From positions 1 through 64,000 of IMG/VR virus record IMGVR_UViG_3300023313_000003: a DNA stretch of 64,000 nt. One strand, written 5' to 3'. Position numbers and translations under genes: made by a program. Source of the DNA: a virus. The notes beneath the pieces are model-generated. The model searched no databases. It was given only the letters and a program-made list of their open reading frames with translations, and was not told the origin of the DNA. This document shows, one piece after another, positions 1 through 64,000 of the stretch (position 1 is its first letter; each line of letters starts with the position of its first letter).

Positions 1-111
1 CTCAGCATATTTAAGTTCATAATTATTAAGAACATAACTTATTACACGTTTTATTTCTTTAGGTTGTTTATTCCATTTTCCGAATTGGAATAAGAAGCTT
101 CTCATTTTCAT
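1..111 (-). CDS. Partial hypothetical protein, 5' end only
   Basis: Only the first 37 codons are in the window; the frame continues off the left edge. The start is ATG at 111, preceded by AAGGAA about 5 nt upstream, and it follows the neighbouring small gene by 2 nt, as in an operon. The visible part begins MKMRSFLFQFGKWNKQ and is basic, with no recognisable domain. The open frame and ribosome site make it a real gene; the function is unknown. Confidence 0.6.
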   Translation of the reverse strand, partial: MKMRSFLFQFGKWNKQPKEIKRVISYVLNNYELKYAE

Positions 112-113
112 AA

Positions 114-314
114 CTATTCCTTGTCAAAGAACCACTGGATCTCTATTCCAGCACGAACACCTCTTTCCTTAAGATGTTCATTTATTTTATCTAAGTCTTT
201 CTTAAGCTTGGGTGTGAAGATGTTATCAATAATATGTTTAGCATATTCAACATCATCTTCACTAATTTCAATTTTAGGCTGTAGCTTCTTCTTTTTGAGC
301 ATCTTGTTTAGCAT
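114..314 (-). CDS. Hypothetical 66-aa protein
   Basis: Small charged protein, lysine-rich at the N-terminus and predicted mostly helical. Its ATG lies inside the 3' end of the upstream gene (41-nt overlap) and is preceded by GAGGAA 7 nt upstream, which favours this start over a second in-frame ATG four codons later. No family recognised. It belongs to the leftward operon that includes the RuvC-like gene. Confidence 0.55.
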   Translation of the reverse strand: MLNKMLKKKKLQPKIEISEDDVEYAKHIIDNIFTPKLKKDLDKINEHLKERGVRAGIEIQWFFDKE

Positions 315-768
315 CTTTAGATTCCTCTTTTAGTTTAGCTGAAACTTGATCATTTATAGTTTTCATTTCTTCTTGAAATTTAACATTAAATTCCTTCATG
401 AAGTCTTCTCTTGAAGAGTCTTTGTTAGCACCTAAAGTATTATATATATGATCAGCTAAAAGATTTCTTGTTGCTTGAGATAGGAGTTCTATATTATAGA
501 TTTTACTTTCTTGGTTAGTTAAAAACTCATGAATTAAAACCTTATACATCCCACCATATTTTTTATCTAAGCTTTCTTCTATTTTTTTGATTTGATTATT
601 AATAAAGCTAAGTTGGTTTTTTAATTTCTCTTGGAATGAGTCTTCAAGCTTTCTAAACAATTTCTTAATTTTACCTTTACTTGAATCTTGTAAAGAATCA
701 TCTGTATGTGCTTCTTGATCTACATAATCATTAATTGTTTCTTCTACTTGTTCGCTTGTTTGATCCAT
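274..768 (-). CDS. Hypothetical acidic/coiled-coil protein, 164 aa
   Basis: Charged protein rich in Glu, Lys and Gln, with long heptad-like stretches (about residues 30-75 and 115-160) that suggest a helical, possibly coiled-coil fold. No catalytic motif is visible. The start is supported by AGGGGA 6 nt upstream. It overlaps the end of the RuvC-like gene by 25 nt, so the two are probably co-translated. A scaffold or DNA-metabolism accessory role is possible from its position only. Confidence 0.6.
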   Translation of the reverse strand: MDQTSEQVEETINDYVDQEAHTDDSLQDSSKGKIKKLFRKLEDSFQEKLKNQLSFINNQIKKIEESLDKKYGGMYKVLIHEFLTNQESKIYNIELLSQATRNLLADHIYNTLGANKDSSREDFMKEFNVKFQEEMKTINDQVSAKLKEESKDAKQDAQKEEATA

Positions 769-1334
769 TTTTCATCCCCTAGTAATCCGTTTTTTATTAA
801 AATTGCTGAAACTAAAGCTAAAGCATCAGCTATGTCATTATCTTTTATTAAAAGTTCTAAGTCAAAAAAAGTATTCATTTCTCTAACTGATAAGTGTTTA
901 CCTGTTATCTTGCCTTTAGCTTTCTTCTCTCTAACTAATTTATTATGTGCCTTATCTTCTTTAGTCATTCTTATATGAAGAAGTTTTTTCCATTCTGAAG
1001 TTGATAGATAGAATCTTTCAATTTTATTATCTTCATTAAAAAGCATAGTATTAACTGCAAAATGAATAAATTCTAATTTCTTTTGATCGTACCTATTCCT
1101 GGCCATCTGATTCGTTTCTTCGATAACTACCCAATCGACACCATATATTCTTATTAGATTTTTTATAGCAAAAGCCATTGAGTTAGCCATATCTATAAAG
1201 TTAATTGGATAAATAATACTAGATTGATTTCCTACTGGCTTACGTTCTATTATTCCTTTATGGAGCAAATCACCTTTATCATTTAATAAGGCCCATCCTG
1301 AATGAGTTGAGAGGTCTAGCCCTAAGATATTCAT
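744..1334 (-). CDS. RuvC-like Holliday-junction resolvase/nuclease
   Basis: RNase H-fold nuclease of the RuvC superfamily. The N-terminus carries the first acidic strand (MNILGLDLSTHSGWAL, Asp7). A second acidic strand reads VVIEETN, and the C-terminal acidic helix reads DNDIADALAL, giving the expected D, E, D/D set in the right order. Length (196 aa) is close to RuvC and to phage resolvases of this family. Such enzymes resolve branched DNA, either debranching the genome before packaging or acting in recombination, which fits the nearby gp46/47-like and RecA-like genes. The start codon overlaps the stop of the upstream gene as UAAUG. The family is clear; the exact substrate is inferred. Confidence 0.8.
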   Translation of the reverse strand: MNILGLDLSTHSGWALLNDKGDLLHKGIIERKPVGNQSSIIYPINFIDMANSMAFAIKNLIRIYGVDWVVIEETNQMARNRYDQKKLEFIHFAVNTMLFNEDNKIERFYLSTSEWKKLLHIRMTKEDKAHNKLVREKKAKGKITGKHLSVREMNTFFDLELLIKDNDIADALALVSAILIKNGLLGDEKWIKQANK

Positions 1335-1612
1335 TAGTCGTTAAACAGGTCTTCAATTCTATCTTCGCTATTTTCAGCATCTTGTGAAATAGTTTCAGCT
1401 TCGATTGTTACCTGTCCTTGGTTTTCATTTCGTCTTTTTTCTGTCTTAATTTGTGCTTTTTTGATAGCTTGTTTCTTAAGCCATCTCTTAAATAAGAAAA
1501 AGGCAATCATAATAAGTACAACTACTCCACCTTTAATCATAAGACCTTGAGGAGTTGTAGTTGCGATACTCTGAATTAACTTAATAACCTTCCCAATATC
1601 TATTGAATCCAT
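1334..1612 (-). CDS. Single-pass membrane protein, 92 aa
   Basis: One strongly hydrophobic segment (about residues 26-44, ending FFLFKRW) is followed by a lysine-rich stretch and an acidic C-terminus. This suggests an N-out/C-in bitopic inner-membrane protein. AGAGG lies 5 nt before the ATG, which falls inside the end of the upstream lipoprotein gene. The neighbours are a lipoprotein and a multi-pass small membrane protein, so a lysis accessory (spanin- or holin-like) role is possible. There is no sequence motif that proves it. Confidence 0.55.
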   Translation of the reverse strand: MDSIDIGKVIKLIQSIATTTPQGLMIKGGVVVLIMIAFFLFKRWLKKQAIKKAQIKTEKRRNENQGQVTIEAETISQDAENSEDRIEDLFND

Positions 1613-2535
1613 TTAAACCTCTGATTATCAATATCCCATAAACCTATGACTGACCTTCCTTTGACAGTCATAAGTCTAAGGATATGATTTTGGTCATGCT
1701 TAAACTTAAACTTTACTTTTCTTTTCATTACATACTCTTTATCAAGAGAAATAACACTAACTGAACTATTAGCATTAACATGTAATTTATTTTTTTTAAT
1801 TTTTAATGAAGGAACACTTAATTGATTAAATTTTCTATCATATACATTGATAAGATAACTTAATCTAATCTGAGTATCATCCATAATTAATGCACCATTT
1901 AATATGCAACTTCTTACTGAAGATAATGGCATTATATCGCTTAAGTTAAAGTTATATCTTCCATTAGTAAAAGTAATAGTAGAATCAAAACTACTCTCAC
2001 AGCCAAAGAAAACTAATCTAGCTTCTCCATTATACTCTTTAACATTAATAGATATATCTATATTACTAAGCTGCTTAACTTTAAAAGATTTTGCTATAAT
2101 ATATGATCCTTTAGGAATCTTTTTTATATAAACTAATCCTTTAAAATTATGAATTTCGATAGGTGTCTTATCAGCATTGGGGTACTCAGGCATAACTACA
2201 AATTCAATCACGCAACTCTTAATTACTCTTCCTGCAATCACAACAGGTATGGTTTGATTGCTAGTATATCTTAAGACTTCAGGAGAGCTTAATAGGCAAT
2301 CAGGAGAAGAGATCTTAATCTGTCCGTTATAGTACCCTTGAATATTCAAGTTAAGATTACTATATAATTCACCCTCTTCAATAGAGCAAATTGCTAGTCC
2401 ATGATGAACTTCACCACAAACTGAAAATTCAGCAGTAGTGAAGTTAGCATCAAAAGAAGACATACTCGAATCTTTAACGAGTACATTCCCACAACTAACA
2501 ATAAATAATATTATAGATAAAGCTATAATATTCAT
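1600..2535 (-). CDS. Predicted lipoprotein, 311 aa
   Basis: The N-terminus is a signal peptide ending in a lipobox (MNIIALSIILFIVSC, lipidated Cys predicted at residue 15). The rest is beta-rich with scattered Cys and no recognised domain. The ATG at 2535 was chosen because it sits one base after the stop of the upstream membrane-protein gene; a TTG six codons earlier would place the start inside that gene. Phage lipoproteins are known as superinfection-exclusion factors (T5 Llp) or outer-membrane spanins, but at 311 aa this one is much longer than typical spanins. The exported lipoprotein call is good; the function is unknown. Confidence 0.65.
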   Translation of the reverse strand: MNIIALSIILFIVSCGNVLVKDSSMSSFDANFTTAEFSVCGEVHHGLAICSIEEGELYSNLNLNIQGYYNGQIKISSPDCLLSSPEVLRYTSNQTIPVVIAGRVIKSCVIEFVVMPEYPNADKTPIEIHNFKGLVYIKKIPKGSYIIAKSFKVKQLSNIDISINVKEYNGEARLVFFGCESSFDSTITFTNGRYNFNLSDIMPLSSVRSCILNGALIMDDTQIRLSYLINVYDRKFNQLSVPSLKIKKNKLHVNANSSVSVISLDKEYVMKRKVKFKFKHDQNHILRLMTVKGRSVIGLWDIDNQRFKWIQ

Positions 2536-2536
2536 A

Positions 2537-2917
2537 TTATTTTTTAACAACAAATTGTTTATAGACTTGATGACCTAAAACTTGAAAAGCAGTAAGTCCT
2601 GCACCACTTAATAAAGCTGGTAAGAAAGCTATATTCCCTGCAACCATAAGACCAACAAGAGTACCTATAGTAGTGAATAGAGAGATAAATAATAATTTAT
2701 ACTTGCCTAATAATTCACCAAATTGACTCTGACCAAATTTAAGTAGAATTTGCGAAGCGATAACAATAATTCCTAGAGTTGAAGCTCCTTTAAAATCTCC
2801 AATAGATTTAAAAAGAAAAGTAAAGAAATCACTATAACTAGCAACATCTACTTCTTGAGCGAATACTACTGATGAAAACACCAATAAACTTAATACTAAT
2901 AAACTAAACATTTTCAT
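2537..2917 (-). CDS. Small membrane protein with signal sequence, holin-like
   Basis: 126 aa. A cleavable-looking signal sequence (MKMFSLLVLSLLVFSSVVFA, with AQE following) precedes three hydrophobic stretches (about residues 43-60, 70-92 and 94-115) and a short basic C-terminus ending FVVKK. Size and topology resemble a holin or antiholin. Clustering with a lipoprotein and a single-pass membrane protein supports a lysis or envelope function. No family motif was recognised, so the holin label is inference. A second, better holin candidate is at 24148-24582. Confidence 0.5.
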   Translation of the reverse strand: MKMFSLLVLSLLVFSSVVFAQEVDVASYSDFFTFLFKSIGDFKGASTLGIIVIASQILLKFGQSQFGELLGKYKLLFISLFTTIGTLVGLMVAGNIAFLPALLSGAGLTAFQVLGHQVYKQFVVKK

Positions 2918-2926
2918 ATAATCCTC

Positions 2927-5278
2927 CTATTGATTAATATTTGAAAAACCACCCTTCTTGGTAATGGTTATGTTATTTGTGAATAATGACTTAAATTCTT
3001 CTGTATGATCTATTACAAATATTGTATCAAATCTTTCTTCTAATTCTTTTAATAATCTCATAGTTTGCGTCTTACCTGAAGAATCTAAACCTGTTAATAT
3101 TTCATCTAACATAAGTATGGAAAACGAGTCTCCTAAAGTTTTACATGTAATATCACTTAAAGCAAGGTTTATCGCTAAACAAATCCTACATCTTTCACCA
3201 CCAGATAAGCTATCATAACTACATTCTATATTTCCATTATATATTTTTTGGGAAATCTTCTCTTTAGTCTTCTTTCCTGTTTCTGTTACTGAGTCAATCT
3301 GAACTCTTAAAACTCCATTAAACAATGTTTCTAAGTAGATATTAGCTTGATCATTTAACTCACTTAAAAAAGAATCCATTAAATAAGATTTTATATATAC
3401 ACCTAATGCATCTTTCCAAAAATTACCCTTATCGACTTCAGATGAAACTTCTTCTTTATTTTCATAAAGCTTAGATAATTCAACTCCTAAATCATTAATT
3501 TCATTATTGATTGATACTAAACCTTCATTAAAAGGATTCTGCTTAAGTTTAACAGAATCAATCATTTTAGGATAAGGATTAATAGTTTTGCTTAGTTCTT
3601 CCAATTGACTAAAATAAGGATTTTCTTCTAATTCCTTTAATTCTTTATGTCTTAAATAAGGATTAACCTCATTTTTTATCCTAATTAACTCATTTGAGAA
3701 CCCATGCTTGCGACCTTTAATCTCTTCGATTTGTGCTGTGTAAGGATTAACTCTCTCATCTTGTTCTTTTATTTGCTTAAACTTACTAGTAATTGAGTTA
3801 TTTAAAGATTCTTGTTGTGAGTTTAAGTTTCTTATTCCAAATTCAATTTTAATATGTTCCTGTTTAGATTGCATTAAGTTATTGATTTTATTATCAATTT
3901 CATCTTTTTGCTTATAAATAATGTTCTTCTCTTCTATTCTACGATCAATAAACTCTATGCTATCTTTATTCTTTAAACCTTTATCTATAAGATTTTTGAC
4001 ATGTTTTTCGATAGAATTACTTGTCATTTCTTGTCTGCAAAAAGGGCAATCACTTCCAAGATTGTCTTTAATCTTTTGTTTTTCCTTTTGTATCTCTAAT
4101 CTTAGCTGATTATTTTCATTAACAACTATAGCTTTTTGAACTTCTAACTCTGAGATCTCGGATTTTACAGACTCAAGTTTACTAAGTTTATCTTTATTAG
4201 CTGCGATTTGACCTTCAAGGTCATCAGTATCAAGATGTTCAGTTTTCTTAATTTTTTCTGAAATTTCTGAAATTTCCTTAGTAATATCTGAAATTTCAGA
4301 GTTTAATTCTGCAATAGAGCTTAATCTTTTCTGTTCAAATTGATCTATATTACTAGTTGCTAAACTTATTTTTACTCTTAAATCTCTTTCAAACGCTTCT
4401 ATCTTTTCATTTACCGATTTAGTATTACTCTCCCGATCTAGTTCAAATTGAGTAATATTATTACTTATATTTTCTAAAGATGTTTTTTTATCTGATTCAA
4501 ATCTTTCAATAGAATGTTTAATGCCAGAAATTTTTGCTTCATGTTGTGAGTTATAAGTATCAGATTTACTTTTAAGTTCTAATAACTCTTCATTATGATC
4601 ATCTACCCACCTGGCACTACTTGAAATCATTTCATCTTTTTTTATTAATAGTGTATCATTTTTGCTTTCAACAGGAATTATCTTTCTATCTAAAGTTTCT
4701 AGTTGTTCTTTTTTTTCTTTTAGATCTTCCTTAACTACATCTAACATTTCATCATAAGCAGATAGATCACATATCTCACTTATTAATTCTTTCTTTTTAA
4801 TATCAGTAGCACTGAGAAACTTATCAACATTATCAAATTGACCAAAGTAAACTGATTTAGTAAATATTTCAGCATTAAACCCAAGTATTCCATCAAGCAA
4901 TTTCTGTGTTTCTTTACTATCCTTCCCTCTTAATAAGACTTGATCTGCAACTCTTAGGATATAAAAGTCGTTATCATGGTCTTTATGTTTTCTATATCTC
5001 TTAATTATATACTGGCTACCCTGATGCTCAATTGTTAAGTGAACTAGTAAGTTCTTTTTTACATTCCAATTTATAACTTCATCAGACTTTAATTTTTTTG
5101 AAGTAACCCCAAATAATCCATAACAAATAATATCTAAGAAGGCAGATTTTCCTGCTCCAGTGTTTACTCCAAGGTCAACATCTTTACCTTCAATTAAAGT
5201 AAGCCCTTTATCTTCAAAATTATAATTAAATTCTTTATAAGATAAAAAGTTTTCAGCTTTAGCATTAATTATTTTCAT
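2927..5278 (-). CDS. SbcC/Rad50/gp46-like recombination nuclease ATPase subunit
   Basis: SMC-type ATPase of the Rad50/SbcC/T4 gp46 family, partner of the Mre11-like protein encoded just upstream. Visible parts in order are Walker A (NTGAGKS, residues 39-45), a long coiled coil, the zinc-hook CPFC (residues 411-414), a second coiled coil, the ABC signature LSGGE, and Walker B (ILMLDEILTGLD). At 783 aa it is in the size range of phage gp46 homologues. The start MKIINAKAENF (5278) was chosen over a frame start 27 nt upstream because of AAGGG 6-7 nt before it and family N-terminus conservation. It overlaps the gp47-like gene by 14 nt. The complex resects DNA ends for recombination-dependent replication. 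Confidence 0.88.
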   Translation of the reverse strand: MKIINAKAENFLSYKEFNYNFEDKGLTLIEGKDVDLGVNTGAGKSAFLDIICYGLFGVTSKKLKSDEVINWNVKKNLLVHLTIEHQGSQYIIKRYRKHKDHDNDFYILRVADQVLLRGKDSKETQKLLDGILGFNAEIFTKSVYFGQFDNVDKFLSATDIKKKELISEICDLSAYDEMLDVVKEDLKEKKEQLETLDRKIIPVESKNDTLLIKKDEMISSSARWVDDHNEELLELKSKSDTYNSQHEAKISGIKHSIERFESDKKTSLENISNNITQFELDRESNTKSVNEKIEAFERDLRVKISLATSNIDQFEQKRLSSIAELNSEISDITKEISEISEKIKKTEHLDTDDLEGQIAANKDKLSKLESVKSEISELEVQKAIVVNENNQLRLEIQKEKQKIKDNLGSDCPFCRQEMTSNSIEKHVKNLIDKGLKNKDSIEFIDRRIEEKNIIYKQKDEIDNKINNLMQSKQEHIKIEFGIRNLNSQQESLNNSITSKFKQIKEQDERVNPYTAQIEEIKGRKHGFSNELIRIKNEVNPYLRHKELKELEENPYFSQLEELSKTINPYPKMIDSVKLKQNPFNEGLVSINNEINDLGVELSKLYENKEEVSSEVDKGNFWKDALGVYIKSYLMDSFLSELNDQANIYLETLFNGVLRVQIDSVTETGKKTKEKISQKIYNGNIECSYDSLSGGERCRICLAINLALSDITCKTLGDSFSILMLDEILTGLDSSGKTQTMRLLKELEERFDTIFVIDHTEEFKSLFTNNITITKKGGFSNINQ

Positions 5279-6254
5279 TTCTAACCCTTTGAAGATACTT
5301 AGCAAGCTCTTCTTTATTTAGATGTGTATCTACATTTTCAAGATACTGGTTAACGACTTCCATTGGCTTATGAATTTGATGTGATTCAATTCTTCTTTTA
5401 GTTTCTGACAAAATATCAGTAGTTAAGGAAAAGGATTCAACACCTAGTAACTTCTGTATTTTTTCTTTTTTTGTTTTTAAACAAAAATTTCTATCACCCT
5501 TAAGAACAACTTTGATAATTGAGTTTTCTTCTAAACCTTCAACTTTTTTAGGTAATTTATTTTCAAATACCAATTGAATATGTTTTCTACATTTTGTTTC
5601 AATTGGGATAAGTTTTGCTCCACCTTCTTCTACTGACCATATAAATTTATCTTGGTTGGCTTCTGCAAAAGAAACTGTAAATGGTGAACCAAAGTAAGTT
5701 GCGTTACCTACTGTTTGATGTGTGTGGTAATGTCCTGTTAGAACTAAATCAAAATCAATTAAATCTTCAGGTGTGATAGAACTTTCATCTACTACATAAT
5801 CTGATTGCTTTGCACCCATGATTCCTTGGTGTATCAAAAGCTTTTTATGTCCTTCTTTTTTAGCAATATCTAGCTCCGCTAAGATTTCCTTATTTGTGTG
5901 ACGATAAGGAATTGCATACCAATCTTCCATAATTAAACGTGGAGAGTCTATTACTTCAGTATTGGATAGAGACTTCATAAATTCAAGACTATGATCTAAA
6001 TGGTTATGATGATTGTTTAAATCATGATTACCAATTAAAATATACTTATTAACTGAACTATATCTAGTAAACAGATCAACTATTATAGCTACAAATTCAC
6101 TTCGTAATGATGCCTTTGTATCGTTTAGATCTCCACCTATATATAAAGGACAACCTTTATCCATTGCTTGTTGCAGGGCCAGTTCTAACACTTGCCTGAA
6201 TGGAACAAGATTTTTTAAATTACCATGAACATCTGATGTAGCTATAAAATTCAT
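5265..6254 (-). CDS. SbcD/Mre11/gp47-like nuclease subunit
   Basis: Calcineurin-like metallophosphoesterase of the Mre11/SbcD/T4 gp47 type. The metal-binding motifs appear in order: SDVHG (residues 7-11), GGDLND, GNHD, an isolated His in LLIHQG, and GHYHTH. The 329-aa length is typical of phage gp47. With the overlapping gp46-like gene it forms the end-resection nuclease that loads the recombinase. The ATG is followed upstream by the RecA-like gene 2 nt away, so the three genes form one translational unit. Confidence 0.88.
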   Translation of the reverse strand: MNFIATSDVHGNLKNLVPFRQVLELALQQAMDKGCPLYIGGDLNDTKASLRSEFVAIIVDLFTRYSSVNKYILIGNHDLNNHHNHLDHSLEFMKSLSNTEVIDSPRLIMEDWYAIPYRHTNKEILAELDIAKKEGHKKLLIHQGIMGAKQSDYVVDESSITPEDLIDFDLVLTGHYHTHQTVGNATYFGSPFTVSFAEANQDKFIWSVEEGGAKLIPIETKCRKHIQLVFENKLPKKVEGLEENSIIKVVLKGDRNFCLKTKKEKIQKLLGVESFSLTTDILSETKRRIESHQIHKPMEVVNQYLENVDTHLNKEELAKYLQRVRNENN

Positions 6255-6256
6255 AA

Positions 6257-7396
6257 TTAATCCTCTGAGATATTAGTAGGCATTGTATTTCCTACATATT
6301 TTTCGGTATTAGAAGCATCCATCATAATAGAACCAAATAGCTCTTGATATTTATCAGGATTTTCTTCTAAAAATTGAGCAGCCTTAGTTGCGCCTTGAAA
6401 AGATTCCCCATCATACTGAAACCAAGAACCTCTAGTTTCAATCATTCCAAGTTTTGAAGCAAGATCTACCATTTCTAATTCAGTATTCACTAATCCTTTC
6501 ATATAAATCATATCAACATATCCAACTCTTCCAAGTCCTTCAGCCATCTTATTCTTTTCACAAGTCCAATTAGAACGCTGGCCTATTTGAACAGGTTTAC
6601 CTTTAATATCTTTAGTATTCTCAGCTAAGATTGGTTTATTTTCATCTTTAACTATTAAATAACGATATTGAACTTCGTGATAAAGTGACTCTCCACCATT
6701 AGTTTCATAGATAGTATTACCAAAAAAATCTACACCTTTAATTCTTGCTTGGTTTATAAATAAAACATAAGGCCTATGATTTCTTACAAATTCTCTAAAG
6801 AAAGGAAAGATTCTAGCAAGATAATTAGCTCTTGCTCCATGATCCTGTTTAGCTAGGTTAGCTATATTTTTCTGGTTAAGAGTTGTTGGCATTTCTTTTA
6901 CACCCATAGCTGCTATTGAATCCATTACGATTCCTCCAACTTTAACTCCATCTTCTAGTATAGCTTTATGTAATTTCTGTAAGATATGAACTTCAAATAT
7001 CTTTTTAATATTGACTTCTCTAATAATCAAAACTCTCTTAGTATCAACACCATTAGCTCGCATCCATCTAACTGTAGACTCAAACTCAAATCCAAGTTCA
7101 GCATCAACGAATACACAAATAAATTCAGGATCAACTGCTAATATATTCTTGATTCTATCAAGAGCAATCATTGTCTTTCCTGCTGACTTTGGGCCATACA
7201 TTAATTCCATAGCTCCAAATTGAAACCCAGCAGCGGTACTCCATGACATTGATGGAGATGTTGAAAAGAAATTCTCTCTTTGAGGAACTTCTTTAGCCAT
7301 ATCTTCAACAATGGTATCAGCACAATACATTTTTTCTTCTTTTAAAAGACTTCCAAATAAACTTTTAGGTTTATCTTCCTGTTTTTTCTTTGCCAT
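6257..7396 (-). CDS. RecA/UvsX-type recombinase
   Basis: RecA-fold strand-exchange ATPase. Walker A reads GPKSAGKT (about residues 69-76; bacterial RecA has GPESSGKT). VFVDAELGFE corresponds to the motif holding the catalytic Glu, and GGIVMDSIAAM is Walker B. A downstream FINQARIK matches the RecA loop that follows Walker B (INQxR). At 379 aa it is close to UvsX and RecA. It sits directly upstream of the gp47/gp46 pair and one gene away from the single-strand binding protein, the normal T4-type recombination set. It contains no intein, unlike the polymerase gene nearby. Confidence 0.88.
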   Translation of the reverse strand: MAKKKQEDKPKSLFGSLLKEEKMYCADTIVEDMAKEVPQRENFFSTSPSMSWSTAAGFQFGAMELMYGPKSAGKTMIALDRIKNILAVDPEFICVFVDAELGFEFESTVRWMRANGVDTKRVLIIREVNIKKIFEVHILQKLHKAILEDGVKVGGIVMDSIAAMGVKEMPTTLNQKNIANLAKQDHGARANYLARIFPFFREFVRNHRPYVLFINQARIKGVDFFGNTIYETNGGESLYHEVQYRYLIVKDENKPILAENTKDIKGKPVQIGQRSNWTCEKNKMAEGLGRVGYVDMIYMKGLVNTELEMVDLASKLGMIETRGSWFQYDGESFQGATKAAQFLEENPDKYQELFGSIMMDASNTEKYVGNTMPTNISED

Positions 7397-7398
7397 AA

Positions 7399-7830
7399 TT
7401 AATCCCTACTTGATAAGTTTTTATAATAGTAATGGTTCTTTTCAAAGTCACCATGCTTCTGCACTAAATAACTCTTAATATCATCTAAATCATTATAGTT
7501 TTTTAAAAATTTAAGATAAGTTTCATCTGAAATTGCCTTAAACTCTTTATCTTTTACGCGGCCATCTGATTCAATAAAGCATATTGCTTCTGATTTTTTA
7601 CTTGAAGCTTTAGCATTTAATACTGATGAAGATAAACCAAATAATAGATCCGTACATTTATTCATAAGATTTAAAAACTGATAAGAAAGACTTTCAGCTT
7701 CTTGTAAAGGCATACCTAAAGCCCCCATACTAGATGAAGACTTAAGTAGTGACGATCCTCTTAAGATCATATCCATTGTTTCTTTATTTAATGCTAAAAA
7801 TTCTTCAGAACTTGCATATCTCTTATACAT
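7399..7830 (-). CDS. Hypothetical 143-aa protein in the recombination block
   Basis: Soluble, mainly helical protein with a Ser-rich patch near residue 30 and no recognised motif. AGGAG lies 5-6 nt before the ATG. It sits between the single-strand binding protein (8 nt away) and the recombinase (2 nt away). That is where T4-like phages often keep recombination mediators (UvsY and similar), and the size is similar to UvsY. This is position-based inference only. Confidence 0.6.
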   Translation of the reverse strand: MYKRYASSEEFLALNKETMDMILRGSSLLKSSSSMGALGMPLQEAESLSYQFLNLMNKCTDLLFGLSSSVLNAKASSKKSEAICFIESDGRVKDKEFKAISDETYLKFLKNYNDLDDIKSYLVQKHGDFEKNHYYYKNLSSRD

Positions 7831-7838
7831 AACTACTC

Positions 7839-8723
7839 CTAAAATGGTATATCATCAGTTGAAAAGTTACCGAAACTTCCTTCATTAGCTACTGTTTGAG
7901 TCGCTTGATTTAATTCTGGTTGAACTGTAGCTTGTTGTTGCGTAGCTTGTGGCTGTTGTTGCGTAGCTTGATATAAAGGTTCACTTGGAGCTGTCGTATC
8001 ATTCTGTGGTGCTGGCTTTGCGTTATACTCTTTTGGTGCTGGAGCAGAAGGAGCAGATTTCTTAGATGAAGGAATATATCCTAATCTTAATATATTATTT
8101 AATTCTGCCTCTGACTTCATTGTATGAACATTATCTAAATCATGAAGCTCAGGTACATCAATTTTTCTAATGTCATGCGCTCCATCCAATACTTCAAAAG
8201 CATAATTAGTCTGTGCCTTTTGACCTGTTCTATTGCAATAAATTTTATAATTTCTATTAGGGTCTGTTACATTAGTGTTTTTTTGTTTCCACCAGAATCC
8301 TATCTTTTGCATTAAAGCTTCATGCGCTCTATAAGAAAGAGACATTGTTTTGTGCTGACCTTCTTCAGTAAGAAGTTGCCAAATATAAGTAGCTCTTGCT
8401 CCAATTTTACTCGCTTCTTCTTTCTTTTCATTCCCTTCTTTAAGTTTACCTTGTGCTAAAAGATTTTCACCTTCAATCATCATCTCAGAATGTTTCTTAC
8501 ATATTGGACAAATCTCTTCTGATCCTGCTTTCTTACTAGCTAAACATCTAATTGGTATCATGTTATTATTTTCATTAGAAAAACCCCAATGCAGTCTAAT
8601 AAAAGCATAAAGCTTATTAGGTGCAAAAGGTGGCAAGATTCTAAACTTATGCTCACCATTTTTTAACTTGTAGTTTTCTACTTTTTTAAAACTTCCAAAC
8701 ATTTCATCATTTAATCCGTACAT
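7839..8723 (-). CDS. gp32-like single-stranded DNA binding protein with SSB-type C-terminal tip
   Basis: The N-terminal two thirds resemble phage gp32-type ssDNA-binding proteins: a FRILPP strand, a conserved His/Trp pair (LHWGF), and a Cys cluster (PIRCLAS, then CPIC) likely to bind zinc. Residues after about 215 form a Pro/Gln/Ala-rich flexible linker that ends NFSTDDIPF. The last five residues equal the tip of bacterial SSB (DDDIPF), the docking peptide for host replication and repair proteins; T4 gp32 has a different acidic tail. AAAGGAG precedes the ATG. The protein should coat ssDNA for the polymerase, primase and recombinase encoded around it. Confidence 0.8.
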   Translation of the reverse strand: MYGLNDEMFGSFKKVENYKLKNGEHKFRILPPFAPNKLYAFIRLHWGFSNENNNMIPIRCLASKKAGSEEICPICKKHSEMMIEGENLLAQGKLKEGNEKKEEASKIGARATYIWQLLTEEGQHKTMSLSYRAHEALMQKIGFWWKQKNTNVTDPNRNYKIYCNRTGQKAQTNYAFEVLDGAHDIRKIDVPELHDLDNVHTMKSEAELNNILRLGYIPSSKKSAPSAPAPKEYNAKPAPQNDTTAPSEPLYQATQQQPQATQQQATVQPELNQATQTVANEGSFGNFSTDDIPF

Positions 8724-8740
8724 AATTTTCTCCTTTTTGT

Positions 8741-9292
8741 TTAATTATTGCTATTGTACTTTGGGCCATATATTATTGATTGAGATAGTTGTCCATTGAG
8801 AACTACATCATTCATCACATGCATCATTTCAACAAAATCATCACTGAATTTTGAAGGTATTAGCCAGTTTAAATCTCCTAATACACAATCTTCTCGATAA
8901 GGTGTTTCTACCTCATTCTTATTTAAAGCAGTTGTTCCTTCAGAAAGCAGCCAACAAAAATCCATATAAGTTGTTGCTACCTTATTGTCAGTTACAATCT
9001 CTTTGGGAAAGTATGAAGGAAGACTTGAAGCTATTGAAAAGGAAACTGTATTTTTATCTTTATTGTAATTAATTTCAGAAGCATAAACTCTATTGCCTCT
9101 CATAGTTGTTCTTGCAATTACAACATTTTCTAAATCTTCTGGCCATTTTTCTACTTCTCCAACAAAAGTTTCAATATCTAAATATATAACTCTTGCCTCT
9201 AAACCTATTTCTTCTTCAGCTTGCTTAAGAGTCAAAACATCAAATTTTAATTCATCGACCTCTCCTAGCTCTTTCTTCATTTCTTCATTCAT
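8741..9292 (-). CDS. Hypothetical 183-aa protein next to DnaE
   Basis: Acidic soluble protein, coupled to the polymerase gene by a UAAUG stop-start overlap with GGAGGA in front. The strand-like segment EARVIYLDIETF superficially resembles motif I of 3'-5' exonucleases (DxE). However, the rest lacks convincing exonuclease motifs II and III, so a proofreading role is not claimed. Tight coupling to DnaE suggests a replication role. Confidence 0.6.
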   Translation of the reverse strand: MNEEMKKELGEVDELKFDVLTLKQAEEEIGLEARVIYLDIETFVGEVEKWPEDLENVVIARTTMRGNRVYASEINYNKDKNTVSFSIASSLPSYFPKEIVTDNKVATTYMDFCWLLSEGTTALNKNEVETPYREDCVLGDLNWLIPSKFSDDFVEMMHVMNDVVLNGQLSQSIIYGPKYNSNN

Positions 9293-12200
9293 TAGATTCC
9301 TCCATTATATATTATTCTTAATTGCTCTTCTATTGTTCTTAAATGAGTTACTGCAACTTGTGGTCTGCTTAACCAAAAACTCAATTTACCTTTTACCCAA
9401 ATAACTTTATCTTTATTCAGTAATTTTTTATATTTTATACATTCATTTTCCCAAAGTTTCAAGTTTATTTCATGTTTATTGTTTTCAATAATTAGATTAC
9501 AATACTCAGTATTTTTTTTAGTTTTCAGGAAGGTAGCACTCTTTATCTTACCTCCAACAACTACAACTTGGCCATCCATTCCATTTATAAGTTCATCTAA
9601 TTTAACTAAGTATTCTGAATCAAAAGCTTTACTATATATATTATAATAATTAACCCTTATGAAATCTAAAGACTCTTGTTCAAGATTAATTCTATTCTCT
9701 TTATTTATATGACAAAGTTTGTCAGGAATTTCTTTATCTTTTCTTAACCTCAAAAAGTATTCATCAATTAATTCTTCTTTACTTAAGCCAAAAGAATTAA
9801 AAGCACCCGAAAAAATTAATCTTACAAATATAGTTTTGTTTATAATCCTCTTGTTTACTCTCTTGAAGAAATCCTCTAGTGAAGTAAATGGCCTATTATT
9901 ATAGATTTCATCATTAGCTTTAATTCCTACACCTTTAACTACTGAAAATGGCATTTGAATAATATTGTCTTCGGTTATGTAAAATTCATCTGTAGATTTA
10001 TTAATATCAGGCAATCTAACTAAATCAAAAGCAGCATCATAATAAGATGAAAACTTCTCATTCTTATCTATAGAGTGAGTTAAGCAACTAAACCACCATT
10101 CCATAGGGTAATAAGTTTTAAGATATTGGCAGATATACCCAATGTAAGCATAACAAATTGAATGGCTATTGTGGCTTATAATATTATTAGCAACAAATAA
10201 ATTTGGTGAATCCTCCATTTCTACATCATAAGTATCTTCTAATCCTACTTTTGTAATTGATAAGATCTGCTCGTAACCTATAAGCAAACCTTTACTGTAT
10301 TTAACCACCCTTTTCCCAATCTTATAGTCTTCCTTTTTATGACAAGAATTACATAATTTACTAATATTATTAATATTATTATTAATAGGATTTCCATCTT
10401 TATGATGATGTTCTGGTTTTATTATTTTTGTGAAGTATATTCCACAATTACTACATGACAATTGACATGCTAATTCTTCTTTTCTTTTATTATATTCTAT
10501 ATATCTTCCATCTATATATCCGTGATTTAACTTTCCAGATTGAAATCCTTTGCTACCTTTTGTATTAGTATAATTAATATTTTTATGAATATATCCTCTA
10601 TTTTCAGACTCAGTTCTTGGTTTTGTTTGCTTTTCAGTTCCTAAATTTACTGCTATTTTAATGTCCATTCTATTTATCAACTGTCCAATTTCAATATCAC
10701 CATGATTAGTATGTAACCTATGATCAATACTACCTTTAATAGACTTCCCACTTACTGTTACAACTTTAAATAGCTCCTTTTTACCTGTGTAGGTTATGTT
10801 TTTAATAGGTCTAGGCCTAATTTTATTATCATTGTTTGGTGCTAATATACTACCATAGCCATATCTTCTTAATTTTTTAGCATAATGTACTTTTCCTGTT
10901 TTTTTTACATATTCATTATCGTTAACTAATTTATATAGATGTTGAATTTCAAAAGATTGTGGAGAACCATTACCTGATGAACATCCTCTAGTGACTAAGG
11001 TGTCTCCGCTTAAGCATTTATTAAACCCATAACCAGCAAAAGTTTCCATTAGATGCCAAATCTCTTCAGCTTTATCTTTATTAATATCAGTATACTCTTT
11101 TTGAGCATTTTGTATGAATCTTTCCTTGTATGGTTTCAGTATTGACTTCTTCTTCTTACCCATGGCTTTTCTAATATCATCTGCTTCAGCTAATGAGAAT
11201 CCTCCAAGTATTTGAGAAGCCTTCATTACTGATTCTTGATATATCATAATCCCATAGGTATCTTTTAGAGATTTATTTAAAGAATTATGAGGAGAAACAC
11301 ATTCTAAATCACCATTTTTTCTATTAATAAACTCGACATGTTGTTGATTCTGCATTGGGCCTGGCCTCCCAACTGAAGTAACTAAAGACAAATCATCAAG
11401 AGATTCTATCTTTATTTTAGTTAGTATATTCCTAGCAATATCTGAATTAAACTGGAAAACTGATTCAGTATCTCCTAATGCAAACTTATTAAAAACATCT
11501 TGATCATTTATTGGGATATTATAAATATCAATATTTATATTATGTCTCTCCTTAATCATAGATACTGCTGTTGCTATATATTTAAGAGTAGTTAATGATA
11601 GAATATCATACTTAATTACCCCTACACTCTCAGAATTACTTAAATTAAAATCTAAACATTTTTCATTTTTTATAGTTCTGATTGGGATTAAAGTATTGAT
11701 CGGGTCTTGAGTAATCGCAAGCCCACAAGGATGCCTACCAACCTGTCTATTGAATCCAATTAATCTTGATACGCACTCCCCTATTTTTGGATATGTATCA
11801 AACAAAACCTTTTTAATACCATCATCTTCTTTTAATGCTCTCTCATAAAATTCTGGTTCGCTCTCTAACTCTTCCTTTTTAGGGAATGAAGTTGTTATTT
11901 TATTTACTATTGTGAAGCTAGTATCTGGATAGTATAATTTAAAAGAATCCTTAATAGCAGTTTTTGTTCTCATAGTTTGCATTGTACCAATTGGGACAAC
12001 TCTATCTGCACCATATTTTTTTACTAAGTAGGCTTTGGCCCATTTTTGATCTGAAAAATCTAAATCAATATCTGGATAAGTTCCTTTGATAATTCGAGCT
12101 TGTGATATAAAACGCTCAAATAATAAACCATTAGAAATAGGATCTAAATGAGTAATCATTAAGCAATAATTTAATAATGAACCAGCTCCAGAACCACGGC

Positions 12201-13335
12201 CTGGCCCTACTGTAACTCCATTTTCTCGGCAAGCTCTACATAGATCTTCGATAACTAAAAAATAATCAATTAAATCAATTTTTCCATTATCAGTAATTGT
12301 ACTTAATTCATATTTTAACCTTTCATAATACTCAGGATCATTCTTCATTCTGCCATAACCAGTAATTATAGCACTAACTAAAGCCTTTTTATTCATTCCA
12401 TCTTTATGAAGAGGGTGGGTTATAATTGGGTAATTTACAACTTGGTCTTTAAAAGAAAGATCAATATCTTTACATTTATCAATTACTTCTCTTGTATTAT
12501 TCATAGCTTCTTTTACTACTCTCTTAGATAAACCAAACAAAGTAGAAGTAGCTATTAACTCTTGAGTTGAACAGATATGTCTATTCTCTCTAACATAAAA
12601 TCCTCTTTTACCTTCAATGCTATTCCTAACACAAACATCTTGAAGAATCTTATCTGCTTCTTTTGGAATCATTGAATCTGATGTTATAACAATTTTTATA
12701 TTATTTTGCTTAGAAAAAGAAATTATATCATTATTACTATCAATTAATGGATTTTTTTCATACTTCTTACAATAATCCTGAATACCATAATCAAACTGAA
12801 AACTTTGATTAGAGATGGTTAATTCTAAGTATAGATCGTCTTTAAATATTAAATGTAATGTTAAAACTCTACTTACTGCTTTTGAGTAAGCTTCATTTCT
12901 AGGATAACTTAAGTAATCCTTTCCCCATACCCCATCAATCCCTCCAGTTAAACAGAGTAAGCCTTCAGAAAAATCCTGTATGTCAGCTATACTGCAAGTT
13001 GGTTCTTTAAATTTATGTAAATTCTCATAAGAAAAGGAAATTATCTTGCATAAATTCCTATAACCAACTTGATTTTTTGCCATTAAAACTATCTTATAAT
13101 TATCACAACCATCGATATAATAATTTAACTCACACCCTATAGAAATAGGAAAATTATACTTCTTACCTACATTATAAGCATCAATTCCTCCACCTAATGA
13201 ACAATAATCAGTAAAAGATAACCCATATAATCCTGATTCTTTAGCATGTTTGATTCCATCTTCAACTGATCCTATAGCTTGTCCACATGAATAATGAGTT
13301 TTATGATGCAAATTTGCGTACTCTAATTCTTTCAT
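9292..13335 (-). CDS. dnaE: DNA polymerase III alpha-type (DnaE) replicative polymerase with intein
   Basis: C-family replicative polymerase, 1347 aa including a 283-aa intein (1064 aa after splicing). Order: PHP domain at the N-terminus (LHHKTHYS in place of the usual LHxHSxYS); palm motif GPGRGSGAGS (about residue 377); catalytic PDIDLDF (about residue 421); VGRHPCGLAI; the fingers motif GYGFNK split by the intein from SHSICYAY; a helix-hairpin-helix region; and a C-terminal OB fold (from about GQVVVVGGKI). The start at 13335 was chosen for AGGAGA a few bases upstream; the frame extends 18 codons further without a ribosome site. Neighbours encode primase, helicase, SSB and a clamp-like protein, so this is the phage replicase. 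The PHP metal residues look incomplete, so proofreading by this domain is uncertain. Confidence 0.92.
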   Translation of the reverse strand: MKELEYANLHHKTHYSCGQAIGSVEDGIKHAKESGLYGLSFTDYCSLGGGIDAYNVGKKYNFPISIGCELNYYIDGCDNYKIVLMAKNQVGYRNLCKIISFSYENLHKFKEPTCSIADIQDFSEGLLCLTGGIDGVWGKDYLSYPRNEAYSKAVSRVLTLHLIFKDDLYLELTISNQSFQFDYGIQDYCKKYEKNPLIDSNNDIISFSKQNNIKIVITSDSMIPKEADKILQDVCVRNSIEGKRGFYVRENRHICSTQELIATSTLFGLSKRVVKEAMNNTREVIDKCKDIDLSFKDQVVNYPIITHPLHKDGMNKKALVSAIITGYGRMKNDPEYYERLKYELSTITDNGKIDLIDYFLVIEDLCRACRENGVTVGPGRGSGAGSLLNYCLMITHLDPISNGLLFERFISQARIIKGTYPDIDLDFSDQKWAKAYLVKKYGADRVVPIGTMQTMRTKTAIKDSFKLYYPDTSFTIVNKITTSFPKKEELESEPEFYERALKEDDGIKKVLFDTYPKIGECVSRLIGFNRQVGRHPCGLAITQDPINTLIPIRTIKNEKCLDFNLSNSESVGVIKYDILSLTTLKYIATAVSMIKERHNINIDIYNIPINDQDVFNKFALGDTESVFQFNSDIARNILTKIKIESLDDLSLVTSVGRPGPMQNQQHVEFINRKNGDLECVSPHNSLNKSLKDTYGIMIYQESVMKASQILGGFSLAEADDIRKAMGKKKKSILKPYKERFIQNAQKEYTDINKDKAEEIWHLMETFAGYGFNKCLSGDTLVTRGCSSGNGSPQSFEIQHLYKLVNDNEYVKKTGKVHYAKKLRRYGYGSILAPNNDNKIRPRPIKNITYTGKKELFKVVTVSGKSIKGSIDHRLHTNHGDIEIGQLINRMDIKIAVNLGTEKQTKPRTESENRGYIHKNINYTNTKGSKGFQSGKLNHGYIDGRYIEYNKRKEELACQLSCSNCGIYFTKIIKPEHHHKDGNPINNNINNISKLCNSCHKKEDYKIGKRVVKYSKGLLIGYEQILSITKVGLEDTYDVEMEDSPNLFVANNIISHNSHSICYAYIGYICQYLKTYYPMEWWFSCLTHSIDKNEKFSSYYDAAFDLVRLPDINKSTDEFYITEDNIIQMPFSVVKGVGIKANDEIYNNRPFTSLEDFFKRVNKRIINKTIFVRLIFSGAFNSFGLSKEELIDEYFLRLRKDKEIPDKLCHINKENRINLEQESLDFIRVNYYNIYSKAFDSEYLVKLDELINGMDGQVVVVGGKIKSATFLKTKKNTEYCNLIIENNKHEINLKLWENECIKYKKLLNKDKVIWVKGKLSFWLSRPQVAVTHLRTIEEQLRIIYNGGI
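10168..11016 (-). mobile_element. Intein with HNH endonuclease inside DnaE
   Basis: A 283-residue in-frame insertion (residues 774-1056 of the polymerase) begins with Cys at block A (CLSGDTLV) and ends with VANNIISHN, followed by Ser as the +1 residue. The flanking exteins join as GYGFNK/SHSICYAY, an uninterrupted DnaE motif. Block B reads GSIDHRLH (Ser where Thr is common, His retained) and block F reads TYDVEMEDSPNLF. Between them is an HNH endonuclease with two CxxC pairs (CSNC and CNSC) around EHHHKDGNP. All splicing residues (C1, penultimate H, terminal N, S+1) are present, so it should splice and may still home. Confidence 0.93.
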
Positions 13336-13400
13336 TCTATCTCCTGTTTTTGGTAAAAATAGATTAGAATTAATTATTGAATAAAGCAAGGATTTAGAAT

Positions 13401-13427
13401 AAAAAAAGCCCTCAATTAAGAGGGCTT
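13401..13427 (-). terminator. Intrinsic terminator between histone-like gene and dnaE
   Basis: On the minus strand an 8-bp stem (AAGCCCTC/GAGGGCTT, 6-nt loop) runs straight into seven T residues. It lies downstream of the histone-like gene and just upstream of the DnaE ribosome site. It should therefore end or attenuate transcription coming from the primase/helicase side, implying a separate promoter for dnaE. Confidence 0.85.
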
Positions 13428-13484
13428 CTTACCAAAAAACAAAAGCAAACAAATCCAAGAAAGGATAAGCATCTAAGTTTTATA

Positions 13485-13895
13485 CTATTTTTTTGATTTA
13501 GTCACTACTTTTTTTGTAGTTTTTACTGCTTTTTTAGTAGTTTTTACTGCTTTTTTAGCTTTAATAGAGGTTACTGACTTCTTAGCAATCTTAGTTTTAG
13601 ATTTAGCTTTAACAGATAATCTTGCAGTTGGCTTCTTAGCTTTAACTGGTCTTCCAATAATAGAAGTATATCCAGAAATTAATCCTTTACGGTTAAGCTG
13701 GCCAAGATACCATTTTACATTTCTTTCATAAAAGGAATCATTTTTTTCATTTTTACTTTTAACAATTAAAGAACCTTTTTTTTCTGCTGCTTTAATTTTT
13801 GTGATAATTCTTTTAATACTAGTGACTCCACTATTGTAAAGTTCAGCAATAAGATCATATCTTGTTGTTTTTTTTACTACTTTTTTAGTTGCCAT
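13485..13895 (-). CDS. Histone H1-like basic DNA-binding protein
   Basis: 136 aa. Residues about 8-75 form a compact domain that could be a winged helix (helix-rich, ending in GLISGY). The C-terminal half is almost only Lys, Ala, Thr, Val and Ser, with tandem KAVKTTK repeats, like the tail of bacterial and eukaryotic H1. The start MATKK (13895) was chosen because GGGAG lies 8 nt upstream; an ATG seven codons earlier lacks one. Such proteins compact DNA or bind it non-specifically. The position inside the replication block suggests a role on phage or host DNA, but the function is inferred from composition. Confidence 0.7.
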   Translation of the reverse strand: MATKKVVKKTTRYDLIAELYNSGVTSIKRIITKIKAAEKKGSLIVKSKNEKNDSFYERNVKWYLGQLNRKGLISGYTSIIGRPVKAKKPTARLSVKAKSKTKIAKKSVTSIKAKKAVKTTKKAVKTTKKVVTKSKK

Positions 13896-13966
13896 GTTAA
13901 TTCTCCCTGTTAGCAATGTTAGTATTTCTTTTAATAATTTTTAAACTATATCCTATAATAAGTAAA

Positions 13967-15064
13967 CTATATAATAATTCTTTTATTATTGGCCCATTCA
14001 AATAATGACATTGATTCTTTAATGTTGCAAACATTATCTTTTATTGAATACTGGCCAGGGTCTGTGCCTTGTTTAGTACATACTATTTTAATATCATCAA
14101 TAATAATTTCTAACTGCCTAAATATTTCAATAGTTGAAAGATCTCCTGATATATCTCCATCCATATATATAATTACACTTTTAGCTTTTTTTTGTAATAT
14201 TTTAACTTGCCCATCATTTAGAAATTTACCAAGTAAAGCTATCGAGTTAGGAGTTTTTAAACAATCAAAAGGGCCTTCAACTATAACAACAGGCTTATTC
14301 CAATTAATATTATCTTGATTAAAGAATATTGTTTTCTTTAAGTTCTTAGAGTTTAAAGTTTTAGGATAATGAGATTCAATTAAAGGATTATTGCAAACAG
14401 GACAATTTTCTGGAGCATTGTCTTCACCTGTATAATAATATTTATTATAAAGTTCACAACCATAATGCTCACATCTAAAATGTTTCTTAGTCCATCGACT
14501 TGTTATATCTCTACCTTGGTAGCCAATCATAACTCCATTTTCTGTAAAAGGAGAAATTACTCTTTTAGATAAAGTAGAATACATTAGTCCAAATTTTTTT
14601 ATAATATTAAAATTGTTAATTCCTCGACCTAATAAATAATCATAAGCTTCAGGAATCCTATTATAATCTTCCTTAGTACATTCTATTTTTTTAAAGTGCA
14701 TCGGGATTTTAACACTTTCTACGGGATTTAGTTCATTTACTTCATTTTTTTTGTCTTCTTCCCCAATTTTTGTAAAAATATAATCATCACAATACTTAGC
14801 AACTCCTTCTCCTCTAAACATATCTCTCATTTCAAAAGTATTATAACCAAGCAACTTAAATAATGAATAAAGATTTCCTTTACCTTCGTCTGGAGATTTA
14901 CCATTACACTTAAAACATATCCATCGATTCACTTCTTTACTAATATAAAGCTTTCTACTGGCATTACACTCAGGGCAATCAATAATAAAATGAGTATCAT
15001 TTTGGTGGTAGTTGCATCCAGTATCTTCAAGAATATCTTCAATATCTACATCTTCTATGTTCAC
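13967..15064 (-). CDS. DNA primase (zinc-finger plus TOPRIM)
   Basis: 365 aa. The N-terminal zinc-binding region has Cys pairs CPEC and CFKC (about residues 34-57), as in DnaG/gp4-type primases. The TOPRIM core has VVIVEGPFDCLK (catalytic Glu) and IIYMDGDISGD (DxD). A second four-Cys cluster (CEHYGC and CPVC) lies just before the TOPRIM domain. The start is GTG, formed in the overlap UAGUG with the helicase stop. It should make RNA primers for the adjacent DnaB-type helicase and DnaE polymerase. It is shorter than bacterial DnaG and lacks a clear C-terminal helicase-binding domain. Confidence 0.85.
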   Translation of the reverse strand: MNIEDVDIEDILEDTGCNYHQNDTHFIIDCPECNASRKLYISKEVNRWICFKCNGKSPDEGKGNLYSLFKLLGYNTFEMRDMFRGEGVAKYCDDYIFTKIGEEDKKNEVNELNPVESVKIPMHFKKIECTKEDYNRIPEAYDYLLGRGINNFNIIKKFGLMYSTLSKRVISPFTENGVMIGYQGRDITSRWTKKHFRCEHYGCELYNKYYYTGEDNAPENCPVCNNPLIESHYPKTLNSKNLKKTIFFNQDNINWNKPVVIVEGPFDCLKTPNSIALLGKFLNDGQVKILQKKAKSVIIYMDGDISGDLSTIEIFRQLEIIIDDIKIVCTKQGTDPGQYSIKDNVCNIKESMSLFEWANNKRIII

Positions 15065-16440
15065 TATTTACTCTGAGTAATGGCATGAGAGTTATCATGA
15101 GAAGGTGATTGATCCTGACCATATTCATCTGAGGAGATAAAGCCAAGACCTTCTTCTTCAGAACCATACATTGCGGCATAGCTCATATCTGTCTTACATA
15201 TTTGAACAATACCTTTTGCTCCATCCCTCTGCTTCTCTAAGAGTATTCTAATAGTCTCACTAGCAATATCCTTATCAGAACGATTTAGAGTTAAAACTGT
15301 AGCCGCGGCCCTAGTCATATCAAAACACTCAGCAACATCAACTAGTCTTAATAAATTACCTTGGTTATTTTTATTTTGAGCATCCCTATTCCCTTGAGCA
15401 ACTGTAATTACTGCGCAATCATGCATACTCGCAATTGAAGCCAAGCCTCGATGAACATACGACATTTGCTCCCTCATAGTATTAAACTTCTGAGAGGTCT
15501 TTAGTATTTGACCATAATCAACCATAACAACATCAAAAGGAAATTCTTCTTTAACATCTTCACATAAGGCTATAAATTTTTCTAAAGTATAACTCCAATC
15601 CCCCATGTGATAAATTCTTATATCGTCTTTGTATTCTGATATAAATTTGTTCTTTTTCTCTATTTCTTTCTCATTTAGATTATTAAACCTTACTCTTCCA
15701 TAAGGAACTTTAATTGCTCTTGAAGCAATTCTTAATAAAGGCTGAGTATCTTGGCCTTCAAGATTTAGATATAAAACTTTGAATCCATCTTGTAAGAATT
15801 TCCATGAAGAGTTCAGTAAAAATAATGACTTACCAACATTTGTCCCACCAAGTACAACAGTTAAAGTTCCTCTAGGGATTCCCCCACCCATTGCTCGATC
15901 TATATCTGGAAGTCCTAACGCTAAAAGCTTATCTTCGTTCTCTGCTGACTCTTCCATAACTTTAGTTAAATCTTTTAATGAGAAGTATTTTTGATTATCA
16001 AAATCGATACCTTTCATTGCATCAACATCTTTCTCTATATTCTCTAAAATCTTATCAGGGTCTTTAAATTGGCCATTAACTAATTTTTGGTTGATTTTGA
16101 AAGCGATTGCCTTCTTTACAAATTTAGCTACATTTTCCTTTATGTATTTAAAATTACGCTTTATTTGTGGCTTCTGAACCTTTTTTAATAACGCTTTATA
16201 ATCCTCAATTTTATCTTCATCAAACTTAAATAACTCATTTTCCATCATAGAATAAGTTACATAATCATATTCTGCATATAATCCTTTAACTAAATCAAAA
16301 AGTAATCCTATTGTTTTATTTGAAAAATAAGATTTCTTCAATAAATCTAAGGACTTCTTAGCAAAAGTAGGATCTTCTACTAATATTTGAATAACCCCTA
16401 ACTGAAAATTTGCATCGTAATTAAATTGAATTTCACTCAT
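15064..16440 (-). CDS. DnaB-type replicative helicase
   Basis: 458-aa RecA-fold hexameric helicase. The N-terminal helical domain covers about residues 1-150. The ATPase core shows Walker A GGTNVGKS (about 197-204) after GGIPRGTLTVVLG, Walker B VVMVDYGQIL, and the conserved AQGNRDAQ (motif H3 with Gln/Arg). It is co-translated with the primase gene, as expected for a helicase-primase pair. AGAGGATA precedes the ATG at 16440. It is the first gene of the leftward replication unit beyond the 605-bp control region. No loader gene was recognised. Confidence 0.88.
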   Translation of the reverse strand: MSEIQFNYDANFQLGVIQILVEDPTFAKKSLDLLKKSYFSNKTIGLLFDLVKGLYAEYDYVTYSMMENELFKFDEDKIEDYKALLKKVQKPQIKRNFKYIKENVAKFVKKAIAFKINQKLVNGQFKDPDKILENIEKDVDAMKGIDFDNQKYFSLKDLTKVMEESAENEDKLLALGLPDIDRAMGGGIPRGTLTVVLGGTNVGKSLFLLNSSWKFLQDGFKVLYLNLEGQDTQPLLRIASRAIKVPYGRVRFNNLNEKEIEKKNKFISEYKDDIRIYHMGDWSYTLEKFIALCEDVKEEFPFDVVMVDYGQILKTSQKFNTMREQMSYVHRGLASIASMHDCAVITVAQGNRDAQNKNNQGNLLRLVDVAECFDMTRAAATVLTLNRSDKDIASETIRILLEKQRDGAKGIVQICKTDMSYAAMYGSEEEGLGFISSDEYGQDQSPSHDNSHAITQSK

Positions 16441-16493
16441 ACTTATCCTCTTGATATTGTCTGCTTTATTTTGGTTTTAATAACGTAATATAT

Positions 16494-16896
16494 ATTGAAG
16501 AGATATTCAATAATTATTTTAACTTAAATTTTGAACAGTTAACTTACTAAGTTTACTATAATATTGAAGAATTTTCAATTTTTCTTTGTTGAAGATATTT
16601 TCACCTTATTATTTCCATGCTACCCTATCAAAACAATTCAAAAGAATACTTAAATAAATTTTTAAATATATAATCACCTCGATTCGGTTGTTCCAACCTC
16701 TCGGCGATTAAATGATGGCTTCGCCATTTAGTCAAATAATCTTCAAACATCCTTGAAGATATTTTAAAGTTAACTACTTCTCTAAATTTAAAGCGCAGGA
16801 GTGACCGACACCATCGGTGTCAACGACAAGCATAAAATTTTTCTATACATAAATACTTATCGCAAGGATATTGGTCTATCTTCGTTGAAGATATTT
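16494..16896. repeat. Dispersed TTGAAGATATTT-type repeats
   Basis: Five related copies lie at 16494-16510 (ATTGAAGAGATATTCAA, imperfect palindrome), 16563-16578 (ATTGAAGAATTTTCAA, palindrome-like), 16588-16600 (GTTGAAGATATTT), 16752-16765 (CTTGAAGATATTTT) and 16884-16896 (GTTGAAGATATTT). The copy at 16752 is preceded by CTTCAA in inverse orientation at 16741. They could be binding sites for a regulator or an initiator protein. Confidence 0.6.
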
Positions 16897-16952
16897 ATCC
16901 CATTAACATTAAAGATTCACTTAATGAGATGTAATAGATATGTTTAATTGGT

Positions 16953-17001
16953 CACTTACGGCTATCGCCACCTTGGGGTGGCGGCCTAGTTCCGTAATGT
17001 G
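16953..17001. other. Long GC-rich hairpin upstream of helicase gene
   Basis: The arms are CAC-TTACGG with CCGTAA-TGTG, then CTA with TAG, then a perfect 7-bp CGCCACC/GGTGGCG with a TTGG loop, about 19 paired bases in all. It ends 44 nt before the ATG of the plus-strand helicase, so it would be in that mRNA leader if transcription starts upstream. It has no T-run, so it is not an intrinsic terminator. Confidence 0.7.
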
Positions 17002-17045
17002 GAAATATATCTTGTTATTTAATTATTAATTAACTAGAATTAAAT

Positions 17046-18476
17046 ATGATTAAAATTGAAATAGGCAATTCCATATCAAGCGTTAGCTTTATCCCAAGAC
17101 AAATTTTTTCTCTTGTTCATAAAGAATTATCTTTTTACGATATGGGTATTTATTTTAGAACAGGAAGATGGGATAGAGCAGTTTCTCCTTTAATGGTTGA
17201 TAATAAATTCCCAACTGGTTTAGTAAGAAGACTTTGTTTCATTTTAAATAATAATAAATTTCAATTTAAAATAATAGATAATAGGATTCGTCCTAAAATA
17301 AATCACCTTGCTTTACTTCAAGGAGCTTATGAACCTACTGCTTATATTCATCAGAATGAAGCTGTCCAAGCGTTTTTAAACTCTCCCTCTGGTAGAGGAA
17401 TTGTTGTTCTTCCAACTGGAATGGGAAAAACTAGAGTCATGAAAGACACCATCCAACAATTAGGAGTTCACACCCTAATCATAGTGCCTAGTCTTAATAT
17501 TAAAAGACAAACACTAATCTATTTAAGTGAGTGCTTTGGAGAGAGTAAGGTCGGTTTATTTAAACGTAATACTTCAAATAAACCTATAAGTATAGCTAAT
17601 TTAGATTCCTTAACTCGTGCGACTAAAGATGATGTTGATCAATTTGACTGTGTGTTTTTTGATGAATGGCATCATGAGGCTTGTCAAACTGCTCACGATA
17701 TAAATGAAAATATTATTAGTGATATATATTATAAGTTTGCCTTAACTGCTACTAATTTTAGAAATAGCAAGAATGAACAAATTCTATTAGATTGTATTAT
17801 GGCCAACGAACTTTATAGCATGTCTCCTGTTGAAGCAATGAAGTTTGGATATATATCAAAGATTAAATATTACAGACAAAATATTCAAGATATTAAACCA
17901 TTAATTGATCTCGATAATTATGGCCCATTCGGATTACCTGAAAATGAATTAGAAGAACTATGGGAAAAGAAAAAGGATTCATATAAATACCATGAATTAT
18001 ATAAATTATATATATCTGAGAATGAAGAAAGAAATAGCAAAGTAATCAAACAAGCAAATAGATTAACAGACAAAGGATTATCTACCTTAACCTTAGTTAA
18101 AGAAATTGCTCATGGGCAATTACTCCAATCTCAAATTAAAGATTGTGTATTTGTTAATGGCCAGGAGGAATCTACATTCAACTACGATGCAATTCAAGCC
18201 TTCAATAGAGGTGAGATTAAAAATTTAGTTGGAACATCTGTTATAGGTGAAGGTGTAGATACTAAAGGTGCCGATTGTGTAATCTTAGCTAATGGGGAGA
18301 AAGCTAAAACTAAGATTATGCAAAATATTGGAAGAGTTGTTAGGTTAAAGAAGGGTAAAGAATTTGGATTAGTATTTGATTATGAAGATACAGGTCAAAA
18401 AATTATAAAGAAACATTCAAATACTCGTAAAAGAATAGTTAAAAAGTGCTTTAATGAGAAAGCGATTGAGACTTAA
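17046..18476 (+). CDS. DExH superfamily 2 helicase (UvsW-like)
   Basis: 476 aa. SF2 helicase motifs in order: Walker A LPTGMGKT (about residues 121-128), motif II FFDEWHHE, motif III LTAT, and motif VI MQNIGRVVRLKKG. The layout and length match T4 UvsW and related phage helicases that unwind branched DNA and switch replication from origin to recombination mode. It is one of only three plus-strand genes. It has a weak ribosome site (no clear AGGAG before the ATG) and a strong hairpin in the leader. The 3' end overlaps the opposing gene by 26 nt. Confidence 0.85.
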   Translation: MIKIEIGNSISSVSFIPRQIFSLVHKELSFYDMGIYFRTGRWDRAVSPLMVDNKFPTGLVRRLCFILNNNKFQFKIIDNRIRPKINHLALLQGAYEPTAYIHQNEAVQAFLNSPSGRGIVVLPTGMGKTRVMKDTIQQLGVHTLIIVPSLNIKRQTLIYLSECFGESKVGLFKRNTSNKPISIANLDSLTRATKDDVDQFDCVFFDEWHHEACQTAHDINENIISDIYYKFALTATNFRNSKNEQILLDCIMANELYSMSPVEAMKFGYISKIKYYRQNIQDIKPLIDLDNYGPFGLPENELEELWEKKKDSYKYHELYKLYISENEERNSKVIKQANRLTDKGLSTLTLVKEIAHGQLLQSQIKDCVFVNGQEESTFNYDAIQAFNRGEIKNLVGTSVIGEGVDTKGADCVILANGEKAKTKIMQNIGRVVRLKKGKEFGLVFDYEDTGQKIIKKHSNTRKRIVKKCFNEKAIET

Positions 18477-18645
18477 TAGCATCTAGCAAGGTTTTATTTA
18501 ACTCTAAAGTTACCCCTATAAATTCTACTAAAGGATCTGATTCTCCTCTAAGAGAGATTGCAGTTTGTTGAGATTTTGCTAATTCATTACATCTTTCAAG
18601 AACCATATCTATACTTGTGAAATCCATTGATTTTTCATTATTCAT
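18451..18645 (-). CDS. Hypothetical 64-aa protein
   Basis: Small helical, acidic protein with no recognised motif. The ATG at 18645 was chosen for GGAGA 6-7 nt upstream; a frame start 12 nt earlier has no ribosome site. It overlaps the upstream gene by 8 nt and converges with the helicase. It is the last gene of the leftward tail-fibre operon. A fibre-assembly accessory role is possible only by position. Confidence 0.5.
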   Translation of the reverse strand: MNNEKSMDFTSIDMVLERCNELAKSQQTAISLRGESDPLVEFIGVTLELNKTLLDAIKSQSLSH

Positions 18646-18934
18646 TTTCTTCTCCATTTATTATTAATTGTAATTCTTCTGATAATATATCTTTGTCTTC
18701 TTTAGGAATCGATTCATAAGTATCAGAATCAACTTGAACAAACTCTTCTACTTCTTCAGGCTTATAAACTTCTAATACAACTTTCGTTTTCAATCTATTA
18801 ACAACAAGTCCTTCTGAAGAAACAATTCCAACAACTTCTTCAGGATTAAGAGAAGCTTCTTCTATCGCTTGATCTTCTGATATTGCATATTTAAAATATG
18901 GTTCATTTTTATATAAAATTAAGTGAGTAAACAT
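18638..18934 (-). CDS. Hypothetical 98-aa protein, possible fibre-assembly accessory
   Basis: Acidic protein with an N-terminal YKNEPYFKYAISEDQAIEEA segment and a Glu-rich C-terminus. It starts in a UAAUG overlap with the collar-domain fibre gene, so its synthesis is tied to it. Small acidic genes directly downstream of fibre genes are often fibre chaperones, but there is no recognisable chaperone domain here. Confidence 0.5.
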   Translation of the reverse strand: MFTHLILYKNEPYFKYAISEDQAIEEASLNPEEVVGIVSSEGLVVNRLKTKVVLEVYKPEEVEEFVQVDSDTYESIPKEDKDILSEELQLIINGEENE

Positions 18935-19791
18935 TATACAACCTTCATATAAGCTAATAAATAAACAAATTTTGGAGAAAGAATTTCAGTAGTTCCTCCT
19001 TCCTTGCCACCAGTTAGTGACCTTGCTCCTATTATATTATGAGTTTCACTACCATTACCAGTTAATTCTGTAGAAACTAAGGAAGTAGCTTGACTATTTC
19101 CGTCAACATAACCTTTAACTTGAGAGGCTGTGGTTATGCCTGATATGACCGATACATTTATTACACTTCCAGAAACACTTACTTGGCCAGGCCCGCCTAA
19201 AACATCAAAGTAAAAATTAAGCCTAATATCGTTTCCTACGCTTCCTTCTGCTTTTGCTGTATATCTTACATAATCTATTACTTTAGTTGCTCTCGTAGCA
19301 TTTACAGGAGCATCAGTAGCTAAATTTCCATGAGTATGTAGAATAGCACTTCTGATATTTGAACTTGCTGGATCTTTATTTCTGTTATCAATTGCTTGAC
19401 CTCCACCTCCACTAGCACTAGTTGAATGAGTATGGTCTAAGTTATGAGTATTAGTTCCACCTGAGTTGTTATTTATTATATCATTTGCCCCTCTAGGATA
19501 TTTTTCATTAAAATTAGGAGTGAATCGATTAAATATCCCAATAGTTCTAAGAGGAGAGTTTGGGTTTGTTATTTCACTACCATCACATAATTGCCAATAA
19601 TTAATATTTGGCAAAGTTACTCCTATTTGTGTTGCGTTAATATATATTATAGATCCAATAGGCATTAGATTTAATAGAAAGTTATTATTCATAGCCATTT
19701 TCTTCAATAATTCTTCATGGCCAGGAACATGTAAGTCAACTTCGTTTGAATGATACTCTGTAAAAATAGAAGGAACTCTTATATTTCCCAT
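18934..19791 (-). CDS. Tail fibre/collar-domain protein with inserted repeat module
   Basis: 285 aa. Residues about 43-165 are a phage tail-collar domain: PIGSIIYI start, YWQLCDGSEI, a glycine-rich His segment (HNLDHTHS) and a second HTHGN, the metal-binding His pattern of T4 gp12-type fibres. Residues about 172-262 carry a module (VGNDIRLNF, SGSVINVSVISGITTASQ) also found in the tail tube protein and in the 710-aa tail protein. The end, KFVYLLAYMKVV, is the last collar strand, so the module is inserted within the collar fold. UAAUG overlaps couple it to both neighbours. Confidence 0.75.
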   Translation of the reverse strand: MGNIRVPSIFTEYHSNEVDLHVPGHEELLKKMAMNNNFLLNLMPIGSIIYINATQIGVTLPNINYWQLCDGSEITNPNSPLRTIGIFNRFTPNFNEKYPRGANDIINNNSGGTNTHNLDHTHSTSASGGGGQAIDNRNKDPASSNIRSAILHTHGNLATDAPVNATRATKVIDYVRYTAKAEGSVGNDIRLNFYFDVLGGPGQVSVSGSVINVSVISGITTASQVKGYVDGNSQATSLVSTELTGNGSETHNIIGARSLTGGKEGGTTEILSPKFVYLLAYMKVV

Positions 19792-20861
19792 TATTGAATC
19801 CTTATATAAAATTTAACTGTTTGATATGGTGGTTCAATATTGAACTCAGACAAATCATTATTGACAGGGTGATTATGAAAATGGGCAGCTTGGCCTAATT
19901 GATGATCTGGATCTACGTTAGTAGGATTTTCATGATTAGGAGTATGACCTGTATGATTATGGGTGAACTTAAATATATTAATACCCCCTTCAGTTCCACT
20001 TAAACCGAATGAAGTTGGTATTTTTATATAACTCTCAATTAAATTAGGAGTATAATTTCTGACTTCTCCTACTGTTCTAAGAGGAGAGTTTTCATTTATA
20101 ATTTCATTTCCATTACATTCTTGCCACATATTAGGGTCAGGTTCAGGAACTCCTACTATGTTTGTCATAATTGGGACAACCATTCCTAATGGAATCATTG
20201 AATTTAGAATTATTGCATTATTATAAAGAGAAGTTGCAAAATCATTTGAATATATTCTGCCAAATTTTAGATCATCTTCACTTATATATTCTCCTACTAA
20301 GTTTGGTGGATTTGTAGGATCATTATATTCAAGGCCTCCATCTGTTCTCATGAAGTATTGAACCTCTAAATAAGGAGGAACAAAGTTTTCTGGATTTGTT
20401 AATGAAGTAGAGATTGCATGAGTATGAGGACTCCCATTTCTACTATCTGATCCTGCTTCTGAAGCTGGATTTGCTCTATCTGTTGCTATTCCAGTTACTC
20501 CTCCATGATTATGACTTAAATCTATAGTAGCACTCCCTCCATCAATTCCTCCTGAATGGAATCCTTTTAAGAACTTTTCTTTAAAATTAGGCATGTTTTG
20601 ACCAAACAAAACAGAGTTAACATTAGAAACTGGAGATCCATCACACCATTGCCAGTTTGCAGGATTTGGTGCTTGAATTGGATTATTAACTATATCTGTT
20701 TGGGAACTAAAAAAACTAAGAATCATTCCAACTGGCAATGCTCTATTCATCCACATTTGAAAATCTAATAACTTCTTCCATGTTCCTTTTGAAATAGTAG
20801 AACCAAAATCAGTTTCAACTTTTGTTAATATTTTAGGCTTTAATAGCGGTGTTTCAATCAT
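19791..20861 (-). CDS. Tail fibre protein with two collar domains
   Basis: 356 aa with two tandem copies of the collar-type fold. The first (about residues 39-170) has PVGMILSFF, NWQWCDGSPV, DLSHNHGG, HTHAIS and an ending QYFMRTDG. The second (about 220-356) has PLGMVVPIM, MWQECNGNEI, FTHNHTGH, FHNHPV and an ending KFYIRIQ. The duplication is clear from the repeated order of motifs. It probably forms part of a host-binding fibre with the collar proteins encoded on either side. Confidence 0.75.
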   Translation of the reverse strand: MIETPLLKPKILTKVETDFGSTISKGTWKKLLDFQMWMNRALPVGMILSFFSSQTDIVNNPIQAPNPANWQWCDGSPVSNVNSVLFGQNMPNFKEKFLKGFHSGGIDGGSATIDLSHNHGGVTGIATDRANPASEAGSDSRNGSPHTHAISTSLTNPENFVPPYLEVQYFMRTDGGLEYNDPTNPPNLVGEYISEDDLKFGRIYSNDFATSLYNNAIILNSMIPLGMVVPIMTNIVGVPEPDPNMWQECNGNEIINENSPLRTVGEVRNYTPNLIESYIKIPTSFGLSGTEGGINIFKFTHNHTGHTPNHENPTNVDPDHQLGQAAHFHNHPVNNDLSEFNIEPPYQTVKFYIRIQ

Positions 20862-20869
20862 TTAAACTC

Positions 20870-23800
20870 CTATGGTGTATAATCTTTAGGGTGAAGAATA
20901 TAAGGTAATCTCCCATCTGAAAAATTATGAGATCCACCTCTTTGTTCTTCTATCTCTTGAGTTGTTGATGTTGCATAACCAACATTAGGTGGGCCATAAT
21001 AGGCTATCTTAGTTTTTTGGCTATCGATAGCAAAATCATAATTAGAGTATCTTACAAAAAAACCACCAGAAGAAAATCCAGCAGAATTTTTAGTCGTTAT
21101 CGTTACAGTTCCTATTAAATTTTCTATAAAAGTTAATCTATCACCTATTACTGTATCGATTGTAAGTGTTTGATGTAATGATATATCGCTTGCATTAATT
21201 ATATCTACTTTAAAACCTGATCTCCAAGCCTTACCTATAAAGGCATTTACTCTAGTTTCAGCATCTTCGCCATCAACTTGAGCTATATCTATATAGTTAA
21301 GCCCTACTTGAATTATATCTCCTGTTGGAGAAATATAAGGTGGAGTTCCTAAATTAGTTAATATAACATCTCCAAACTCTCCTCCAGCTACAATCCCATC
21401 AGGTACAAAGTCACCAAAAGCAGTAGTACCTAAAGACCATAATTTCATTTTAACTTCTAATGTATCTAAATCAAAATAAAGCTTCCTAACAAAACATGGT
21501 ATATTATTGAATCGCCTACCACTCTTAACTTGACCGCTAACACAGTCTTGATCAAAGAAATTTATAGAATAAAAGTCTGAGATTTGAGAGAATAGAAACC
21601 TAAACCCTAAAGTCACATCTATAAACTCAGGTTCAGCCGCAGCTAATCTAACGAATAAAGGCATAAGTTTATCTATATCATCTCTTAGATAAATAGTTTC
21701 ATGTTTAAGTGTTTTCTTTATCTCTCTACCTGATAGTTCAATCCCTGTTGGAGAGATATAAGTATCAGATTCTATTGTTTTACCACTTACATATTTTTTC
21801 TTATACCTAGTCACAGCAGAATTAAAGTATTGATTGTATTCTTTTTTAGGTTTAAAAGTTTTTAATTTAATATCACCTTCACGAATATAGTCTCCATCAG
21901 TTCTAAAGTTATCAAAATGAATTTGGAATAAACTATACTTTAGAAACTTATTATGGATTACAGTATTATATTCTTGTAAATATTTATTGATATAAGTTAT
22001 AACATTTGTTTTAGCGTCTATATATATTCTTGATTTATAGGCTGAAAGATTCTCTCTACATGTCTGATTCCATTTTAAATGAAAATCAAAAGAAGTTCTT
22101 CCTGAATATTTATGTAGTAAGTCTCTAGCTATAAACCCAGCATTATCATTTGCATTAGGAAATTCGTTATAATTATAAACAGTTCCATTAGTTCTATTTA
22201 AAACAAAAATAGTTCCATCTTGAGCTGAAGAAACCCCGATAGGGAAATCAAAACCTTCATCAACTTTAGATAACAAGAAATCACTTCCTGAGATTAAAGT
22301 TCCATTAGAAGGATTAATCCTATAAAATTTTAGAGTCGATCTATCAACTACACATAATTCATTTTTATTAACGTCAATACTTAAGTCACTAATATCTATA
22401 GCTAAAGAATCAAATATATTTCGATTAAAAGTATTTAATACTGTAGGGCCTAATGCACTAAAAGGATTAACTCTATAGAAATTACCAGTAAAGTTATCAA
22501 CAAAAGTTAAAACATTACCAGCATCAATAGTTAAACCAAAAGAAGAATTTAAGTAAGTATTTAATCCTATAATATCTAATGTTGAAAACTTAATACCAAC
22601 TGAGTTATCTATGTTTACTCTATATACAGTTGAAGTTGGCAAGTCCATTATCCATAATGATTTATCAAATTGCTCAGTTATCCCTGTAATCTCTGTAATG
22701 CTTGGATCAATTACTGAGAAATCTATTTCTCTTATTAATACTCCATCATTACTTATTTCGTATAATTTCTTAGAAACATTATCTGCTGTCCATATACTTT
22801 GACGTAATGTTGCAGATAAACCTGTTGGAACTAAATCTATTATATTAACATCTGCTAATCTAAAAGCTGATATTGTAGTAATATCTTTACCAAGACAAAA
22901 CACAGAAATTCTATCTCCACTTTTAAATGTATATCGATCAGTTAAAACACTAAAAGTATCATTCTCAGTAAAAGTTATCCCACCAGTTAATGTTAGTTGC
23001 CCTGAAGAAACTCCTGCAACTATAGCTGGAGTGTTAACTCCCTCCCTGTAAACAATATCGCCAATCCTAACTCCAAGAGTAACAAAATCAACATCAAAAC
23101 TAGGAGAAGTTAACGAGTTAATGCTAGAACCAGCACCAGCTTTCTTCTGTTTGATGATTGCATAATTTTCAGCTAATGAAGGCACTTGGGTATCAATTAG
23201 AAATCTTCCGTTTTCTGGCTGTTTAATGACTGCTGAATCTAAAAATTGAATTGGCCCTTCGTCCCCTTCTTTTCTTGAACCTCTATGCAAATATAAATTT
23301 CCTATACTTCTTAAAGAGTTTACTGCTATTTGAAATATCATAGTTGAGCTTAAAGAATCGATAGCATTAATACATGTCGCAGGAATCTCACCATAATCGC
23401 CTACTTCAACTGTCCAATCTCCATAGATTAGAGGAACAGGTCTACCTTTAGCATTAACATCTACACTAGGATAAGTTGTTTCATCATAAGCAGTTGGAGG
23501 TAAAGGAACTTCATCTTTATCAAATTTATCATAACATTTTACAGTTACATCTTCTCCTGAAGTAACCAATCCTTGCTTTCTTGAAACAAAGCCTTCAAAT
23601 ATATGGTGATAGTTTGATAGTTTTTCTCCAAAACCAATCCTTACAGATACTTTATTACCTATCCATTGAACATATTCTGCCCCTTGAGCTAAATATTTAT
23701 TAAAAAATCCATCTCTATTGTTTAGAGTGAATTTCATATCTCCAATTTCAAAGTTAGGGGTCAACCATTCACCAACAGTTATGTTTATTGTTGGTGCTTT

Positions 23801-24148
23801 CCTACATCTTGCTTCGTAAAATCTAGGATTGCCTTCGTTGTCTTCTACATATATGTTTTGGTTGCTTACTCTTATTGTCGTGGTTGAGTTTATTTCAATA
23901 TCAGCTATCCATCTTAAATTAATAAAAGGGAAGGAGGCATCTAATGTTTCTTGATCTAATTGAGCGTCACCTAACCACATATATCTGTCAGGATCAAAAG
24001 CAAAAAATTTAGGAACTATTGTTCCTGAAGAAATTCCTGAACCAGCAGGGCCACCAGATACAAAATTAAACTCTCCAACATGGTTTAAATATCCAACTTG
24101 ATTCCCTGTATAAAAATATCTAAACTTTCCTGTTTGATTGCATGACAT
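20870..24148 (-). CDS. Large tail hub/fibre protein with beta-propeller-like region
   Basis: 1092 aa, beta-rich. The N-terminal half (residues 1 to about 260) includes TLNNRDGFFNKYL and RIGFGEK...IFEGFVS, resembling phage baseplate/hub proteins. The middle (about 430-650) has repeated LWIMDLPTSTVYRVN-like blocks, each with a short strand followed by Y-R-(V/I)-N, typical of NHL/SMP-30-like propeller blades. The C-terminal part is unassigned. Position between fibres and holin fits a tip or receptor-binding component. The hub assignment is inference; a secreted-type propeller in a tail protein is the notable feature. Confidence 0.6.
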   Translation of the reverse strand: MSCNQTGKFRYFYTGNQVGYLNHVGEFNFVSGGPAGSGISSGTIVPKFFAFDPDRYMWLGDAQLDQETLDASFPFINLRWIADIEINSTTTIRVSNQNIYVEDNEGNPRFYEARCRKAPTINITVGEWLTPNFEIGDMKFTLNNRDGFFNKYLAQGAEYVQWIGNKVSVRIGFGEKLSNYHHIFEGFVSRKQGLVTSGEDVTVKCYDKFDKDEVPLPPTAYDETTYPSVDVNAKGRPVPLIYGDWTVEVGDYGEIPATCINAIDSLSSTMIFQIAVNSLRSIGNLYLHRGSRKEGDEGPIQFLDSAVIKQPENGRFLIDTQVPSLAENYAIIKQKKAGAGSSINSLTSPSFDVDFVTLGVRIGDIVYREGVNTPAIVAGVSSGQLTLTGGITFTENDTFSVLTDRYTFKSGDRISVFCLGKDITTISAFRLADVNIIDLVPTGLSATLRQSIWTADNVSKKLYEISNDGVLIREIDFSVIDPSITEITGITEQFDKSLWIMDLPTSTVYRVNIDNSVGIKFSTLDIIGLNTYLNSSFGLTIDAGNVLTFVDNFTGNFYRVNPFSALGPTVLNTFNRNIFDSLAIDISDLSIDVNKNELCVVDRSTLKFYRINPSNGTLISGSDFLLSKVDEGFDFPIGVSSAQDGTIFVLNRTNGTVYNYNEFPNANDNAGFIARDLLHKYSGRTSFDFHLKWNQTCRENLSAYKSRIYIDAKTNVITYINKYLQEYNTVIHNKFLKYSLFQIHFDNFRTDGDYIREGDIKLKTFKPKKEYNQYFNSAVTRYKKKYVSGKTIESDTYISPTGIELSGREIKKTLKHETIYLRDDIDKLMPLFVRLAAAEPEFIDVTLGFRFLFSQISDFYSINFFDQDCVSGQVKSGRRFNNIPCFVRKLYFDLDTLEVKMKLWSLGTTAFGDFVPDGIVAGGEFGDVILTNLGTPPYISPTGDIIQVGLNYIDIAQVDGEDAETRVNAFIGKAWRSGFKVDIINASDISLHQTLTIDTVIGDRLTFIENLIGTVTITTKNSAGFSSGGFFVRYSNYDFAIDSQKTKIAYYGPPNVGYATSTTQEIEEQRGGSHNFSDGRLPYILHPKDYTP

Positions 24149-24582
24149 TATTGATCGTCCTTCATGGCTTTAAGTTTTTCGAGAAGTTTAGTTGGAACTG
24201 GCCAACCTAGTCTTCCTGCATTTTCTAAAATTGAAATACATTCGGTTGCTGCTAGGAATAATTCCATAACATACCCTGCTAAATGGAATCCAATGATTTT
24301 ATCAAATAAGTGACCTGTCATTATTAGTATTAAATATACACAAGATTTATAAGCTACCCTAAGAAATCCTCTACTATATATATTTTTATTTTTAATAGCC
24401 AAGAAGACACCAGTAATAGTATCAAAACAAATTAAGCCAAGTAACAAATAAAAGTTAGAGGGGTTATTATCGAATATATAAATAAATACTGTACCTATAC
24501 TTATAAAAATTGTCTTTAATGCATTTATAGTGAACACGCTGCCAATTATTTCTTTTACTGATATTGCATTTTGTATTTCCAT
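24148..24582 (-). CDS. Holin of the phage holin 4/TcdE-like family
   Basis: 144 aa with three to four hydrophobic segments. The central block reads LICFDTITGVFLAIKNKNI...RGFLRVAYKSC, which matches the characteristic D-x-x-T-G-x-x-x-A...S-x-x-x-x-x-G-x-x-x-K pattern of the Bacillus/Clostridium holin 4 family. The C-terminus (LEKLKAMKDDQ) is charged and cytoplasmic, as expected. Holins time lysis by opening the inner membrane. Its stop overlaps the next gene as UAAUG and a terminator lies upstream, so it may be transcribed with the fibre genes. No endolysin was recognised beside it. Confidence 0.72.
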   Translation of the reverse strand: MEIQNAISVKEIIGSVFTINALKTIFISIGTVFIYIFDNNPSNFYLLLGLICFDTITGVFLAIKNKNIYSRGFLRVAYKSCVYLILIMTGHLFDKIIGFHLAGYVMELFLAATECISILENAGRLGWPVPTKLLEKLKAMKDDQ

Positions 24583-24593
24583 GATAATCCTAA

Positions 24594-24617
24594 AAGTAGG
24601 AGATTTCTCTCCTACTT
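24594..24617. terminator. Bidirectional hairpin terminator after the 1487-aa fibre gene
   Basis: Perfect 10-bp stem (AAGTAGGAGA/TCTCCTACTT) with a 4-nt loop. T-runs flank it on both strands (four on the minus strand, five on the plus). It sits between the 1487-aa gene and the holin gene and should reduce leftward read-through into holin and fibre genes. Confidence 0.8.
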
Positions 24618-24624
24618 ATTTTTG

Positions 24625-27600
24625 TTAGATTTTATTAAAATTAAATAGCATCCCTTGTATATTTGAAGGATCTTCATCACTAACTTTACTTAAAGTAACT
24701 TTTAAGGCTAAGTCTCTTCCTGTAGAGATTGTAGATTTATATTTTAGTAGATGATCTTTAGTTTCGACAACAGAAGTTGCTTCATCAGTAAAAGCTAATT
24801 CTAATTGAGCAATATTTCTATCATAAGAAGCCCATGTATTTTGTTTTAGTCTTCTATAAATAAACTTATCACCAAGATTACGAACGTGTTTAACATCCAT
24901 CTCTTCTTCCATTCTAATTAATCCATGATATGCTGGTCTATCTGCTCCAACTATCAATTTCATAACACCAAGCTTTCCATGCCAATCGTAAGATCTATTA
25001 TAATAATATCTTCCGATATAACTATATTGATAACCTGTTGAGTTGTTTCCAATTACTTTTCCACCTTTCCCTCTATTTTTGTCTCCAAAGATAAAAGGTA
25101 AATCTTCCCAAGTTACCCCATCAAGACTTCTTTCAATAAAAAATCCAGTATCAAATCGTCTACCATATCTCACAAAATGATGAATATCTTGCCAAGCATT
25201 TGATATAGTTTTATACGCAAAGCCAGCACCAGTTGGGTTCTCTATAATATGCATATAATATTGTTTAGTGTTTATCCCGAATTGACCAAATCCCTCTCTA
25301 TTAAATGCCATATTCCATGTATTATCCATGTCAGTAGCATTAGGAGACATTTCTATTTCTAAGCAAAAATCTCTTGCGCCAGGGAATAAATCATACTCAC
25401 CATATCTATACATTAAATTATGAGCAGAAACTTGGTACGCAAATCCAGCAAGGAAATCAGCATCTTCAATTATTCCACCAGCAGCTCCAGTATTTTTTAT
25501 CATTAAAGCTGCGTTAGCATCAATCGATTCGATATATACACCACCAAAAGCTCTGTATGAAAATTGTCCAACTGGATCTGCTATCTTACCTGTTCTTTCG
25601 TCTAGTCTTTGAGAAGAAGTATCTCCTAGATTTACACCCCACTTTAAAAATGGATCAGCCCTATTCTGATCAATACCTAAAATTTTAGCTGGAGCGGCGA
25701 TAGGAAGATTATAAATCCCTGCACTATCATCTATTTCACCATAAAAAGTTCTAGGACTTGATCCTTCACCAGTGTAAAGCCCATTGTTTGTTTGATAGAA
25801 ACCTGAGTTCCTATAAGTAACCATCATTTTTTTATTTAATGGATCTCCTACCATTTCCAAAGTTCCTTCAGAATCTTCAGAACCCCAATGATTAACTAAA
25901 TGAGATGGCCCCATCCAGTTTGTATTATTTTGTAATTGGTGAATTGGAGAAATATAATAATCATAAAATCTCATAAACATATTATAATTTTGATTCTCCC
26001 ATACTCCATTATTTAATCTAAGATAATTAGAACTAGCTTGAGAAGTTGCTGCAAATCTAATCATACCTCTAAAAGTTGTGCTTAAGCCTGTTGGATTAAT
26101 CTCAAGAGCATCTGAAGGATTCCAGTTCCCTTCAACAATAAAAGCAACTTGTTGTCCTACGTTTAATCTTAAATCATCAAAATTAAAGAAGTGCCATTTA
26201 ACATCATCATATTGGCATATATCAAACTCTCTAATTTGATTTGATGTTGCTATAACATTTGTTTCATCTGGAACTCCAGCGACAACTGCAACACATTTAA
26301 TCCAGATATAATGATTAGGATTATAACAAGCTTCAGAAAAATAAGTTCGAGCCATATATAATGACATTGTTCTTATATGGAATTTTCCATCAAAAGATCT
26401 TGTAGCATAACCTAGACTATTACCTCTATTACTAACTGAAGGAACAGTGAATAACTGAGCTAACTTATCTCCACGATCAAGACTTACTGCTGCTTCAGAT
26501 AAATGAACAAAATTTAATGCGCCAGGTGCTTGTTCATAATGATAACCTTGAAGTTGAGTATAGTCTGGGATTTTTATAAAATATGATTGATGATAATCAT
26601 AGTCATAATTTATATCTCTAAAATCATTGACAATATAAATTGTATTTCCTACCACTCTCATTCTTTCTTTATAAAATCTTGCCCATGCACCTGTGCTTGA
26701 AGATAAAGATCCATCATAGCTCCAGTTTTGATAAAGAGATTGGTTCAGATATAAATAAGATCCAATATCATTGTGATAAATATAATCAGTGTGATCTAAA
26801 TTATGAAGCCAAACAGGAAAAGCTCCAAAGTCTGTAGAAATATCAGTAGTGATTACTAAAGGAACTGTCGCATTTGTTAATGTACTATTAGTTATTGTTA
26901 CATCTATTTGTTCTTTATTGAATAAGAAATCAATAACAAAACCTGTTGCCCAATCTCCACTTACAGTTACATCACCAATATTAAGCCAAGCATAATTAGC
27001 AATTATAGCTGCTTCAAAGTCTACTGCTGTCATTCCAAAAGTTAACATACCAATTTTTGTTTCAACAGGAGTCGCTTGATCAAATCTTTCTAATGAGAAA
27101 TCAGCAACACCAGCATCAGGAATCGCATCAAAAGTAAATTTAGTATGTGAATATCTACCACTATGAGTTCTGCCTAAATTTAAGGTATATAAAAATAACT
27201 CAGGAGATGTACTATCTTGTTTAAGAATAACTAACTCTTTACTATCTGTTATAACCCAACTTAAGAATCTATTAGTAGCTGCATGTTGGTGAGCAAAAGA
27301 TGTTTGTGTTTTAGTTCCACCTTTTAATGAGGCAGTAAAAGCATTTTCATATCCTATATTGGTATGATTAGTTCCTGCATTATCAATCATTGCTTGAGGA
27401 ATAGTAACCGCATAAGCATGACCATTGTTATGATTTGTTGACCAGAATAATTTCTTTTCACCTTCTATTATTTCCCAAAAGAAAATTGCAGGATAATGAT
27501 GTTGCCAGTGATCAACTCCAATTAAATATGAATAATTCATGTAGACCATATCTTTATTAGCCCAATCAATTATATAATGATTACAGTATGGATCATTTAG

Positions 27601-29088
27601 ATGATTACTATAAGCAACAGAACAATGTCCTGTACTCCAATCCATTGCTAATGCTTGATCATACATATGATAATTAGCTCCAATAGTAACTTGTCCTAAA
27701 TTATGATGGGAAGAAGGGAATAATTTAGTCCAAAAAGTAACACCACTCATATCTCCAAAGAAGTATTGATTCTGATGATAACCATTGTTTGAATATTGAT
27801 AATGACCAAAAACAAATTTACCACTATCGTCTACATCAAATAACCCATCATTCATCCAGTTAGCAAAATTGTCCGTTCCTTCTGCATACTGACCAGTTTG
27901 ACTTGCTCCATCTTGTGACCAGTGAGATTGAAAATCTTGAACTTGGTTTATTGTTTTTAAAAAGTCTGTAGAGTACCAAAGTAAAGTTGTGTTTGAGTTA
28001 GCTGCTCTTTCTACTTTAGCTGCAATTAATGTATATTGTTTACTTGGTGATTGTTTAACAGTGATATGGTTAACTGCGCCAGGCAAATTCTTTTGTATTT
28101 CATGTAATAAAGGTTTACCTAATATTCTTTTAGCATCTAATGAATGAGCTTCCTCTAATGAAAGAGCTGATAATGTCCCTGCAAGTCCATCTCCAGCAGA
28201 TTCTACTACAATATTAAAAGGAGCAAATCTAACTTTTGTAAACCAATCTGCAATAGTATAACCTAGAGTTAAGTCTAAAGTATTATCAGTTAATAATAAT
28301 GTAGTTTCTCGTAAAACATTATCATAAACAGGATTACCAGATATAGAAATAAGAGCTGGCTTATTTAAAGCATCTAATAGGAAGATATTTTTATCAGCAC
28401 CATTAACGCTAACAATTTCAAAAGCTAAAACTGTATCTAAATCTTTAAAATATCCAGTTACATCTCCATGAAAGGTAATAGTATGAGTTCCATCTAAGTT
28501 ATTAGTAATATCTTTAGGAGCTAATGATTGCAATGAGGCAACTAAGATACCTTCTGTATGATTAACTACACTAGAAGTTTTTTCTTCTCTTTGATAATTT
28601 CCAGTAGTGATACCTTGATCTAAAGTCATTCGACTTGATTCGATTAAGGCTGTACTAACTACTGAAATTTTAGAATCTTGAAAAGATTCAATAAAGTAAT
28701 CTGGATATTTACCAGATATATCTGCTATTATTTTTAATTCAGCATCATCCAATACTTTTAAGTAACCAATAGCATCTGCATTTGATCCTGTGTTATATAC
28801 ACCAGCACCAAAATTAATTTGTCTAACAATTCCTTGGTGCATATAATTTAAAGAAGAGGCTGTATGATTAATCCATACTTCACCTTCTCTCGCTGTTGCT
28901 GGATCTGAGTTCATTACTCTAACATTCATTACTTGTTCTGAACCATTCTTAAAGATAGAAAGTTTCTTAGTTGCTGAGTTGTACCAGATATGATCAGAGC
29001 TAGGTATAACAGGATCATCAGCTCTCATTTGAACTGCTACTTCAGTTGCTAAATTGTCAATCTTTGTAATGTGTGTTTTCTTTGCCAT
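24625..29088 (-). CDS. Giant tail fibre/receptor-binding protein, 1487 aa
   Basis: Largest of the fibre genes. The N-terminus has two short repeats of the IWYNSATKKLSIFKNG and EVWINHTASSLNYMHQG type, common at fibre attachment ends. The rest is Tyr, Trp, Asn and His rich (many YHQ, NYDYDYH-like patches), typical of carbohydrate- or receptor-binding beta structures. Residues about 1290-1440 (IERSLDGVTWEDL...GKLGVMKLIVG) look like a concanavalin/laminin-G-like lectin fold. AAGGAG precedes the ATG. It most likely determines host binding; the domain assignment is tentative. Confidence 0.6.
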   Translation of the reverse strand: MAKKTHITKIDNLATEVAVQMRADDPVIPSSDHIWYNSATKKLSIFKNGSEQVMNVRVMNSDPATAREGEVWINHTASSLNYMHQGIVRQINFGAGVYNTGSNADAIGYLKVLDDAELKIIADISGKYPDYFIESFQDSKISVVSTALIESSRMTLDQGITTGNYQREEKTSSVVNHTEGILVASLQSLAPKDITNNLDGTHTITFHGDVTGYFKDLDTVLAFEIVSVNGADKNIFLLDALNKPALISISGNPVYDNVLRETTLLLTDNTLDLTLGYTIADWFTKVRFAPFNIVVESAGDGLAGTLSALSLEEAHSLDAKRILGKPLLHEIQKNLPGAVNHITVKQSPSKQYTLIAAKVERAANSNTTLLWYSTDFLKTINQVQDFQSHWSQDGASQTGQYAEGTDNFANWMNDGLFDVDDSGKFVFGHYQYSNNGYHQNQYFFGDMSGVTFWTKLFPSSHHNLGQVTIGANYHMYDQALAMDWSTGHCSVAYSNHLNDPYCNHYIIDWANKDMVYMNYSYLIGVDHWQHHYPAIFFWEIIEGEKKLFWSTNHNNGHAYAVTIPQAMIDNAGTNHTNIGYENAFTASLKGGTKTQTSFAHQHAATNRFLSWVITDSKELVILKQDSTSPELFLYTLNLGRTHSGRYSHTKFTFDAIPDAGVADFSLERFDQATPVETKIGMLTFGMTAVDFEAAIIANYAWLNIGDVTVSGDWATGFVIDFLFNKEQIDVTITNSTLTNATVPLVITTDISTDFGAFPVWLHNLDHTDYIYHNDIGSYLYLNQSLYQNWSYDGSLSSSTGAWARFYKERMRVVGNTIYIVNDFRDINYDYDYHQSYFIKIPDYTQLQGYHYEQAPGALNFVHLSEAAVSLDRGDKLAQLFTVPSVSNRGNSLGYATRSFDGKFHIRTMSLYMARTYFSEACYNPNHYIWIKCVAVVAGVPDETNVIATSNQIREFDICQYDDVKWHFFNFDDLRLNVGQQVAFIVEGNWNPSDALEINPTGLSTTFRGMIRFAATSQASSNYLRLNNGVWENQNYNMFMRFYDYYISPIHQLQNNTNWMGPSHLVNHWGSEDSEGTLEMVGDPLNKKMMVTYRNSGFYQTNNGLYTGEGSSPRTFYGEIDDSAGIYNLPIAAPAKILGIDQNRADPFLKWGVNLGDTSSQRLDERTGKIADPVGQFSYRAFGGVYIESIDANAALMIKNTGAAGGIIEDADFLAGFAYQVSAHNLMYRYGEYDLFPGARDFCLEIEMSPNATDMDNTWNMAFNREGFGQFGINTKQYYMHIIENPTGAGFAYKTISNAWQDIHHFVRYGRRFDTGFFIERSLDGVTWEDLPFIFGDKNRGKGGKVIGNNSTGYQYSYIGRYYYNRSYDWHGKLGVMKLIVGADRPAYHGLIRMEEEMDVKHVRNLGDKFIYRRLKQNTWASYDRNIAQLELAFTDEATSVVETKDHLLKYKSTISTGRDLALKVTLSKVSDEDPSNIQGMLFNFNKI

Positions 29089-29098
29089 ATATTACTCC

Positions 29099-31285
29099 TT
29101 AATAGTTATATTTTATGAAAAGGTTTAAGTTTATATTTTTCATTCTTGTTTCATTTCCACCAGTAGAACTACTAGCAACACCTCCACTAACAGAAGTAAC
29201 AGGATAAGACCAAGTAGAACCCCACCATCCTTGCCCTATGTTTGGCCTATTATAAGTATGATTGTGACTTTTAAATTCGTCATTCTGGAATGAACCAATT
29301 AAAGATTGATCTGCTTCGTGTAAAACTCTTGAGTTGAGATCAGGATCAAGTCCTCTCCCATTATCAGTTACTCTAATTGATGTGCCTCTAGCATCAGGAA
29401 GAAATCCCCAACCTTTTATCTGTCTTAATTTATCTGAAGCAACTAAAGGTTTAGTTTCAAGTAAAGCCCAACGATCACCATTAGGATCATTCATTTCAAC
29501 CCTAAATTCAGCTTCAGTTAATACCGACCATGAACAATGTCCAACAGGAAAAACATCAATAGCTCCGTCAGTAGCTTGCAATGGAATTGTATTCCAAACT
29601 TGAGCAACTGAATCATATATTTTTATATGAGCCTTCCCATCTACCATAGCAAAAGCATAGTTTACATTGCCAGTAGTTAATGTTGGAGGATCTGGAAGAT
29701 CAGCTTCACTTGGAAAAACTTTTGAAGAGAAAACAGTTCCGTTTAAATTCTCTTCAACTTCAAAAATAGGTTCAGCTAAGTCATTCTTAACTGCCCATGT
29801 ATTTCCTACACCATCTACGATATATAAAACATTGTTATTATCAACAAATAATTCCCAAGCTAATCCACTTGTACTAGATAGGAATAAGTTATCAACAACA
29901 ACTCCTGCTGATGGATTATCATTAACAGATATTTGACCGAGATCATTTATTTCTAATGACACTATTGATAGATCATCTCTCTTTAATCTTATGGGATCAA
30001 CAACACCTGTAACAACCTCATTAGCTTGCAACTCTCCAGTGTTAGATATATTTAAAGACCATTTTTGTAATGATGGACTTTCTAGTATTATATTAGTTAA
30101 TTTTGGCCTTAATACTACACAAACATTTCCAAAAGAATCTATAGAACTAGATCCTTCAAAAAATACTATATAAACTTTTTTAGATATTCCAGTTAAGTCT
30201 CCATCAATAATAAATTTATTACTAGAAACTAAATGCCAAGAATTTGTAATTATTGTAGAACTTTTTTTACATATAAAAACACCATCTACAAACACCATAG
30301 CTACATCTGTGTTTAAAACACCAGCAGATAAAGTAAATTCAGTATCAACTCCAACTAAAACACCTTCAGTTAAAGAGTCAAAAGACTGTTCATGCTTAAT
30401 TGATAAGCCAGCTAATATAGAAGGAACAACTGAAGGTAATTCAACACCTTCATACACTTCGATCTCTAATTGAGAAGCTTGTCCTGAATAATCTGAATCT
30501 AATTCAAAATTAAAGCTATCTATCTTTATAAAATAAGGAGCAGGAGTTGTTAGTGCATCTATAAATTCAGGAAGTTTTTTACCATCTAAATAAATATTTG
30601 CTTTATCACTATCTAATATTTCAAAGTCATGCTGTATTTGAGTTTTATTATTAGAATTAATAAATGGGACTTGTACGTTGAACTCATTTTTAGATCCATC
30701 AGTTAAAGCAAAACCTCTTGACTTAACAGCTAATCCACCGCCTCCGCTTCCACCGCCACCTGAAATTCCTGACCAGATTGCAGCTCCTAATGTGTTATCT
30801 TCACATACATATAGAATATGAGTAATTTTGTCATACCATAAACTTCCTTCTACATAATTTTGAGTAATATCGTTATTTGCATCAGGAGATATGATTGCAT
30901 TTTTATTATCTCTTAATGACCAATACCTAGAGGCAGTTTCCGCTATATCGTCTGCTGATAGAGAAATATCTCCTTGCTGACCATTAACACTTGTCACGAA
31001 ACTTTTCCATACAGCTAACCCATTAGAATTATCCATACAGAAGTAGCTATCTCCAGTAGTTATATTTGACCACCTTGAACCAATCTCATAATTTTTAGAT
31101 AAATCATCAGTAGGAGTTGGATTTACTGTTGCATTAAAATTGTTTTTCCTTAAAGTATTTTCTAAAATATCATCACTCTTAGGAGTATACGCTTTCTCTG
31201 TACTAGGAAGATACGTTTTATCAGCACCAGCATTAGTTAACTCTGTTAAAGTTTTAATGTCTGCATTTTGAATTTTACCACTCAT
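29099..31285 (-). CDS. Tail fibre protein, 728 aa, with tandem N-terminal repeats and C-terminal tip
   Basis: Residues about 55-95 and 115-160 contain two copies of a repeat of the form NY..GS.W.......YVC.DN..GAA.W, a carbohydrate-binding-like or spacer element. A Gly-Ser linker follows (SGGGGSGGGG). The middle is beta-rich. The C-terminal 150 residues (WGFLPDARGTSIRV..., FKSHNHTYN, and ending NLNLFIKYNY) look like the tip of collar/T4 gp12-like fibres, including the His-x-His element. It lies between two other fibre-like genes in the same direction. Confidence 0.65.
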   Translation of the reverse strand: MSGKIQNADIKTLTELTNAGADKTYLPSTEKAYTPKSDDILENTLRKNNFNATVNPTPTDDLSKNYEIGSRWSNITTGDSYFCMDNSNGLAVWKSFVTSVNGQQGDISLSADDIAETASRYWSLRDNKNAIISPDANNDITQNYVEGSLWYDKITHILYVCEDNTLGAAIWSGISGGGGSGGGGLAVKSRGFALTDGSKNEFNVQVPFINSNNKTQIQHDFEILDSDKANIYLDGKKLPEFIDALTTPAPYFIKIDSFNFELDSDYSGQASQLEIEVYEGVELPSVVPSILAGLSIKHEQSFDSLTEGVLVGVDTEFTLSAGVLNTDVAMVFVDGVFICKKSSTIITNSWHLVSSNKFIIDGDLTGISKKVYIVFFEGSSSIDSFGNVCVVLRPKLTNIILESPSLQKWSLNISNTGELQANEVVTGVVDPIRLKRDDLSIVSLEINDLGQISVNDNPSAGVVVDNLFLSSTSGLAWELFVDNNNVLYIVDGVGNTWAVKNDLAEPIFEVEENLNGTVFSSKVFPSEADLPDPPTLTTGNVNYAFAMVDGKAHIKIYDSVAQVWNTIPLQATDGAIDVFPVGHCSWSVLTEAEFRVEMNDPNGDRWALLETKPLVASDKLRQIKGWGFLPDARGTSIRVTDNGRGLDPDLNSRVLHEADQSLIGSFQNDEFKSHNHTYNRPNIGQGWWGSTWSYPVTSVSGGVASSSTGGNETRMKNINLNLFIKYNY

Positions 31286-31294
31286 ATTTATTTC

Positions 31295-33427
31295 CTATAT
31301 AGTCTCGTATTTTACTTTTAATACTTGTCCTAAAACTGGAGGACTATTTAATGTTATTGTGTTTGTTGCTAAAGTGAAAGAATATTCTGTATCGTTCAAT
31401 CCATTCAAGAAAAGCATCAGAGATCCATCGATAGGAGGATTGCTGATAATATAATCTGTATTAATTCCATCAACTACTCCAATAGGAGTTTCTGTAATTG
31501 GAGTAGAATATCCTTCTCCTATTCTAATTATTTTACCTGATCTTTGTAATGTATTATCCCACCAGATTAATGAGTCACCAACTCTTGAAGCAATTCTAAA
31601 ATATTCAGGATCATTTGGTACATCAGTTCCAACTATAGGTGTAATATTTAATGTCACATTGAAATTTACCTTAGCATATAAATGTTCGCCATCAGCTAAA
31701 GTAAAAGGACTAAAGGAAGTTTGTATTGTATTAAAAACAGAGCTTTTACCGAAAGAAATAATTAGATCATCTAATATTTCTAATGTTCCTGCTGGATTAG
31801 ACCAGATTATCTTCCCATTATTGTTCGTAAATACAAAAGCATTTTTACTATTGATCAAATCATTTATAGTCTTCTGAGTATTTAGAATAACTGGGCCACT
31901 AAGATTTGAAAGAGTATCATCATCTAATGTTACTTTATTCTTAAAAGTAGATTCTCCAGAAACAAACAGTATTCCTTGAGTTATTAAGTCTTTTACTAGT
32001 AAATTAGCATTTCCTTCATAGAAAGCTGAAGGATCAGTTAGTTCTTTTGTATTAATAACATAAGAAGCATTAGGCCTTCCTCCTTTTAAATATGTTTGGA
32101 TAAAAGGAGAAGCTTGAAGTTCACTTCCAGAAGCATTAAGGCCAATTGTTATTAAGTCGTTAGATAATAGATTACTTTCTAATGCTGTTTTGATTTGTTG
32201 TGCATCTGATAATCCATCATTGAATGTAACTACAATATGATCACCGATTACTTCAACTAATTCTGCGCCAGGTAAACCTATATCATCAGCTCCATTTATT
32301 AAATTAATAGGAGCGACTATTGTTGTTTGAGGATTACTGTTACCACCTGTAATAGTTGGGATAACTAATAGACTTGCATTAACATTAGCTGTAATTGCAT
32401 CATTTATTTGTTGAGCAGTTGAAACTCCGTCTTCTGCTTTAATTTTTATAGAACTACCTACTACTGTAATGATTTCATTACCAGCATCACCAATAGCATC
32501 TACACCACCAGTTAAAAAAGTTTGTGGGTGTATCGTTTGTAATTCATTCCCAACACCTAAAGCAATAGTTTGAACTAATGCATCAGCTAATGGAGCATTT
32601 ACAATTGCGAATCTAATACTATCAGGAGTAGATACCCCATCTTCAATTTGTATTGAAAGGTCATTGCCAACTAAAGTGACGACTTCAGAACCATAAGTTC
32701 CTCCTCCAGTATAGGTTATATTAATTAAATCACCTACAACTCCACCTAACCTTGATACATACTCTATATCTTGGATAAATTCATTAGAAGTTATAGAAGG
32801 AGTAAAATCTTCATACTCTATCGAGATATTGTTACCAATTAATCCAGAATTAACAGAAGTATATAAAATGTCTTGTATAGTTAAAGAAGCTGTATTTAAA
32901 ACACTTCCCTTTTTATATTCTATAGATATTTTGTTACCTAATTGTTCTATTTTCTTAGAAGTAAAATTAAGATCACCAATAGATAAAGAGGCATCTATAG
33001 AATTTAATGTGAATCTAAGGTTATGATCACCAGAATTGCTACCAGTAGTGCCAGCTCCAAAATTCTTCTGAGGAAGTTCATCGTAATTATCCAAATTTTC
33101 TCTTGTAAGGTCTGAACCTTGAGCAACAGAGAACTCAAAAGTATCTCCTATTTCAAATAAGGTAGGCCCTTGGTTGATAGTAGCAAATAACTTTAAGTCT
33201 TGGTCATTAAAAGCGACACCAACAACTGCAACTCCAACAGATCCATCTAAGTCTCCAATTATTTTAAAAACAGTAAATGGAGCAATCGCAGTACAAATCG
33301 CACTATAATTTTGATTTATAGTAAAATGAGTTAGCCTGTCAATAGTTAGTGTTCCATTTCCAATTGAAGGGCCAGTTAATACTGGAGATGAAGAAACGTA
33401 GGGATTTTTGAAAATATCTTGTGACAT
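31295..33427 (-). CDS. Tail protein with three tandem 70-residue modules, 710 aa
   Basis: Residues about 246-450 contain three tandem units, each with E-(V/I)-(V/I)-x-V-(V/I)-G...I...DG(V/L)S(T/D)AQQI..A(I/L) and ending in a (T/I)xL.GG-like turn; a degenerate copy lies at about 190-240. The same module occurs once in the tail tube protein and once in a collar fibre protein. The N-terminus looks like a fibre attachment domain and the C-terminus (IDGSLMLFLNGL...PPVLGQVLKVKYETI) resembles a small beta-sandwich common in phage tails. It is probably a structural tail or fibre component. Confidence 0.6.
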   Translation of the reverse strand: MSQDIFKNPYVSSSPVLTGPSIGNGTLTIDRLTHFTINQNYSAICTAIAPFTVFKIIGDLDGSVGVAVVGVAFNDQDLKLFATINQGPTLFEIGDTFEFSVAQGSDLTRENLDNYDELPQKNFGAGTTGSNSGDHNLRFTLNSIDASLSIGDLNFTSKKIEQLGNKISIEYKKGSVLNTASLTIQDILYTSVNSGLIGNNISIEYEDFTPSITSNEFIQDIEYVSRLGGVVGDLINITYTGGGTYGSEVVTLVGNDLSIQIEDGVSTPDSIRFAIVNAPLADALVQTIALGVGNELQTIHPQTFLTGGVDAIGDAGNEIITVVGSSIKIKAEDGVSTAQQINDAITANVNASLLVIPTITGGNSNPQTTIVAPINLINGADDIGLPGAELVEVIGDHIVVTFNDGLSDAQQIKTALESNLLSNDLITIGLNASGSELQASPFIQTYLKGGRPNASYVINTKELTDPSAFYEGNANLLVKDLITQGILFVSGESTFKNKVTLDDDTLSNLSGPVILNTQKTINDLINSKNAFVFTNNNGKIIWSNPAGTLEILDDLIISFGKSSVFNTIQTSFSPFTLADGEHLYAKVNFNVTLNITPIVGTDVPNDPEYFRIASRVGDSLIWWDNTLQRSGKIIRIGEGYSTPITETPIGVVDGINTDYIISNPPIDGSLMLFLNGLNDTEYSFTLATNTITLNSPPVLGQVLKVKYETI

Positions 33428-33534
33428 GCTGTAACCTTATATGTTTTTAATTAAACACTATTAAACATAATCAATGTAAATAATTGATTTTACTTATTTT
33501 ATTTATATGTTTTGGGAAATTTAATTATCATATA

Positions 33535-33545
33535 ATATATACAAC
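33535..33545 (-). promoter_or_regulatory. Putative late promoter element GTTGTATATAT
   Basis: The 11-mer reads GTTGTATATAT on the minus strand, one of eight matches to RTTGTAWATAW found in gene-proximal gaps. It lies 108 nt before the start of the 710-aa tail protein, in one of the few intergenic gaps of the tail block. Confidence 0.5.
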
Positions 33546-33546
33546 T

Positions 33547-34356
33547 TTAGAATACTTCATCAAACTTAAAAGGCATCGTCATATATCTATTAACAGTATA
33601 AGATTCAGCAGGAATAGTAGACATTTGCCCCCACCCTGTAAAAAGCTCAGGGTCATCTCTATCTACAATTGTTAAAAATGGAACGCTAATACCCACATAG
33701 TCGAATAAACTTCTTAAATTAACAAAATTTGTATTGTTTCCGATTTTAGTATCAAGTTTTGCAAACTTAACACTTAAAGTTCTAGCTTTAACTCTCTGAT
33801 TTGATTGTCTAAAGAAGCCTTCTGTACTTATAACTTCAGCATAATCTTTAGTTGCAATAGAAATTGAGTCTGTAATATCTTCATTATTACTCATAGTAGT
33901 TGCTCTCCCTCCTACTATTCTACCAATCTCAATAAATCCACAAGGATTAGTTGGATCGAGTATTCTAACTCTATAATACTCAAATTGATCTCCTAATTCT
34001 GAAAGCCACACCATATTTTCTCTCATATAAGGGATAGTAACTGTAACTGGAGGTGCAAGCCAATTATCTGAAATATTAGCTTGGAGTTGAACTACAACAT
34101 CTGGAGTAAAATTATGCCCAATGATAGCAAAAGTGTCGATATTTGACACTTTCTCAGCCTTTATCACTATTTCTTGCCAGTTTAAAACATCTGTACTTCT
34201 CCATCTATGCCTACTTGATTCAGTATTTAAGTTTAATTTATCAAAATCACCAGACGCTTGAGAAGTTACTGACAAAATATTTTGGCCTGGATTATAAATA
34301 TCTCTGTTCCCAAAATCAAATCTATGTAAAAAGCTTATTCCTGTTCCTGAACTCAT
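33547..34356 (-). CDS. Distal tail-type structural protein, 269 aa
   Basis: Beta-rich protein with a likely discoidin/galactose-binding-like N-terminal part (RWRSTDVLNWQEIVI, NIDTFAIIGHNF, FEYYRVRILDP). It begins in an ATGA overlap with the tape measure stop. In siphophages the gene directly after the tape measure is normally the distal tail protein (Dit), and the size fits. The sequence does not show a clear Dit signature, so this is positional inference. Confidence 0.55.
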   Translation of the reverse strand: MSSGTGISFLHRFDFGNRDIYNPGQNILSVTSQASGDFDKLNLNTESSRHRWRSTDVLNWQEIVIKAEKVSNIDTFAIIGHNFTPDVVVQLQANISDNWLAPPVTVTIPYMRENMVWLSELGDQFEYYRVRILDPTNPCGFIEIGRIVGGRATTMSNNEDITDSISIATKDYAEVISTEGFFRQSNQRVKARTLSVKFAKLDTKIGNNTNFVNLRSLFDYVGISVPFLTIVDRDDPELFTGWGQMSTIPAESYTVNRYMTMPFKFDEVF

Positions 34357-37300
34357 GATGCAATAACTCCTTTATCACTTATAATTGGTTCTCCACGTTC
34401 TGAAGCTTCTCTTATTCCTTCAATTACAGCTTGCTTAATTCCTTCAATATTTGAATCCCGATCAGCATTAATAGTAAAATTATAAGTATTTCCACCAGAA
34501 CCTTCTTTTCTGTCCTTAAGATAACCTGTCAAATCCTTATTCGCTTCTGGCTGAAGAACCCTTTCTCCACCTTTTAGCAAGAAAGATTTGTCACTCATAG
34601 ATTGAGGGATTGAGTCCATACCACCATGAGCTTGACCTCCACCGAATTTTTGAGCTTTAATCTGTGCAACATTAGCAATACCAGCAGCAACAGTTACACC
34701 AGCAAGTAAAGGCCCAAGAAGAGGCCCTGCTCCAACTGGAGGTGGAGCTAAAGCTGCTGTCGCTCCAGCAAAAGTATTCATTATACTAGAAGTAATGGCC
34801 GCGGCTTTACCTACCTCGAACATATCTTTGTCTTTACTTCCTCTTAATTTGGAAGTCATGTCTAAGATCTTACCTGTATTCTTATATTCGCTAGTTTGTT
34901 GAACTGCCATTATAGCACCAAGAGCTTGACCATTTTTAATTTGACTCGCTCTCATTCTCGCTCTAAATTGTTCAGCTCTATTCCCTGCATCTTGAGCAAT
35001 CTTAGCTTTATCTTGGTAAAATCTAAGTTCAATCTCTTTTAACTTGTTCTTATGTTGGATTTCTCTTTGCTCTCTCGCTAATCTGAATTGATCTTCAGTT
35101 ATTACCTTGTTCTCTTGTTCAAATTGAAGCCTTTCTAATTCTAACTGATGTTGCTCTTCTTGTTTTGCCATTTGAGCAGCGAGTCCATCATCAGTTAATC
35201 CTAATAATTCAGCTCTTTGAGTTTGAAGTTCCAACTCTTTCATTGTTTTTTCTTGAATAGCTGCTAATTTTGTATCATGCATTTTTTTCTGCATTTCAAT
35301 TTCAGCATTAGCTCTTGCTTGTCTTCTAGTTGAGAGTTCTAACTCTAATTGATCTGAAATTTCATTAAAAGATTTTTGCATTTCTATCTCAGAAATTTTT
35401 CCTTGCATTTTTAATGCTTTAATCTTATTCATTCTAATTTCAGTATTAATAATTTCAGCTTGGTCTTCAGCTCCAGCACCAGCAGAAGTTCCACCAAGCA
35501 ATCCTGCTTTAATATTAGCAAGTGCAGCTTGTTTTTGTTGTTCTGAAGATATAGAAAGAGCCATCTTTGCTTGAAGGTTTTGTTCAAACATTTGAAGTTC
35601 TGTTTCATTAGCAGCAAGAAGAGCTGACTCATTATTTGAAAGACCATACTTAGCCTCAAGCTTTCTTTTAGTAATAAGTTCTTGAGTTAATAACTCAATT
35701 TTCATATCTTTTATATTTACTGCCTGATCTCGCTTCATTTGAGCGATTTCCATTTCTGTAGTAAAAACTTTTGACATTTCTTGATCAAGACCTATTTGAA
35801 CTTGAGCTATCTGAGAATTTCTAGTTTCTTGCTGTATTTTTATTTTATTAGCTTCTAGTGCTTCCATGGCAGCGAGTATTTTTTCACTATTTTTGTCAAC
35901 AGCACCCCAATCTGAACCACTTTTAATTAATGCTTGATTTAATTCTTGTCCTTTTGTTATTATTTTTTGAAGTTGTGCTGAAAACTTAGCTGAATCTGCC
36001 TTAATTTTTTGTAGATTTAAAGATGGAGTCAAATCTGAAACAAACTCAAAAGCAGCTTCTCCTTCTTTAACTATTTTGTTGAAAGAAGAGGATAATTTTT
36101 CTAAATTTTGTTTTAAATTTTTTACTGAATGACCAACTTTATCAGAAGCCCCTGCTGTGGATATAAAACCATTAACAACATCACCAGCGACTTCTCCAGA
36201 TAAAGTTCCCATTGTTTCTGATAATTGCATTATAGAAGAAGTTAATCCTTGCATTTTTTTATCAGACATTGCTAAAGAACTAAGTCCAAGATAATTAAAA
36301 ATCTGAGATAAACCCCCAACTGCCAAAGTTAATGTCATTATTCCATTAACTAATGCTAATATCCCTACTGCAACTACTTTTATTGCAGTTCCTAACATTC
36401 CACTTAATATCTCTGCAAGAGAAGTTGAAGATTTATTAGCTTTCTCTGCTGAATCTGCAACAGAGGCAAAAGCTTTAGATAGAGTATCAACAACTTTAGA
36501 AAATATCTTAAATCTTTCTTCAAGCATTGTTACTGCTTTATATAAGGCCGCGGCAATAGCTATAATTATTGTAATTTTAATCAATAATACTTTATTAGCA
36601 ACAACCCATTTCCAAGTCGCAATTGTGGCTGCTTTTATAGAGGAAATTAACGATACAGCGATACTTCTAGCTGTTAATTTACTTGCTGCTTCCATTCCTA
36701 ATATACTTTTAATAGCACCAGCTACTTTTACTTTAAGAACACTAAGTCCTGTTCCTGCGACTTCCTTTAAAGATCCAAATTTCCCTGCAACTCCAGTTAC
36801 ACCCATAGCCATTTCAGATAAACTTTTATTAATAAAAGGTAACTGAGAAGAAAATACTTTCATTCCAGCAGAAGAAGCTAACCCTGCGTTTAAAGCACCC
36901 AAACTTGAGGTAACTAATCCTATCAATAATGAGTTTTGAAGAAGAACCCCTCCAACTTGCATTAATCTCCCCGATAAAGCTTGGATAAAACCAATAGCAG
37001 GAAGAATTGGTTTAACTAAATTAGTAAATCCTGATGTTAATTTTGCTAACCCCATGACTACTTGACCATTTATAATTTGACCGCCTTTACCTAATTCTTG
37101 CATTAATTCTTTTGTTGCATTTTTTTGAAGTTTTAATGCTTTTGAATAAGTGTCAGCATTACTTGAAGCAAACCCAGCGGCTAATCCTGCTTGCTCCATT
37201 AAAACATTGTATCTTGCTTGCCCTTTTTCTACATCTCCAAGTTTATTAAAATTATCTTTTAACTCTTGATTAAGATTTGATTGTTTTATAGCAGTTGAAT

Positions 37301-39203
37301 TTAAGTGTAGTCCATAAACGGCTAATCCTGAGCTATTTCCATTAACAGCATTTATTAATGCTGTTAGAGTATTTATAGCTGGCTTATGCGCTCTCTCAGA
37401 TAAATCAATAGATCTACTTATAAGCGTTTCCATTTCTTTTTGGTTCAATCCAAAAGCATGAGTCGCACCAACTGTCTCTGCAACTAATTTCCTAAGAGAA
37501 GCTGTTGTTTGCCCTGTTGATGAATTGGTCTTTTTAATAAATCCATTCCAAGTTTCTGTTGCTTTGGAGGCCTCTTCTGCTGAATGAGAATACCCTCTTA
37601 ATGTTTGAAGAAAGGCAAAGGTAGATTGCTCTGCTTTGGCAAAATATTCTATTTGTTTAGTAGAGGCTTTAGTAAAAGAATTACCCATTTTAGTAATGAA
37701 ACCACCTAATGCAACAGCAGCTTGCTGAACTATATAAGCAAACCCACCAAATGCAGCTCCTAAAGCTATAAGAGTAACCCCTGTAAGTCTCTTCATTAAG
37801 GTGTCAGCTTGCAATAGAGAGTACCCCATTATACCAAAAGCAGAACCAACAGCTCCAGCTCTAGCAACAGTTCCTAAGAGTCCTTTATGAAAAAATTCAG
37901 TGTGCTTACCTATTGTTAGCATTGTTTTACCAAAATTTAGTCCAACAGATCCAGCTTGTGCTGTTGATTTTGCAAATCTTACTAAAGAAGATCCTGAACT
38001 TACTATGATTTTACCAAATGATTTAACTCCTAATGATAAATTTTTAAATCCACTTTTAGATAATAATTTTATATTTGTTAATGTTGACTGAGATGACTTT
38101 GATATAATTTTAAATGCATTAGCCATCTTAGAACCTAAAGCTTTAGATAAAAGAATAACTTGTTTTTTAGTTTGAGAAACTTTTAATTTGAATAAATTTA
38201 ATTTAGAAGTTTTCATAGCTCCAACACTATCCCCAGCACTGTTAAAAGCTTTCTCCATACTTTTTGCATTATCAATTATTGCATTAGAAACTTTTAAACT
38301 AGCATTGGTCGCAGTTTCAGTAAAATTTGATAAGGTGTGATAGGTAGTCATAAGAGAAGACTGAAGTATAGTTAAACTAGTATGAACTCCTTTAAGTCCT
38401 CCTGCTGCTAATTGTAACATTGCCTTATTTAGCTTTAAGGCCACTGTATCAAAAACAGTTACTACTGCTTTATTAAGTCCTCCAAAATCACCTGACATTT
38501 TTAGAATACTAGGTGATACACTAGAAGACATGGCTTTAATCGTTTGAGTTGTCGATTGTATTCCTGCTTTTAATGTAGTTAACCCTTTCTTAGATATATT
38601 TTTAAACCCTTCTTTAACTTCAGATAACTTTAAATTACTCATTGAAGTTTTTAATGTTCTAAAAGATTGACTTATTTTATTACTAGCAGGGCCAAAGGCA
38701 GCCATATTTGAAACAAGCTCATCAGCACGAAAACTAACTTTAAGCATATATTCTTCAAGGGATATAAGACCTAATTTAATAGGCACAAATGTCTGCTTTA
38801 TAACCGCTAGTCCAATAAAAGCACCACCAACGGCTAAGGTGGTATCTGCGATTCTTTGCAGTCCATTGGAGATTGAAGAAAAGGCTGAAGGATCATTCAG
38901 CATATCTAATGTCGTCACTAATTGTTCATTTTGATCTTTTAATGCTTCAGTTAAACTATTAGTTTTCTCCATATCTTTGCTAAGAACTTTTAAAGTTTTC
39001 GCTTTAGCTCTCATAGATAGATTTGAGGAAAGTATGCTTTTGACTAAGTATTCCTGACTGACAGTATTTTCTTGAGCTGATTGATTCGCAGTTTGAAGTG
39101 ACTTGGTATACTCTGAATTAATTATCTTTGCAGCCCTTCTAATAATTGGGGATAAATTATCAACTGCTGTTAAATTTACTTTTAAGTTTTTTTCTATTGC
39201 CAT
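34353..39203 (-). CDS. Tail tape measure protein
   Basis: 1616 aa, mostly helical. It has several hydrophobic segments (for example about residues 450-510 and 880-1010) and long Gln/Glu/Lys coiled-coil stretches between about 1130 and 1490. The C-terminus has the ending typical of tape measures: GGGQAHGGMDSIPQSM, SFLLKGGERVLQPEANK. It sets tail length and is expelled on infection. At the usual ~1.5 angstrom per residue it predicts a tail of roughly 240 nm. It lies directly downstream of the two tail assembly chaperone frames, the conserved order in siphophages. Confidence 0.9.
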   Translation of the reverse strand: MAIEKNLKVNLTAVDNLSPIIRRAAKIINSEYTKSLQTANQSAQENTVSQEYLVKSILSSNLSMRAKAKTLKVLSKDMEKTNSLTEALKDQNEQLVTTLDMLNDPSAFSSISNGLQRIADTTLAVGGAFIGLAVIKQTFVPIKLGLISLEEYMLKVSFRADELVSNMAAFGPASNKISQSFRTLKTSMSNLKLSEVKEGFKNISKKGLTTLKAGIQSTTQTIKAMSSSVSPSILKMSGDFGGLNKAVVTVFDTVALKLNKAMLQLAAGGLKGVHTSLTILQSSLMTTYHTLSNFTETATNASLKVSNAIIDNAKSMEKAFNSAGDSVGAMKTSKLNLFKLKVSQTKKQVILLSKALGSKMANAFKIISKSSQSTLTNIKLLSKSGFKNLSLGVKSFGKIIVSSGSSLVRFAKSTAQAGSVGLNFGKTMLTIGKHTEFFHKGLLGTVARAGAVGSAFGIMGYSLLQADTLMKRLTGVTLIALGAAFGGFAYIVQQAAVALGGFITKMGNSFTKASTKQIEYFAKAEQSTFAFLQTLRGYSHSAEEASKATETWNGFIKKTNSSTGQTTASLRKLVAETVGATHAFGLNQKEMETLISRSIDLSERAHKPAINTLTALINAVNGNSSGLAVYGLHLNSTAIKQSNLNQELKDNFNKLGDVEKGQARYNVLMEQAGLAAGFASSNADTYSKALKLQKNATKELMQELGKGGQIINGQVVMGLAKLTSGFTNLVKPILPAIGFIQALSGRLMQVGGVLLQNSLLIGLVTSSLGALNAGLASSAGMKVFSSQLPFINKSLSEMAMGVTGVAGKFGSLKEVAGTGLSVLKVKVAGAIKSILGMEAASKLTARSIAVSLISSIKAATIATWKWVVANKVLLIKITIIIAIAAALYKAVTMLEERFKIFSKVVDTLSKAFASVADSAEKANKSSTSLAEILSGMLGTAIKVVAVGILALVNGIMTLTLAVGGLSQIFNYLGLSSLAMSDKKMQGLTSSIMQLSETMGTLSGEVAGDVVNGFISTAGASDKVGHSVKNLKQNLEKLSSSFNKIVKEGEAAFEFVSDLTPSLNLQKIKADSAKFSAQLQKIITKGQELNQALIKSGSDWGAVDKNSEKILAAMEALEANKIKIQQETRNSQIAQVQIGLDQEMSKVFTTEMEIAQMKRDQAVNIKDMKIELLTQELITKRKLEAKYGLSNNESALLAANETELQMFEQNLQAKMALSISSEQQKQAALANIKAGLLGGTSAGAGAEDQAEIINTEIRMNKIKALKMQGKISEIEMQKSFNEISDQLELELSTRRQARANAEIEMQKKMHDTKLAAIQEKTMKELELQTQRAELLGLTDDGLAAQMAKQEEQHQLELERLQFEQENKVITEDQFRLAREQREIQHKNKLKEIELRFYQDKAKIAQDAGNRAEQFRARMRASQIKNGQALGAIMAVQQTSEYKNTGKILDMTSKLRGSKDKDMFEVGKAAAITSSIMNTFAGATAALAPPPVGAGPLLGPLLAGVTVAAGIANVAQIKAQKFGGGQAHGGMDSIPQSMSDKSFLLKGGERVLQPEANKDLTGYLKDRKEGSGGNTYNFTINADRDSNIEGIKQAVIEGIREASERGEPIISDKGVIAS

Positions 39204-39212
39204 ACATTACTC

Positions 39213-39575
39213 TTAACTTTTGCTATTTGTTTTAGATTCTTTCATTTGTTTTTTATGTTCTCGCTCTCTATACACGTTAACAATACTATCTAAAAAATTA
39301 AAAAGTTCTACGCAATATGATGTTTGGTCATTCATGCTACCTCCATGAGGCCACACTCTATTTTCCTTACAATCAAAATATAATGAAACAATAAATTCTT
39401 CACTATAAGAATTAAAAGCTAAAGATCTAGGACATTCTCTATAAATCGTACCATTAACATCAATTAATGATTTTTTCTTATATATACCTCCGCAATTACG
39501 CAGAGATTGAAGTCCTTTGTCACAATTAGAACAATTAAAAGCCTTAGACTTATTATAGTCTAAGGCTAAGTCCAT
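39213..39575 (-). CDS. Tail assembly chaperone C-terminal frame (gpT-like)
   Basis: 120-codon frame between the G-like gene and the tape measure, the position of lambda T. It is in the -1 frame relative to the G-like gene. Slippage at AAAAAAG (39590-39596) would extend the first 144 G residues with AFRVI and then this frame, giving a protein of about 269 aa. It also has its own ATG in a UAAUG overlap, so separate translation is possible. It contains clustered Cys (CSNC, later NCGG, ECP, DC) that may bind zinc, and a charged C-terminus. In lambda the G-T fusion recruits tube subunits to the tape measure. Confidence 0.7.
   Translation of the reverse strand: MDLALDYNKSKAFNCSNCDKGLQSLRNCGGIYKKKSLIDVNGTIYRECPRSLAFNSYSEEFIVSLYFDCKENRVWPHGGSMNDQTSYCVELFNFLDSIVNVYREREHKKQMKESKTNSKS
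39540..39567. other. Perfect 11-bp hairpin downstream of slippery site
   Basis: Stem AGCCTTAGACT/AGTCTAAGGCT with a 6-nt loop, inside the start of the gpT-like frame. It begins 22 nt after the slippery heptamer on the mRNA. That is further than the 5-9 nt usual for frameshift stimulators, so its role in frameshifting is uncertain; a perfect 11-bp stem in coding sequence is still unusual. Confidence 0.6.
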
Positions 39576-40021
39576 TATGACTCTAAAAGCTTTTTTTCAT
39601 CATCACCAATCGCAGTTCTTAGCATTATAAAACCACCGATTTCTTGAATGATTGAAAAAGGAAACAAATCAATATCACACTTTTCAATTTTCCCTTCTTC
39701 TTGGTAAGAAGAGCAACCATGTTTAAAATATTTAACAAGCATTTCTGTTTGTTTTAATTGTTTAATTGTTGGTTTTCCTTCTTTATCTGAAGGATCAGGC
39801 ATTTCAACTTGAAAATGGTCTTCTTGGATAGTAGCTTGAGCTGAAGTATTCACATTTTTAATTAAAAAATAAGTTGGAAAGATTCCTTCTTTAAATTTAA
39901 GATAATCAACATTATATGTTTTTTCATACTTATCCATGTCACTTTTTTCTTTGTCTATTGCTCCATCTTGAGTTGAAACAATTTTTCTTACTTTTTTTGG
40001 GTCGATTTTTTCAATGGCCAC
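39575..40021 (-). CDS. Tail assembly chaperone (gpG-like)
   Basis: 148-aa acidic protein immediately before the frameshift site, two frames upstream of the tape measure, and downstream of the tail tube gene: the conserved place of lambda G. No strong sequence motif is visible, which is normal for this fast-evolving family. It has its own promoter-like element (40079-40089) and a terminator just upstream, so expression is separated from that of the abundant tube protein. It is expected to coat the tape measure before tube polymerisation. Confidence 0.7.
   Translation of the reverse strand: MAIEKIDPKKVRKIVSTQDGAIDKEKSDMDKYEKTYNVDYLKFKEGIFPTYFLIKNVNTSAQATIQEDHFQVEMPDPSDKEGKPTIKQLKQTEMLVKYFKHGCSSYQEEGKIEKCDIDLFPFSIIQEIGGFIMLRTAIGDDEKKLLES
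39590..39596 (-). promoter_or_regulatory. Candidate -1 ribosomal frameshift site A AAA AAG
   Basis: On the mRNA the G-like gene reads GAA AAA AAG CTT TTA GAG TCA TAA. The in-frame heptamer A AAA AAG is the strong slippery sequence of E. coli dnaX. A -1 shift here continues as GCT TTT AGA GTC ATA and enters the downstream frame without a stop. The site is five codons before the zero-frame stop, as in many tail assembly chaperone pairs. Confidence 0.7.
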
Positions 40022-40078
40022 TTGAATCTCCTAGTTAAAATTAATAAAAATACGACAAAGCCGTACAATTCCTACATT

Positions 40079-40089
40079 ATATATACAAT
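40079..40089 (-). promoter_or_regulatory. Putative late promoter element ATTGTATATAT
   Basis: Minus-strand ATTGTATATAT lies 58 nt before the gpG-like start and just downstream of the tube-gene terminator. It matches the shared element RTTGTAWATAW. Confidence 0.5.
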
Positions 40090-40105
40090 TTATCTATTAA
40101 AAAGG

Positions 40106-40138
40106 TAAAAAAAAAGCCCCACTAATTAAAGTGAGGCT
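40106..40138 (-). terminator. Intrinsic terminator after the tail tube gene
   Basis: On the minus strand the stem AGCCTCAC/GTGGGGCT (8 pairs including one G-T) with an 8-nt loop is followed by nine T residues. It lies 26 nt after the stop of the tube gene. It should separate high-level tube transcription from the chaperones and tape measure. Confidence 0.85.
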
Positions 40139-40163
40139 TCCTTGGGAGATTAAGCATGACCAA

Positions 40164-41735
40164 TTACTTAATCGTTAACGTCATTTCATCATCTAAACTA
40201 TCAGTTGAAGTAGCTAGGCCGACTCCTTCAAGTGACAATGTAACATAACCATCAGCAGGGTTTTCAATAGGTGGTATGCTAAATTCTACTTTTGGCAATC
40301 TAAACTCAAAAGTTCTACCAGCAGAAGAACTAAAACTTGGAGCAGGAATATCATTAGGTTCTAATGTTATTGTAATATCTTCTGCAACAAATTTCTTATT
40401 TCTCATATAAAATGAGAAGTTATCTTTATTTAAAAGAACATCTAATTTGCAAGTAACTGAACGTCTTTTGTCAGGAATATATCCACAAATTTTGTTAGTT
40501 CCATAAAGAAAGTCTTTTTTAGTATAGTTATTAGCCAAAGCAATTTCAGCACTAATTAATTCACACTCTCCAATGTTAAATCCAGCAACAGTAAAAGTTC
40601 CTTTAAGTCCTAAAAGCGCACTTTCTGATGTTATTGGAGCATAAACTTCAGGAGCATGCCCCATTAAGTAAGAACCAACACTTGAAGCAGCCAAAGCAGC
40701 TCCACCAAGAGTAACTATATCTTCATTAACACCTTCATACACAGCAGAAATAGATCTAGCTGCTTCTATAATAGTGTTGCCATCAATATCAATAATATCA
40801 ACTAAAGAATTAACTTCGTATCGATTACCTTCTTTAAGGCCTAATTTTATATCGTTAGTTCCAAGACCACCTACTAAGAAAGAAGGGTTAGCCATTAAAA
40901 GTTGAGTATTTGCTCCAACACCTGAAACTGTAGCAGTAGCTATTGCAGTAAAAGCAGCAGATCCAGCTAATGCAGCTTGAATTTGAGTTGCACTTGAAAC
41001 TCCAGAATCCATTGAAACTTCAACATTATTACCTACAACAGTAACAACTTCTGCTCCAGCAACTCCACCAGTTACATATTTAACATTAATTAAATTTCCA
41101 TTTATTCCAGAACCAATTAAAGCATCAAAAGTAATATCTTGCTCTACAAGAGCAGCAAGTTGTTCAACACCAGTAATTGCTTGAGAAAGATTTCCTTCAC
41201 CAGCTACTAAAGAATCTTGAGCAAAACCATCTGCTTTAAATGTTGCCTTACCATCGCCAGGCAAAGAAAAAGTTACTGTATCGATAACACAACCAGTAGT
41301 TAATCTTGCATAGTGAGTTGCTTCTTCTATAATTCTAAAAGAATTAGAATTTAATCGTGAAAGAACATATTTAATCTCAGCAGGATTAGTTACATCAAAG
41401 TCTCCAAAAGCTGACACTAAGAAAGCATGAACTGGAGGTAATGTAGGATTTCCTAAACTATCAGGAGTGCCAGGTACAATATATGATTCAAAAGAAAATT
41501 CAACATTAATTTTACCACTTAATCTAGTAACTAAAGATCGTCCAGAACGTGCGCCTGAATCTTCTCTAGGAATATCAAATTTAATATCAGCAGCGATATG
41601 TTCAATAGCTCCTGAAGATTGTGGAATTAATCCACCTGTAGCTGTATCTCCATATCCACCTGTTTCTTGATCGATCCATATCTTCTGATCGACTCCTAAA
41701 ACTTCGTATGATCTTGATTTTAAGTCTCTACTCAT
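40164..41735 (-). CDS. Major tail tube protein with inserted module
   Basis: 523 aa. It sits between the connector genes and the chaperones, followed by a terminator, as expected for an abundant tube subunit. The N-terminal 190 residues and the C-terminal 200 (including NKDNFSFYMRNKKFVAEDITITLE and the ending VTLSLEGVGLATS) are consistent with a tube beta-sandwich. Residues about 198-290 are a module (NLINVKYVTGG, VVTVVGNNVEV, SGVSSATQIQ) also found in two other tail proteins. It is longer than typical tube proteins because of this insert. AGAGAGGAAA lies before the ATG. Confidence 0.75.
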   Translation of the reverse strand: MSRDLKSRSYEVLGVDQKIWIDQETGGYGDTATGGLIPQSSGAIEHIAADIKFDIPREDSGARSGRSLVTRLSGKINVEFSFESYIVPGTPDSLGNPTLPPVHAFLVSAFGDFDVTNPAEIKYVLSRLNSNSFRIIEEATHYARLTTGCVIDTVTFSLPGDGKATFKADGFAQDSLVAGEGNLSQAITGVEQLAALVEQDITFDALIGSGINGNLINVKYVTGGVAGAEVVTVVGNNVEVSMDSGVSSATQIQAALAGSAAFTAIATATVSGVGANTQLLMANPSFLVGGLGTNDIKLGLKEGNRYEVNSLVDIIDIDGNTIIEAARSISAVYEGVNEDIVTLGGAALAASSVGSYLMGHAPEVYAPITSESALLGLKGTFTVAGFNIGECELISAEIALANNYTKKDFLYGTNKICGYIPDKRRSVTCKLDVLLNKDNFSFYMRNKKFVAEDITITLEPNDIPAPSFSSSAGRTFEFRLPKVEFSIPPIENPADGYVTLSLEGVGLATSTDSLDDEMTLTIK

Positions 41736-41753
41736 AATTTCCTCTCTTTTAAA

Positions 41754-42077
41754 TTATTTTTTAATCTTTACAGATTTAATTTCTTTTTTTTCTTCTTTTT
41801 TAGGTGAAGTTTTTACCTGTTTTTTTTGTTCTTTTAATCCTTCTACAATGAAAAGCCATTTTCTTACTCGTAGTCTCCTCATTTTACTAATATCAGATAT
41901 ACAAATAATATATTTTTTACTTCTATAAGAAAATTTAATCACCTCTTCATCAAAAGAAATATCAGACATTTGGACACCATCATACCGAACACCGCTAATT
42001 TGAAAATTTAATGAATTTCTTTTACTTAAATGTAGCCTTTTGATTTTGGCTAAGACTTGTCTTTTTCTATCGTTCAT
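41754..42077 (-). CDS. Hypothetical basic 107-aa protein
   Basis: Lysine/arginine-rich protein with a very basic C-terminal tail (KKQVKTSPKKEEKKEIKSVKIKK). GGGAAGGAA lies before the ATG, and a promoter-like element is 36 nt upstream. It lies between a connector gene and the tail tube gene. No family recognised; a DNA- or RNA-binding function is suggested only by charge. Confidence 0.55.
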   Translation of the reverse strand: MNDRKRQVLAKIKRLHLSKRNSLNFQISGVRYDGVQMSDISFDEEVIKFSYRSKKYIICISDISKMRRLRVRKWLFIVEGLKEQKKQVKTSPKKEEKKEIKSVKIKK

Positions 42078-42113
42078 AATTGTTCCTTCCCTGTTTATGT
42101 GGGTTTACCTTAT

Positions 42114-42124
42114 TTATATACAAC
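42114..42124 (-). promoter_or_regulatory. Putative late promoter element GTTGTATATAA
   Basis: Minus-strand GTTGTATATAA lies in the gap between two connector-region genes, 36 nt before the 107-aa gene. It is one of the eight copies of RTTGTAWATAW. Confidence 0.5.
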
Positions 42125-42131
42125 ATTATTG

Positions 42132-42632
42132 TTATCGTGAGCTTCTTGCTTTTCTAGTGTACTCAGCAGATACAATCATCTCAAATAGATGTGTTTGATT
42201 TTGAACTGAAAATAATTGATTATCTGTAGTTATTTGAGTTACTTCGCACTTATTAACTTCAGAAGCTAATGTATTATTATCATAAACACATTGCTCTACA
42301 TCGGAAATAAATTCTTCTAATTTTAGAATATCACCTTGTCTATAGACTCCGTATATTCTTATTTGCCAGACATATTCTCTCACGCATCCAGCATGTCGAG
42401 TAATAGTTGTCGCATCATCTATTATATAAAGAACAGGAGTTTGGTCTTCAGATTTATCTTTCCAACCTTTTACCTCATAAGTTACTTCACATACATTTTC
42501 AGTATACCCATTTACAGTAGTAATAGTTTCTAAAATAAGCCTAAGTCCTTCCATAATCCTAGCTCTTTTAGATTGTATATTTTTTATCTTGTCATGAATT
42601 GCAATTATTTGTGCTTGATTTAATGTAGCCAT
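42132..42632 (-). CDS. Tail terminator/completion-type protein
   Basis: 166 aa. It follows the HK97 gp10-like gene and precedes the tail tube gene, the usual position of the tail terminator (lambda U) or completion protein. The sequence has an alternating beta pattern (VCEVTYEVKGW, VLYIID, YVWQIRIYGVY) with helices at both ends, consistent with that fold. GGGGAA precedes the ATG. Identification is mainly by position and size. Confidence 0.6.
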   Translation of the reverse strand: MATLNQAQIIAIHDKIKNIQSKRARIMEGLRLILETITTVNGYTENVCEVTYEVKGWKDKSEDQTPVLYIIDDATTITRHAGCVREYVWQIRIYGVYRQGDILKLEEFISDVEQCVYDNNTLASEVNKCEVTQITTDNQLFSVQNQTHLFEMIVSAEYTRKARSSR

Positions 42633-42634
42633 TA

Positions 42635-43111
42635 TTATTCCCCCAATATTCCTTCAACGAATATTCCAAATTTTTCAATTATATAATCAGAGTGCAAATC
42701 AATTGCATCTCTAAGATAATATTTTGGTCTTATTGTTGATTTACCTACCATGTGTCCTTTTGAAAAACCTATCCCATTTTTACCATTAAATTTTAAGGCA
42801 CTTTTTATCCTAGGTTTAATGAATCTAGCTGGGATTTCCCCACCTTCTTCTTGTATTTGAGCATAAGGAACATTTTCTGGCCCAACTTCTCCTATAATCT
42901 CATTCCCACTTTCTTTTACTGAAAATTGAACTGAGTTTAATAAATTACCTGTTTTAACATTCATATAAGATCTAATATTATCTTGTATCTGAGACTTAAG
43001 TATAGACATTGCTCTAAACATTTCTAATCTCATTCCATCTTTAACTGAAGAAGAGGAGTTTTCAAACTCCTCTATTATATCTAATGCATTACTTGTTAGT
43101 AATATTTTCAT
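42635..43111 (-). CDS. HK97 gp10-like head-tail joining protein
   Basis: 158 aa. It has the pattern of the HK97 gp10 family: an N-terminal helix, a conserved NVKTGNLLNSV motif (TGxLxxS), IGEVGPENVPYAQIQEEGG (GxxYxxxxExG) and a C-terminal region about aromatic residues and basic side chains (KYYLRDAI). The family acts at the head-tail interface. It lies 2 nt from the tail terminator candidate. Confidence 0.75.
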   Translation of the reverse strand: MKILLTSNALDIIEEFENSSSSVKDGMRLEMFRAMSILKSQIQDNIRSYMNVKTGNLLNSVQFSVKESGNEIIGEVGPENVPYAQIQEEGGEIPARFIKPRIKSALKFNGKNGIGFSKGHMVGKSTIRPKYYLRDAIDLHSDYIIEKFGIFVEGILGE

Positions 43112-43906
43112 TTATAAGTCCCAAGTATTTCTTTGCATTTGATTAGCACTACCGAATGAATAGTTAATATATTGATCGAGCTTTTCGATAATATCTTTAG
43201 GTATTCCATCACTTAATTTAGAATAACTTTCACCCATTACACCCTTTGCTGTTACTCCAATATCTTTATTTTCTCTTTGGTAATACCAATACTCAACTAA
43301 TTGTAAGGCCGCGAGTATGAGGTCATAAGGAATATCAGTGCATGCAATAGTTTTAAGTTCTAAATCTGCATCAACACCAATAGTGAAATCTTTACACCAA
43401 CCAGCAAGATACTTCATACGAATAGCACCAAGAACAGAACCAGAAAAGATCTGGCCGACTATATGTTTTTCATTATCATCTCTTAAGACTACATCATTTC
43501 CTATAATTCTTAATTGAGTATCTGTTATTTTTTGCCTTTTATCCGCAGAACCACGACTAAAATAAACTGAATCAGTCAGAATAGTCGGATCTGAGAATCC
43601 TCTATTATAATCAATTCTGATTTCACTAACCTCAAGAACAGGCCACATTTGAGGAAGAATTATATTTGATGAATTACCATCGCTAACTTCTGTAAATTCA
43701 GTAGCTAAAACTCTTGTGTCAATTATTGATTCTATTTTATCACATGCTGCATTTATAAACATTTCTAAGCGTCTAACTCTTTTAATATTATCAGGAGAAG
43801 GAGTCACACCAGCGACACTAACTTTAATATCTTTTATGTTAATCCAATCAGCAGCTTGGACAACATCTATCCAACAACTATCTTTTAAAATACTAGTATA
43901 TGCCAT
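43112..43906 (-). CDS. Head-tail connector (gp6/adaptor-like)
   Basis: 264 aa. Helix-rich ends (INAACDKIESIIDTRVLA; LILAALQLVEYWYYQ) flank a beta-rich middle. The segment DIPYDLILAALQLVEYWYYQRE and the late YSKLSDGIPKDIIEKLDQY match the pattern of phage adaptor proteins that bind below the portal (HK97 gp6/SPP1 gp15 type). Its place next to the gp10-like gene supports this. AGGAGA precedes the ATG. It is longer than most gp6 proteins. Confidence 0.65.
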   Translation of the reverse strand: MAYTSILKDSCWIDVVQAADWINIKDIKVSVAGVTPSPDNIKRVRRLEMFINAACDKIESIIDTRVLATEFTEVSDGNSSNIILPQMWPVLEVSEIRIDYNRGFSDPTILTDSVYFSRGSADKRQKITDTQLRIIGNDVVLRDDNEKHIVGQIFSGSVLGAIRMKYLAGWCKDFTIGVDADLELKTIACTDIPYDLILAALQLVEYWYYQRENKDIGVTAKGVMGESYSKLSDGIPKDIIEKLDQYINYSFGSANQMQRNTWDL

Positions 43907-43915
43907 AACAATCTC

Positions 43916-44434
43916 CTAAGTTATCTTTACTATGTAAGCTTCGTTAGAAGCAATTAGTGATTCCATTTTAGATTCAATATCTTTAGGTGTCACTAGGTCA
44001 TAATCTTTGTTAAAATTTATTCCTCTATACTTAAGTAATAAGCCTACTGCCTCTGAACAAATTAATCCTTTCTTGCCATCTTTAAAAAATCCTAAAGACC
44101 AACCAAAAGCTATATTAGTTAAGTTTAGTATTATATTCATAACACTATACTTAGTTTGGAGAGTCTTATTAGCTTCACGCAGAATAGTAAACTTAGTCTC
44201 TTTAGGTATCTCTATAGAATAAATACGAATAGGAATATTCGTCTTTAACCAGTTCTCTAACTCTATATAATGAGCTTCACCATTAGAAGCCTCATAGATC
44301 ATATATTGATTAGTGCATGAATCATAAAATTCTAATGCAGTATGAGAGTATTTAGTTTTTAATACTAACTTAATAAAGAAACTAACAAAGTTCCATTTTT
44401 TAGTTGTTGATAGTATTACTCTTACTTTTGACAT
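43916..44434 (-). CDS. Permuted papain-fold (YiiX/NlpC-P60-like) peptidase
   Basis: 172 aa. The catalytic order is His first (KYSHTALEF, about residue 31), then Cys late (GLICSEAVGLLL, about residue 128). This is the circularly permuted NlpC/P60 arrangement seen in YiiX/YaeF-like proteins. Family members cut peptides or act on lipids and amides. In a phage it could cut peptidoglycan during entry or release, or mature a structural protein. It lies between connector and decoration-type genes rather than beside the holin. Fold assignment is moderate; function is inferred. Confidence 0.55.
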   Translation of the reverse strand: MSKVRVILSTTKKWNFVSFFIKLVLKTKYSHTALEFYDSCTNQYMIYEASNGEAHYIELENWLKTNIPIRIYSIEIPKETKFTILREANKTLQTKYSVMNIILNLTNIAFGWSLGFFKDGKKGLICSEAVGLLLKYRGINFNKDYDLVTPKDIESKMESLIASNEAYIVKIT

Positions 44435-44443
44435 AATATTTCC

Positions 44444-45214
44444 TTACTGTTTATAGATAAAAATCTGTAGCTCAAAGCTAACCTTTTCACCTGGCAAGTG
44501 TTTAAATATGTAGTCGAAACAATTTTCTCCAGAACCATTATGATAAGGAAAGACTTTAGATGTTTTTGAATCTACTACAAAATCTTCTTTAGCTTTTAAA
44601 AACTTTAAATTTGTCCCACATATAAAATCAACATCTCCACCATAAATCTTAGGGATCAAAGGAGCTGCTACTATCCATAATCTACAATTATTTAATATTT
44701 CAATGTTAGCTCTTAACTTACCTCCAACTAAAGCATAATCATTAGTTGGCCACCATCTTAATATAGTCTTACTACAATTGGCATCAGCATCGGCTTGATC
44801 TATACACAATGTATATCCATTAATATCGTCACCTTTATATAAAAATAAAGTAGAATGATTATAATCAGAACCATCAGGTTCTTTTTCATAGATAGAATTA
44901 AATGTTGATAGAGAAAACTCTAAACTTTGATTAAAAAAATGCCAACCTTCAGGGGCCATCTTAGCCATCGTATAAACTGCACCATCTTGATCTGTAGATT
45001 GAATCTTTTTATTTGAATTAAGTTTATAATTGGTATTGAAATCAATAATATCAGCAGCATTTTTAGAATCATTCTTATCAAGTTCAACATGAAAAGTAAG
45101 ACCTCCATCAATAAGGTAAATGAAGATGCTATCTATATCTTCATAAAATTGAATAGAGATCCCTTTAGATAAAGAAAGATCTCTTAAGAACACCCATGAT
45201 ACCATTTTATTCAT
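44444..45214 (-). CDS. Virion structural/decoration protein A (256 aa)
   Basis: Its N-terminal region (about residues 1-75: WVFLRDLSLSKGISIQFYE, IYLIDGGLTFHVEL, AADIIDFNTNYKL) matches the N-terminus of the next gene (WLQLKTVANTKPNLSIQVYD, FVVDGSFTLSHTL, ADVLDLETNYIA). The remainder is beta-rich and unassigned. With the two upstream genes it forms a mosaic family located downstream of the capsid gene, so a head decoration or head fibre is the best guess. Confidence 0.55.
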   Translation of the reverse strand: MNKMVSWVFLRDLSLSKGISIQFYEDIDSIFIYLIDGGLTFHVELDKNDSKNAADIIDFNTNYKLNSNKKIQSTDQDGAVYTMAKMAPEGWHFFNQSLEFSLSTFNSIYEKEPDGSDYNHSTLFLYKGDDINGYTLCIDQADADANCSKTILRWWPTNDYALVGGKLRANIEILNNCRLWIVAAPLIPKIYGGDVDFICGTNLKFLKAKEDFVVDSKTSKVFPYHNGSGENCFDYIFKHLPGEKVSFELQIFIYKQ

Positions 45215-45215
45215 A

Positions 45216-46016
45216 TTATAATCCTTTAAATTTATGGGCCATCATTCTAAAGTATTTAAGACCTTTTAAATCATCCTGAAGTTTTACTGTGATTGAATCA
45301 CCCTCTGCTAATTTAACAAAAGGAAAAAATTCTTTCTTAGATATAAACTTATCCTTACTATCTAACCAACCATCTTCATTATTAGCTCCATCATTATTAT
45401 TCATATTATTAAATAATAATGATAAATCCATATTATTTTTTATGTTAAACATTACATGATTGATTGCGTTTATGTTTGCAGAGATTTCTACACCATTCGA
45501 TAGGCCATCATCAATAGCTCCAAAATCTTTAGGATCTAAAGAACCTTTGTCAATCATTAATATATCTAATGAAGTTAGATACCACATTTCGCCAACTGGA
45601 ACTGTAATTGAATAGTTAATAGGAGCAGAAGAAGCATCTACGTCCATATCAACAGTTCCTCCAACAGAATCTAAAAAATATTCAGGCTGGTATAGTGCAG
45701 TAAAAGAAGGAACTGAAGTCTCAACTTTTAATCTATCTCCAATGTTTCCGATTAGAGTTAAATCTGTTCCACCTCTAATCTGCTTAGTATCTACTTGCTT
45801 ATTGGCTAAACCAGTAGCTATATAATTTGTTTCTAAATCTAAAACATCAGCAGATTCAGCAGCATTGAATTTTGATAAAGTATGACTTAAAGTAAAACTT
45901 CCATCAACTACAAAACAAAAATAATGATCGTCTAAATCATATACTTGTATTGATAAATTAGGTTTTGTATTAGCTACTGTTTTTAGTTGTAGCCATGTTA
46001 CTTTCATTTGTGCCAT
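45216..46016 (-). CDS. Virion structural/decoration protein B (266 aa), two-module mosaic
   Basis: The N-terminal module is shared with the gene on its left and the C-terminal module with the gene on its right. The right-hand shared block includes LMIDKGSLDPKDFGAI versus LIMIDKGSMKYDVFASIG, NIKNNMDLSLLF versus NIKDNLDLASFF, and WLDSKDKF versus FLDSKDQF. It therefore joins modules found separately in its neighbours. AGGAGA precedes the ATG. Likely a surface component of the virion; no enzyme motif. Confidence 0.6.
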   Translation of the reverse strand: MAQMKVTWLQLKTVANTKPNLSIQVYDLDDHYFCFVVDGSFTLSHTLSKFNAAESADVLDLETNYIATGLANKQVDTKQIRGGTDLTLIGNIGDRLKVETSVPSFTALYQPEYFLDSVGGTVDMDVDASSAPINYSITVPVGEMWYLTSLDILMIDKGSLDPKDFGAIDDGLSNGVEISANINAINHVMFNIKNNMDLSLLFNNMNNNDGANNEDGWLDSKDKFISKKEFFPFVKLAEGDSITVKLQDDLKGLKYFRMMAHKFKGL

Positions 46017-46025
46017 TTTGTTCTC

Positions 46026-47027
46026 CTATGCTTGTTTCCAGTATCTTATTGAACTGGCCATTGTTTTTACTTTTGTTAATTTATCAGCAACAATCCATTT
46101 TATATAATCCCCATTACTACCTTTTAAAATGATAGGTTCTTTAAATTTTGAGAATCCTCTAAATTGATCTTTGCTATCTAAGAATGAATCATCTCTATCA
46201 CTAGCAGGAGATTCAAAAAAGGAAGCTAGGTCAAGGTTGTCTTTAATATTCATTATGTTATATACACTATTATTTGTTTTGATTTCTAAAGATAAACCAT
46301 TAGTTAATTGCTTACCTATTGAAGCAAATACATCATATTTCATTGATCCTTTATCAATCATTATTAACGATAACTGATCGATTAGGATTACCTCTCCAGC
46401 GATAGGTGCAAATAAAAAATCAATCGGAAAACCTGATCCATCTACATTCATATATTTAGAAGCACCATTAACAAGCGGTTGGTATTTATATACCTTTGGG
46501 AAGGATAACTGAGAGTTAAAAGAATCAACTCTTACATTTGTAGATCCATCACCATTTATATTTAATTCATTGAATCCATTACCTATTCTAACTGAATCAT
46601 AATTTCCGTTTGGTTGAACTACATGGTTTAAATCAACAGAGATCTCTGCATTAGAAATCCTAGCATCCAGAGTTGAAGCAACTGCATTATCCGCAACTGA
46701 AGTAACCAATGCAAAACTAGCAGATCCCCCAACAACACTTATATTTACATTAAATAATGAATGAATATCTGAAAAAACTTTAGTAAAATAACCAACACCA
46801 TTTGCTGATATAGTATCTAAAGTAATAAAAGGATAAGTAACAGAAAATCCATTATCTATCTGAGCTTGTACTATTGCTCCTGCTGTTATATTTTTAACAG
46901 CTATAGTAATTGTTATCCTTGATCCTGTTAAGACCTCAAAAGGTATAATTGAATTACCTGAGAATGAAGCTAGATCTAATAATACGTTCGTATTATTTAT
47001 CTTCAACTGTTTAGTTGTAAAATTCAT
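46026..47027 (-). CDS. Virion structural/decoration protein C (333 aa)
   Basis: Beta-rich protein whose C-terminal half (from about residue 215) matches the C-terminal module of protein B. The N-terminal half (ITIAVKNITAGAIVQAQI..., then ISVDLNHVVQPNGNYDSVRI) is different. GAGGGA precedes the ATG. It lies two genes after the capsid gene, supporting a head decoration or fibre role. Confidence 0.55.
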   Translation of the reverse strand: MNFTTKQLKINNTNVLLDLASFSGNSIIPFEVLTGSRITITIAVKNITAGAIVQAQIDNGFSVTYPFITLDTISANGVGYFTKVFSDIHSLFNVNISVVGGSASFALVTSVADNAVASTLDARISNAEISVDLNHVVQPNGNYDSVRIGNGFNELNINGDGSTNVRVDSFNSQLSFPKVYKYQPLVNGASKYMNVDGSGFPIDFLFAPIAGEVILIDQLSLIMIDKGSMKYDVFASIGKQLTNGLSLEIKTNNSVYNIMNIKDNLDLASFFESPASDRDDSFLDSKDQFRGFSKFKEPIILKGSNGDYIKWIVADKLTKVKTMASSIRYWKQA

Positions 47028-47060
47028 AATTCCCTCTATACTAACTTCTTATTCTTATTT

Positions 47061-47294
47061 TTAAGAGAATTTAAACCTTCCACCTTTTTTATATCTTTTG
47101 TCTTTTTTAGGCTTAAGAACTTCTTCAAAAGAAGATCCATCTTCTTTAACTAGTTCAAAAAGATCAGGGTATTTTTGAGCCATGACTTTCATTTTGTCTT
47201 CAGGGCCATTTAATAATTGACCATCTCTTAAATCAATATTAGTGCCTAATGCTTCTTTAGCTTTTTTACAATCGCCTTTTACTTTTATTAACAT
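47061..47294 (-). CDS. Hypothetical 77-aa protein downstream of capsid gene
   Basis: Small mixed-charge protein with a basic, Lys-rich C-terminus (KPKKDKRYKKGGRFKFS). The middle segment DLRDGQLLNGPEDKM suggests a compact fold. AAGGAG lies before the ATG. It lies directly after the capsid terminator, so its expression relies on read-through or another start. The function is unknown; short genes here are often head-completion or capsid-binding proteins. Confidence 0.5.
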   Translation of the reverse strand: MLIKVKGDCKKAKEALGTNIDLRDGQLLNGPEDKMKVMAQKYPDLFELVKEDGSSFEEVLKPKKDKRYKKGGRFKFS

Positions 47295-47310
47295 TACATA
47301 CTCCTTAATG

Positions 47311-47348
47311 AAAAAAGGGTGGGTAAGTTTTAAAGCTCACCCACCCTT
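47311..47348 (-). terminator. Intrinsic terminator after the major capsid gene
   Basis: The 10-bp stem AAGGGTGGGT/ACCCACCCTT on the minus strand, with an inner loop, is followed by T residues (six Ts counting the stem end). It begins 27 nt after the capsid stop and would give a high capsid-to-downstream ratio. Confidence 0.85.
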
Positions 47349-47375
47349 GGATTCTAATTTTTTAAAAAGTTTCTA

Positions 47376-48782
47376 CTAAGCAAGAATGTTGTAAATTATT
47401 GCAACAGAACTTTCTTGAGCATAATTTGAAGAATCTGCCTTCAAAACACCTTGGAAAGCTTTTCTACAAAAAGAAACTAAATCAAGAACATCATATTGAG
47501 TTCTATTTTTTTCAACTCTAACTTGAACAGCTCTTCTAAGACCTAAGAACCATCTTTTTCTGTTAACCATTATAACAGAAAGAAAGTTATTAGCTCCAGC
47601 AGTTACGTTTTTACCAGTTGAAGTTGTATCAGCTCTTAAATATTCAGATACGATTACTGGCGCACCTTCATATTTAGCAAGCTCACCTGTAATTACAGTT
47701 CCTTTTGAACCATACTCATTAAGAGTACGAACATCAGCAAGTTGTAACATTTGATTATAACCTTTTGATTCTACAATGATAGCAAGTTGAGATGGATCAA
47801 CACCAAATTTACCCATTTTTGAACGACAAGCACTCATTTCAGTTTCAGTTAGTTTTGCTCCACCAGCATTAACACTACCAGCAGCTCCAGCTCCTAAAGC
47901 TCTTTTTCTTAAACCATCAAAGAAATACTCAGGAGAGTCAGTGATAGCAGTAATTAAAGTGCCAGGTGTAACATCTGGAAGTTGTGATTCATCATGCATA
48001 ACACCTAATGTATCACCTTCAAGAATAGCAATTTCGATTGCTTTTTCTTGACCTTCGATTAATTCTTGACGAATAACTTTAACTACATCTGGAGCTGAAT
48101 CTTCATTCAATTCTTCAGGTAGTTCATATTGGTTAGTCATTTTAACAGCATCAAACTGAATAGTTTTATCAGTTTTGAAAACTTGTGCTGGAGCTAATGC
48201 ACTAATAGCACCAACTTTTCTAGCAATTGCACCACCAGTTAAAACTGGAAATCTATAAGGATTAGAAGGCATTTTAATTTCAGCAAATAATCCAGATACT
48301 TTTCTATCTAAATTAAATTCATCAATATAAGAATCAGAAACCATTGTAGGAATCCAATCAAAACCATCGTTACCTGTATTAATGCCAAAAGCTTTCATGT
48401 GAAAGTCTAATTCGTCATTAAAGAATGAAAGACTTTTAACATCTTCAGCAGAGATAGTTGAAGATTTACCTTCAGTTTCTCTAAACTTTAGAATTTGTGC
48501 TGTAACAACAGCAACATCAACAGCTTCTTTTAAACTCTTGACTGCTTCAATTTCTTGTTTACCAAGGTAAGAATATTTCTTAGCAGAAGTATCAACTTTC
48601 ATAAGATCGTTCATACTTTTAACACCAAAATTTCTTAAGTTCTTAACTAGAACTTCAGACATTTCACCTTTAGTTTGTCTCTTAGGAGTCGCACTTCTTT
48701 GAGTTGCGGCAACCTTTTTCTTGTTTGCTTTTTTCAAAGCTGCTTTAGCATTTTTTATTGCTAATTTTAATTCTTCGTTCAT
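47376..48782 (-). CDS. Major capsid protein (HK97 fold)
   Basis: 468 aa. The first ~100 residues are helical and Lys/Ala rich (AKAALKKANKKK), like a delta domain removed by the prohead protease. The core shows the HK97 pattern: F(A/E)IKMPSNPYRFPVL strands, ELNEDSAPDVVKVIRQELIEGQEKAIEIAILEG (spine helix), PEYFFDGLRKRAL, and a P-domain/loop ending AKYEGAPVIVSEYLR and RRAVQVRVEKNRTQYDVLDLVSFCRKAFQGV. It is flanked by acidic scaffold-like and protease genes upstream and a strong terminator downstream. AGGAG precedes the ATG. Confidence 0.88.
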   Translation of the reverse strand: MNEELKLAIKNAKAALKKANKKKVAATQRSATPKRQTKGEMSEVLVKNLRNFGVKSMNDLMKVDTSAKKYSYLGKQEIEAVKSLKEAVDVAVVTAQILKFRETEGKSSTISAEDVKSLSFFNDELDFHMKAFGINTGNDGFDWIPTMVSDSYIDEFNLDRKVSGLFAEIKMPSNPYRFPVLTGGAIARKVGAISALAPAQVFKTDKTIQFDAVKMTNQYELPEELNEDSAPDVVKVIRQELIEGQEKAIEIAILEGDTLGVMHDESQLPDVTPGTLITAITDSPEYFFDGLRKRALGAGAAGSVNAGGAKLTETEMSACRSKMGKFGVDPSQLAIIVESKGYNQMLQLADVRTLNEYGSKGTVITGELAKYEGAPVIVSEYLRADTTSTGKNVTAGANNFLSVIMVNRKRWFLGLRRAVQVRVEKNRTQYDVLDLVSFCRKAFQGVLKADSSNYAQESSVAIIYNILA

Positions 48783-48828
48783 TTTTAGCTCCTATTCGAT
48801 TTTTTTTTATTAAACGAGTTTCAGGTTA

Positions 48829-48839
48829 ATATATACAAC
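48829..48839 (-). promoter_or_regulatory. Putative late promoter element GTTGTATATAT
   Basis: Minus-strand GTTGTATATAT lies 46 nt before the capsid start, abutting the stop of the acidic gene. It matches the shared element and, with the terminator downstream of the capsid gene, would form a dedicated capsid transcription unit. Confidence 0.55.
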
Positions 48840-48841
48840 AA

Positions 48842-49372
48842 TTAAACAGAAAGACCTTGTAAGTCTTCTGTAAGTTCAGCAAGAAGCTCAAGACCATCTT
48901 CGTCCGTCATTCCTTCAAACTCTTTTTCAGAATCATCTTCAGTCATATCTTCAGCAGAAGCTTCATCTTCACCACCTTCATCTTCGCTGTTTTCCATTGT
49001 AGTTAATGCTTGAACCATTTCTAAAAGAGAAGCCATTGCTTCAGCCATCATGTCTAATCTTTGAGACATTTCAACCATTGGATCTGCTTTTTCAGATTCC
49101 TCTTCTTTAGGATCATCCATTGGTTCATCCATTTCTTCTTCAGCTTCTTCTTCAGAAGCAGAATCATCTTGTTCAGATTCTTCTTCTTTAGGATTATCCA
49201 TTGGTTCTGCTTTTTCTTCATCTTCTTCTTTAGGATTATCTTCTGATTCAGAATCTTCTTCTTCAGCATTATCCATTGGTTTAGCTGGCATTTCAGCTTT
49301 TAAATTCTTTAAAGATTTAGTTTTACTTCCTCTTAAAGATTTAATTAAATTTAATAATTCTTCTTTTTTCAT
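48842..49372 (-). CDS. Highly acidic repeat protein, likely scaffold
   Basis: 176 aa with about half Glu/Asp. A motif EPMDxPKEEESE-type repeats three to four times between residues 30 and 100, followed by a predicted coiled coil (MSQRLDMMAEAMASLLEMVQAL) and a second acidic end. Genes between protease and capsid are usually scaffolds or protease-removed delta proteins. The acidic repeats would bind the basic N-terminus of the capsid protein. The function is inferred from position and composition; base composition here is distorted by the repeats. Confidence 0.65.
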   Translation of the reverse strand: MKKEELLNLIKSLRGSKTKSLKNLKAEMPAKPMDNAEEEDSESEDNPKEEDEEKAEPMDNPKEEESEQDDSASEEEAEEEMDEPMDDPKEEESEKADPMVEMSQRLDMMAEAMASLLEMVQALTTMENSEDEGGEDEASAEDMTEDDSEKEFEGMTDEDGLELLAELTEDLQGLSV

Positions 49373-49387
49373 AATTGATTCCTTTTT

Positions 49388-50047
49388 TTATTGATTATTA
49401 CCATTATTGGTTAAAACGTACTCTCCCATTAATTCTTTTAAAAACTCTCCAGTAACTTCTTCAGAAGGGTCAAGCAGAGAAATAGCTTCAGCTAGGAACT
49501 TCAAAGCACCTTCACTAAAATCCTTCTCTTGTTCTTCAGATTTTGCTTCTTGCTCTACCATTGAAAATTTAGCAGCAGTATTACAAGGTATTGAAACTAT
49601 TGAGATTTCTAATAGTTCTATTTCTTTGACATAATTTGTTGCGCTGGCTTTATCCCAATCTGCATCAACTTCATTATATCCTATAGAGAAGGTGCATAAG
49701 ATTCCTTCTTTAATTTTTAATCGAATATCTTCACAATCTTTAGAATTACTGATAACACAAATAACCTTAAGGCCACGTTCATCAATACTCATTTCAGTAA
49801 TTTTGCCAATTACTTTATCCCAATCATGCATATATAATAATATTGGATTATTTTGGTATTCTTTTAATGTTTTTTCAAAAGCTTCAGGAAGGACAACATC
49901 TCCAACTCTATCTCTATCTTTAGTATTCGCATAACCAGATATTTTGATTGTTCCATCTGCTGACTTCTGAACGCTTTTTGCGTCCCACTCTAAAGCACAA
50001 TCTAATATTTTTGATTTTTTATTCTTAGTATTTGTTTTCTTAATCAT
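49388..50047 (-). CDS. Prohead maturation protease (HK97 type)
   Basis: 219 aa. The serine protease family S78 pattern is visible: strand GTIKISGYANTKDRDRVGDVV, catalytic His in LLYMHDW, nucleophile Ser in GILCTFSIGY, and the closing VKEIELLEISIVSIPCN strand. It lies between portal and scaffold/capsid genes, as in HK97. The C-terminus is acidic. The enzyme removes scaffold and delta domains before expansion. Confidence 0.88.
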   Translation of the reverse strand: MIKKTNTKNKKSKILDCALEWDAKSVQKSADGTIKISGYANTKDRDRVGDVVLPEAFEKTLKEYQNNPILLYMHDWDKVIGKITEMSIDERGLKVICVISNSKDCEDIRLKIKEGILCTFSIGYNEVDADWDKASATNYVKEIELLEISIVSIPCNTAAKFSMVEQEAKSEEQEKDFSEGALKFLAEAISLLDPSEEVTGEFLKELMGEYVLTNNGNNQ

Positions 50048-50071
50048 TTCGACTCCTAATGCTACAAGAAG

Positions 50072-50082
50072 ATATTTACAAC
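50072..50082 (-). promoter_or_regulatory. Putative late promoter element GTTGTAAATAT
   Basis: Minus-strand GTTGTAAATAT lies 24 nt before the protease ATG. The surrounding 16 nt (GATATTTACAACTTTT on the plus strand) are identical to the copy before the portal gene. Confidence 0.6.
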
Positions 50083-50092
50083 TTTTCTATTT

Positions 50093-52708
50093 TTAGAAAT
50101 TAAACATAAAATCAAAAGTATTTTGAGTCCGATCAATATCTAGTATATTGTCTATATAATTAGAGTCGCCTTTCATGTGGTAAATAACTGAACATCTGCA
50201 ATTTATAACTTCTTCTGCTGGGCCTTTTGCTTCTCTAGGGAAGTCTAATCCATTACTAAAAGACTTATCAGAGGCAACTTCTTCACCATCTAAGATAACA
50301 TGATTTGCTTTATCTCCATTTAAAGGACTTCTAACTTGTCCATCTTGTGCGGTTATCCAAGTTTTTAATAAGTTGTCTTTAAAATTAGGAATTTCATTAG
50401 ACAACTTTTCTACTTTTATACTTTGACCTTGAGAAACTGCTGTTAAAACTTCAGTTCTTGCTATAGTATTCGCTCTACCTTGTTTAATTTCATCAAAAGT
50501 TTCCTGTATCTTAAGAGATAATTCTTGAGAGGAGTCTTGAGCTTTAAAAGAATCGATAATAACCTTTTTTATTTGTTCTCTTGTTACTTCAGTTACTCCT
50601 GTAATTTTTTCTGCTGCCCTTTTTTTTAACCAATTAGTAGCTAACTCATTAGGATATGAAGTTGCTTGTTTAGGTAAAGTTCTGGAGAATCCTAACTCCA
50701 TAGCTGCTAAATCTGAATCTGAAACTTTTACACTTTCTATCTCTACAAATTGAAGAATCCAATCAAAAAGAGGAAGCCCTTCAATATCGCTATCATCTTT
50801 AGTTAAACTTTTAAAATCAATTTTATTTATATCTTCTAAAACTAAAACCTTCATTCTATCAAACATTTCTTGAACGTCTTTTAACTTAGCTTCAATTAGA
50901 GGTTTAACTCCATCTCCAGTTAGTGCTTTACAATATTCTTGTAATTTTAATTCTTTCTCATTTAAGTTTTTTTTTTCTTCATCATCTTGTGAAGCTTTAG
51001 GATTTTGTGATTCATCTTGAACTTCACTATTAGGCTTAACTGCTTCTGAGTTTTCTCCCCCTGGCGCAAGACCTTCAGCTACAACTTGCTCTATGGCCGC
51101 GGTTAATGCTTGGCCTAATGGAACTCCTGAAGCAATTAAGATTCCTACTAGTTGAGAAAGTCTTTCCGCATAAGTAGCCCGAGTTGGTTCAATGTCTGAT
51201 AATGTAGCTAAATCTGGTTGAGGAGCTTCAATCTTAGTTTCAATATCGTTTGGAGCAGAAGCTTCAGTATTAGAATCTGAAGAAGAACTGCCATACATAT
51301 CTTGAGTGTTTAAAGTAGAAACAATTAAAGGAACTTGATTACCCATTTCTACTGCTGGTTTTTTCCAGATCTCTTGTCTGATTTCATTTATTGACCATCC
51401 TGCTTTACTCATTAAGATTGCAGTTTCAGCCTTGTCTTTTATACTTTCTTGAAGAGCTTCAATCATAGAAGTATCAAAAGAAAATTTAAGATTTCTTTCA
51501 ACATTTAGAATATCTAAATCTAAGTTGAAAGCATCTTCAATAAACCTTTTCATAGGTATTACTGTATCTGTCCAAAAGATCTTTTCTTGAACTAAAGCGT
51601 TCGCATAAGTCGCTCCATCTAAGAGGCCAACTTTTACTGGTGGAACTCCATAAGCTGACAAAATTGGTTCTTTATTAAATTTAGAAAATTCAACCAAAGA
51701 AGTCTCGCCAGGGTTCTGTTCAATAGTTTGGTAATCCATACCTTCAGGAAGGATTAATGTCTTATGATGATTATTTTTTCCAGTGTAGTCATTTTCAAAC
51801 GAACGAGTTAATCTTGTTAGCTGATCTTTAGTGAGTTTTTTAGTAGTTTTTATTACTCCACCAAGTCTTGCACCATTCTTATAAAATCTAATCATGTGTT
51901 CTGAAGTGAATTTATCAATTAATACATGTTTAAGCACAGGAACAAGAGGAGCAAGCCCATTAAAAGCATCAGTAGGATTAGGAAGTCTAATATGAATTAC
52001 TTCATCTAAAGTAAATTGATACATTCCATCTTCAGTTTGCATTGAGTACCCAACTAATTCATAAGTGTTACCATCAAATACAGGTTCAACTAGTGAGGAG
52101 TTAAGTCTATACATAGAATGTACGTTTGATTTTCTATGAGATCTTATTTGTTGTTCTAACGCAGAGACTGGCCTTGAATCTCCTTCAATTTCACCTTCTT
52201 TAGTTTTAAGAATAAAAGCTTGACCTGTAGCTAGAAGGTCAATTAAGACCAACATATAAAATTCAACAGGCAATTGAGATTGATTTGGGTAAGTTAGTAA
52301 ATCATATTCTGGTTCTGCTGATGCATCTATCCAAGTTTCTTTGTAAGTAGTTGTTTCATTTCCTTTATCATCTGTAAGTATTTGTTTTTGTATCTTTCTT
52401 TTCTCTAATTTGATGGGAAGTGTTGAAATAGTCTTTGCAATTGTGTGAATTACTATAAAAACCCACGTTTCAGAGGCATAAAGACGCTGTAAAGTCGCTG
52501 AATTGATCGTTTCACCAACAACCCCCATTATATCAGAAGAAGAGTTAGAACTGCCATTACTGTAGTTTTTAGTGTCTAAAGCCCTTAATTCTGCCTCTAT
52601 ATCGCTTTCATCTAGCTTATTCTCTAGTTCAAGTATCTTATTTTCCAAAATATCAATCTTATTCTCTTGTGGATTTTTTAAGATTGTTTTTTTTATTTGT
52701 TTAATCAT
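50093..52708 (-). CDS. Portal protein fused to Mu F/SPP1 gp7-like minor head domain
   Basis: 871 aa. Residues 1 to about 440 are a phage portal of the SPP1/HK97 kind (helical N-terminus, then GVVGETINSATLQRLYASETWV, ETSLVEFSKFNKEPILSAYGVPPVKVG, and the clip/wing region). A Gln/Ala/Glu-rich linker (about 460-620) follows. Residues about 690-850 match the Mu F/SPP1 gp7 head morphogenesis domain: NTIARTEVLTAVSQG, KTWITAQDGQVRSPLNG, DGEEV and the end VINCRCSVIYH. In most phages these are separate neighbouring genes. No strong ribosome site is seen before the ATG. Portal and ejected minor protein are thus one chain here. Confidence 0.85.
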   Translation of the reverse strand: MIKQIKKTILKNPQENKIDILENKILELENKLDESDIEAELRALDTKNYSNGSSNSSSDIMGVVGETINSATLQRLYASETWVFIVIHTIAKTISTLPIKLEKRKIQKQILTDDKGNETTTYKETWIDASAEPEYDLLTYPNQSQLPVEFYMLVLIDLLATGQAFILKTKEGEIEGDSRPVSALEQQIRSHRKSNVHSMYRLNSSLVEPVFDGNTYELVGYSMQTEDGMYQFTLDEVIHIRLPNPTDAFNGLAPLVPVLKHVLIDKFTSEHMIRFYKNGARLGGVIKTTKKLTKDQLTRLTRSFENDYTGKNNHHKTLILPEGMDYQTIEQNPGETSLVEFSKFNKEPILSAYGVPPVKVGLLDGATYANALVQEKIFWTDTVIPMKRFIEDAFNLDLDILNVERNLKFSFDTSMIEALQESIKDKAETAILMSKAGWSINEIRQEIWKKPAVEMGNQVPLIVSTLNTQDMYGSSSSDSNTEASAPNDIETKIEAPQPDLATLSDIEPTRATYAERLSQLVGILIASGVPLGQALTAAIEQVVAEGLAPGGENSEAVKPNSEVQDESQNPKASQDDEEKKNLNEKELKLQEYCKALTGDGVKPLIEAKLKDVQEMFDRMKVLVLEDINKIDFKSLTKDDSDIEGLPLFDWILQFVEIESVKVSDSDLAAMELGFSRTLPKQATSYPNELATNWLKKRAAEKITGVTEVTREQIKKVIIDSFKAQDSSQELSLKIQETFDEIKQGRANTIARTEVLTAVSQGQSIKVEKLSNEIPNFKDNLLKTWITAQDGQVRSPLNGDKANHVILDGEEVASDKSFSNGLDFPREAKGPAEEVINCRCSVIYHMKGDSNYIDNILDIDRTQNTFDFMFNF

Positions 52709-52751
52709 GAAGGCCCGCCGTTAATATTGATTTTAGCATAAATACATAATG

Positions 52752-52762
52752 ATATTTACAAC
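52752..52762 (-). promoter_or_regulatory. Putative late promoter element GTTGTAAATAT (portal)
   Basis: Minus-strand GTTGTAAATAT lies 43 nt before the portal ATG in the divergent gap. It is the same 11-mer as before the protease gene. Confidence 0.6.
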
Positions 52763-52822
52763 TTTTATCACTATTATAATGCCTTATACCCCTGAAACGT
52801 CAAATATTTGGGTTTAAGCTTT

Positions 52823-52833
52823 GTTGTAAATAT
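52823..52833 (+). promoter_or_regulatory. Putative late promoter element GTTGTAAATAT (plus strand)
   Basis: Plus-strand copy of GTTGTAAATAT lies 38 nt before the metallophosphoesterase ATG, 60 bp from the divergent portal copy. It implies that the plus-strand pair is expressed in the same time class as the head genes. Confidence 0.6.
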
Positions 52834-52871
52834 AAAGAACCAAAACAAAATAAACAAATCCAAGGAACATT

Positions 52872-53660
52872 ATGGCAGATTATTTTATCGAACCTCCAAA
52901 GAAAGGTGTAGACAAATATATGATCATGGGGGATCTTCACACAGATCAACTCAATTTAAAATGCTTCAAACTAGCAATAAAAACAGCAAAAATTCACAAT
53001 GTTACAAACTTAATTGTTAATGGAGATCTTCTTGATGCAGTTTTCTTAATGGCTAAGAATGATTTGTACAAAAGGTGGATAAAAAGAATAGATGGAATAG
53101 AAGACTTTTTTATTCCAACAGCAGAGGCCGAGTTCGCATGGGGTAATTGGTTCTTCGATACCATGCAAAAGCAGTTTAAAAATATAATCTATGTTGAAGG
53201 AAATCATGATTGGAGATATTTTAATTTCCAACAGCAAATAAATCACTGTTTCAGACATAATTTTGACGTAAAAACGCAACTCAAATTAAAAGAAAGAGGA
53301 ATTAAATATATTCATTACAATGATTGGATCAACTTAGGCCCACAACTAGCAATTACCCATGGAATGTACCATGGAACTTCAGCTTGCAAAAATCACATGT
53401 TGGCAGCAGGAACTTCAGTTATATTTTCTCATATCCATCAAGAGCAAGTTATGTCTTTTGTTAGAAGAGGCAACACTATTTCAGCTAGGAGTTTACCTTC
53501 AATGGCAGACTTAAATCCAGATTATATTAAGAACAGAGAAAACAATTGGTCACTTGGTTTTGGAGAGATTTATTTACTTCCTGATGGAAATTGGAATTTT
53601 TACTGCTACACCATGTGGGACAATAAGATTGTTCTGCCAGGTGGAAAGATTCTTAAGTGA
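52872..53660 (+). CDS. Calcineurin-like metallophosphoesterase
   Basis: 262 aa. All metal-binding motifs are present in order: GDLHTDQ, NGDLLD, EGNHDWR, THGMYH and SHIHQE. The fold covers the whole protein. It differs from the gp47-like protein in this window, and the relatives (phage and bacterial calcineurin-like phosphoesterases) act on nucleotides, nucleic acid ends or phosphoproteins. AAGGAAC precedes the ATG, and it overlaps the next gene by GTGA. It sits on the strand opposite to its neighbours, like a cargo (moron) unit. The substrate cannot be told from sequence. Confidence 0.82.
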   Translation: MADYFIEPPKKGVDKYMIMGDLHTDQLNLKCFKLAIKTAKIHNVTNLIVNGDLLDAVFLMAKNDLYKRWIKRIDGIEDFFIPTAEAEFAWGNWFFDTMQKQFKNIIYVEGNHDWRYFNFQQQINHCFRHNFDVKTQLKLKERGIKYIHYNDWINLGPQLAITHGMYHGTSACKNHMLAAGTSVIFSHIHQEQVMSFVRRGNTISARSLPSMADLNPDYIKNRENNWSLGFGEIYLLPDGNWNFYCYTMWDNKIVLPGGKILK

Positions 53661-53971
53661 GACTACCTAAAACTTTAACTATATTTGGTGCAGAAGTTTT
53701 AATAATAAAAGTAAAAGATCTAACTGATGAACAAGAAAATAAAGTCGATGGATTATTTTTAATAGAATGTAATATTATTAAGATAGAAGCAGATTTAAGT
53801 GATGAAGATACTATTCACACCTTGCTTCATGAATTATTCCACGCAATGATAGTTAGAAATTCAATTAATCAAACAACACTCTCCCATGATGTAGAAGAAA
53901 TACTAGCAGATACTAATGCAACAATGATAACTGAATTATTTAATTTAAGGTTTAAAAGAAAGAAAAGTTAA
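53657..53971 (+). CDS. HELFH metallopeptidase-like protein
   Basis: 104 aa, GTG start in a 4-nt overlap with the phosphoesterase stop. It carries TIHTLLHELFHAMIV (HExxH zinc site, about residues 58-62) and, after a short helix, EEILADTNA (third ligand candidate Glu). This layout matches small ImmA/IrrE-like or SprT-like zinc peptidases. ImmA-type enzymes cleave phage repressors; whether this one does is unknown. Translational coupling says it works with or alongside the phosphoesterase. Confidence 0.7.
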   Translation: MRLPKTLTIFGAEVLIIKVKDLTDEQENKVDGLFLIECNIIKIEADLSDEDTIHTLLHELFHAMIVRNSINQTTLSHDVEEILADTNATMITELFNLRFKRKKS

Positions 53972-54165
53972 TCAATATTATATTCTTTCATTTGCTTTAA
54001 AGCTTCTTTGGTAGGCTTTAATTTATTGTATTTTTTAGGACTTTTTAGGTACTCTTCCATAAGAATTTTATGGCCATTTACTACTATATATTCAGGCCTA
54101 AAGTTTTCTCTATATGGTATTTTATATATTTCTTTTATTTCATTACTGGTCTTAGATTTTCCCAT
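53968..54165 (-). CDS. Hypothetical basic 65-aa protein
   Basis: Lysine-rich small protein (MGKSKTSNEIKEIYKIPYRE...). AGGAGA lies upstream of the ATG. It overlaps the upstream gene by 31 nt and converges with the metallopeptidase gene. No motif; a nucleic-acid-binding role is suggested only by charge. Confidence 0.5.
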   Translation of the reverse strand: MGKSKTSNEIKEIYKIPYRENFRPEYIVVNGHKILMEEYLKSPKKYNKLKPTKEALKQMKEYNID

Positions 54166-54401
54166 CTTATTTCTCCTGTTGGAAATACAGGAGTACCAAT
54201 TAACTCCTGAACTTTGCTCATATCCATATTGACTGAATCTTTATTAAAAAGTTTACAAGTTTCACAATACATTTCTACTTTTTTCATTTGTTCTTCTCTT
54301 ACTCTATAAATGATTCCACCCCCTGCTCTATGACAAACAACACAATTAAAAGCTATTTCCATAAGTGAAGGGAAAGGATATATTTTTGCATCTTTATTCA
54401 A
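54135..54401 (-). CDS. Small zinc-ribbon protein, 88 aa
   Basis: Two CxxC pairs (CVVC and CETC, about residues 19-22 and 43-46) separated by a beta hairpin form a zinc-ribbon. The start is TTG, as no in-frame ATG with a ribosome site exists before the first Cys; AAGG lies upstream. It overlaps its neighbours at both ends. Zinc-ribbon phage proteins often bind nucleic acid or RNA polymerase; here this is inference. Confidence 0.55.
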   Translation of the reverse strand: MNKDAKIYPFPSLMEIAFNCVVCHRAGGGIIYRVREEQMKKVEMYCETCKLFNKDSVNMDMSKVQELIGTPVFPTGEIRWENLRPVMK

Positions 54402-55020
54402 AAGGCCATACCTTTGTTAATTTCATTGCGTACATTGCATACTCTTTTTGTTTAAGTTTTTTATAAGAATGTATATCTTGAAATTCGTCTTCAGATAATA
54501 CTAATAAGATTAAAGCACTAATTACTGCTTCAGATCCTTTTATTATAAGAGGTATTTTACCCCCAAGAGTAGCTTGGATATAGTTATCTAAAGCAAAACA
54601 TATATGATAGTAACATTGCTCTAAGAATGTTCCTTTCATCTCTCTTTTACCTTCTACTGAAAACTTCTTGCACATATTTCTTAATTTTTGAGCATTACCT
54701 TTGCCTTCTAAATATAAAAACATTTCATCACATGACTGACTTATAACCTTGCCTTTAAAACTTTGTTGAATATCATCAATAAGAAATCTAAGTAAGTCAC
54801 ACCTTTGAGATTCAGGCATAATGCTTAAGCAAAAGAATAGAATCCAATCGCCCCTACCTTCATCTACAATATTTAAGAAGTCATTTTTACGAGTTGAAAT
54901 ATCAACATTAGTTTGCCCTTCAAATCTTTTAAATAGAATTTTTTGAGCAACAGTGCAAGCTTGCATATCTTCTATCATTTTAATATTGAAATTCTTTAAA
55001 TCTATTTTCTTCTTTGCCAT
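54394..55020 (-). CDS. Hypothetical helical 208-aa protein
   Basis: Mostly alpha-helical soluble protein with several Cys residues but no metal motif. It begins MAKKKIDLKNFNIKM and has AGTAGGA upstream. It lies upstream of the portal module where a small terminase gene could sit, but no DNA-binding helix-turn-helix can be seen with confidence. Function unknown. Confidence 0.55.
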   Translation of the reverse strand: MAKKKIDLKNFNIKMIEDMQACTVAQKILFKRFEGQTNVDISTRKNDFLNIVDEGRGDWILFFCLSIMPESQRCDLLRFLIDDIQQSFKGKVISQSCDEMFLYLEGKGNAQKLRNMCKKFSVEGKREMKGTFLEQCYYHICFALDNYIQATLGGKIPLIIKGSEAVISALILLVLSEDEFQDIHSYKKLKQKEYAMYAMKLTKVWPFE

Positions 55021-55088
55021 ATCCTACTCTTTAAGTATTACTAAGTTATCTTTGTTAATCTTGGTTAATATAAGGTATAAAGTCAAAT

Positions 55089-55343
55089 TTACTCATCTTC
55101 TTTTTCACTAAGTAAAATTTTCATAAACATTTTTTTAGTCATTCTCATATCACCTTTTCTTACTCTATCTAAAATTGACTGTTTTGCTTGTCTTTTACCT
55201 TGGTTCGATTGTTTTTTTGCTTTGTAATCTCTTAGAGTTTCTTGAAGTTCATCTTCAAGGTTTTCTAATTCTTTTCTTTTTCTTCTGATTAATCTTTTTA
55301 AATGATTTTTTCTTTCTCTTATATCAGCTACTTTATATGTCAA
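55089..55343 (-). CDS. Hypothetical coiled-coil basic 84-aa protein
   Basis: The sequence is one long charged helix (RERKNHLKRLIRRKRKELE, then LQETLRDYKAKKQ), strongly basic, with a short C-terminal helix (FMKILLSEKEDE). A promoter-like element is 35 nt upstream. A coiled-coil nucleic-acid binder or assembly helper is plausible. No homologue recognised. Confidence 0.55.
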   Translation of the reverse strand: MTYKVADIRERKNHLKRLIRRKRKELENLEDELQETLRDYKAKKQSNQGKRQAKQSILDRVRKGDMRMTKKMFMKILLSEKEDE

Positions 55344-55378
55344 GGTACTCTCCTATTTTAGAAAGTTAGTTATGATAT

Positions 55379-55389
55379 ATATTTACAAT
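55379..55389 (-). promoter_or_regulatory. Putative late promoter element ATTGTAAATAT
   Basis: Minus-strand ATTGTAAATAT lies 35 nt before the coiled-coil gene. It matches RTTGTAWATAW. Confidence 0.45.
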
Positions 55390-55400
55390 AAGAGTTAGAA

Positions 55401-55619
55401 TTAAATAAGAACTGGTTTATTTGAAAGGAAATTTTTAAAAGCTATAACTGCAAGTTTCCAAGTGTCATAGCTCCCAATTATAGTTGCGTTTACAATTAAA
55501 GAATAAGGATTAGGGCCAGGAACGTATGCGATAGTCGCATCATACCCTCGGTAACTCTCGGCCCATGTGTTATTTGAAGTCTTTTCAAAGCGATATATAT
55601 TTTCTACACTATTTTTCAT
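55401..55619 (-). CDS. Hypothetical 72-aa protein
   Basis: Small mixed alpha/beta protein with aromatic residues and a Pro/Gly turn (YVPGPNPYSL). A T/A-rich stretch with TGTATATATAG lies only 3-14 nt before the ATG; if that is a promoter, the mRNA would be leaderless. No obvious AGGAG is seen. Function unknown. Confidence 0.45.
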   Translation of the reverse strand: MKNSVENIYRFEKTSNNTWAESYRGYDATIAYVPGPNPYSLIVNATIIGSYDTWKLAVIAFKNFLSNKPVLI

Positions 55620-55633
55620 GTACTATATATACA

Positions 55634-55699
55634 CTATTTCGGTAAAGTTAGTTCTATAACCTTAAGTGATATTAAAATAATAATGCAAGCGATAATCAT
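55634..55699 (-). CDS. Mini membrane peptide, 21 aa
   Basis: Very short frame MIIACIIILISLKVIELTLPK, nearly all hydrophobic, one membrane segment. AAGGAGAATGTT immediately precedes its ATG, and the ATG overlaps the upstream stop as ATGA. These are the best signals one can have for a gene this small, but chance is not excluded. Small phage membrane peptides can act as lysis or host-inhibition factors. Confidence 0.4.
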   Translation of the reverse strand: MIIACIIILISLKVIELTLPK

Positions 55700-55992
55700 A
55701 ACATTCTCCTTATTCTATATTCTTGAAGAATTAAATCAATTCCTCGGGTAAAACTACCATCTCCAACTTTCTTTATTTCTCTCCAAGAATCAGGTAGTAA
55801 TTTAATCAATTTAGGCATACGTTTTTTATCATCTCTTGTAGGCCTACCAACTGGATTCCTATTTGGATTTTCCTTTGCCCTTCTTCTTTTATTCATAGTT
55901 GAAGGACTCATTTTACAATTGCCATGCTTTTTTTTAGGGCCTGGCTTTTTATGTTTCTTTTTAGGCTTTTCGTCTAGTATTTGGTCAAGCAT
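55696..55992 (-). CDS. Basic protein with AT-hook-like motifs, 98 aa
   Basis: The N-terminal half is extremely basic, with KKPGPKKKH and NPVGRPTRDD, the latter resembling the core (GRP) of AT-hooks. The C-terminal part (LLPDSWREIKKVGDGSFTRGIDLILQEYR) resembles ribbon-helix-helix or regulator-type DNA-binding ends. It starts in a UAAUG overlap. AT-rich DNA binding is a plausible role in this AT-rich genome; the function is otherwise unknown. Confidence 0.55.
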   Translation of the reverse strand: MLDQILDEKPKKKHKKPGPKKKHGNCKMSPSTMNKRRRAKENPNRNPVGRPTRDDKKRMPKLIKLLPDSWREIKKVGDGSFTRGIDLILQEYRIRRML

Positions 55993-56210
55993 TACTTACT
56001 CCAATTATTTTTGTTTCTACATTTTCCACATAAGTCACTACTAAACTGTGGGGCCTCTCTTGTGCAATCTTTAGTAATACACTTTTTTCTAGGGTATAAG
56101 TTTTGAGGCCCACCAAACTCTTGAGATAAACTTCGACAACTTTTAATTTCGAGTATTTGCTCTTGTAGAAGTTTTAATTTTTCTTTAATATTATTAATTT
56201 GTTCTTGCAT
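55992..56210 (-). CDS. Small zinc-finger protein, 72 aa
   Basis: N-terminal coiled-coil helix (INNIKEKLKLLQEQILEIK), then two Cys pairs (CITKDC and CGKC, about residues 45-50 and 63-66). UAAUG overlaps join it to both neighbours. It probably binds zinc through the second half; the role is unknown. Confidence 0.55.
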   Translation of the reverse strand: MQEQINNIKEKLKLLQEQILEIKSCRSLSQEFGGPQNLYPRKKCITKDCTREAPQFSSDLCGKCRNKNNWSK

Positions 56211-56344
56211 TACTTACTCCCTTTAACCTGATAACCTTTAGACTGTAAAAAATCGATAGCAACTTTTACGATAACTACATTGGCTATTTGTTTAACTGCT
56301 TGTGCTACTTTATCTTGTGTTGTTTTTTCTTTTGTCTTGCTCAT
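56210..56344 (-). CDS. Hypothetical 44-aa protein
   Basis: Short frame with GGGAGGA before its ATG, ending in a UAAUG overlap with the next gene. It starts MSKTKEKTTQDKVAQ and includes a central hydrophobic beta/helix part (IANVVIVKVAIDFLQ). Ribosome site and tight coupling make it real; no family recognised. Confidence 0.6.
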   Translation of the reverse strand: MSKTKEKTTQDKVAQAVKQIANVVIVKVAIDFLQSKGYQVKGSK

Positions 56345-56373
56345 TCTTTCCTCCCGAAAAAATTTTATTATTA

Positions 56374-56748
56374 TTAACTATCTTCTTCTTCTCCTGCCCA
56401 TTCGTACCAATCATCACCATGTTCTGAAAAATAATGATAATCCATATATCTATGAATTAATTCACTAAATATATCACTTTTATCTTTACTACTATAAAAT
56501 GATTCTTCGATTAAAACAGATAAAGGCATTTTAATTCTTAAAATCACTATTTCGATATGCTGAGATTCTAATCTTAATTTATTAAGAATATATTGATAAA
56601 GTTCTCTATAATGTATCAATTTACCTTTAGTTTTAAATTTCTTTTTTTCAAAAATATTTCTATTAAAAGGTTTACGATTTTCTTCATTACCAATTCTTAA
56701 AGGTTTACTATCTTCACCTATCCCTATAGTTATTTTTTTGTAATTCAT
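56374..56748 (-). CDS. Hypothetical 124-aa protein
   Basis: Basic N-terminal half and acidic, Trp/Tyr-rich C-terminus (DDWYEWAGEEEDS). No motif recognised. It is 1 nt from the upstream acidic gene. Function unknown; it belongs to the block of small early-type genes. Confidence 0.5.
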   Translation of the reverse strand: MNYKKITIGIGEDSKPLRIGNEENRKPFNRNIFEKKKFKTKGKLIHYRELYQYILNKLRLESQHIEIVILRIKMPLSVLIEESFYSSKDKSDIFSELIHRYMDYHYFSEHGDDWYEWAGEEEDS

Positions 56749-56749
56749 T

Positions 56750-57601
56750 TTAAAATTTCACCTTTACAGTTTTAGTCAATCTAGCCATGTTAGAATTATC
56801 ATCAGTAAGAATCTCTAATTGGTACTTGTCGGTAATTTCTTTTAAACCATATTCAGTAAAATCGCTTAGTTCTTCTAATAGGATATTATAAGTAATTTCA
56901 ACACTTTTATTGTCCTTACCAACTACATAACTGGAGTCTAATAATTGCCAATAAGGGCCAAACTCTTCATCTAATACTGCATTATCATCTTGAATAAGGT
57001 AGTAGTCTAAAAGAGATTGTAGCTTTTCGTTTTTATCTTTTTCACAATATGCCATTATATTATTTTCTAGTAATGAATAATTATAATGTTCACAAGTATT
57101 ATCATAATCATTAACAACAAATAAACCGCAGTATATCCCATTATCTTCTCGCCATTCTTCAGCAATTAAAAAAGCATGATGATCATTAAGGTAATAAGTA
57201 ACATCTCTATTCATTGGAGTAATTACCTTTTTTGTACCCCTATCGTTAAGCATAAATATTTCTTCAGCACTTGAAGAAACTACAATTGGTGAAGAAGAAT
57301 AAAGCCCACTAACTGAGGAACAAGTCTCGCTATTATCTAAGTATTCTTCTAAGTATTTAAGTTCATCTTCTTTAAATAATCCTCTAATATGACTAATATC
57401 ATAAACATAATCAACACCATCAATATCATTGCATGACATATAGTCATAATTTTCTAAGCTATCTACATTTTTAATTAATTCATTAATGTCTTTAATATCA
57501 TCAAATATTTTGTTGTATTCCAATTGTATTTTATTATCTATTTTTATTACTTTTTCATTTTGTTTTTTTAATTCTTGTTTTAATTGGTTAATTGTTTGCA
57601 T
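56750..57601 (-). CDS. Hypothetical acidic 283-aa protein
   Basis: Strongly acidic (many Asp/Glu, few Lys after residue 60). It has a coiled-coil N-terminus and a predicted alpha/beta remainder. AAAGGAAAACAAA precedes the ATG, the ribosome-site context shared by other genes of this block. Acidic proteins in such positions are sometimes DNA mimics that block host enzymes, but this cannot be concluded from composition alone. No homologue recognised. Confidence 0.5.
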   Translation of the reverse strand: MQTINQLKQELKKQNEKVIKIDNKIQLEYNKIFDDIKDINELIKNVDSLENYDYMSCNDIDGVDYVYDISHIRGLFKEDELKYLEEYLDNSETCSSVSGLYSSSPIVVSSSAEEIFMLNDRGTKKVITPMNRDVTYYLNDHHAFLIAEEWREDNGIYCGLFVVNDYDNTCEHYNYSLLENNIMAYCEKDKNEKLQSLLDYYLIQDDNAVLDEEFGPYWQLLDSSYVVGKDNKSVEITYNILLEELSDFTEYGLKEITDKYQLEILTDDNSNMARLTKTVKVKF

Positions 57602-57616
57602 TTTGTTTTCCTTTTG

Positions 57617-58006
57617 TTAATTGTTTTCTTCTTTTTCTTCGGCCATTTCGATTAAAGTTTCTTTTTCGTAGTCACTTCTTTTATCTTCATCAATTTTTAA
57701 GTAGTCGCATAATTCAGAATGAGAATAATCATCAAAATTTTCTTGATTATCAAAATCACTTTCGGCCTCATCAAAATCATTTCGATCATAATACTCTCCA
57801 TCGTATTCAACTAAATCCTCATTATCAATAAAATCAGATAATCCACAATTATAAGCAGTAGGGTCAATTTCGCTTAATATCCTACTTGGATAATACTCAA
57901 GGCCAGCAACACTGACAGGCCCCTCACAATCTAAAAATTCATCATACCTTTGATCAATATCAACTGCTGTATAATCTTGCTCTAAAATTTCTTCTAATGT
58001 TTTCAT
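57617..58006 (-). CDS. Acidic small phage protein of a widespread conserved type
   Basis: 129 aa. The segment LEYYPSRILSEIDPTAYNCGLSDFID (residues about 36-61) fits a recurrent phage/plasmid pattern of the form (L/F)EYxPSxxLxxxDPxAYxCGxxD(F/W). Asp/Glu-rich on both sides. Function of that family is not established. AAAGGAAAATTAA precedes the ATG. Confidence 0.55.
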   Translation of the reverse strand: MKTLEEILEQDYTAVDIDQRYDEFLDCEGPVSVAGLEYYPSRILSEIDPTAYNCGLSDFIDNEDLVEYDGEYYDRNDFDEAESDFDNQENFDDYSHSELCDYLKIDEDKRSDYEKETLIEMAEEKEENN

Positions 58007-58234
58007 TTAATTTTCCTTTGTTAATTGGTTTAATTGTTTCTTAGTTATTTCTTGGTTTAATTGGTATGATCTAGCACCTTCAGGACAATGCCATAAATCA
58101 ATAAAAGCACTTTCATCATTAGCATTGTTTAAGGCACTTATAGCCATATCCAACTCGCTATAAAATCCTATTGTTTGAGTAGTTTCATCTTCTAAAACAA
58201 TACCTAGCTCCCAATGCAATTTTATTTTATTCAT
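58007..58234 (-). CDS. Hypothetical 75-aa protein
   Basis: Start at ATG 58234, in a UAAUG overlap with the upstream stop and with AGGTGG five nt before it; a GTG nine nt earlier is less likely. The sequence begins MNKIKLHWELGIVLED and has no recognised motif. It belongs to the small-gene operon. Confidence 0.5.
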   Translation of the reverse strand: MNKIKLHWELGIVLEDETTQTIGFYSELDMAISALNNANDESAFIDLWHCPEGARSYQLNQEITKKQLNQLTKEN

Positions 58235-58491
58235 TATAGCCACCTAAAATATAAATTAGAATTACTTAATCTTGTATATATGCCAACTGTATTTATAGTA
58301 CAAAAATTAAGCACTAATTTTATACTACCTAGACTTTCAATTTCAGTATTAACAGCTACATCAAAAGTCACAACTTCAATTGGTTTATTAAATATCGTAA
58401 ATTCATCATCATATTGATCGGGGGTAGGTAAAATAATTTCATTTCTATATATATTAAAATGTTCAGCTAAAACTTTAACTATTTCTTTCAT
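58234..58491 (-). CDS. Hypothetical 85-aa protein
   Basis: Alpha/beta small protein. GAGGA lies 8 nt before the ATG, and it overlaps the upstream gene by 17 nt and the downstream gene by UAAUG. No family recognised. Confidence 0.5.
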   Translation of the reverse strand: MKEIVKVLAEHFNIYRNEIILPTPDQYDDEFTIFNKPIEVVTFDVAVNTEIESLGSIKLVLNFCTINTVGIYTRLSNSNLYFRWL

Positions 58492-58924
58492 TACATTTAT
58501 CCTCTAATTCATCTATATTAATCTGATTATCCTTTAAAAGCTTTTCAAGTTCTTCATTTGTTATATTATTTAAGAACAAGTCAATAATTTCCCTTTCTTC
58601 AATAACAGAATCATTAATTAATTGTTGAAGTTGTGTCTTAATATTTTTTTGCTTTATCGCTTTTTTAATTCTAATTGCTTCAGAATAATAACTATTTAAT
58701 TTTTCAAAGCTAAAATCAAAGTTTTGAGTTCTATCAAGCCAAGCAATTGCATTAATATTAACTAAAAATTTATTGGCACTTTTAAGTATTTCTTCATGCA
58801 ATTCAGGGCAATTATTAGAATTTAAATAATCAAGTTCATCAATTATTAAATTTCTATAACTACTATCTAAGTTATCAAGTATCATCATTTTTATATGTAA
58901 TTTATATAAGTCATTTTCTTGCAT
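58475..58924 (-). CDS. Hypothetical helical 149-aa protein
   Basis: Predominantly alpha-helical protein with long charged helices (RIKKAIKQKNIKTQLQQL, NITNEELEKLLKDNQ). No motif recognised. It is separated from the upstream 45-aa gene by 3 nt. Confidence 0.5.
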   Translation of the reverse strand: MQENDLYKLHIKMMILDNLDSSYRNLIIDELDYLNSNNCPELHEEILKSANKFLVNINAIAWLDRTQNFDFSFEKLNSYYSEAIRIKKAIKQKNIKTQLQQLINDSVIEEREIIDLFLNNITNEELEKLLKDNQINIDELEDKCNERNS

Positions 58925-58927
58925 GGT

Positions 58928-59065
58928 TTAATCCTCTATTTCATTTTGAACATTTGATATTAGATCAATTAAATATTCTTTTCTGTTATCGCTTAAATTT
59001 TTATCATTTGCTATTATTAGACAAGCGTTATCTAATATAGATATTATTTCCTTTTCAAATTCCAT
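58928..59065 (-). CDS. Hypothetical 45-aa protein
   Basis: Small helical acidic protein starting MEFEKEIISILDN. AAGGAG lies 8 nt before the ATG, inside the 3' end of the upstream gene. Open through 45 codons and closed 3 nt before the next start. It fills a gap that would otherwise be empty; no function known. Confidence 0.55.
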   Translation of the reverse strand: MEFEKEIISILDNACLIIANDKNLSDNRKEYLIDLISNVQNEIED

Positions 59066-59417
59066 AATATACTCCTTGGCTTAAAATTTTTATAATTGGT
59101 TTATTTATTTCTAATTGGTTAAGAGTTTTTAATTCCCTAGTAGTATATGGATTGTAATAATTAAAGTTATTAATAAGCATATCAACTAAATTATTGGCCT
59201 GGAGTTTTAATTGTTTTTCAAGCCTTTCAATACTACCTGTAATTTTTAAGTAAATTTCACCATCGCCAATTGTCCAACAACTAAGCTCATCATTTAAATG
59301 ATTAATCCTTTTAGTAGTTTGCAAAACCGATTCGCTTAAGCTATTTATAAGCATATCAAATTCATTTTGTGATAAATCAATATTATAAGTAAGTTTAGAC
59401 AATGGGATTATATTCAT
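59055..59417 (-). CDS. Hypothetical 120-aa protein, tandem paralogue A
   Basis: Start at ATG 59417, in a UAAUG overlap with the preceding paralogue and with AGGGGG upstream; a longer frame start inside that gene was rejected. The pattern of an N-terminal beta strand, a long helix and a C-terminal NPYTTRELKTLNQLE...ILSQG segment is shared with paralogue B (NPFNSVELSLLKNC...FINIG). Two copies in tandem point to duplication. Function unknown. Confidence 0.55.
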   Translation of the reverse strand: MNIIPLSKLTYNIDLSQNEFDMLINSLSESVLQTTKRINHLNDELSCWTIGDGEIYLKITGSIERLEKQLKLQANNLVDMLINNFNYYNPYTTRELKTLNQLEINKPIIKILSQGVYYGI

Positions 59418-59746
59418 TAAATACCCCCTATGTTTATAAAGTCGTATACTCTTTGTGTAGCATGGCAATTTTTTAATAATGACAATTCAACACTATTAAA
59501 AGGATTATGATATTCATTATTTAATTCTAGTAAATCTAATAATTGACAACTTGAAGAAAAAAGTAATTGTTCTTTGTGGCTTAAGCCTCTTTTAATATTA
59601 AAGTATTCTGTTTCGTCATCATCTTCAAAATGAATAGTAAGATCATCAAATAATTTATTAACTACTATTAACCTTTCGATAATATCTTCACTTAATACAC
59701 TTATTAAATTGTTTAATTGTTTTTGTTCTAATTTTAATTTATACAT
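59417..59746 (-). CDS. Hypothetical 109-aa protein, tandem paralogue B
   Basis: Start at ATG 59746, 8 nt after AAAGG; a GTG three codons earlier is less likely. Same layout as paralogue A (beta strand, helix with LSED or LSES, acid-rich loop DDDETE, NPF/NPY motif near the end). It is followed by A with a UAAUG overlap. Confidence 0.55.
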   Translation of the reverse strand: MYKLKLEQKQLNNLISVLSEDIIERLIVVNKLFDDLTIHFEDDDETEYFNIKRGLSHKEQLLFSSSCQLLDLLELNNEYHNPFNSVELSLLKNCHATQRVYDFINIGGI

Positions 59747-59758
59747 ATTATTCACCTT

Positions 59759-59914
59759 TTATTGTCCAAAAAATTTTAGTTGTTTAATCATATCGAGAAT
59801 TAAATTTTCTTCTTGTGCATTTTTAGCCTTTAAAAAACACTTGTTTAAATATTCTAATTTCTCATTATATCCATTTAATTTATCAATCTTTTTTAATATA
59901 TTACTTGTTTTCAA
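59759..59914 (-). CDS. Hypothetical 51-aa protein, TTG start
   Basis: Frame from TTG 59914 to 59759; AAAGGTG lies 5 nt upstream. Basic, helical (MKTSNILKKIDKLNGYN...). It fills the gap between the clamp-like gene and paralogue B, and the surrounding genes are equally tightly packed. The non-ATG start lowers certainty. Confidence 0.45.
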   Translation of the reverse strand: MKTSNILKKIDKLNGYNEKLEYLNKCFLKAKNAQEENLILDMIKQLKFFGQ

Positions 59915-59942
59915 CTTTTCACCTTTCCTTTTATTATCCCAA

Positions 59943-60557
59943 TTAAACTTTACAGGGCATTAATACGGCCTTTTCAATGCCTTGTATTGCTTTTCCAGTA
60001 ACAAGAATAGGCTTAATTGTGCAAGTATCCTTTTCAAGTATCATTTTTTTATTAATGTTAAATGTTATTATTTTTGTTTTCCCTGAATTTTCCATGCTAG
60101 AAACTAAATCTTTTAATAAGTCAAAATTAAAACCTATTTTAAAATTTTCTTCACTTTCTTTTAAATTGCCTAGAATACTATCAAGCTTTACATAATCCCG
60201 ATCAATTACATTCAATTGCATTAAAAATTTATCTCCCAATTGAATAATTAAATTGTCACTTAATGAAAAGGTTAACTCGGGGCCTTCTTTTTTGTACTCT
60301 TTTAATATGGCTTTTAATCCCTTTTCATTATTTCTATTGATTATTAAGCCCTCTTTGAAATTATCAAATAAAAACTCATTAAAGCCCCTATCGTTTAATA
60401 TAGTTTGATTCATGCAAAAGCCATTTGTTGATTCTAGTATTACAGTGTCATACTCTCCGGGCCGACAATTTACCCCCATTAAAAAAGTTCTTGTTTCATC
60501 TTTTGAAGCAACTTTAATTAAATTTGTAATTGTTTGAATTGTTTTTTTGTAAATCAT
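59943..60557 (-). CDS. DnaN-like sliding clamp fragment (two-domain)
   Basis: 204 aa. Residues 1 to about 65 match clamp domain II (I..LIKVASKDETRTFLMGVN, then LESTNGFCM, compare bacterial DETRPILTGV and VATDGHRLA). The C-terminal region matches domain III (FKIGFNFDLLKDLVSSM and the end KAVLMPCKV, compare EIGFNVSYVLDVLNAL and YVVMPMRL). Domain I is missing; bacterial DnaN has three domains in ~366 aa. Two-domain chains could only close a six-domain ring as a trimer, like PCNA or T4 gp45. AAAGGAAAACAAA precedes the ATG. It would tether the DnaE polymerase encoded 47 kb away in the window. Homology by eye is moderate. Confidence 0.6.
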   Translation of the reverse strand: MIYKKTIQTITNLIKVASKDETRTFLMGVNCRPGEYDTVILESTNGFCMNQTILNDRGFNEFLFDNFKEGLIINRNNEKGLKAILKEYKKEGPELTFSLSDNLIIQLGDKFLMQLNVIDRDYVKLDSILGNLKESEENFKIGFNFDLLKDLVSSMENSGKTKIITFNINKKMILEKDTCTIKPILVTGKAIQGIEKAVLMPCKV

Positions 60558-60636
60558 TTTGTTTTCCTTTGTTAGTTTTTGTTAATTGGTTAATGTTTCT
60601 TTTAATGTTTAGTTAATCTCTTTTAATGTTTTTAAT

Positions 60637-60656
60637 AGGCCCTATTGTCAGGGCCT
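60637..60656. other. Hairpin between clamp-like and 176-aa genes
   Basis: Perfect 7-bp stem AGGCCCT/AGGGCCT with a 6-nt loop, GC-rich in an AT-rich gap. It has no T-run on the minus strand, so it is at best a weak terminator, a pause site or an mRNA-processing or protection hairpin. Confidence 0.6.
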
Positions 60657-60663
60657 TAATTAA

Positions 60664-61194
60664 TTAATCTAAGTTCTTTTCTAAGTAGGCAAGTACACCG
60701 TTGAAAATTTCTTGTGCTTCTAGGTATTGGCCAGCTTGCAAAATACTGTTAATATCTCTTGAATTGCCTAGCTCTAATTCTAGGGCCTCATTGCAAAATC
60801 TTTGACGCTTTAAATTACTACTTAACCAATTAGTTAAATGATGATTATAAATACTAATTAATGAGTCGCAAATTTCAGGCTCAATGTCTCGAATATCGTC
60901 TAAATCATTGAAGCTATACTCTAATAAATTACCTATAATTGAGTAGGCCGTTTCATACCTATAATTATCAGGCATGAACTCAATACCATGTATTAAGTCT
61001 CTAAAATCATCTTGCATTAATTCACTTGTATTATCTTTTAAACAATAGAAAGCTTCATCATTTATATTTATTTTTCTTTCAAATTGATTATAAATCTTTT
61101 CAAGAATTAACTTGATTTTTAGTTCTTCACCTTGGCAATTTAAATCACTTAAATTTTTACTTGTTTCTAATTGTTCTTGTAATTGTTCTTTCAT
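60664..61194 (-). CDS. Hypothetical helical 176-aa protein
   Basis: Acidic helical protein starting MKEQLQEQLETSKNL. It has several Tyr/Asn-rich segments and no motif recognised. AAAGGAAAACAAA precedes the ATG, with a small GACC/GGTC hairpin (around 61208-61220) just upstream. First larger gene of the leftward small-gene operon. Confidence 0.5.
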   Translation of the reverse strand: MKEQLQEQLETSKNLSDLNCQGEELKIKLILEKIYNQFERKININDEAFYCLKDNTSELMQDDFRDLIHGIEFMPDNYRYETAYSIIGNLLEYSFNDLDDIRDIEPEICDSLISIYNHHLTNWLSSNLKRQRFCNEALELELGNSRDINSILQAGQYLEAQEIFNGVLAYLEKNLD

Positions 61195-61234
61195 TTTGTT
61201 TTCCTTTGACCTTTTCGGTCGGTTAATATTCTTT

Positions 61235-61435
61235 TTATATTGTTTTTAATATTTTAATTTCTAACGCTTGAAGTCTTTTAATCTTTCTTAAGACTAATAT
61301 TTCAATAATTGAATTTTTATTATATTCTAAGAACTCAATTAAAATTGTTTTCTTGCCTTTTAAGATTTTAATTTCTTCTAATTTATAAGCCGTTTTAATT
61401 TCTTTAATTGTGTTTTTTAAGTTTTTGTAATTCAT
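61235..61435 (-). CDS. Hypothetical 66-aa protein
   Basis: Very basic helical protein rich in Ile/Leu/Lys (LKNTIKEIKTAYKLEEIKILKGKKT). AAAGG lies 7 nt before the ATG. No homologue recognised. Its hydrophobic-basic helix could bind nucleic acid or membrane. Confidence 0.45.
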   Translation of the reverse strand: MNYKNLKNTIKEIKTAYKLEEIKILKGKKTILIEFLEYNKNSIIEILVLRKIKRLQALEIKILKTI

Positions 61436-61463
61436 TTTTTACCTTTTATTTAAGTTGATATTT

Positions 61464-61547
61464 CTAAATTAATGATCTTTTTATTAACATAATTATTTTG
61501 TAATGTTTTGCTGAAATTCTCGCTTCAAATTGTTTTAATGTTTTCAT
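61464..61547 (-). CDS. Possible 27-aa peptide at the head of the operon
   Basis: ATG at 61547 with AAGGG 9 nt upstream, stop at 61464. Sequence MKTLKQFEARISAKHYKI..., basic. It is the first frame after the gene-free control region, so it could be a leader peptide or a decayed gene. Evidence is the ribosome site only. Confidence 0.3.
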   Translation of the reverse strand: MKTLKQFEARISAKHYKIIMLIKRSLI

Positions 61548-61849
61548 TTTTTAAATCCCTTGTTTTTCGTTACGGCTATAATTGCGTATATACGTTATTC
61601 CGTCAAGTTTTATTTGTCTATTATTTCAAGTTTTTTTTAATTTATTTTAAGTTTTAACGTATATCCTTATAAAATCAATAACTTACGGCTTAATCTTTTT
61701 TTATAATTATTGAATAATAATTAAAATAAGCTTATTTTTTTAAAAAAATTTAGACGTTTTTTGTGGTTTAAATGAAAAAAGGCATATTTTTTAAAAATAT
61801 AAATGACCACTAATATATATATTTTAGCCATACGTTCCTTATTTTCACA

Positions 61850-61892
61850 AGGCCCGGGCCTCTCTCATACGCTCTCATACGCTCTCATATCG
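61850..61892. repeat. GC-rich palindrome plus three CTCTCATACG repeats
   Basis: The 12-bp palindrome AGGCCCGGGCCT (61850-61861) is followed directly by CTCTCATACG (61862-61871), CTCTCATACG (61872-61881) and CTCTCATATCG (61882-61892). It is a strong GC island in very AT-rich DNA. Confidence 0.75.
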
Positions 61893-61956
61893 TTTCTAAG
61901 CGTCTTAAATTAAAACTTAATAAGTTAATCGGCTTGCGTTCTTAACGTATGTATAG

Positions 61957-61976
61957 GCTCGCTTAACGCTCGCTTA
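61957..61976. repeat. Direct repeat GCTCGCTTA
   Basis: Two copies of GCTCGCTTA (61957-61965 and 61968-61976) follow GTATAG. The context TATAGGCTCGCTTAACGC resembles the 20-bp repeat TATARGCTCACTCCGTTCGC further right. Confidence 0.6.
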
Positions 61977-62191
61977 GGAACAAAGTTATAATAAGTTTAT
62001 GATCTAAATATAATAAGAGATTTAAAAGGTTTATTTATAGTTTCTTTTTATGTGTTGATTGATTGATATGTGAAAGCCAATTGGGATAATTCTTTTATGT
62101 GTTGAAAATGTGTTTTATAAGATTCTTATATGTACCTATAGGACAAAGGCCACTGTTTTGAATGATTCTAATGGTTTAGGTGTTGTTGTTT

Positions 62192-62219
62192 ACCCCACAT
62201 AATTACGGTTATATGGGGT
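62192..62219. other. Hairpin ACCCCA-ATAA/TTAT-TGGGGT
   Basis: The outer 6-bp stem ACCCCA/TGGGGT and an inner 4-bp stem ATAA/TTAT are separated by one mismatch, with loop TTACGG. No T-run, so it is not a standard terminator. Confidence 0.65.
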
Positions 62220-62680
62220 TAAGTCGTTATATAATATGTAAGTAGTTGATAATAAGTTAAGTGAATAGGTGCTTAATGGTGCGGTTTTCGTATAGGGAAA
62301 GATAGACTTTTTAGGCATTGGCCGAGTGACAGGCTGTTTTTCTCGTATATGGTGCTTTTTTGAAGTGCTTTATTTTTCCCATAATAGCCTTTATTTAGCG
62401 ATATAGTTGTGAAGCTTTATATTCCTAAGTTCGTACTAATAAATCAATATATTACGACTCTCCACGTTACTTACTTGTATGTACCTGTTATCATTGGTGT
62501 TTGGTATGCCAAACAAAAGTTAGGCTTCTCATACTATTGGTTGATTGATTTAACAGACTTCTTTACTATGTAGAAGGTGCTTGGTAGCTAAGGTAAGTAG
62601 TTAATATTACACATGTAAGGAAAGATAAAGAAAGATATTGAAAGGTAGTAGCATTGCTTCAGTTTTCTTTACTGAAGGTG

Positions 62681-62820
62681 TATAAGCTCACTCCGTTCGC
62701 TTTTAGGAAAGGAGGTGAAAGGAGGTGAAAGGAGGTGAGAAGAGGTGAAAGGAGATTAAAAGAGCTTTTAGGAAAGGAAAGGAGAAGAGTAGTCAAGCTA
62801 TATAGGCTCACTCCGTTCGC
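62681..62820. repeat. 20-bp direct repeat flanking a purine-rich block
   Basis: TATAAGCTCACTCCGTTCGC (62681-62700) and TATAGGCTCACTCCGTTCGC (62801-62820) differ at one base and begin exactly 120 bp apart. GCTTTTAGGAAAGG also occurs twice inside the interval (62699-62712 and 62764-62777). This looks like two rounds of local duplication. Confidence 0.8.
62708..62760. repeat. Tandem Shine-Dalgarno repeat array
   Basis: A 10-bp unit GGAGGTGAAA is repeated at 62711, 62721, 62731 (as GGAGGTGAGA), 62741 (AGAGGTGAAA) and 62751 (GGAGATTAAA). This gives three full copies of AAAGGAGGTGA, the complete complement of the 16S rRNA 3' tail. No open frame follows on the plus strand, and the TGA in each unit closes all three frames. 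Read from the minus strand it is a repeat of the anti-Shine-Dalgarno sequence TCACCTCCTTT. Confidence 0.85.
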
Positions 62821-63001
62821 CTCTACTGGTCAATATACTGATTAATATACTTAGTTGATATATTAGTTATGTATTCTTTCTCTTATGTTTATATATATGT
62901 GTATATTGATATGTATAGTATATGAGTATTGATTATATAGGTTTATTATATGTATATGTATGTAATAGGTATAATTGTTATATATTGATTATAAGTATTA
63001 G

Positions 63002-63388
63002 TTATTCTTTTATGTTCTTTTCTTTTATTGATGCATTAGTTTCTATATTGTTTCTTGATATATATAGATAACTAAATAAGAAGATGGTATATGGAATTGT
63101 AATTGGTAGGAATATTATTGTTATTGTTATTTTTGTTATTAGTTCCATTATGTTAGTTTTGGGATAAAACCGAGATATGCTAGTTTTGGGATAATATTCT
63201 TTCCAGAATGTTTTTATTGTTTGGATATTTATATTATAGTTGTTTGTTTCTATTAGTTTATTATTGTTCTTATTTATGAAAGATAGATTTAATCTTAATG
63301 TTAATTTGTTTAGTAAAGCTATATTGTTTACTAATACATATAGACTTGAGTTGTTGTTTGAATATGTTCCACCTTGTTTAATTCTCAT
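63002..63388 (-). CDS. Hypothetical protein with C-terminal membrane segments, 128 aa
   Basis: The N-terminal part is Asn/Leu rich. The C-terminal 45 residues contain one long or two short hydrophobic segments (IIFLPITIPYTIFLFSYLYI) followed by a basic tail. The ATG falls within the upstream gene (11-nt overlap). No recognised family; likely inner-membrane anchored. Confidence 0.5.
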   Translation of the reverse strand: MRIKQGGTYSNNNSSLYVLVNNIALLNKLTLRLNLSFINKNNNKLIETNNYNINIQTIKTFWKEYYPKTSISRFYPKTNIMELITKITITIIFLPITIPYTIFLFSYLYISRNNIETNASIKEKNIKE

Positions 63389-63566
63389 TAATTAGTTCTA
63401 CTTCAACTATAAAATCTACATTGATAATATACTCTCCTATTGAGATAAACCTTTCATGACTATTGAGGAATGTTTTAAATTCCTTTAAGTCTCCATTATA
63501 AACTGCTGTATATATCTTTGCGTGTTGGCCAGCTACTACTGTTATACTATATTCCTTATCCATCAT
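63378..63566 (-). CDS. Hypothetical 62-aa protein
   Basis: Small alpha/beta protein (MMDKEYSITVVAGQHAKIYT...). It starts in an ATGA overlap with the upstream gene and has AGGTGA before the ATG. Unknown function; part of a chain of coupled small genes running off the right edge. Confidence 0.5.
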   Translation of the reverse strand: MMDKEYSITVVAGQHAKIYTAVYNGDLKEFKTFLNSHERFISIGEYIINVDFIVEVELINEN

Positions 63567-63751
63567 ACTTCACCTATATATATTAAGTTTCCTTTTATTA
63601 GTTCCTCTATAAACTCTTCTCTATACTCTTCATCATTAACATCTTCTATTACTTCTTTTTTAGATCTTAATATATATCCATCATAGGTTAGATATAATCT
63701 ATCAGGGATATAGTAATAAAAAGATTCTGGTATTAAGTAAGTAGTCTTCAA
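63563..63751 (-). CDS. Hypothetical acidic 62-aa protein, TTG start
   Basis: Frame from TTG 63751, 2 nt after the upstream stop and with AAGGA about 8 nt before it. Acidic, Tyr- and Glu-rich (YREEFIEELIKG). No motif recognised. Confidence 0.45.
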   Translation of the reverse strand: MKTTYLIPESFYYYIPDRLYLTYDGYILRSKKEVIEDVNDEEYREEFIEELIKGNLIYIGEV

Positions 63752-63753
63752 AG

Positions 63754-64000
63754 TTATTCCTTAAAAGGATAGTCTGCATTAATTAGTTTATCCATATACT
63801 CTATTCTTTCTTCATTAGTTGGTAATTGGTATTCTTCATCAGTTAAATTATAGTAGTTATCTGGTTTAACACTATATGTATATAGTTTAGTTGTTCCTAT
63901 TTGTCTTTGCTTCATTCTTATTTTAGTTACTTTCTTTTCAAACTCTCTATATTTAGGTGATCTCTTTTGTAACTTAGTTACCCAATTATATAAAGTTCTA
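63754..64000 (-). CDS. Partial protein running off the right edge
   Basis: Open frame of 81 codons without its start, ending at TAA 63754-63756. The visible part is basic at first (KLQKRSPKYREFEKK) and acidic later (NLTDEEYQL), ending INADYPFKE. No family recognised. The open frame is longer than expected by chance in AT-rich DNA and is coupled to the next gene. Confidence 0.5.
   Translation of the reverse strand, partial: RTLYNWVTKLQKRSPKYREFEKKVTKIRMKQRQIGTTKLYTYSVKPDNYYNLTDEEYQLPTNEERIEYMDKLINADYPFKE

Follow-up and report, generated by a model that had tools for sequence, protein, structure and literature searches.

The two short open reading frames between the major tail protein and tape measure genes of this virus very probably belong to a single locus for a tail assembly chaperone of the lambda G/GT type, which would be made in a short form and as a −1 fusion. 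The locus lies in the window, a stretch of 64,000 nucleotides (positions 1 to 64,000 of the virus record IMGVR_UViG_3300023313_000003, which comprises 79,485 bases). Ribosomal frameshifting by −1 is by far the best account of the locus, because a tandem slip site is conserved in the right phase and because the second part cannot be reached otherwise in two relatives. A conserved hairpin, located 20–22 nt downstream from the slip site, most likely modulates the frameshift step, either by raising slippage or by preventing separate starts on the second frame.

Organization of the Locus

The genes considered here lie on the minus strand, in the 5′ to 3′ order tail tube, G, T and tape measure. The major tail (tube) protein (40164–41735, 523 residues) matches the Pfam family Phage_tube_2 (29.7 bits for a cut-off of 27), and the tape measure protein (34353–39203, 1616 residues) matches the PHROG tape measure families (best E-value 5e-21). 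The G-like gene (39575–40021), which starts with GTG, encodes 148 residues corresponding to the putative N-terminal part of the chaperone. The next frame, hereafter the T frame, extends from an ATG over 39213–39575 (120 residues). When entered by a −1 shift, the T-like part covers 39213–39590 (125 residues) and carries four invariant cysteines, in the pattern C-x2-C…C…C-P. The window thus displays the arrangement that characterizes the lambda G/GT type, in which two frames are flanked by the major tail protein and tape measure genes. In loci of this type, the short and long products are made at a set ratio, with neither one present in virions; the partner of G is the tape measure protein, and that of T is the tube protein.

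Neither the G nor the T part matches the Pfam or PHROG tail-chaperone families. The AlphaFold models of the two parts are poor (mean pLDDT 59 and 58), and a fold search of the PDB with the low-pLDDT G model gave no match at E ≤ 0.001. When solved structures were searched with a profile of T, the matches were weak and of the zinc type, the best one (E-value 0.001) being a C2H2-type protein; these matches were not used as evidence. The C-x2-C, C and C-P cysteines are invariant across seven aligned T parts, including that of Agrobacterium phage JP1, and the same four-cysteine pattern is visible in the T translations of Rhizobium and Rhodobacter phages. Judging from the sequence, these cysteines may bind metal.

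Two further features were observed around the tube gene. Alignment with its counterparts in two related contigs (L009 and L010) reveals about 100 extra residues in the middle of the 523-residue tube protein, which suggests an inserted domain. Between the tube and chaperone genes, at 40143–40110 (minus strand), lies a terminator-like stem of 14 pairs followed by a T-run, which could leave the chaperone and tape measure genes less transcribed than the tube gene. Rfam and tRNA searches of the window gave no matches.

The Slip Site and Its Background

The 0 frame of the G-like gene ends with GAT GAT GAA AAA AAG CTT TTA GAG TCA TAA. The heptamer A AAA AAG (39590–39596, minus strand) is in the correct phase for tandem −1 slippage and is followed by four sense codons, then by TAA. 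A preliminary description of this DNA had reported such an in-frame heptamer shortly before the stop of the G-like gene, and its AAG is indeed the fifth codon before the stop (39596–39590). The −1 frame had also been said to lead into the next frame directly before the tape measure gene, which the coordinates and the −1 translation bear out: this frame is closed just upstream of the heptamer (TGA TGA TGA), is open from the heptamer through the end of the next reading frame, and reads KKAFRVIMDL across the joint.

The heptamer alone is weak evidence, because in-frame A AAA AA[AGC] is common in this AT-rich genome, with 36 occurrences among the 20,069 codons of 68 mechanically called genes. Of the minus-strand −1 junctions, 20 have an open overlap, and just 2 of these contain any in-frame X XXY YYZ, namely the chaperone junction and another one at 59474. 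The latter is an in-frame A AAA AAT (59468–59474, minus strand) within the overlap of the reading frames 59755–59417 and 59468–59055, a −1 junction that bears no sign of function. The 0-frame stop and the T-frame ATG overlap by one base within TAATG (39573–39577, minus strand). The preliminary description had warned that overlaps of this kind occur at about ten other junctions, which is roughly right: a 1-nt stop/start overlap is found at 8 of the 20 minus-strand −1 junctions, the chaperone junction included.

Conservation in Close Relatives

Five related viral contigs (L006, L007, L008, L009 and L010) were obtained from a search with the tail tube protein. Searches of the viral contigs with both short chaperone proteins detected no relatives, nor did searches with the tape measure protein and with the product of the gene at 33547–34356; one portal relative (L003) was found, on a contig that ends before the chaperone locus. 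Alignment-based scans with the fusion and tube proteins retrieved the same five viral contigs only, with no matches in the genome contigs. The identity between the window and these relatives is 39–49% for the fusion protein and 41–51% for the G-like gene.

All five relatives have both frames immediately upstream of the tape measure gene. Each also keeps an in-frame A AAA AA- heptamer, ending with AAG in L006, AAC in L008, and AAA in L007, L009 and L010, at most four codons before the stop in each case. From the heptamer to the CxxC motif, the −1 translations of the six phages align without a gap. The stop-start arrangement is not conserved. In L008, as in the window, the stop and the T-frame ATG overlap (TCATGATGG). 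The overlap is absent in L006, where the T-frame ATG lies 5 bases after the stop, and in L007, L009 and L010, where the stop comes 0–1 codons after the heptamer and the ATG 14–17 bases past the stop. The stop-start arrangement has thus moved whereas the heptamer has stayed. Loss of the heptamer with both frames kept had been named beforehand as the result that would speak against frameshifting; the five relatives point the other way and support the lambda G/GT-type reading. The earlier caution was that the heptamer and its position, not the overlap, carry the weight; that overlap is absent in four of the five relatives. It is conservation, rather than the heptamer itself, that raises the site above chance.

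Distant Named Phages

The T part matches a protein of Agrobacterium phage JP1, encoded directly before its tape measure gene, with E-values of 0.03 for the window and 1e-3 for L009. JP1 T in turn matches an annotated tail assembly chaperone of Rhodobacter phage RcTiptonus (E-value 3e-9) and also leads to Rhizobium phages. The homology of T to annotated tail assembly chaperones is reached only through this chain from L009 to JP1 to RcTiptonus, and the direct link between the window and JP1 is weak (E-value 0.03). Searches of the named phages with G of L009 and T of L008 gave no matches. The only match of G among the named phages (H1, E-value 0.5, annotated ribonucleotide reductase) neighbors a tail spike gene and does not precede a tape measure gene; it was discarded as due to chance.

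Homologues of T stand before the tape measure gene in RcTiptonus, RcZahn, L338C, I4 and JP1; in TM16, the tape measure gene lies beyond the stretch that was fetched. The tail assembly chaperones of RcKickapoo, RcMenchie and RcDurkin are known from search matches only. In seven of the eight distant loci, the overlap contains exactly one in-frame X XXY YYZ, and the −1 frame runs on uninterrupted into the homologous part: A AAA AAC in JP1, RcZahn and TM16, A AAA AAG in RcTiptonus, and G GGA AAC in L338C, P11VFA and I4. The eighth locus, that of Rhodococcus phage ReqiDocB7, has no in-frame X XXY YYZ and is annotated as a joined frameshift protein preceding the tape measure. In RcZahn, gene 27 contains the in-frame heptamer A AAA AAC (L025, 2456–2462) four codons before its stop, with the shifted frame open into gene 28 and a stem at 21 nt. 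The heptamer of RcTiptonus is more distant from the stop (27 codons).

After the heptamer, the first ATG, GTG or TTG of the T frame is codon 54 in JP1 and codon 61 in RcTiptonus, that is inside the domain and downstream of CxxC. The absence of any earlier start implies that the cysteine motif of these two phages is reachable by frameshifting only. The annotated T genes of JP1 (L004, 6124), L338C (L011, 3085) and RcTiptonus (L024, 2675) begin at starts that fall within the conserved domain; very likely, the true reading of each is a −1 fusion with the upstream gene.

Initiation Signals Around the Junction

The T-frame ATG of the window is poorly placed for independent initiation. For the first ATG of this frame, the preceding Shine–Dalgarno (SD) energy is −2.4 in the window, −1.8 in L006, −0.5 in L007, −3.8 in L008, −0.7 in L009 and −1.4 in L010, compared with a median of −6.1 over 31 window genes (the T frame included). 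Some amount of free T might nevertheless be made from the ATG of the window. Before the heptamer, the SD-like element GGTGAT (39602–39607, minus strand) is a possible 5′ stimulator, and AGGAG occurs at about the same place in L006 and L008. Among coding windows matched for frame, 7, 7 and 2.3% have energies as favorable as those of the window, L006 and L008, respectively. The same energy scan found no such element before the heptamer in L007, L009 and L010, which makes it a clade-specific stimulator at most.

The Downstream Hairpin

A hairpin of 11 perfect pairs with a 6-nt loop (39540–39567, minus strand) starts 22 nt after the heptamer, just as first described. Its significance was assessed with a codon-preserving null, in which the protein sequence is fixed, the codons are redrawn from the tape measure gene and the local energy is compared. 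The local energy was matched in 1 of 2000 redrawn sequences for the window, in 4 of 2000 for L009, and in 0 of 2000 for each of L007, L008 and L010. The hairpin thus exceeds this null in the window and in four of the five close relatives. No significant hairpin was detected in the corresponding region of L006, around heptamer +22 (208/2000), and the local energy in JP1 is likewise unexceptional (298/2000). In the position-scan version of the null, the counts were 0, 3, 0, 1 and 0 of 400 for the window, L007, L008, L009 and L010, then 261/400 for L006, 21/400 for JP1, 25/400 for L338C, 14/400 for I4, 5/400 for RcZahn and 9/400 for TM16, the codon counts of the latter coming from 40 codons only. 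RcTiptonus, where the region is dual-coding, was kept outside the codon-preserving null.

In the alignment of the six sequences, 6 of the 11 pairs have changed on both sides, a level reached by 2 of 500 shuffles. The covariation score of the hairpin, 0.321, is reached by 1 of 500 shuffles. Sliding the structure by +1 lowers this score only slightly, to 0.285, because, in our reading, L008 pairs in a register shifted by one, several of its pairs being accordingly scored as broken in the covariation count. The number of further pair types in the hairpin shows no excess over the shuffles (396/500).

Within 60 nt of the heptamer, the strongest perfect stem starts at 20–22 nt in 9 of 12 loci. The exceptions are I4 (L012), where this stem is second to a slightly stronger one at 56 nt, TM16 (L026), where it is equal first with a stem at 3 nt, and RcTiptonus, whose best stem is at 6 nt. 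The count excludes L027, whose junction is that of L011, and L013, which lacks a canonical heptamer, and was made without RcKickapoo, RcMenchie, RcDurkin and RHph_Y1_11. In the downstream coding segments of 11 of the 12 loci (none for TM16), the strongest stem falls at 20–22 nt in 3–6% of cases. Of the four lineages outside the group of six to which the window belongs, three agree (JP1, L338C/I4 and RcZahn/TM16; not RcTiptonus); at about 5% each, a hand calculation puts the chance of this at about 5 in 10,000, a figure that serves only as a guide since the bin was chosen post hoc.

Other foldings were noted in the same region. A possible outer helix, proposed by folding, that would enclose the hairpin, pairing 39581–39570 with 39532–39519 (whole element 39519–39581, minus strand), would reduce the spacer to 8 nt. 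When synonymous codons were shuffled with the hairpin fixed, the observed energy was reached 593 times in 1500 for the window, 226 times in 1500 for L008 and just 11 times in 1500 for L006, the one phage of the three that stands out in this conditional null. Short spacer stems can be drawn in the window (GAGTC/GACTT) and in L008 (GGGTC/GACCT). L006, the sole close relative devoid of the 22-nt hairpin, has a 15-bp hairpin, close to perfect, some 98 nt downstream of the heptamer (about 8250–8305). L338C (L011) and I4 (L012) have a second stem of 9 bp (TGCACCCTY/GAGGGTGCA) 56 nt after the heptamer, adjoining the CxxC codons.

Comparison with Known Frameshift Systems

The locus shares with lambda G/GT, and with its counterparts in N15, HK022 and TP901-1, the two frames between the major tail protein and tape measure genes, a slip heptamer in the first frame and −1 entry into the second. 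The heptamer differs, being G GGA AAG in lambda, TP901-1 and HK022, GGAAAAG in N15 and A AAA AAG in the window. The T part of the window carries a four-cysteine motif. The roles of the lambda short and long products, as well as tail chaperone frameshifting as a known kind, are covered in PMC5009743; the prediction tool paper PMC10885494 likewise treats such frameshifting as known, and rates of 6–7% measured in two other tail chaperone genes are given in PMC3711429. The chaperones of the Rhodobacter, Rhizobium and Agrobacterium phages are closer, with a homologous C-x2-C…C…C-P T part, an in-frame heptamer and the same place before the tape measure gene. L338C and I4 differ from the window by their G GGA AAC heptamer, and RcTiptonus by the distances of its heptamer to the stop and to the stem.

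Stems were also compared with those of five control phages with a settled heptamer site: lambda, N15, P2, TP901-1 and HK022. The strongest stem starts at 20–22 nt in none of the five (0/5), the second best stem of lambda being at 21. D29, Bxb1 and Mu, with no canonical heptamer in the overlap, were dropped as controls; A118, where the −1 frame ends at once, and HK97, whose site is unsettled, were left out as well.

The dnaX gene of Escherichia coli has the same A AAA AAG, an upstream SD-like element (of which the window and L006, and L008 with AAC, have a possible counterpart) and a downstream stem-loop. The spacer is different, since the stem of the window starts 22 nt after the heptamer, not within 5–9 nt. 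According to PMC5009743, usual spacers between heptamer and stem are 5–9 nt long, and spacers of 11–15 nt also occur, tied to trans-acting factors in the characterized cases. The 22 nt of the window lie beyond both classes.

Proposed Mechanism and Alternative Explanations

The anatomy and conservation described above were computed, and the occurrence of slippage and the roles of the products are what we infer from them. Most ribosomes would read the 0 frame and stop at TAA, yielding the short form. A minority would slip back by one base, with two tRNA-Lys on the AAA AAG of A AAA AAG, and continue through the second frame to make a fusion of about 269 residues ending with the four-cysteine domain. 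If the products act as they do in lambda, coating of the tape measure protein would fall to the short form, and the long form, made in small amounts, would bring in the tail tube subunits.

If the two frames were instead separate genes, T would be translated by coupled re-initiation at TAATG and the heptamer would be a chance A-run. The frequency of such heptamers in the genome, the eight one-base overlaps and the presence of an ATG in the T frame of the window are all compatible with this. It is nevertheless very unlikely, given that the overlap is absent in L006, L007, L009 and L010 while the heptamer is kept, that JP1 and RcTiptonus have a heptamer and no nearby T start, that the SD before the T-frame ATG is weak in 6/6 phages, and that the codons between heptamer and ATG show protein homology in the −1 frame. 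A change of frame by transcriptional slippage on the A-run is given even slightly less credit. L007, L009 and L010 do contain nine consecutive A, and a run of nine is long enough for polymerase slippage to be suspected. However, the run is only A7 in the window and A6 in L008 and JP1, the G GGA AAC of the Rhizobium phages L338C and I4 contains no run, and the hairpin is downstream, not upstream, of the A-run; what all these sites share is a tandem X XXY YYZ in the correct phase. Ribosomal slippage accordingly remains the preferred reading of the frame change.

The role of the hairpin is less firmly assigned. It might raise slippage through a folded spacer, the outer helix or a bound protein, a role that fits the constant distance between heptamer and hairpin. 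It might instead keep ribosomes off the T-frame ATG, the second part being then made only as a fusion. Such a start block is a real if tentative possibility: an ATG lies just before or inside the hairpin in the window, L006, L007, L008, L009, L010, L025 and L026, and this role fits JP1 and RcTiptonus, neither of which has such a start, the former with only a weak hairpin and the latter with a displaced stem. Against it, the distance from ATG to hairpin varies, whereas that from heptamer to hairpin stays at 20–22 nt. A role independent of frameshifting, as an intrinsic terminator or attenuator ahead of the tape measure gene, is clearly less probable. A simple scan does class the hairpin of the window among terminator-like elements, with 5 T or more in the 8 bases past the stem, but these bases encode Phe-Asn/Asp-Cys, and the position of the hairpin relative to the heptamer is nearly fixed across phages of very different base composition. 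Several relatives (L008, L011, L012, L025 and L026) moreover have no T-run after the stem, which makes this role unlikely.

As a modulator of the frameshift step, the hairpin might, in the four-cysteine family, be a conserved element placed beyond the mRNA entry channel and acting other than by direct mechanical resistance. This more specific proposal is held with considerable doubt. The means could be a bound protein, the suppression of independent T starts, or a compact fold with the spacer; a bound protein might be the four-cysteine T part itself, with feedback on the G:GT ratio.

Significance

The frameshift itself is of an already known kind, and the long-spacer hairpin is the less ordinary part. 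In the literature covered by our search, in part and with most subscription papers outside its scope, no description of a hairpin at 20–22 nt was found for phage tail genes. PMC8601537 states that RcZahn shows no clear frameshift sequence, a published statement on which the A AAA AAC of this phage bears. For annotation, a rule follows for the four-cysteine family: the second frame should be joined to the first, and not called as a separate or truncated gene. The frameshift extends the textbook case to a group of phages that have no close named relatives. Should the hairpin prove to tune the ratio of G to GT, it would represent a stimulator, or else a guard of the start site, of a type outside the usual spacer rules.

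Follow-up and report, generated by a model that had tools for sequence, protein, structure and literature searches.

Tandem purine repeats bearing Shine-Dalgarno words in the longest gene-free stretch of an uncultured phage: a possible DNA-level control region

Why does a phage carry a run of perfect Shine-Dalgarno (SD) words in the longest gene-free stretch of its genome? We addressed this question in a 64,000-base window that opens a 79,485-bp virus record. The record is a linear contig without end repeats and represents a tailed phage whose minus strand carries nearly all genes; the terminase gene lies in the record beyond the window, and the features of the window are collected in the Table. 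A first-pass annotation had suggested that the repeat, if transcribed rightward, could act as a ribosome decoy and, if transcribed leftward, would imitate the 3′ tail of 16S rRNA; as an alternative, it considered a DNA-level repeat located at an origin or at a packaging site. In the reading that we prefer, with a probability of about one half, the array is a purine repeat that arose by slippage within a control region at the DNA level (most likely a genome end or an origin); its SD match is incidental.

Table. Coordinates of the array, its surroundings and landmark genes in the window.
Feature	Position	Strand	Remark
UvsX	6257-7396		window gene
DnaE-type polymerase	9292-13389	-	
DnaB	15064-16440		window gene
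Portal	50093-52708		window gene
Clamp-like gene	59943-60557		downstream of the gap
Gene-free stretch (gap)	61436-63001		1,566 nt, longest in the record (ORF-based gap list)
Second 10-bp tandem array in the gap, CTCTCATACG x 2.8	61862-61889	-	purine-rich on the minus strand
Left direct repeat, TATAAGCTCACTCCGTTCGC	62681-62700	+	
10-bp tandem array, GAAAGGAGGT x 4.8, 89% match	62707-62754	+	
36-codon frame, VRRGERRLKELLGKERRRVVKLYRLTPFASTGQYTD	62735-62845	+	from GTG in the third unit
Degenerate purine-rich continuation of the array	62755-62789	+	
Right direct repeat, TATAGGCTCACTCCGTTCGC	62801-62820	+	120 bp from the left repeat
Very A+T-rich stretch, poor in C, to the right of the array	62825-63000		62901-63000 entirely without C

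The repeat structure proved to be as the annotation had described it, with three copies in exact register, degenerate units and flanking direct repeats. Exact copies of AAAGGAGGTGA occupy 62708-62718, 62718-62728 and 62728-62738, and to the right of the array the units decay to GAGAAGAGGT, GAAAGGAGAT and TAAAAGAGCT. The word GCTTTTAGGAAAGGA is present twice (62699-62713 and 62764-62778), and the two flanking repeats, 20 bp of the form TATA[A/G]GCTCACTCCGTTCGC, are identical at 19 of 20 positions. The region 62705-62755 is purine-rich, with a T interrupting the purines every 10 bp, and no other 60-mer of the record is as purine-rich or as G-skewed as the array taken together with its decaying right side. 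As a repeat, the array exceeds chance for the gap: its tandem score was 82-88, and none of 300 dinucleotide shuffles of the gap scored above 68. For the whole window the chance level is ~1%, as 1 of 100 whole-window shuffles reached a tandem score of 97.

The gene-free setting was likewise borne out. The gap is bounded by leftward ORFs, one ending at 61435 and the other starting at 63002, and the second-longest gap in the ORF-based list measures 605 nt. With a codon score close to zero, the ORF at 63002-63388 is doubtful, and the true gap may extend to 63377. Only 3 of ~100 predicted ORFs lie on the plus strand, not counting one with a negative codon score. Within the gap, G exceeds C on the plus strand, opposite to the trend elsewhere in the record. 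This skew starts near 62000, and the 1,300-nt segment at 62001 is the most extreme of the record (+0.37 versus a median of -0.17). We rejected a recoded gene over the gap: TGA is an ordinary stop in this phage (17/103 ORFs), and there is no long plus-strand frame in the gap.

Several other short repeats occur in the gap. At 61852-61889, a palindrome of G and C only, GGCCCGGGCC, precedes the 2.8 copies of the second array, an odd composition amid DNA of 25-30% G+C. A hairpin without a T run, TTACCCCACATAATTACGGTTATATGGGGTTAA, lies at 62190-62222. The plus strand of 62901-63000 has 0 C and 17 G in 100 bases, and the C-poor, G- and T-rich stretch that contains it runs to ~63300. Two 19-bp direct repeats, TATG[T/C]TAGTTTTGGGATAA, at 63149-63167 and 63176-63194 (27 bp apart, 95% identical) fall within the doubtful ORF at 63002-63388. 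Just right of the gap, the minus strand from 63754 to record base 64164 encodes a 136-residue protein that could bind the gap; its Fis-family helix-turn-helix (HTH_8) scored above the Pfam cut-off.

The complementarity to the ribosome was confirmed for a 16S tail of Bacillota type, assumed here for the host: the word GAAAGGAGGTGA is complementary to it along 12 nt. Elsewhere in the record, matches to this tail reach at most 9 nt. The three longest matches of the record all lie at the array, and the plus strand has five to six SD-like sites inside 80 nt. When the unit's own letters were permuted, 0.76% of the permutations matched the 16S tail equally well, a rate that is notable but not decisive for a single hit chosen from a long scan. 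The genes of the phage themselves depend on this SD signal: a 5-base SD core was in reach of 45 of 83 ATG starts versus 21 of 487 internal ATGs.

If ribosomes did bind here, one use would be translation of the array itself, with the tandem SD feeding the GTGs of the units to yield two peptides of 7 residues and a basic one of 36. The annotation had stated that no frame follows the repeats, which we had to correct: GTG 62735, located 9 nt past the GGAGG of the second unit, starts the 36-codon frame, and GTG 62715 and GTG 62725 each start 7 codons. A minus-strand ORF of 50 codons (62659-62811) also spans the array. A bacterial parallel favors such loading. The identical 21-base tandem AAAGGAGGTGAAAGGAGGTGA occurs in Patescibacteria JAMCQZ010000011.1, where it stands right before the ATG of ~205-codon frames, whereas in the phage it precedes only a short GTG frame. 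Because the Patescibacteria tandem precedes long-frame starts at two places, tandem SDs can, judging from this context, serve translation elsewhere than in the phage. The 36-codon frame, however, is probably not a gene. Its product had no match in Pfam or among phage proteins, and its codon score of 0.084 is at the low end of genes (mean 0.246, minimum 0.02). Its expression would also require a promoter directed opposite to the neighboring genes, on the strand that has so few ORFs. We therefore consider ribosome loading distinctly improbable. As to the Patescibacteria MAG itself, the perfect double SD was found at L023:447-467, L025:7012-7032 and L025:7728-7748; it precedes two similar neighboring genes, and L023:447 and L025:7728 are apparently one site.

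The decoy idea of the annotation, taken further, would use the same sites differently: a rightward RNA with several perfect SD sites and almost no frame would trap 30S subunits and, during some phase of infection, restrain translation in the host. The crowding of SD-like sites and of the longest 16S-tail matches at the array is what such an RNA would show. However, a decoy would strike the phage too, because the phage genes depend on the same SD signal, and the array can partly fold against its flanking repeat in what is a hypothetical transcript. The second proposal starts from the leftward direction of the flanking genes, by which read-through RNA would bear three copies of UCACCUCCUUUC, imitate the 16S tail and mask the ribosome sites of mRNAs. 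Here again the phage's own SD sites would be masked, and this transcript, also hypothetical, has neither conservation nor a known parallel. RNA fold z-scores were -1.4 to -2.0 (array region; 906-nt plus strand) and the folds of both strands were unremarkable, by which we rejected a strongly structured RNA. No Rfam 15 covariance model reached its gathering score in the window, a relaxed scan of the gap gave only chance-level matches, and a known noncoding RNA was rejected on these scans.

Viral sequences at large gave no sign that viruses favor SD arrays. The 21-base tandem was absent among 2.9 million viral contigs, and three GGAGGT words at 10-bp spacing were found in 17 viral stretches, of varied settings, versus 21 for a reversed-letter control. 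No viral parallel was found, nor any published description of a ribosome-decoy SD array in the literature. With no enrichment of arrays in viruses, no unusual fold and an SD signal shared by the phage, neither RNA role gained support. We regard the rightward decoy as very improbable and give almost no credence to the leftward RNA; taken jointly, the two still have a very small probability.

The same searches turned up other arrays. GGAGGT arrays in some other phages lie near ParA or a terminase. Integrase arm sites and partition iterons were considered and rejected, as the contexts differ between phages and no integrase was found among the scanned proteins of this phage. In four other viral contigs (L008, L011, L012 and L020), arrays of the GCGGAGGT type adjoin a common core, TAAGTCATTGA[A/T]ATCATT, which looks like a recombination site; the viral contigs L005, L007, L009 and L015 have GGAGGTGTC[G/C] arrays with a 10-bp period, with a ParA-like gene nearby in L005. 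The flanking-repeat word TARGCTCACTCCGTTCGC was present in five unrelated viral contigs, mostly intergenic. These five contigs have no array in common, and the word was dropped as a clue to a shared element.

The skew of the gap raises another possibility, that of an R-loop origin. A rightward transcript from ~61999 would be hybridized over the G-rich plus strand, open the A+T-rich stretch and prime replication. The onset of the G-skew lies beside two plus-strand promoter-like sites (61963-61992 and 62063-62090; 10/12 matches, 0.73 expected), the non-template strand is purine- and G-rich, and the C-free A+T-rich 62901-63000 lies beyond. The T4 origin oriF combines a promoter with an A+T-rich unwinding element; the promoter is MotA-dependent and ~100 bp are required (PMC3016281). 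The gap would resemble T4 oriF and oriG in outline, by its candidate promoter, G-rich non-template strand and adjoining A+T-rich stretch. The A+T-rich C-free stretch and the repeats would suit an origin, but no DnaA box was found in the gap, and promoter matches mean little in A+T-rich DNA, where 14 of all kinds were found versus 16.9 expected, within chance overall. The transcript is again hypothetical, and the skew may have other causes. An R-loop origin is thus unlikely on balance. The phage also encodes a sigma-factor-like protein at record 78515-79105 (L004:17515-18105, minus strand; PHROG hits, Pfam just below the cut-off), so its promoters may not be of the sigma-70 type.

To place the gap among related phages, viral contigs were scanned with the portal, terminase and polymerase as queries. 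One close relative was found, a 10-kb contig (L003; portal 74%) that ends short of the array locus, and no relative covering the locus was present among the viral contigs scanned. There were also no DNA relatives of the region among phage or plasmid records. The polymerase query itself contains, at residues ~855-1074, an insert that matches intein-splicing weakly (22.6 bits, cut-off 35.8) and an HNH endonuclease; it is probably an intein or homing insert. By terminase, the nearest annotated phages were Tunturi_4, phiFa and P23-45 (27-30% identity), and in all three of these very distant relatives there are gene-free gaps rich in repeats whose units are unrelated. Around the terminase, the order of genes is unlike that of P23-45 and phiFa. 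In Tunturi_4, a Tunturiibacter phage whose terminase and UvsX are ~30% identical to those of this phage, the largest gap (64453-66824) holds 7.1 copies of the 10-bp unit TGTGTGTGTC. The likeness includes the 10-bp period, the location in the genome's largest gap, leftward genes and, as here, a clamp gene downstream; the unit, however, is unrelated, not purine-rich and without an SD word, and the shared proteins are only ~30% identical. phiFa has an annotated terminal-repeat edge at base 6638; beyond it lies a C-rich tract, and a 37-bp array comes ~150 bp farther on.

The title of Minakhin et al. 2008 reportedly names triplex-forming sequences in the Thermus phages P23-45 and P74-26. The longest gap of P23-45 (38117-38963) holds a 122-nt tract, ~95% purine, which is the most purine-rich stretch of that genome and has its purines opposite the gene strand; in all three respects (longest gap, purine maximum, strand relative to the flanking genes) it resembles the array. 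The tract includes AAAGGAGG once, and purine tracts therefore easily yield SD words. The P23-45 record OP542242 labels it a triplex and places it 33 bp inward from the edge of either terminal repeat. The two differ in that the mirror arms of the P23-45 tract are perfect over 25 bp and it has no regular 10-bp unit, whereas the array is interrupted by a T at 10-bp intervals and its mirror arms do not exceed 7 nt; the polypurine tract score is 27 here versus 86 in P23-45. Because the array is without mirror symmetry, triplex formation is not supported, and we rejected a triplex (H-DNA) element of the P23-45 type, which combines such symmetry with a long uninterrupted polypurine tract. In T7 and GBK2, the two genomes used as purine-tract controls, the most purine-rich 60-mers lay inside annotated genes and no extreme tract was seen.

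Because the gaps of the relatives are rich in repeats, their units are unrelated and two of them (P23-45 and phiFa) include a terminal-repeat edge, we read the array as a DNA-level control repeat. The gaps of the array phage and its distant relatives would correspond, and by analogy the gap here would be a genome end or an origin. The position of the array, in the longest gap and at the purine and G-skew maximum, supports this reading. Against it, gaps in phages as far apart as these relatives may not correspond. The DNA-level alternative of the annotation thus gave the best fit, but neither a terminal repeat nor an origin could be located in the contig. As far as such distant phages show, repeats varied at random and GGAGGTGA was not conserved, a pattern that the annotation had named as counting against its proposal.

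The main rival is neutral slippage, in which a purine word was duplicated in unconstrained noncoding DNA and is decaying, with both the array and its SD match inert. Consistent with this, the units decay gradually rightward, a second GCTTTTAGGAAAGGA copy and further short repeats lie in the gap, no similar sequence was found among phage or plasmid records, and the viral contigs searched lack the tandem. However, compact phage genomes seldom carry large gene-free stretches, and repeat-rich gaps are retained in the distant relatives too. We consider neutral slippage possible, a minority reading to be taken seriously. In the control-region reading, which we prefer, a polypurine tandem repeat would likewise grow and then decay via replication slippage in the main gene-free region, but that region would be a DNA-level control locus, most likely the packaged-genome ends or the replication origin. 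Any function would reside in the DNA, as a repeat or a strand asymmetry, and not in ribosome binding. The SD match would be incidental because the SD is itself a purine word; this coincidence costs the reading something, since so few permutations of the unit match as long.

If the control-region reading is correct, the array joins phages whose largest gap bears a fast-changing, strand-asymmetric repeat, the P23-45 example of which sits at the genome end. It would also provide a prediction for this uncultured phage, namely that 61436-63001 contains its packaged ends or else its origin. More generally, the locus suggests caution, as a polypurine repeat may contain perfect Shine-Dalgarno words that have nothing to do with ribosomes.
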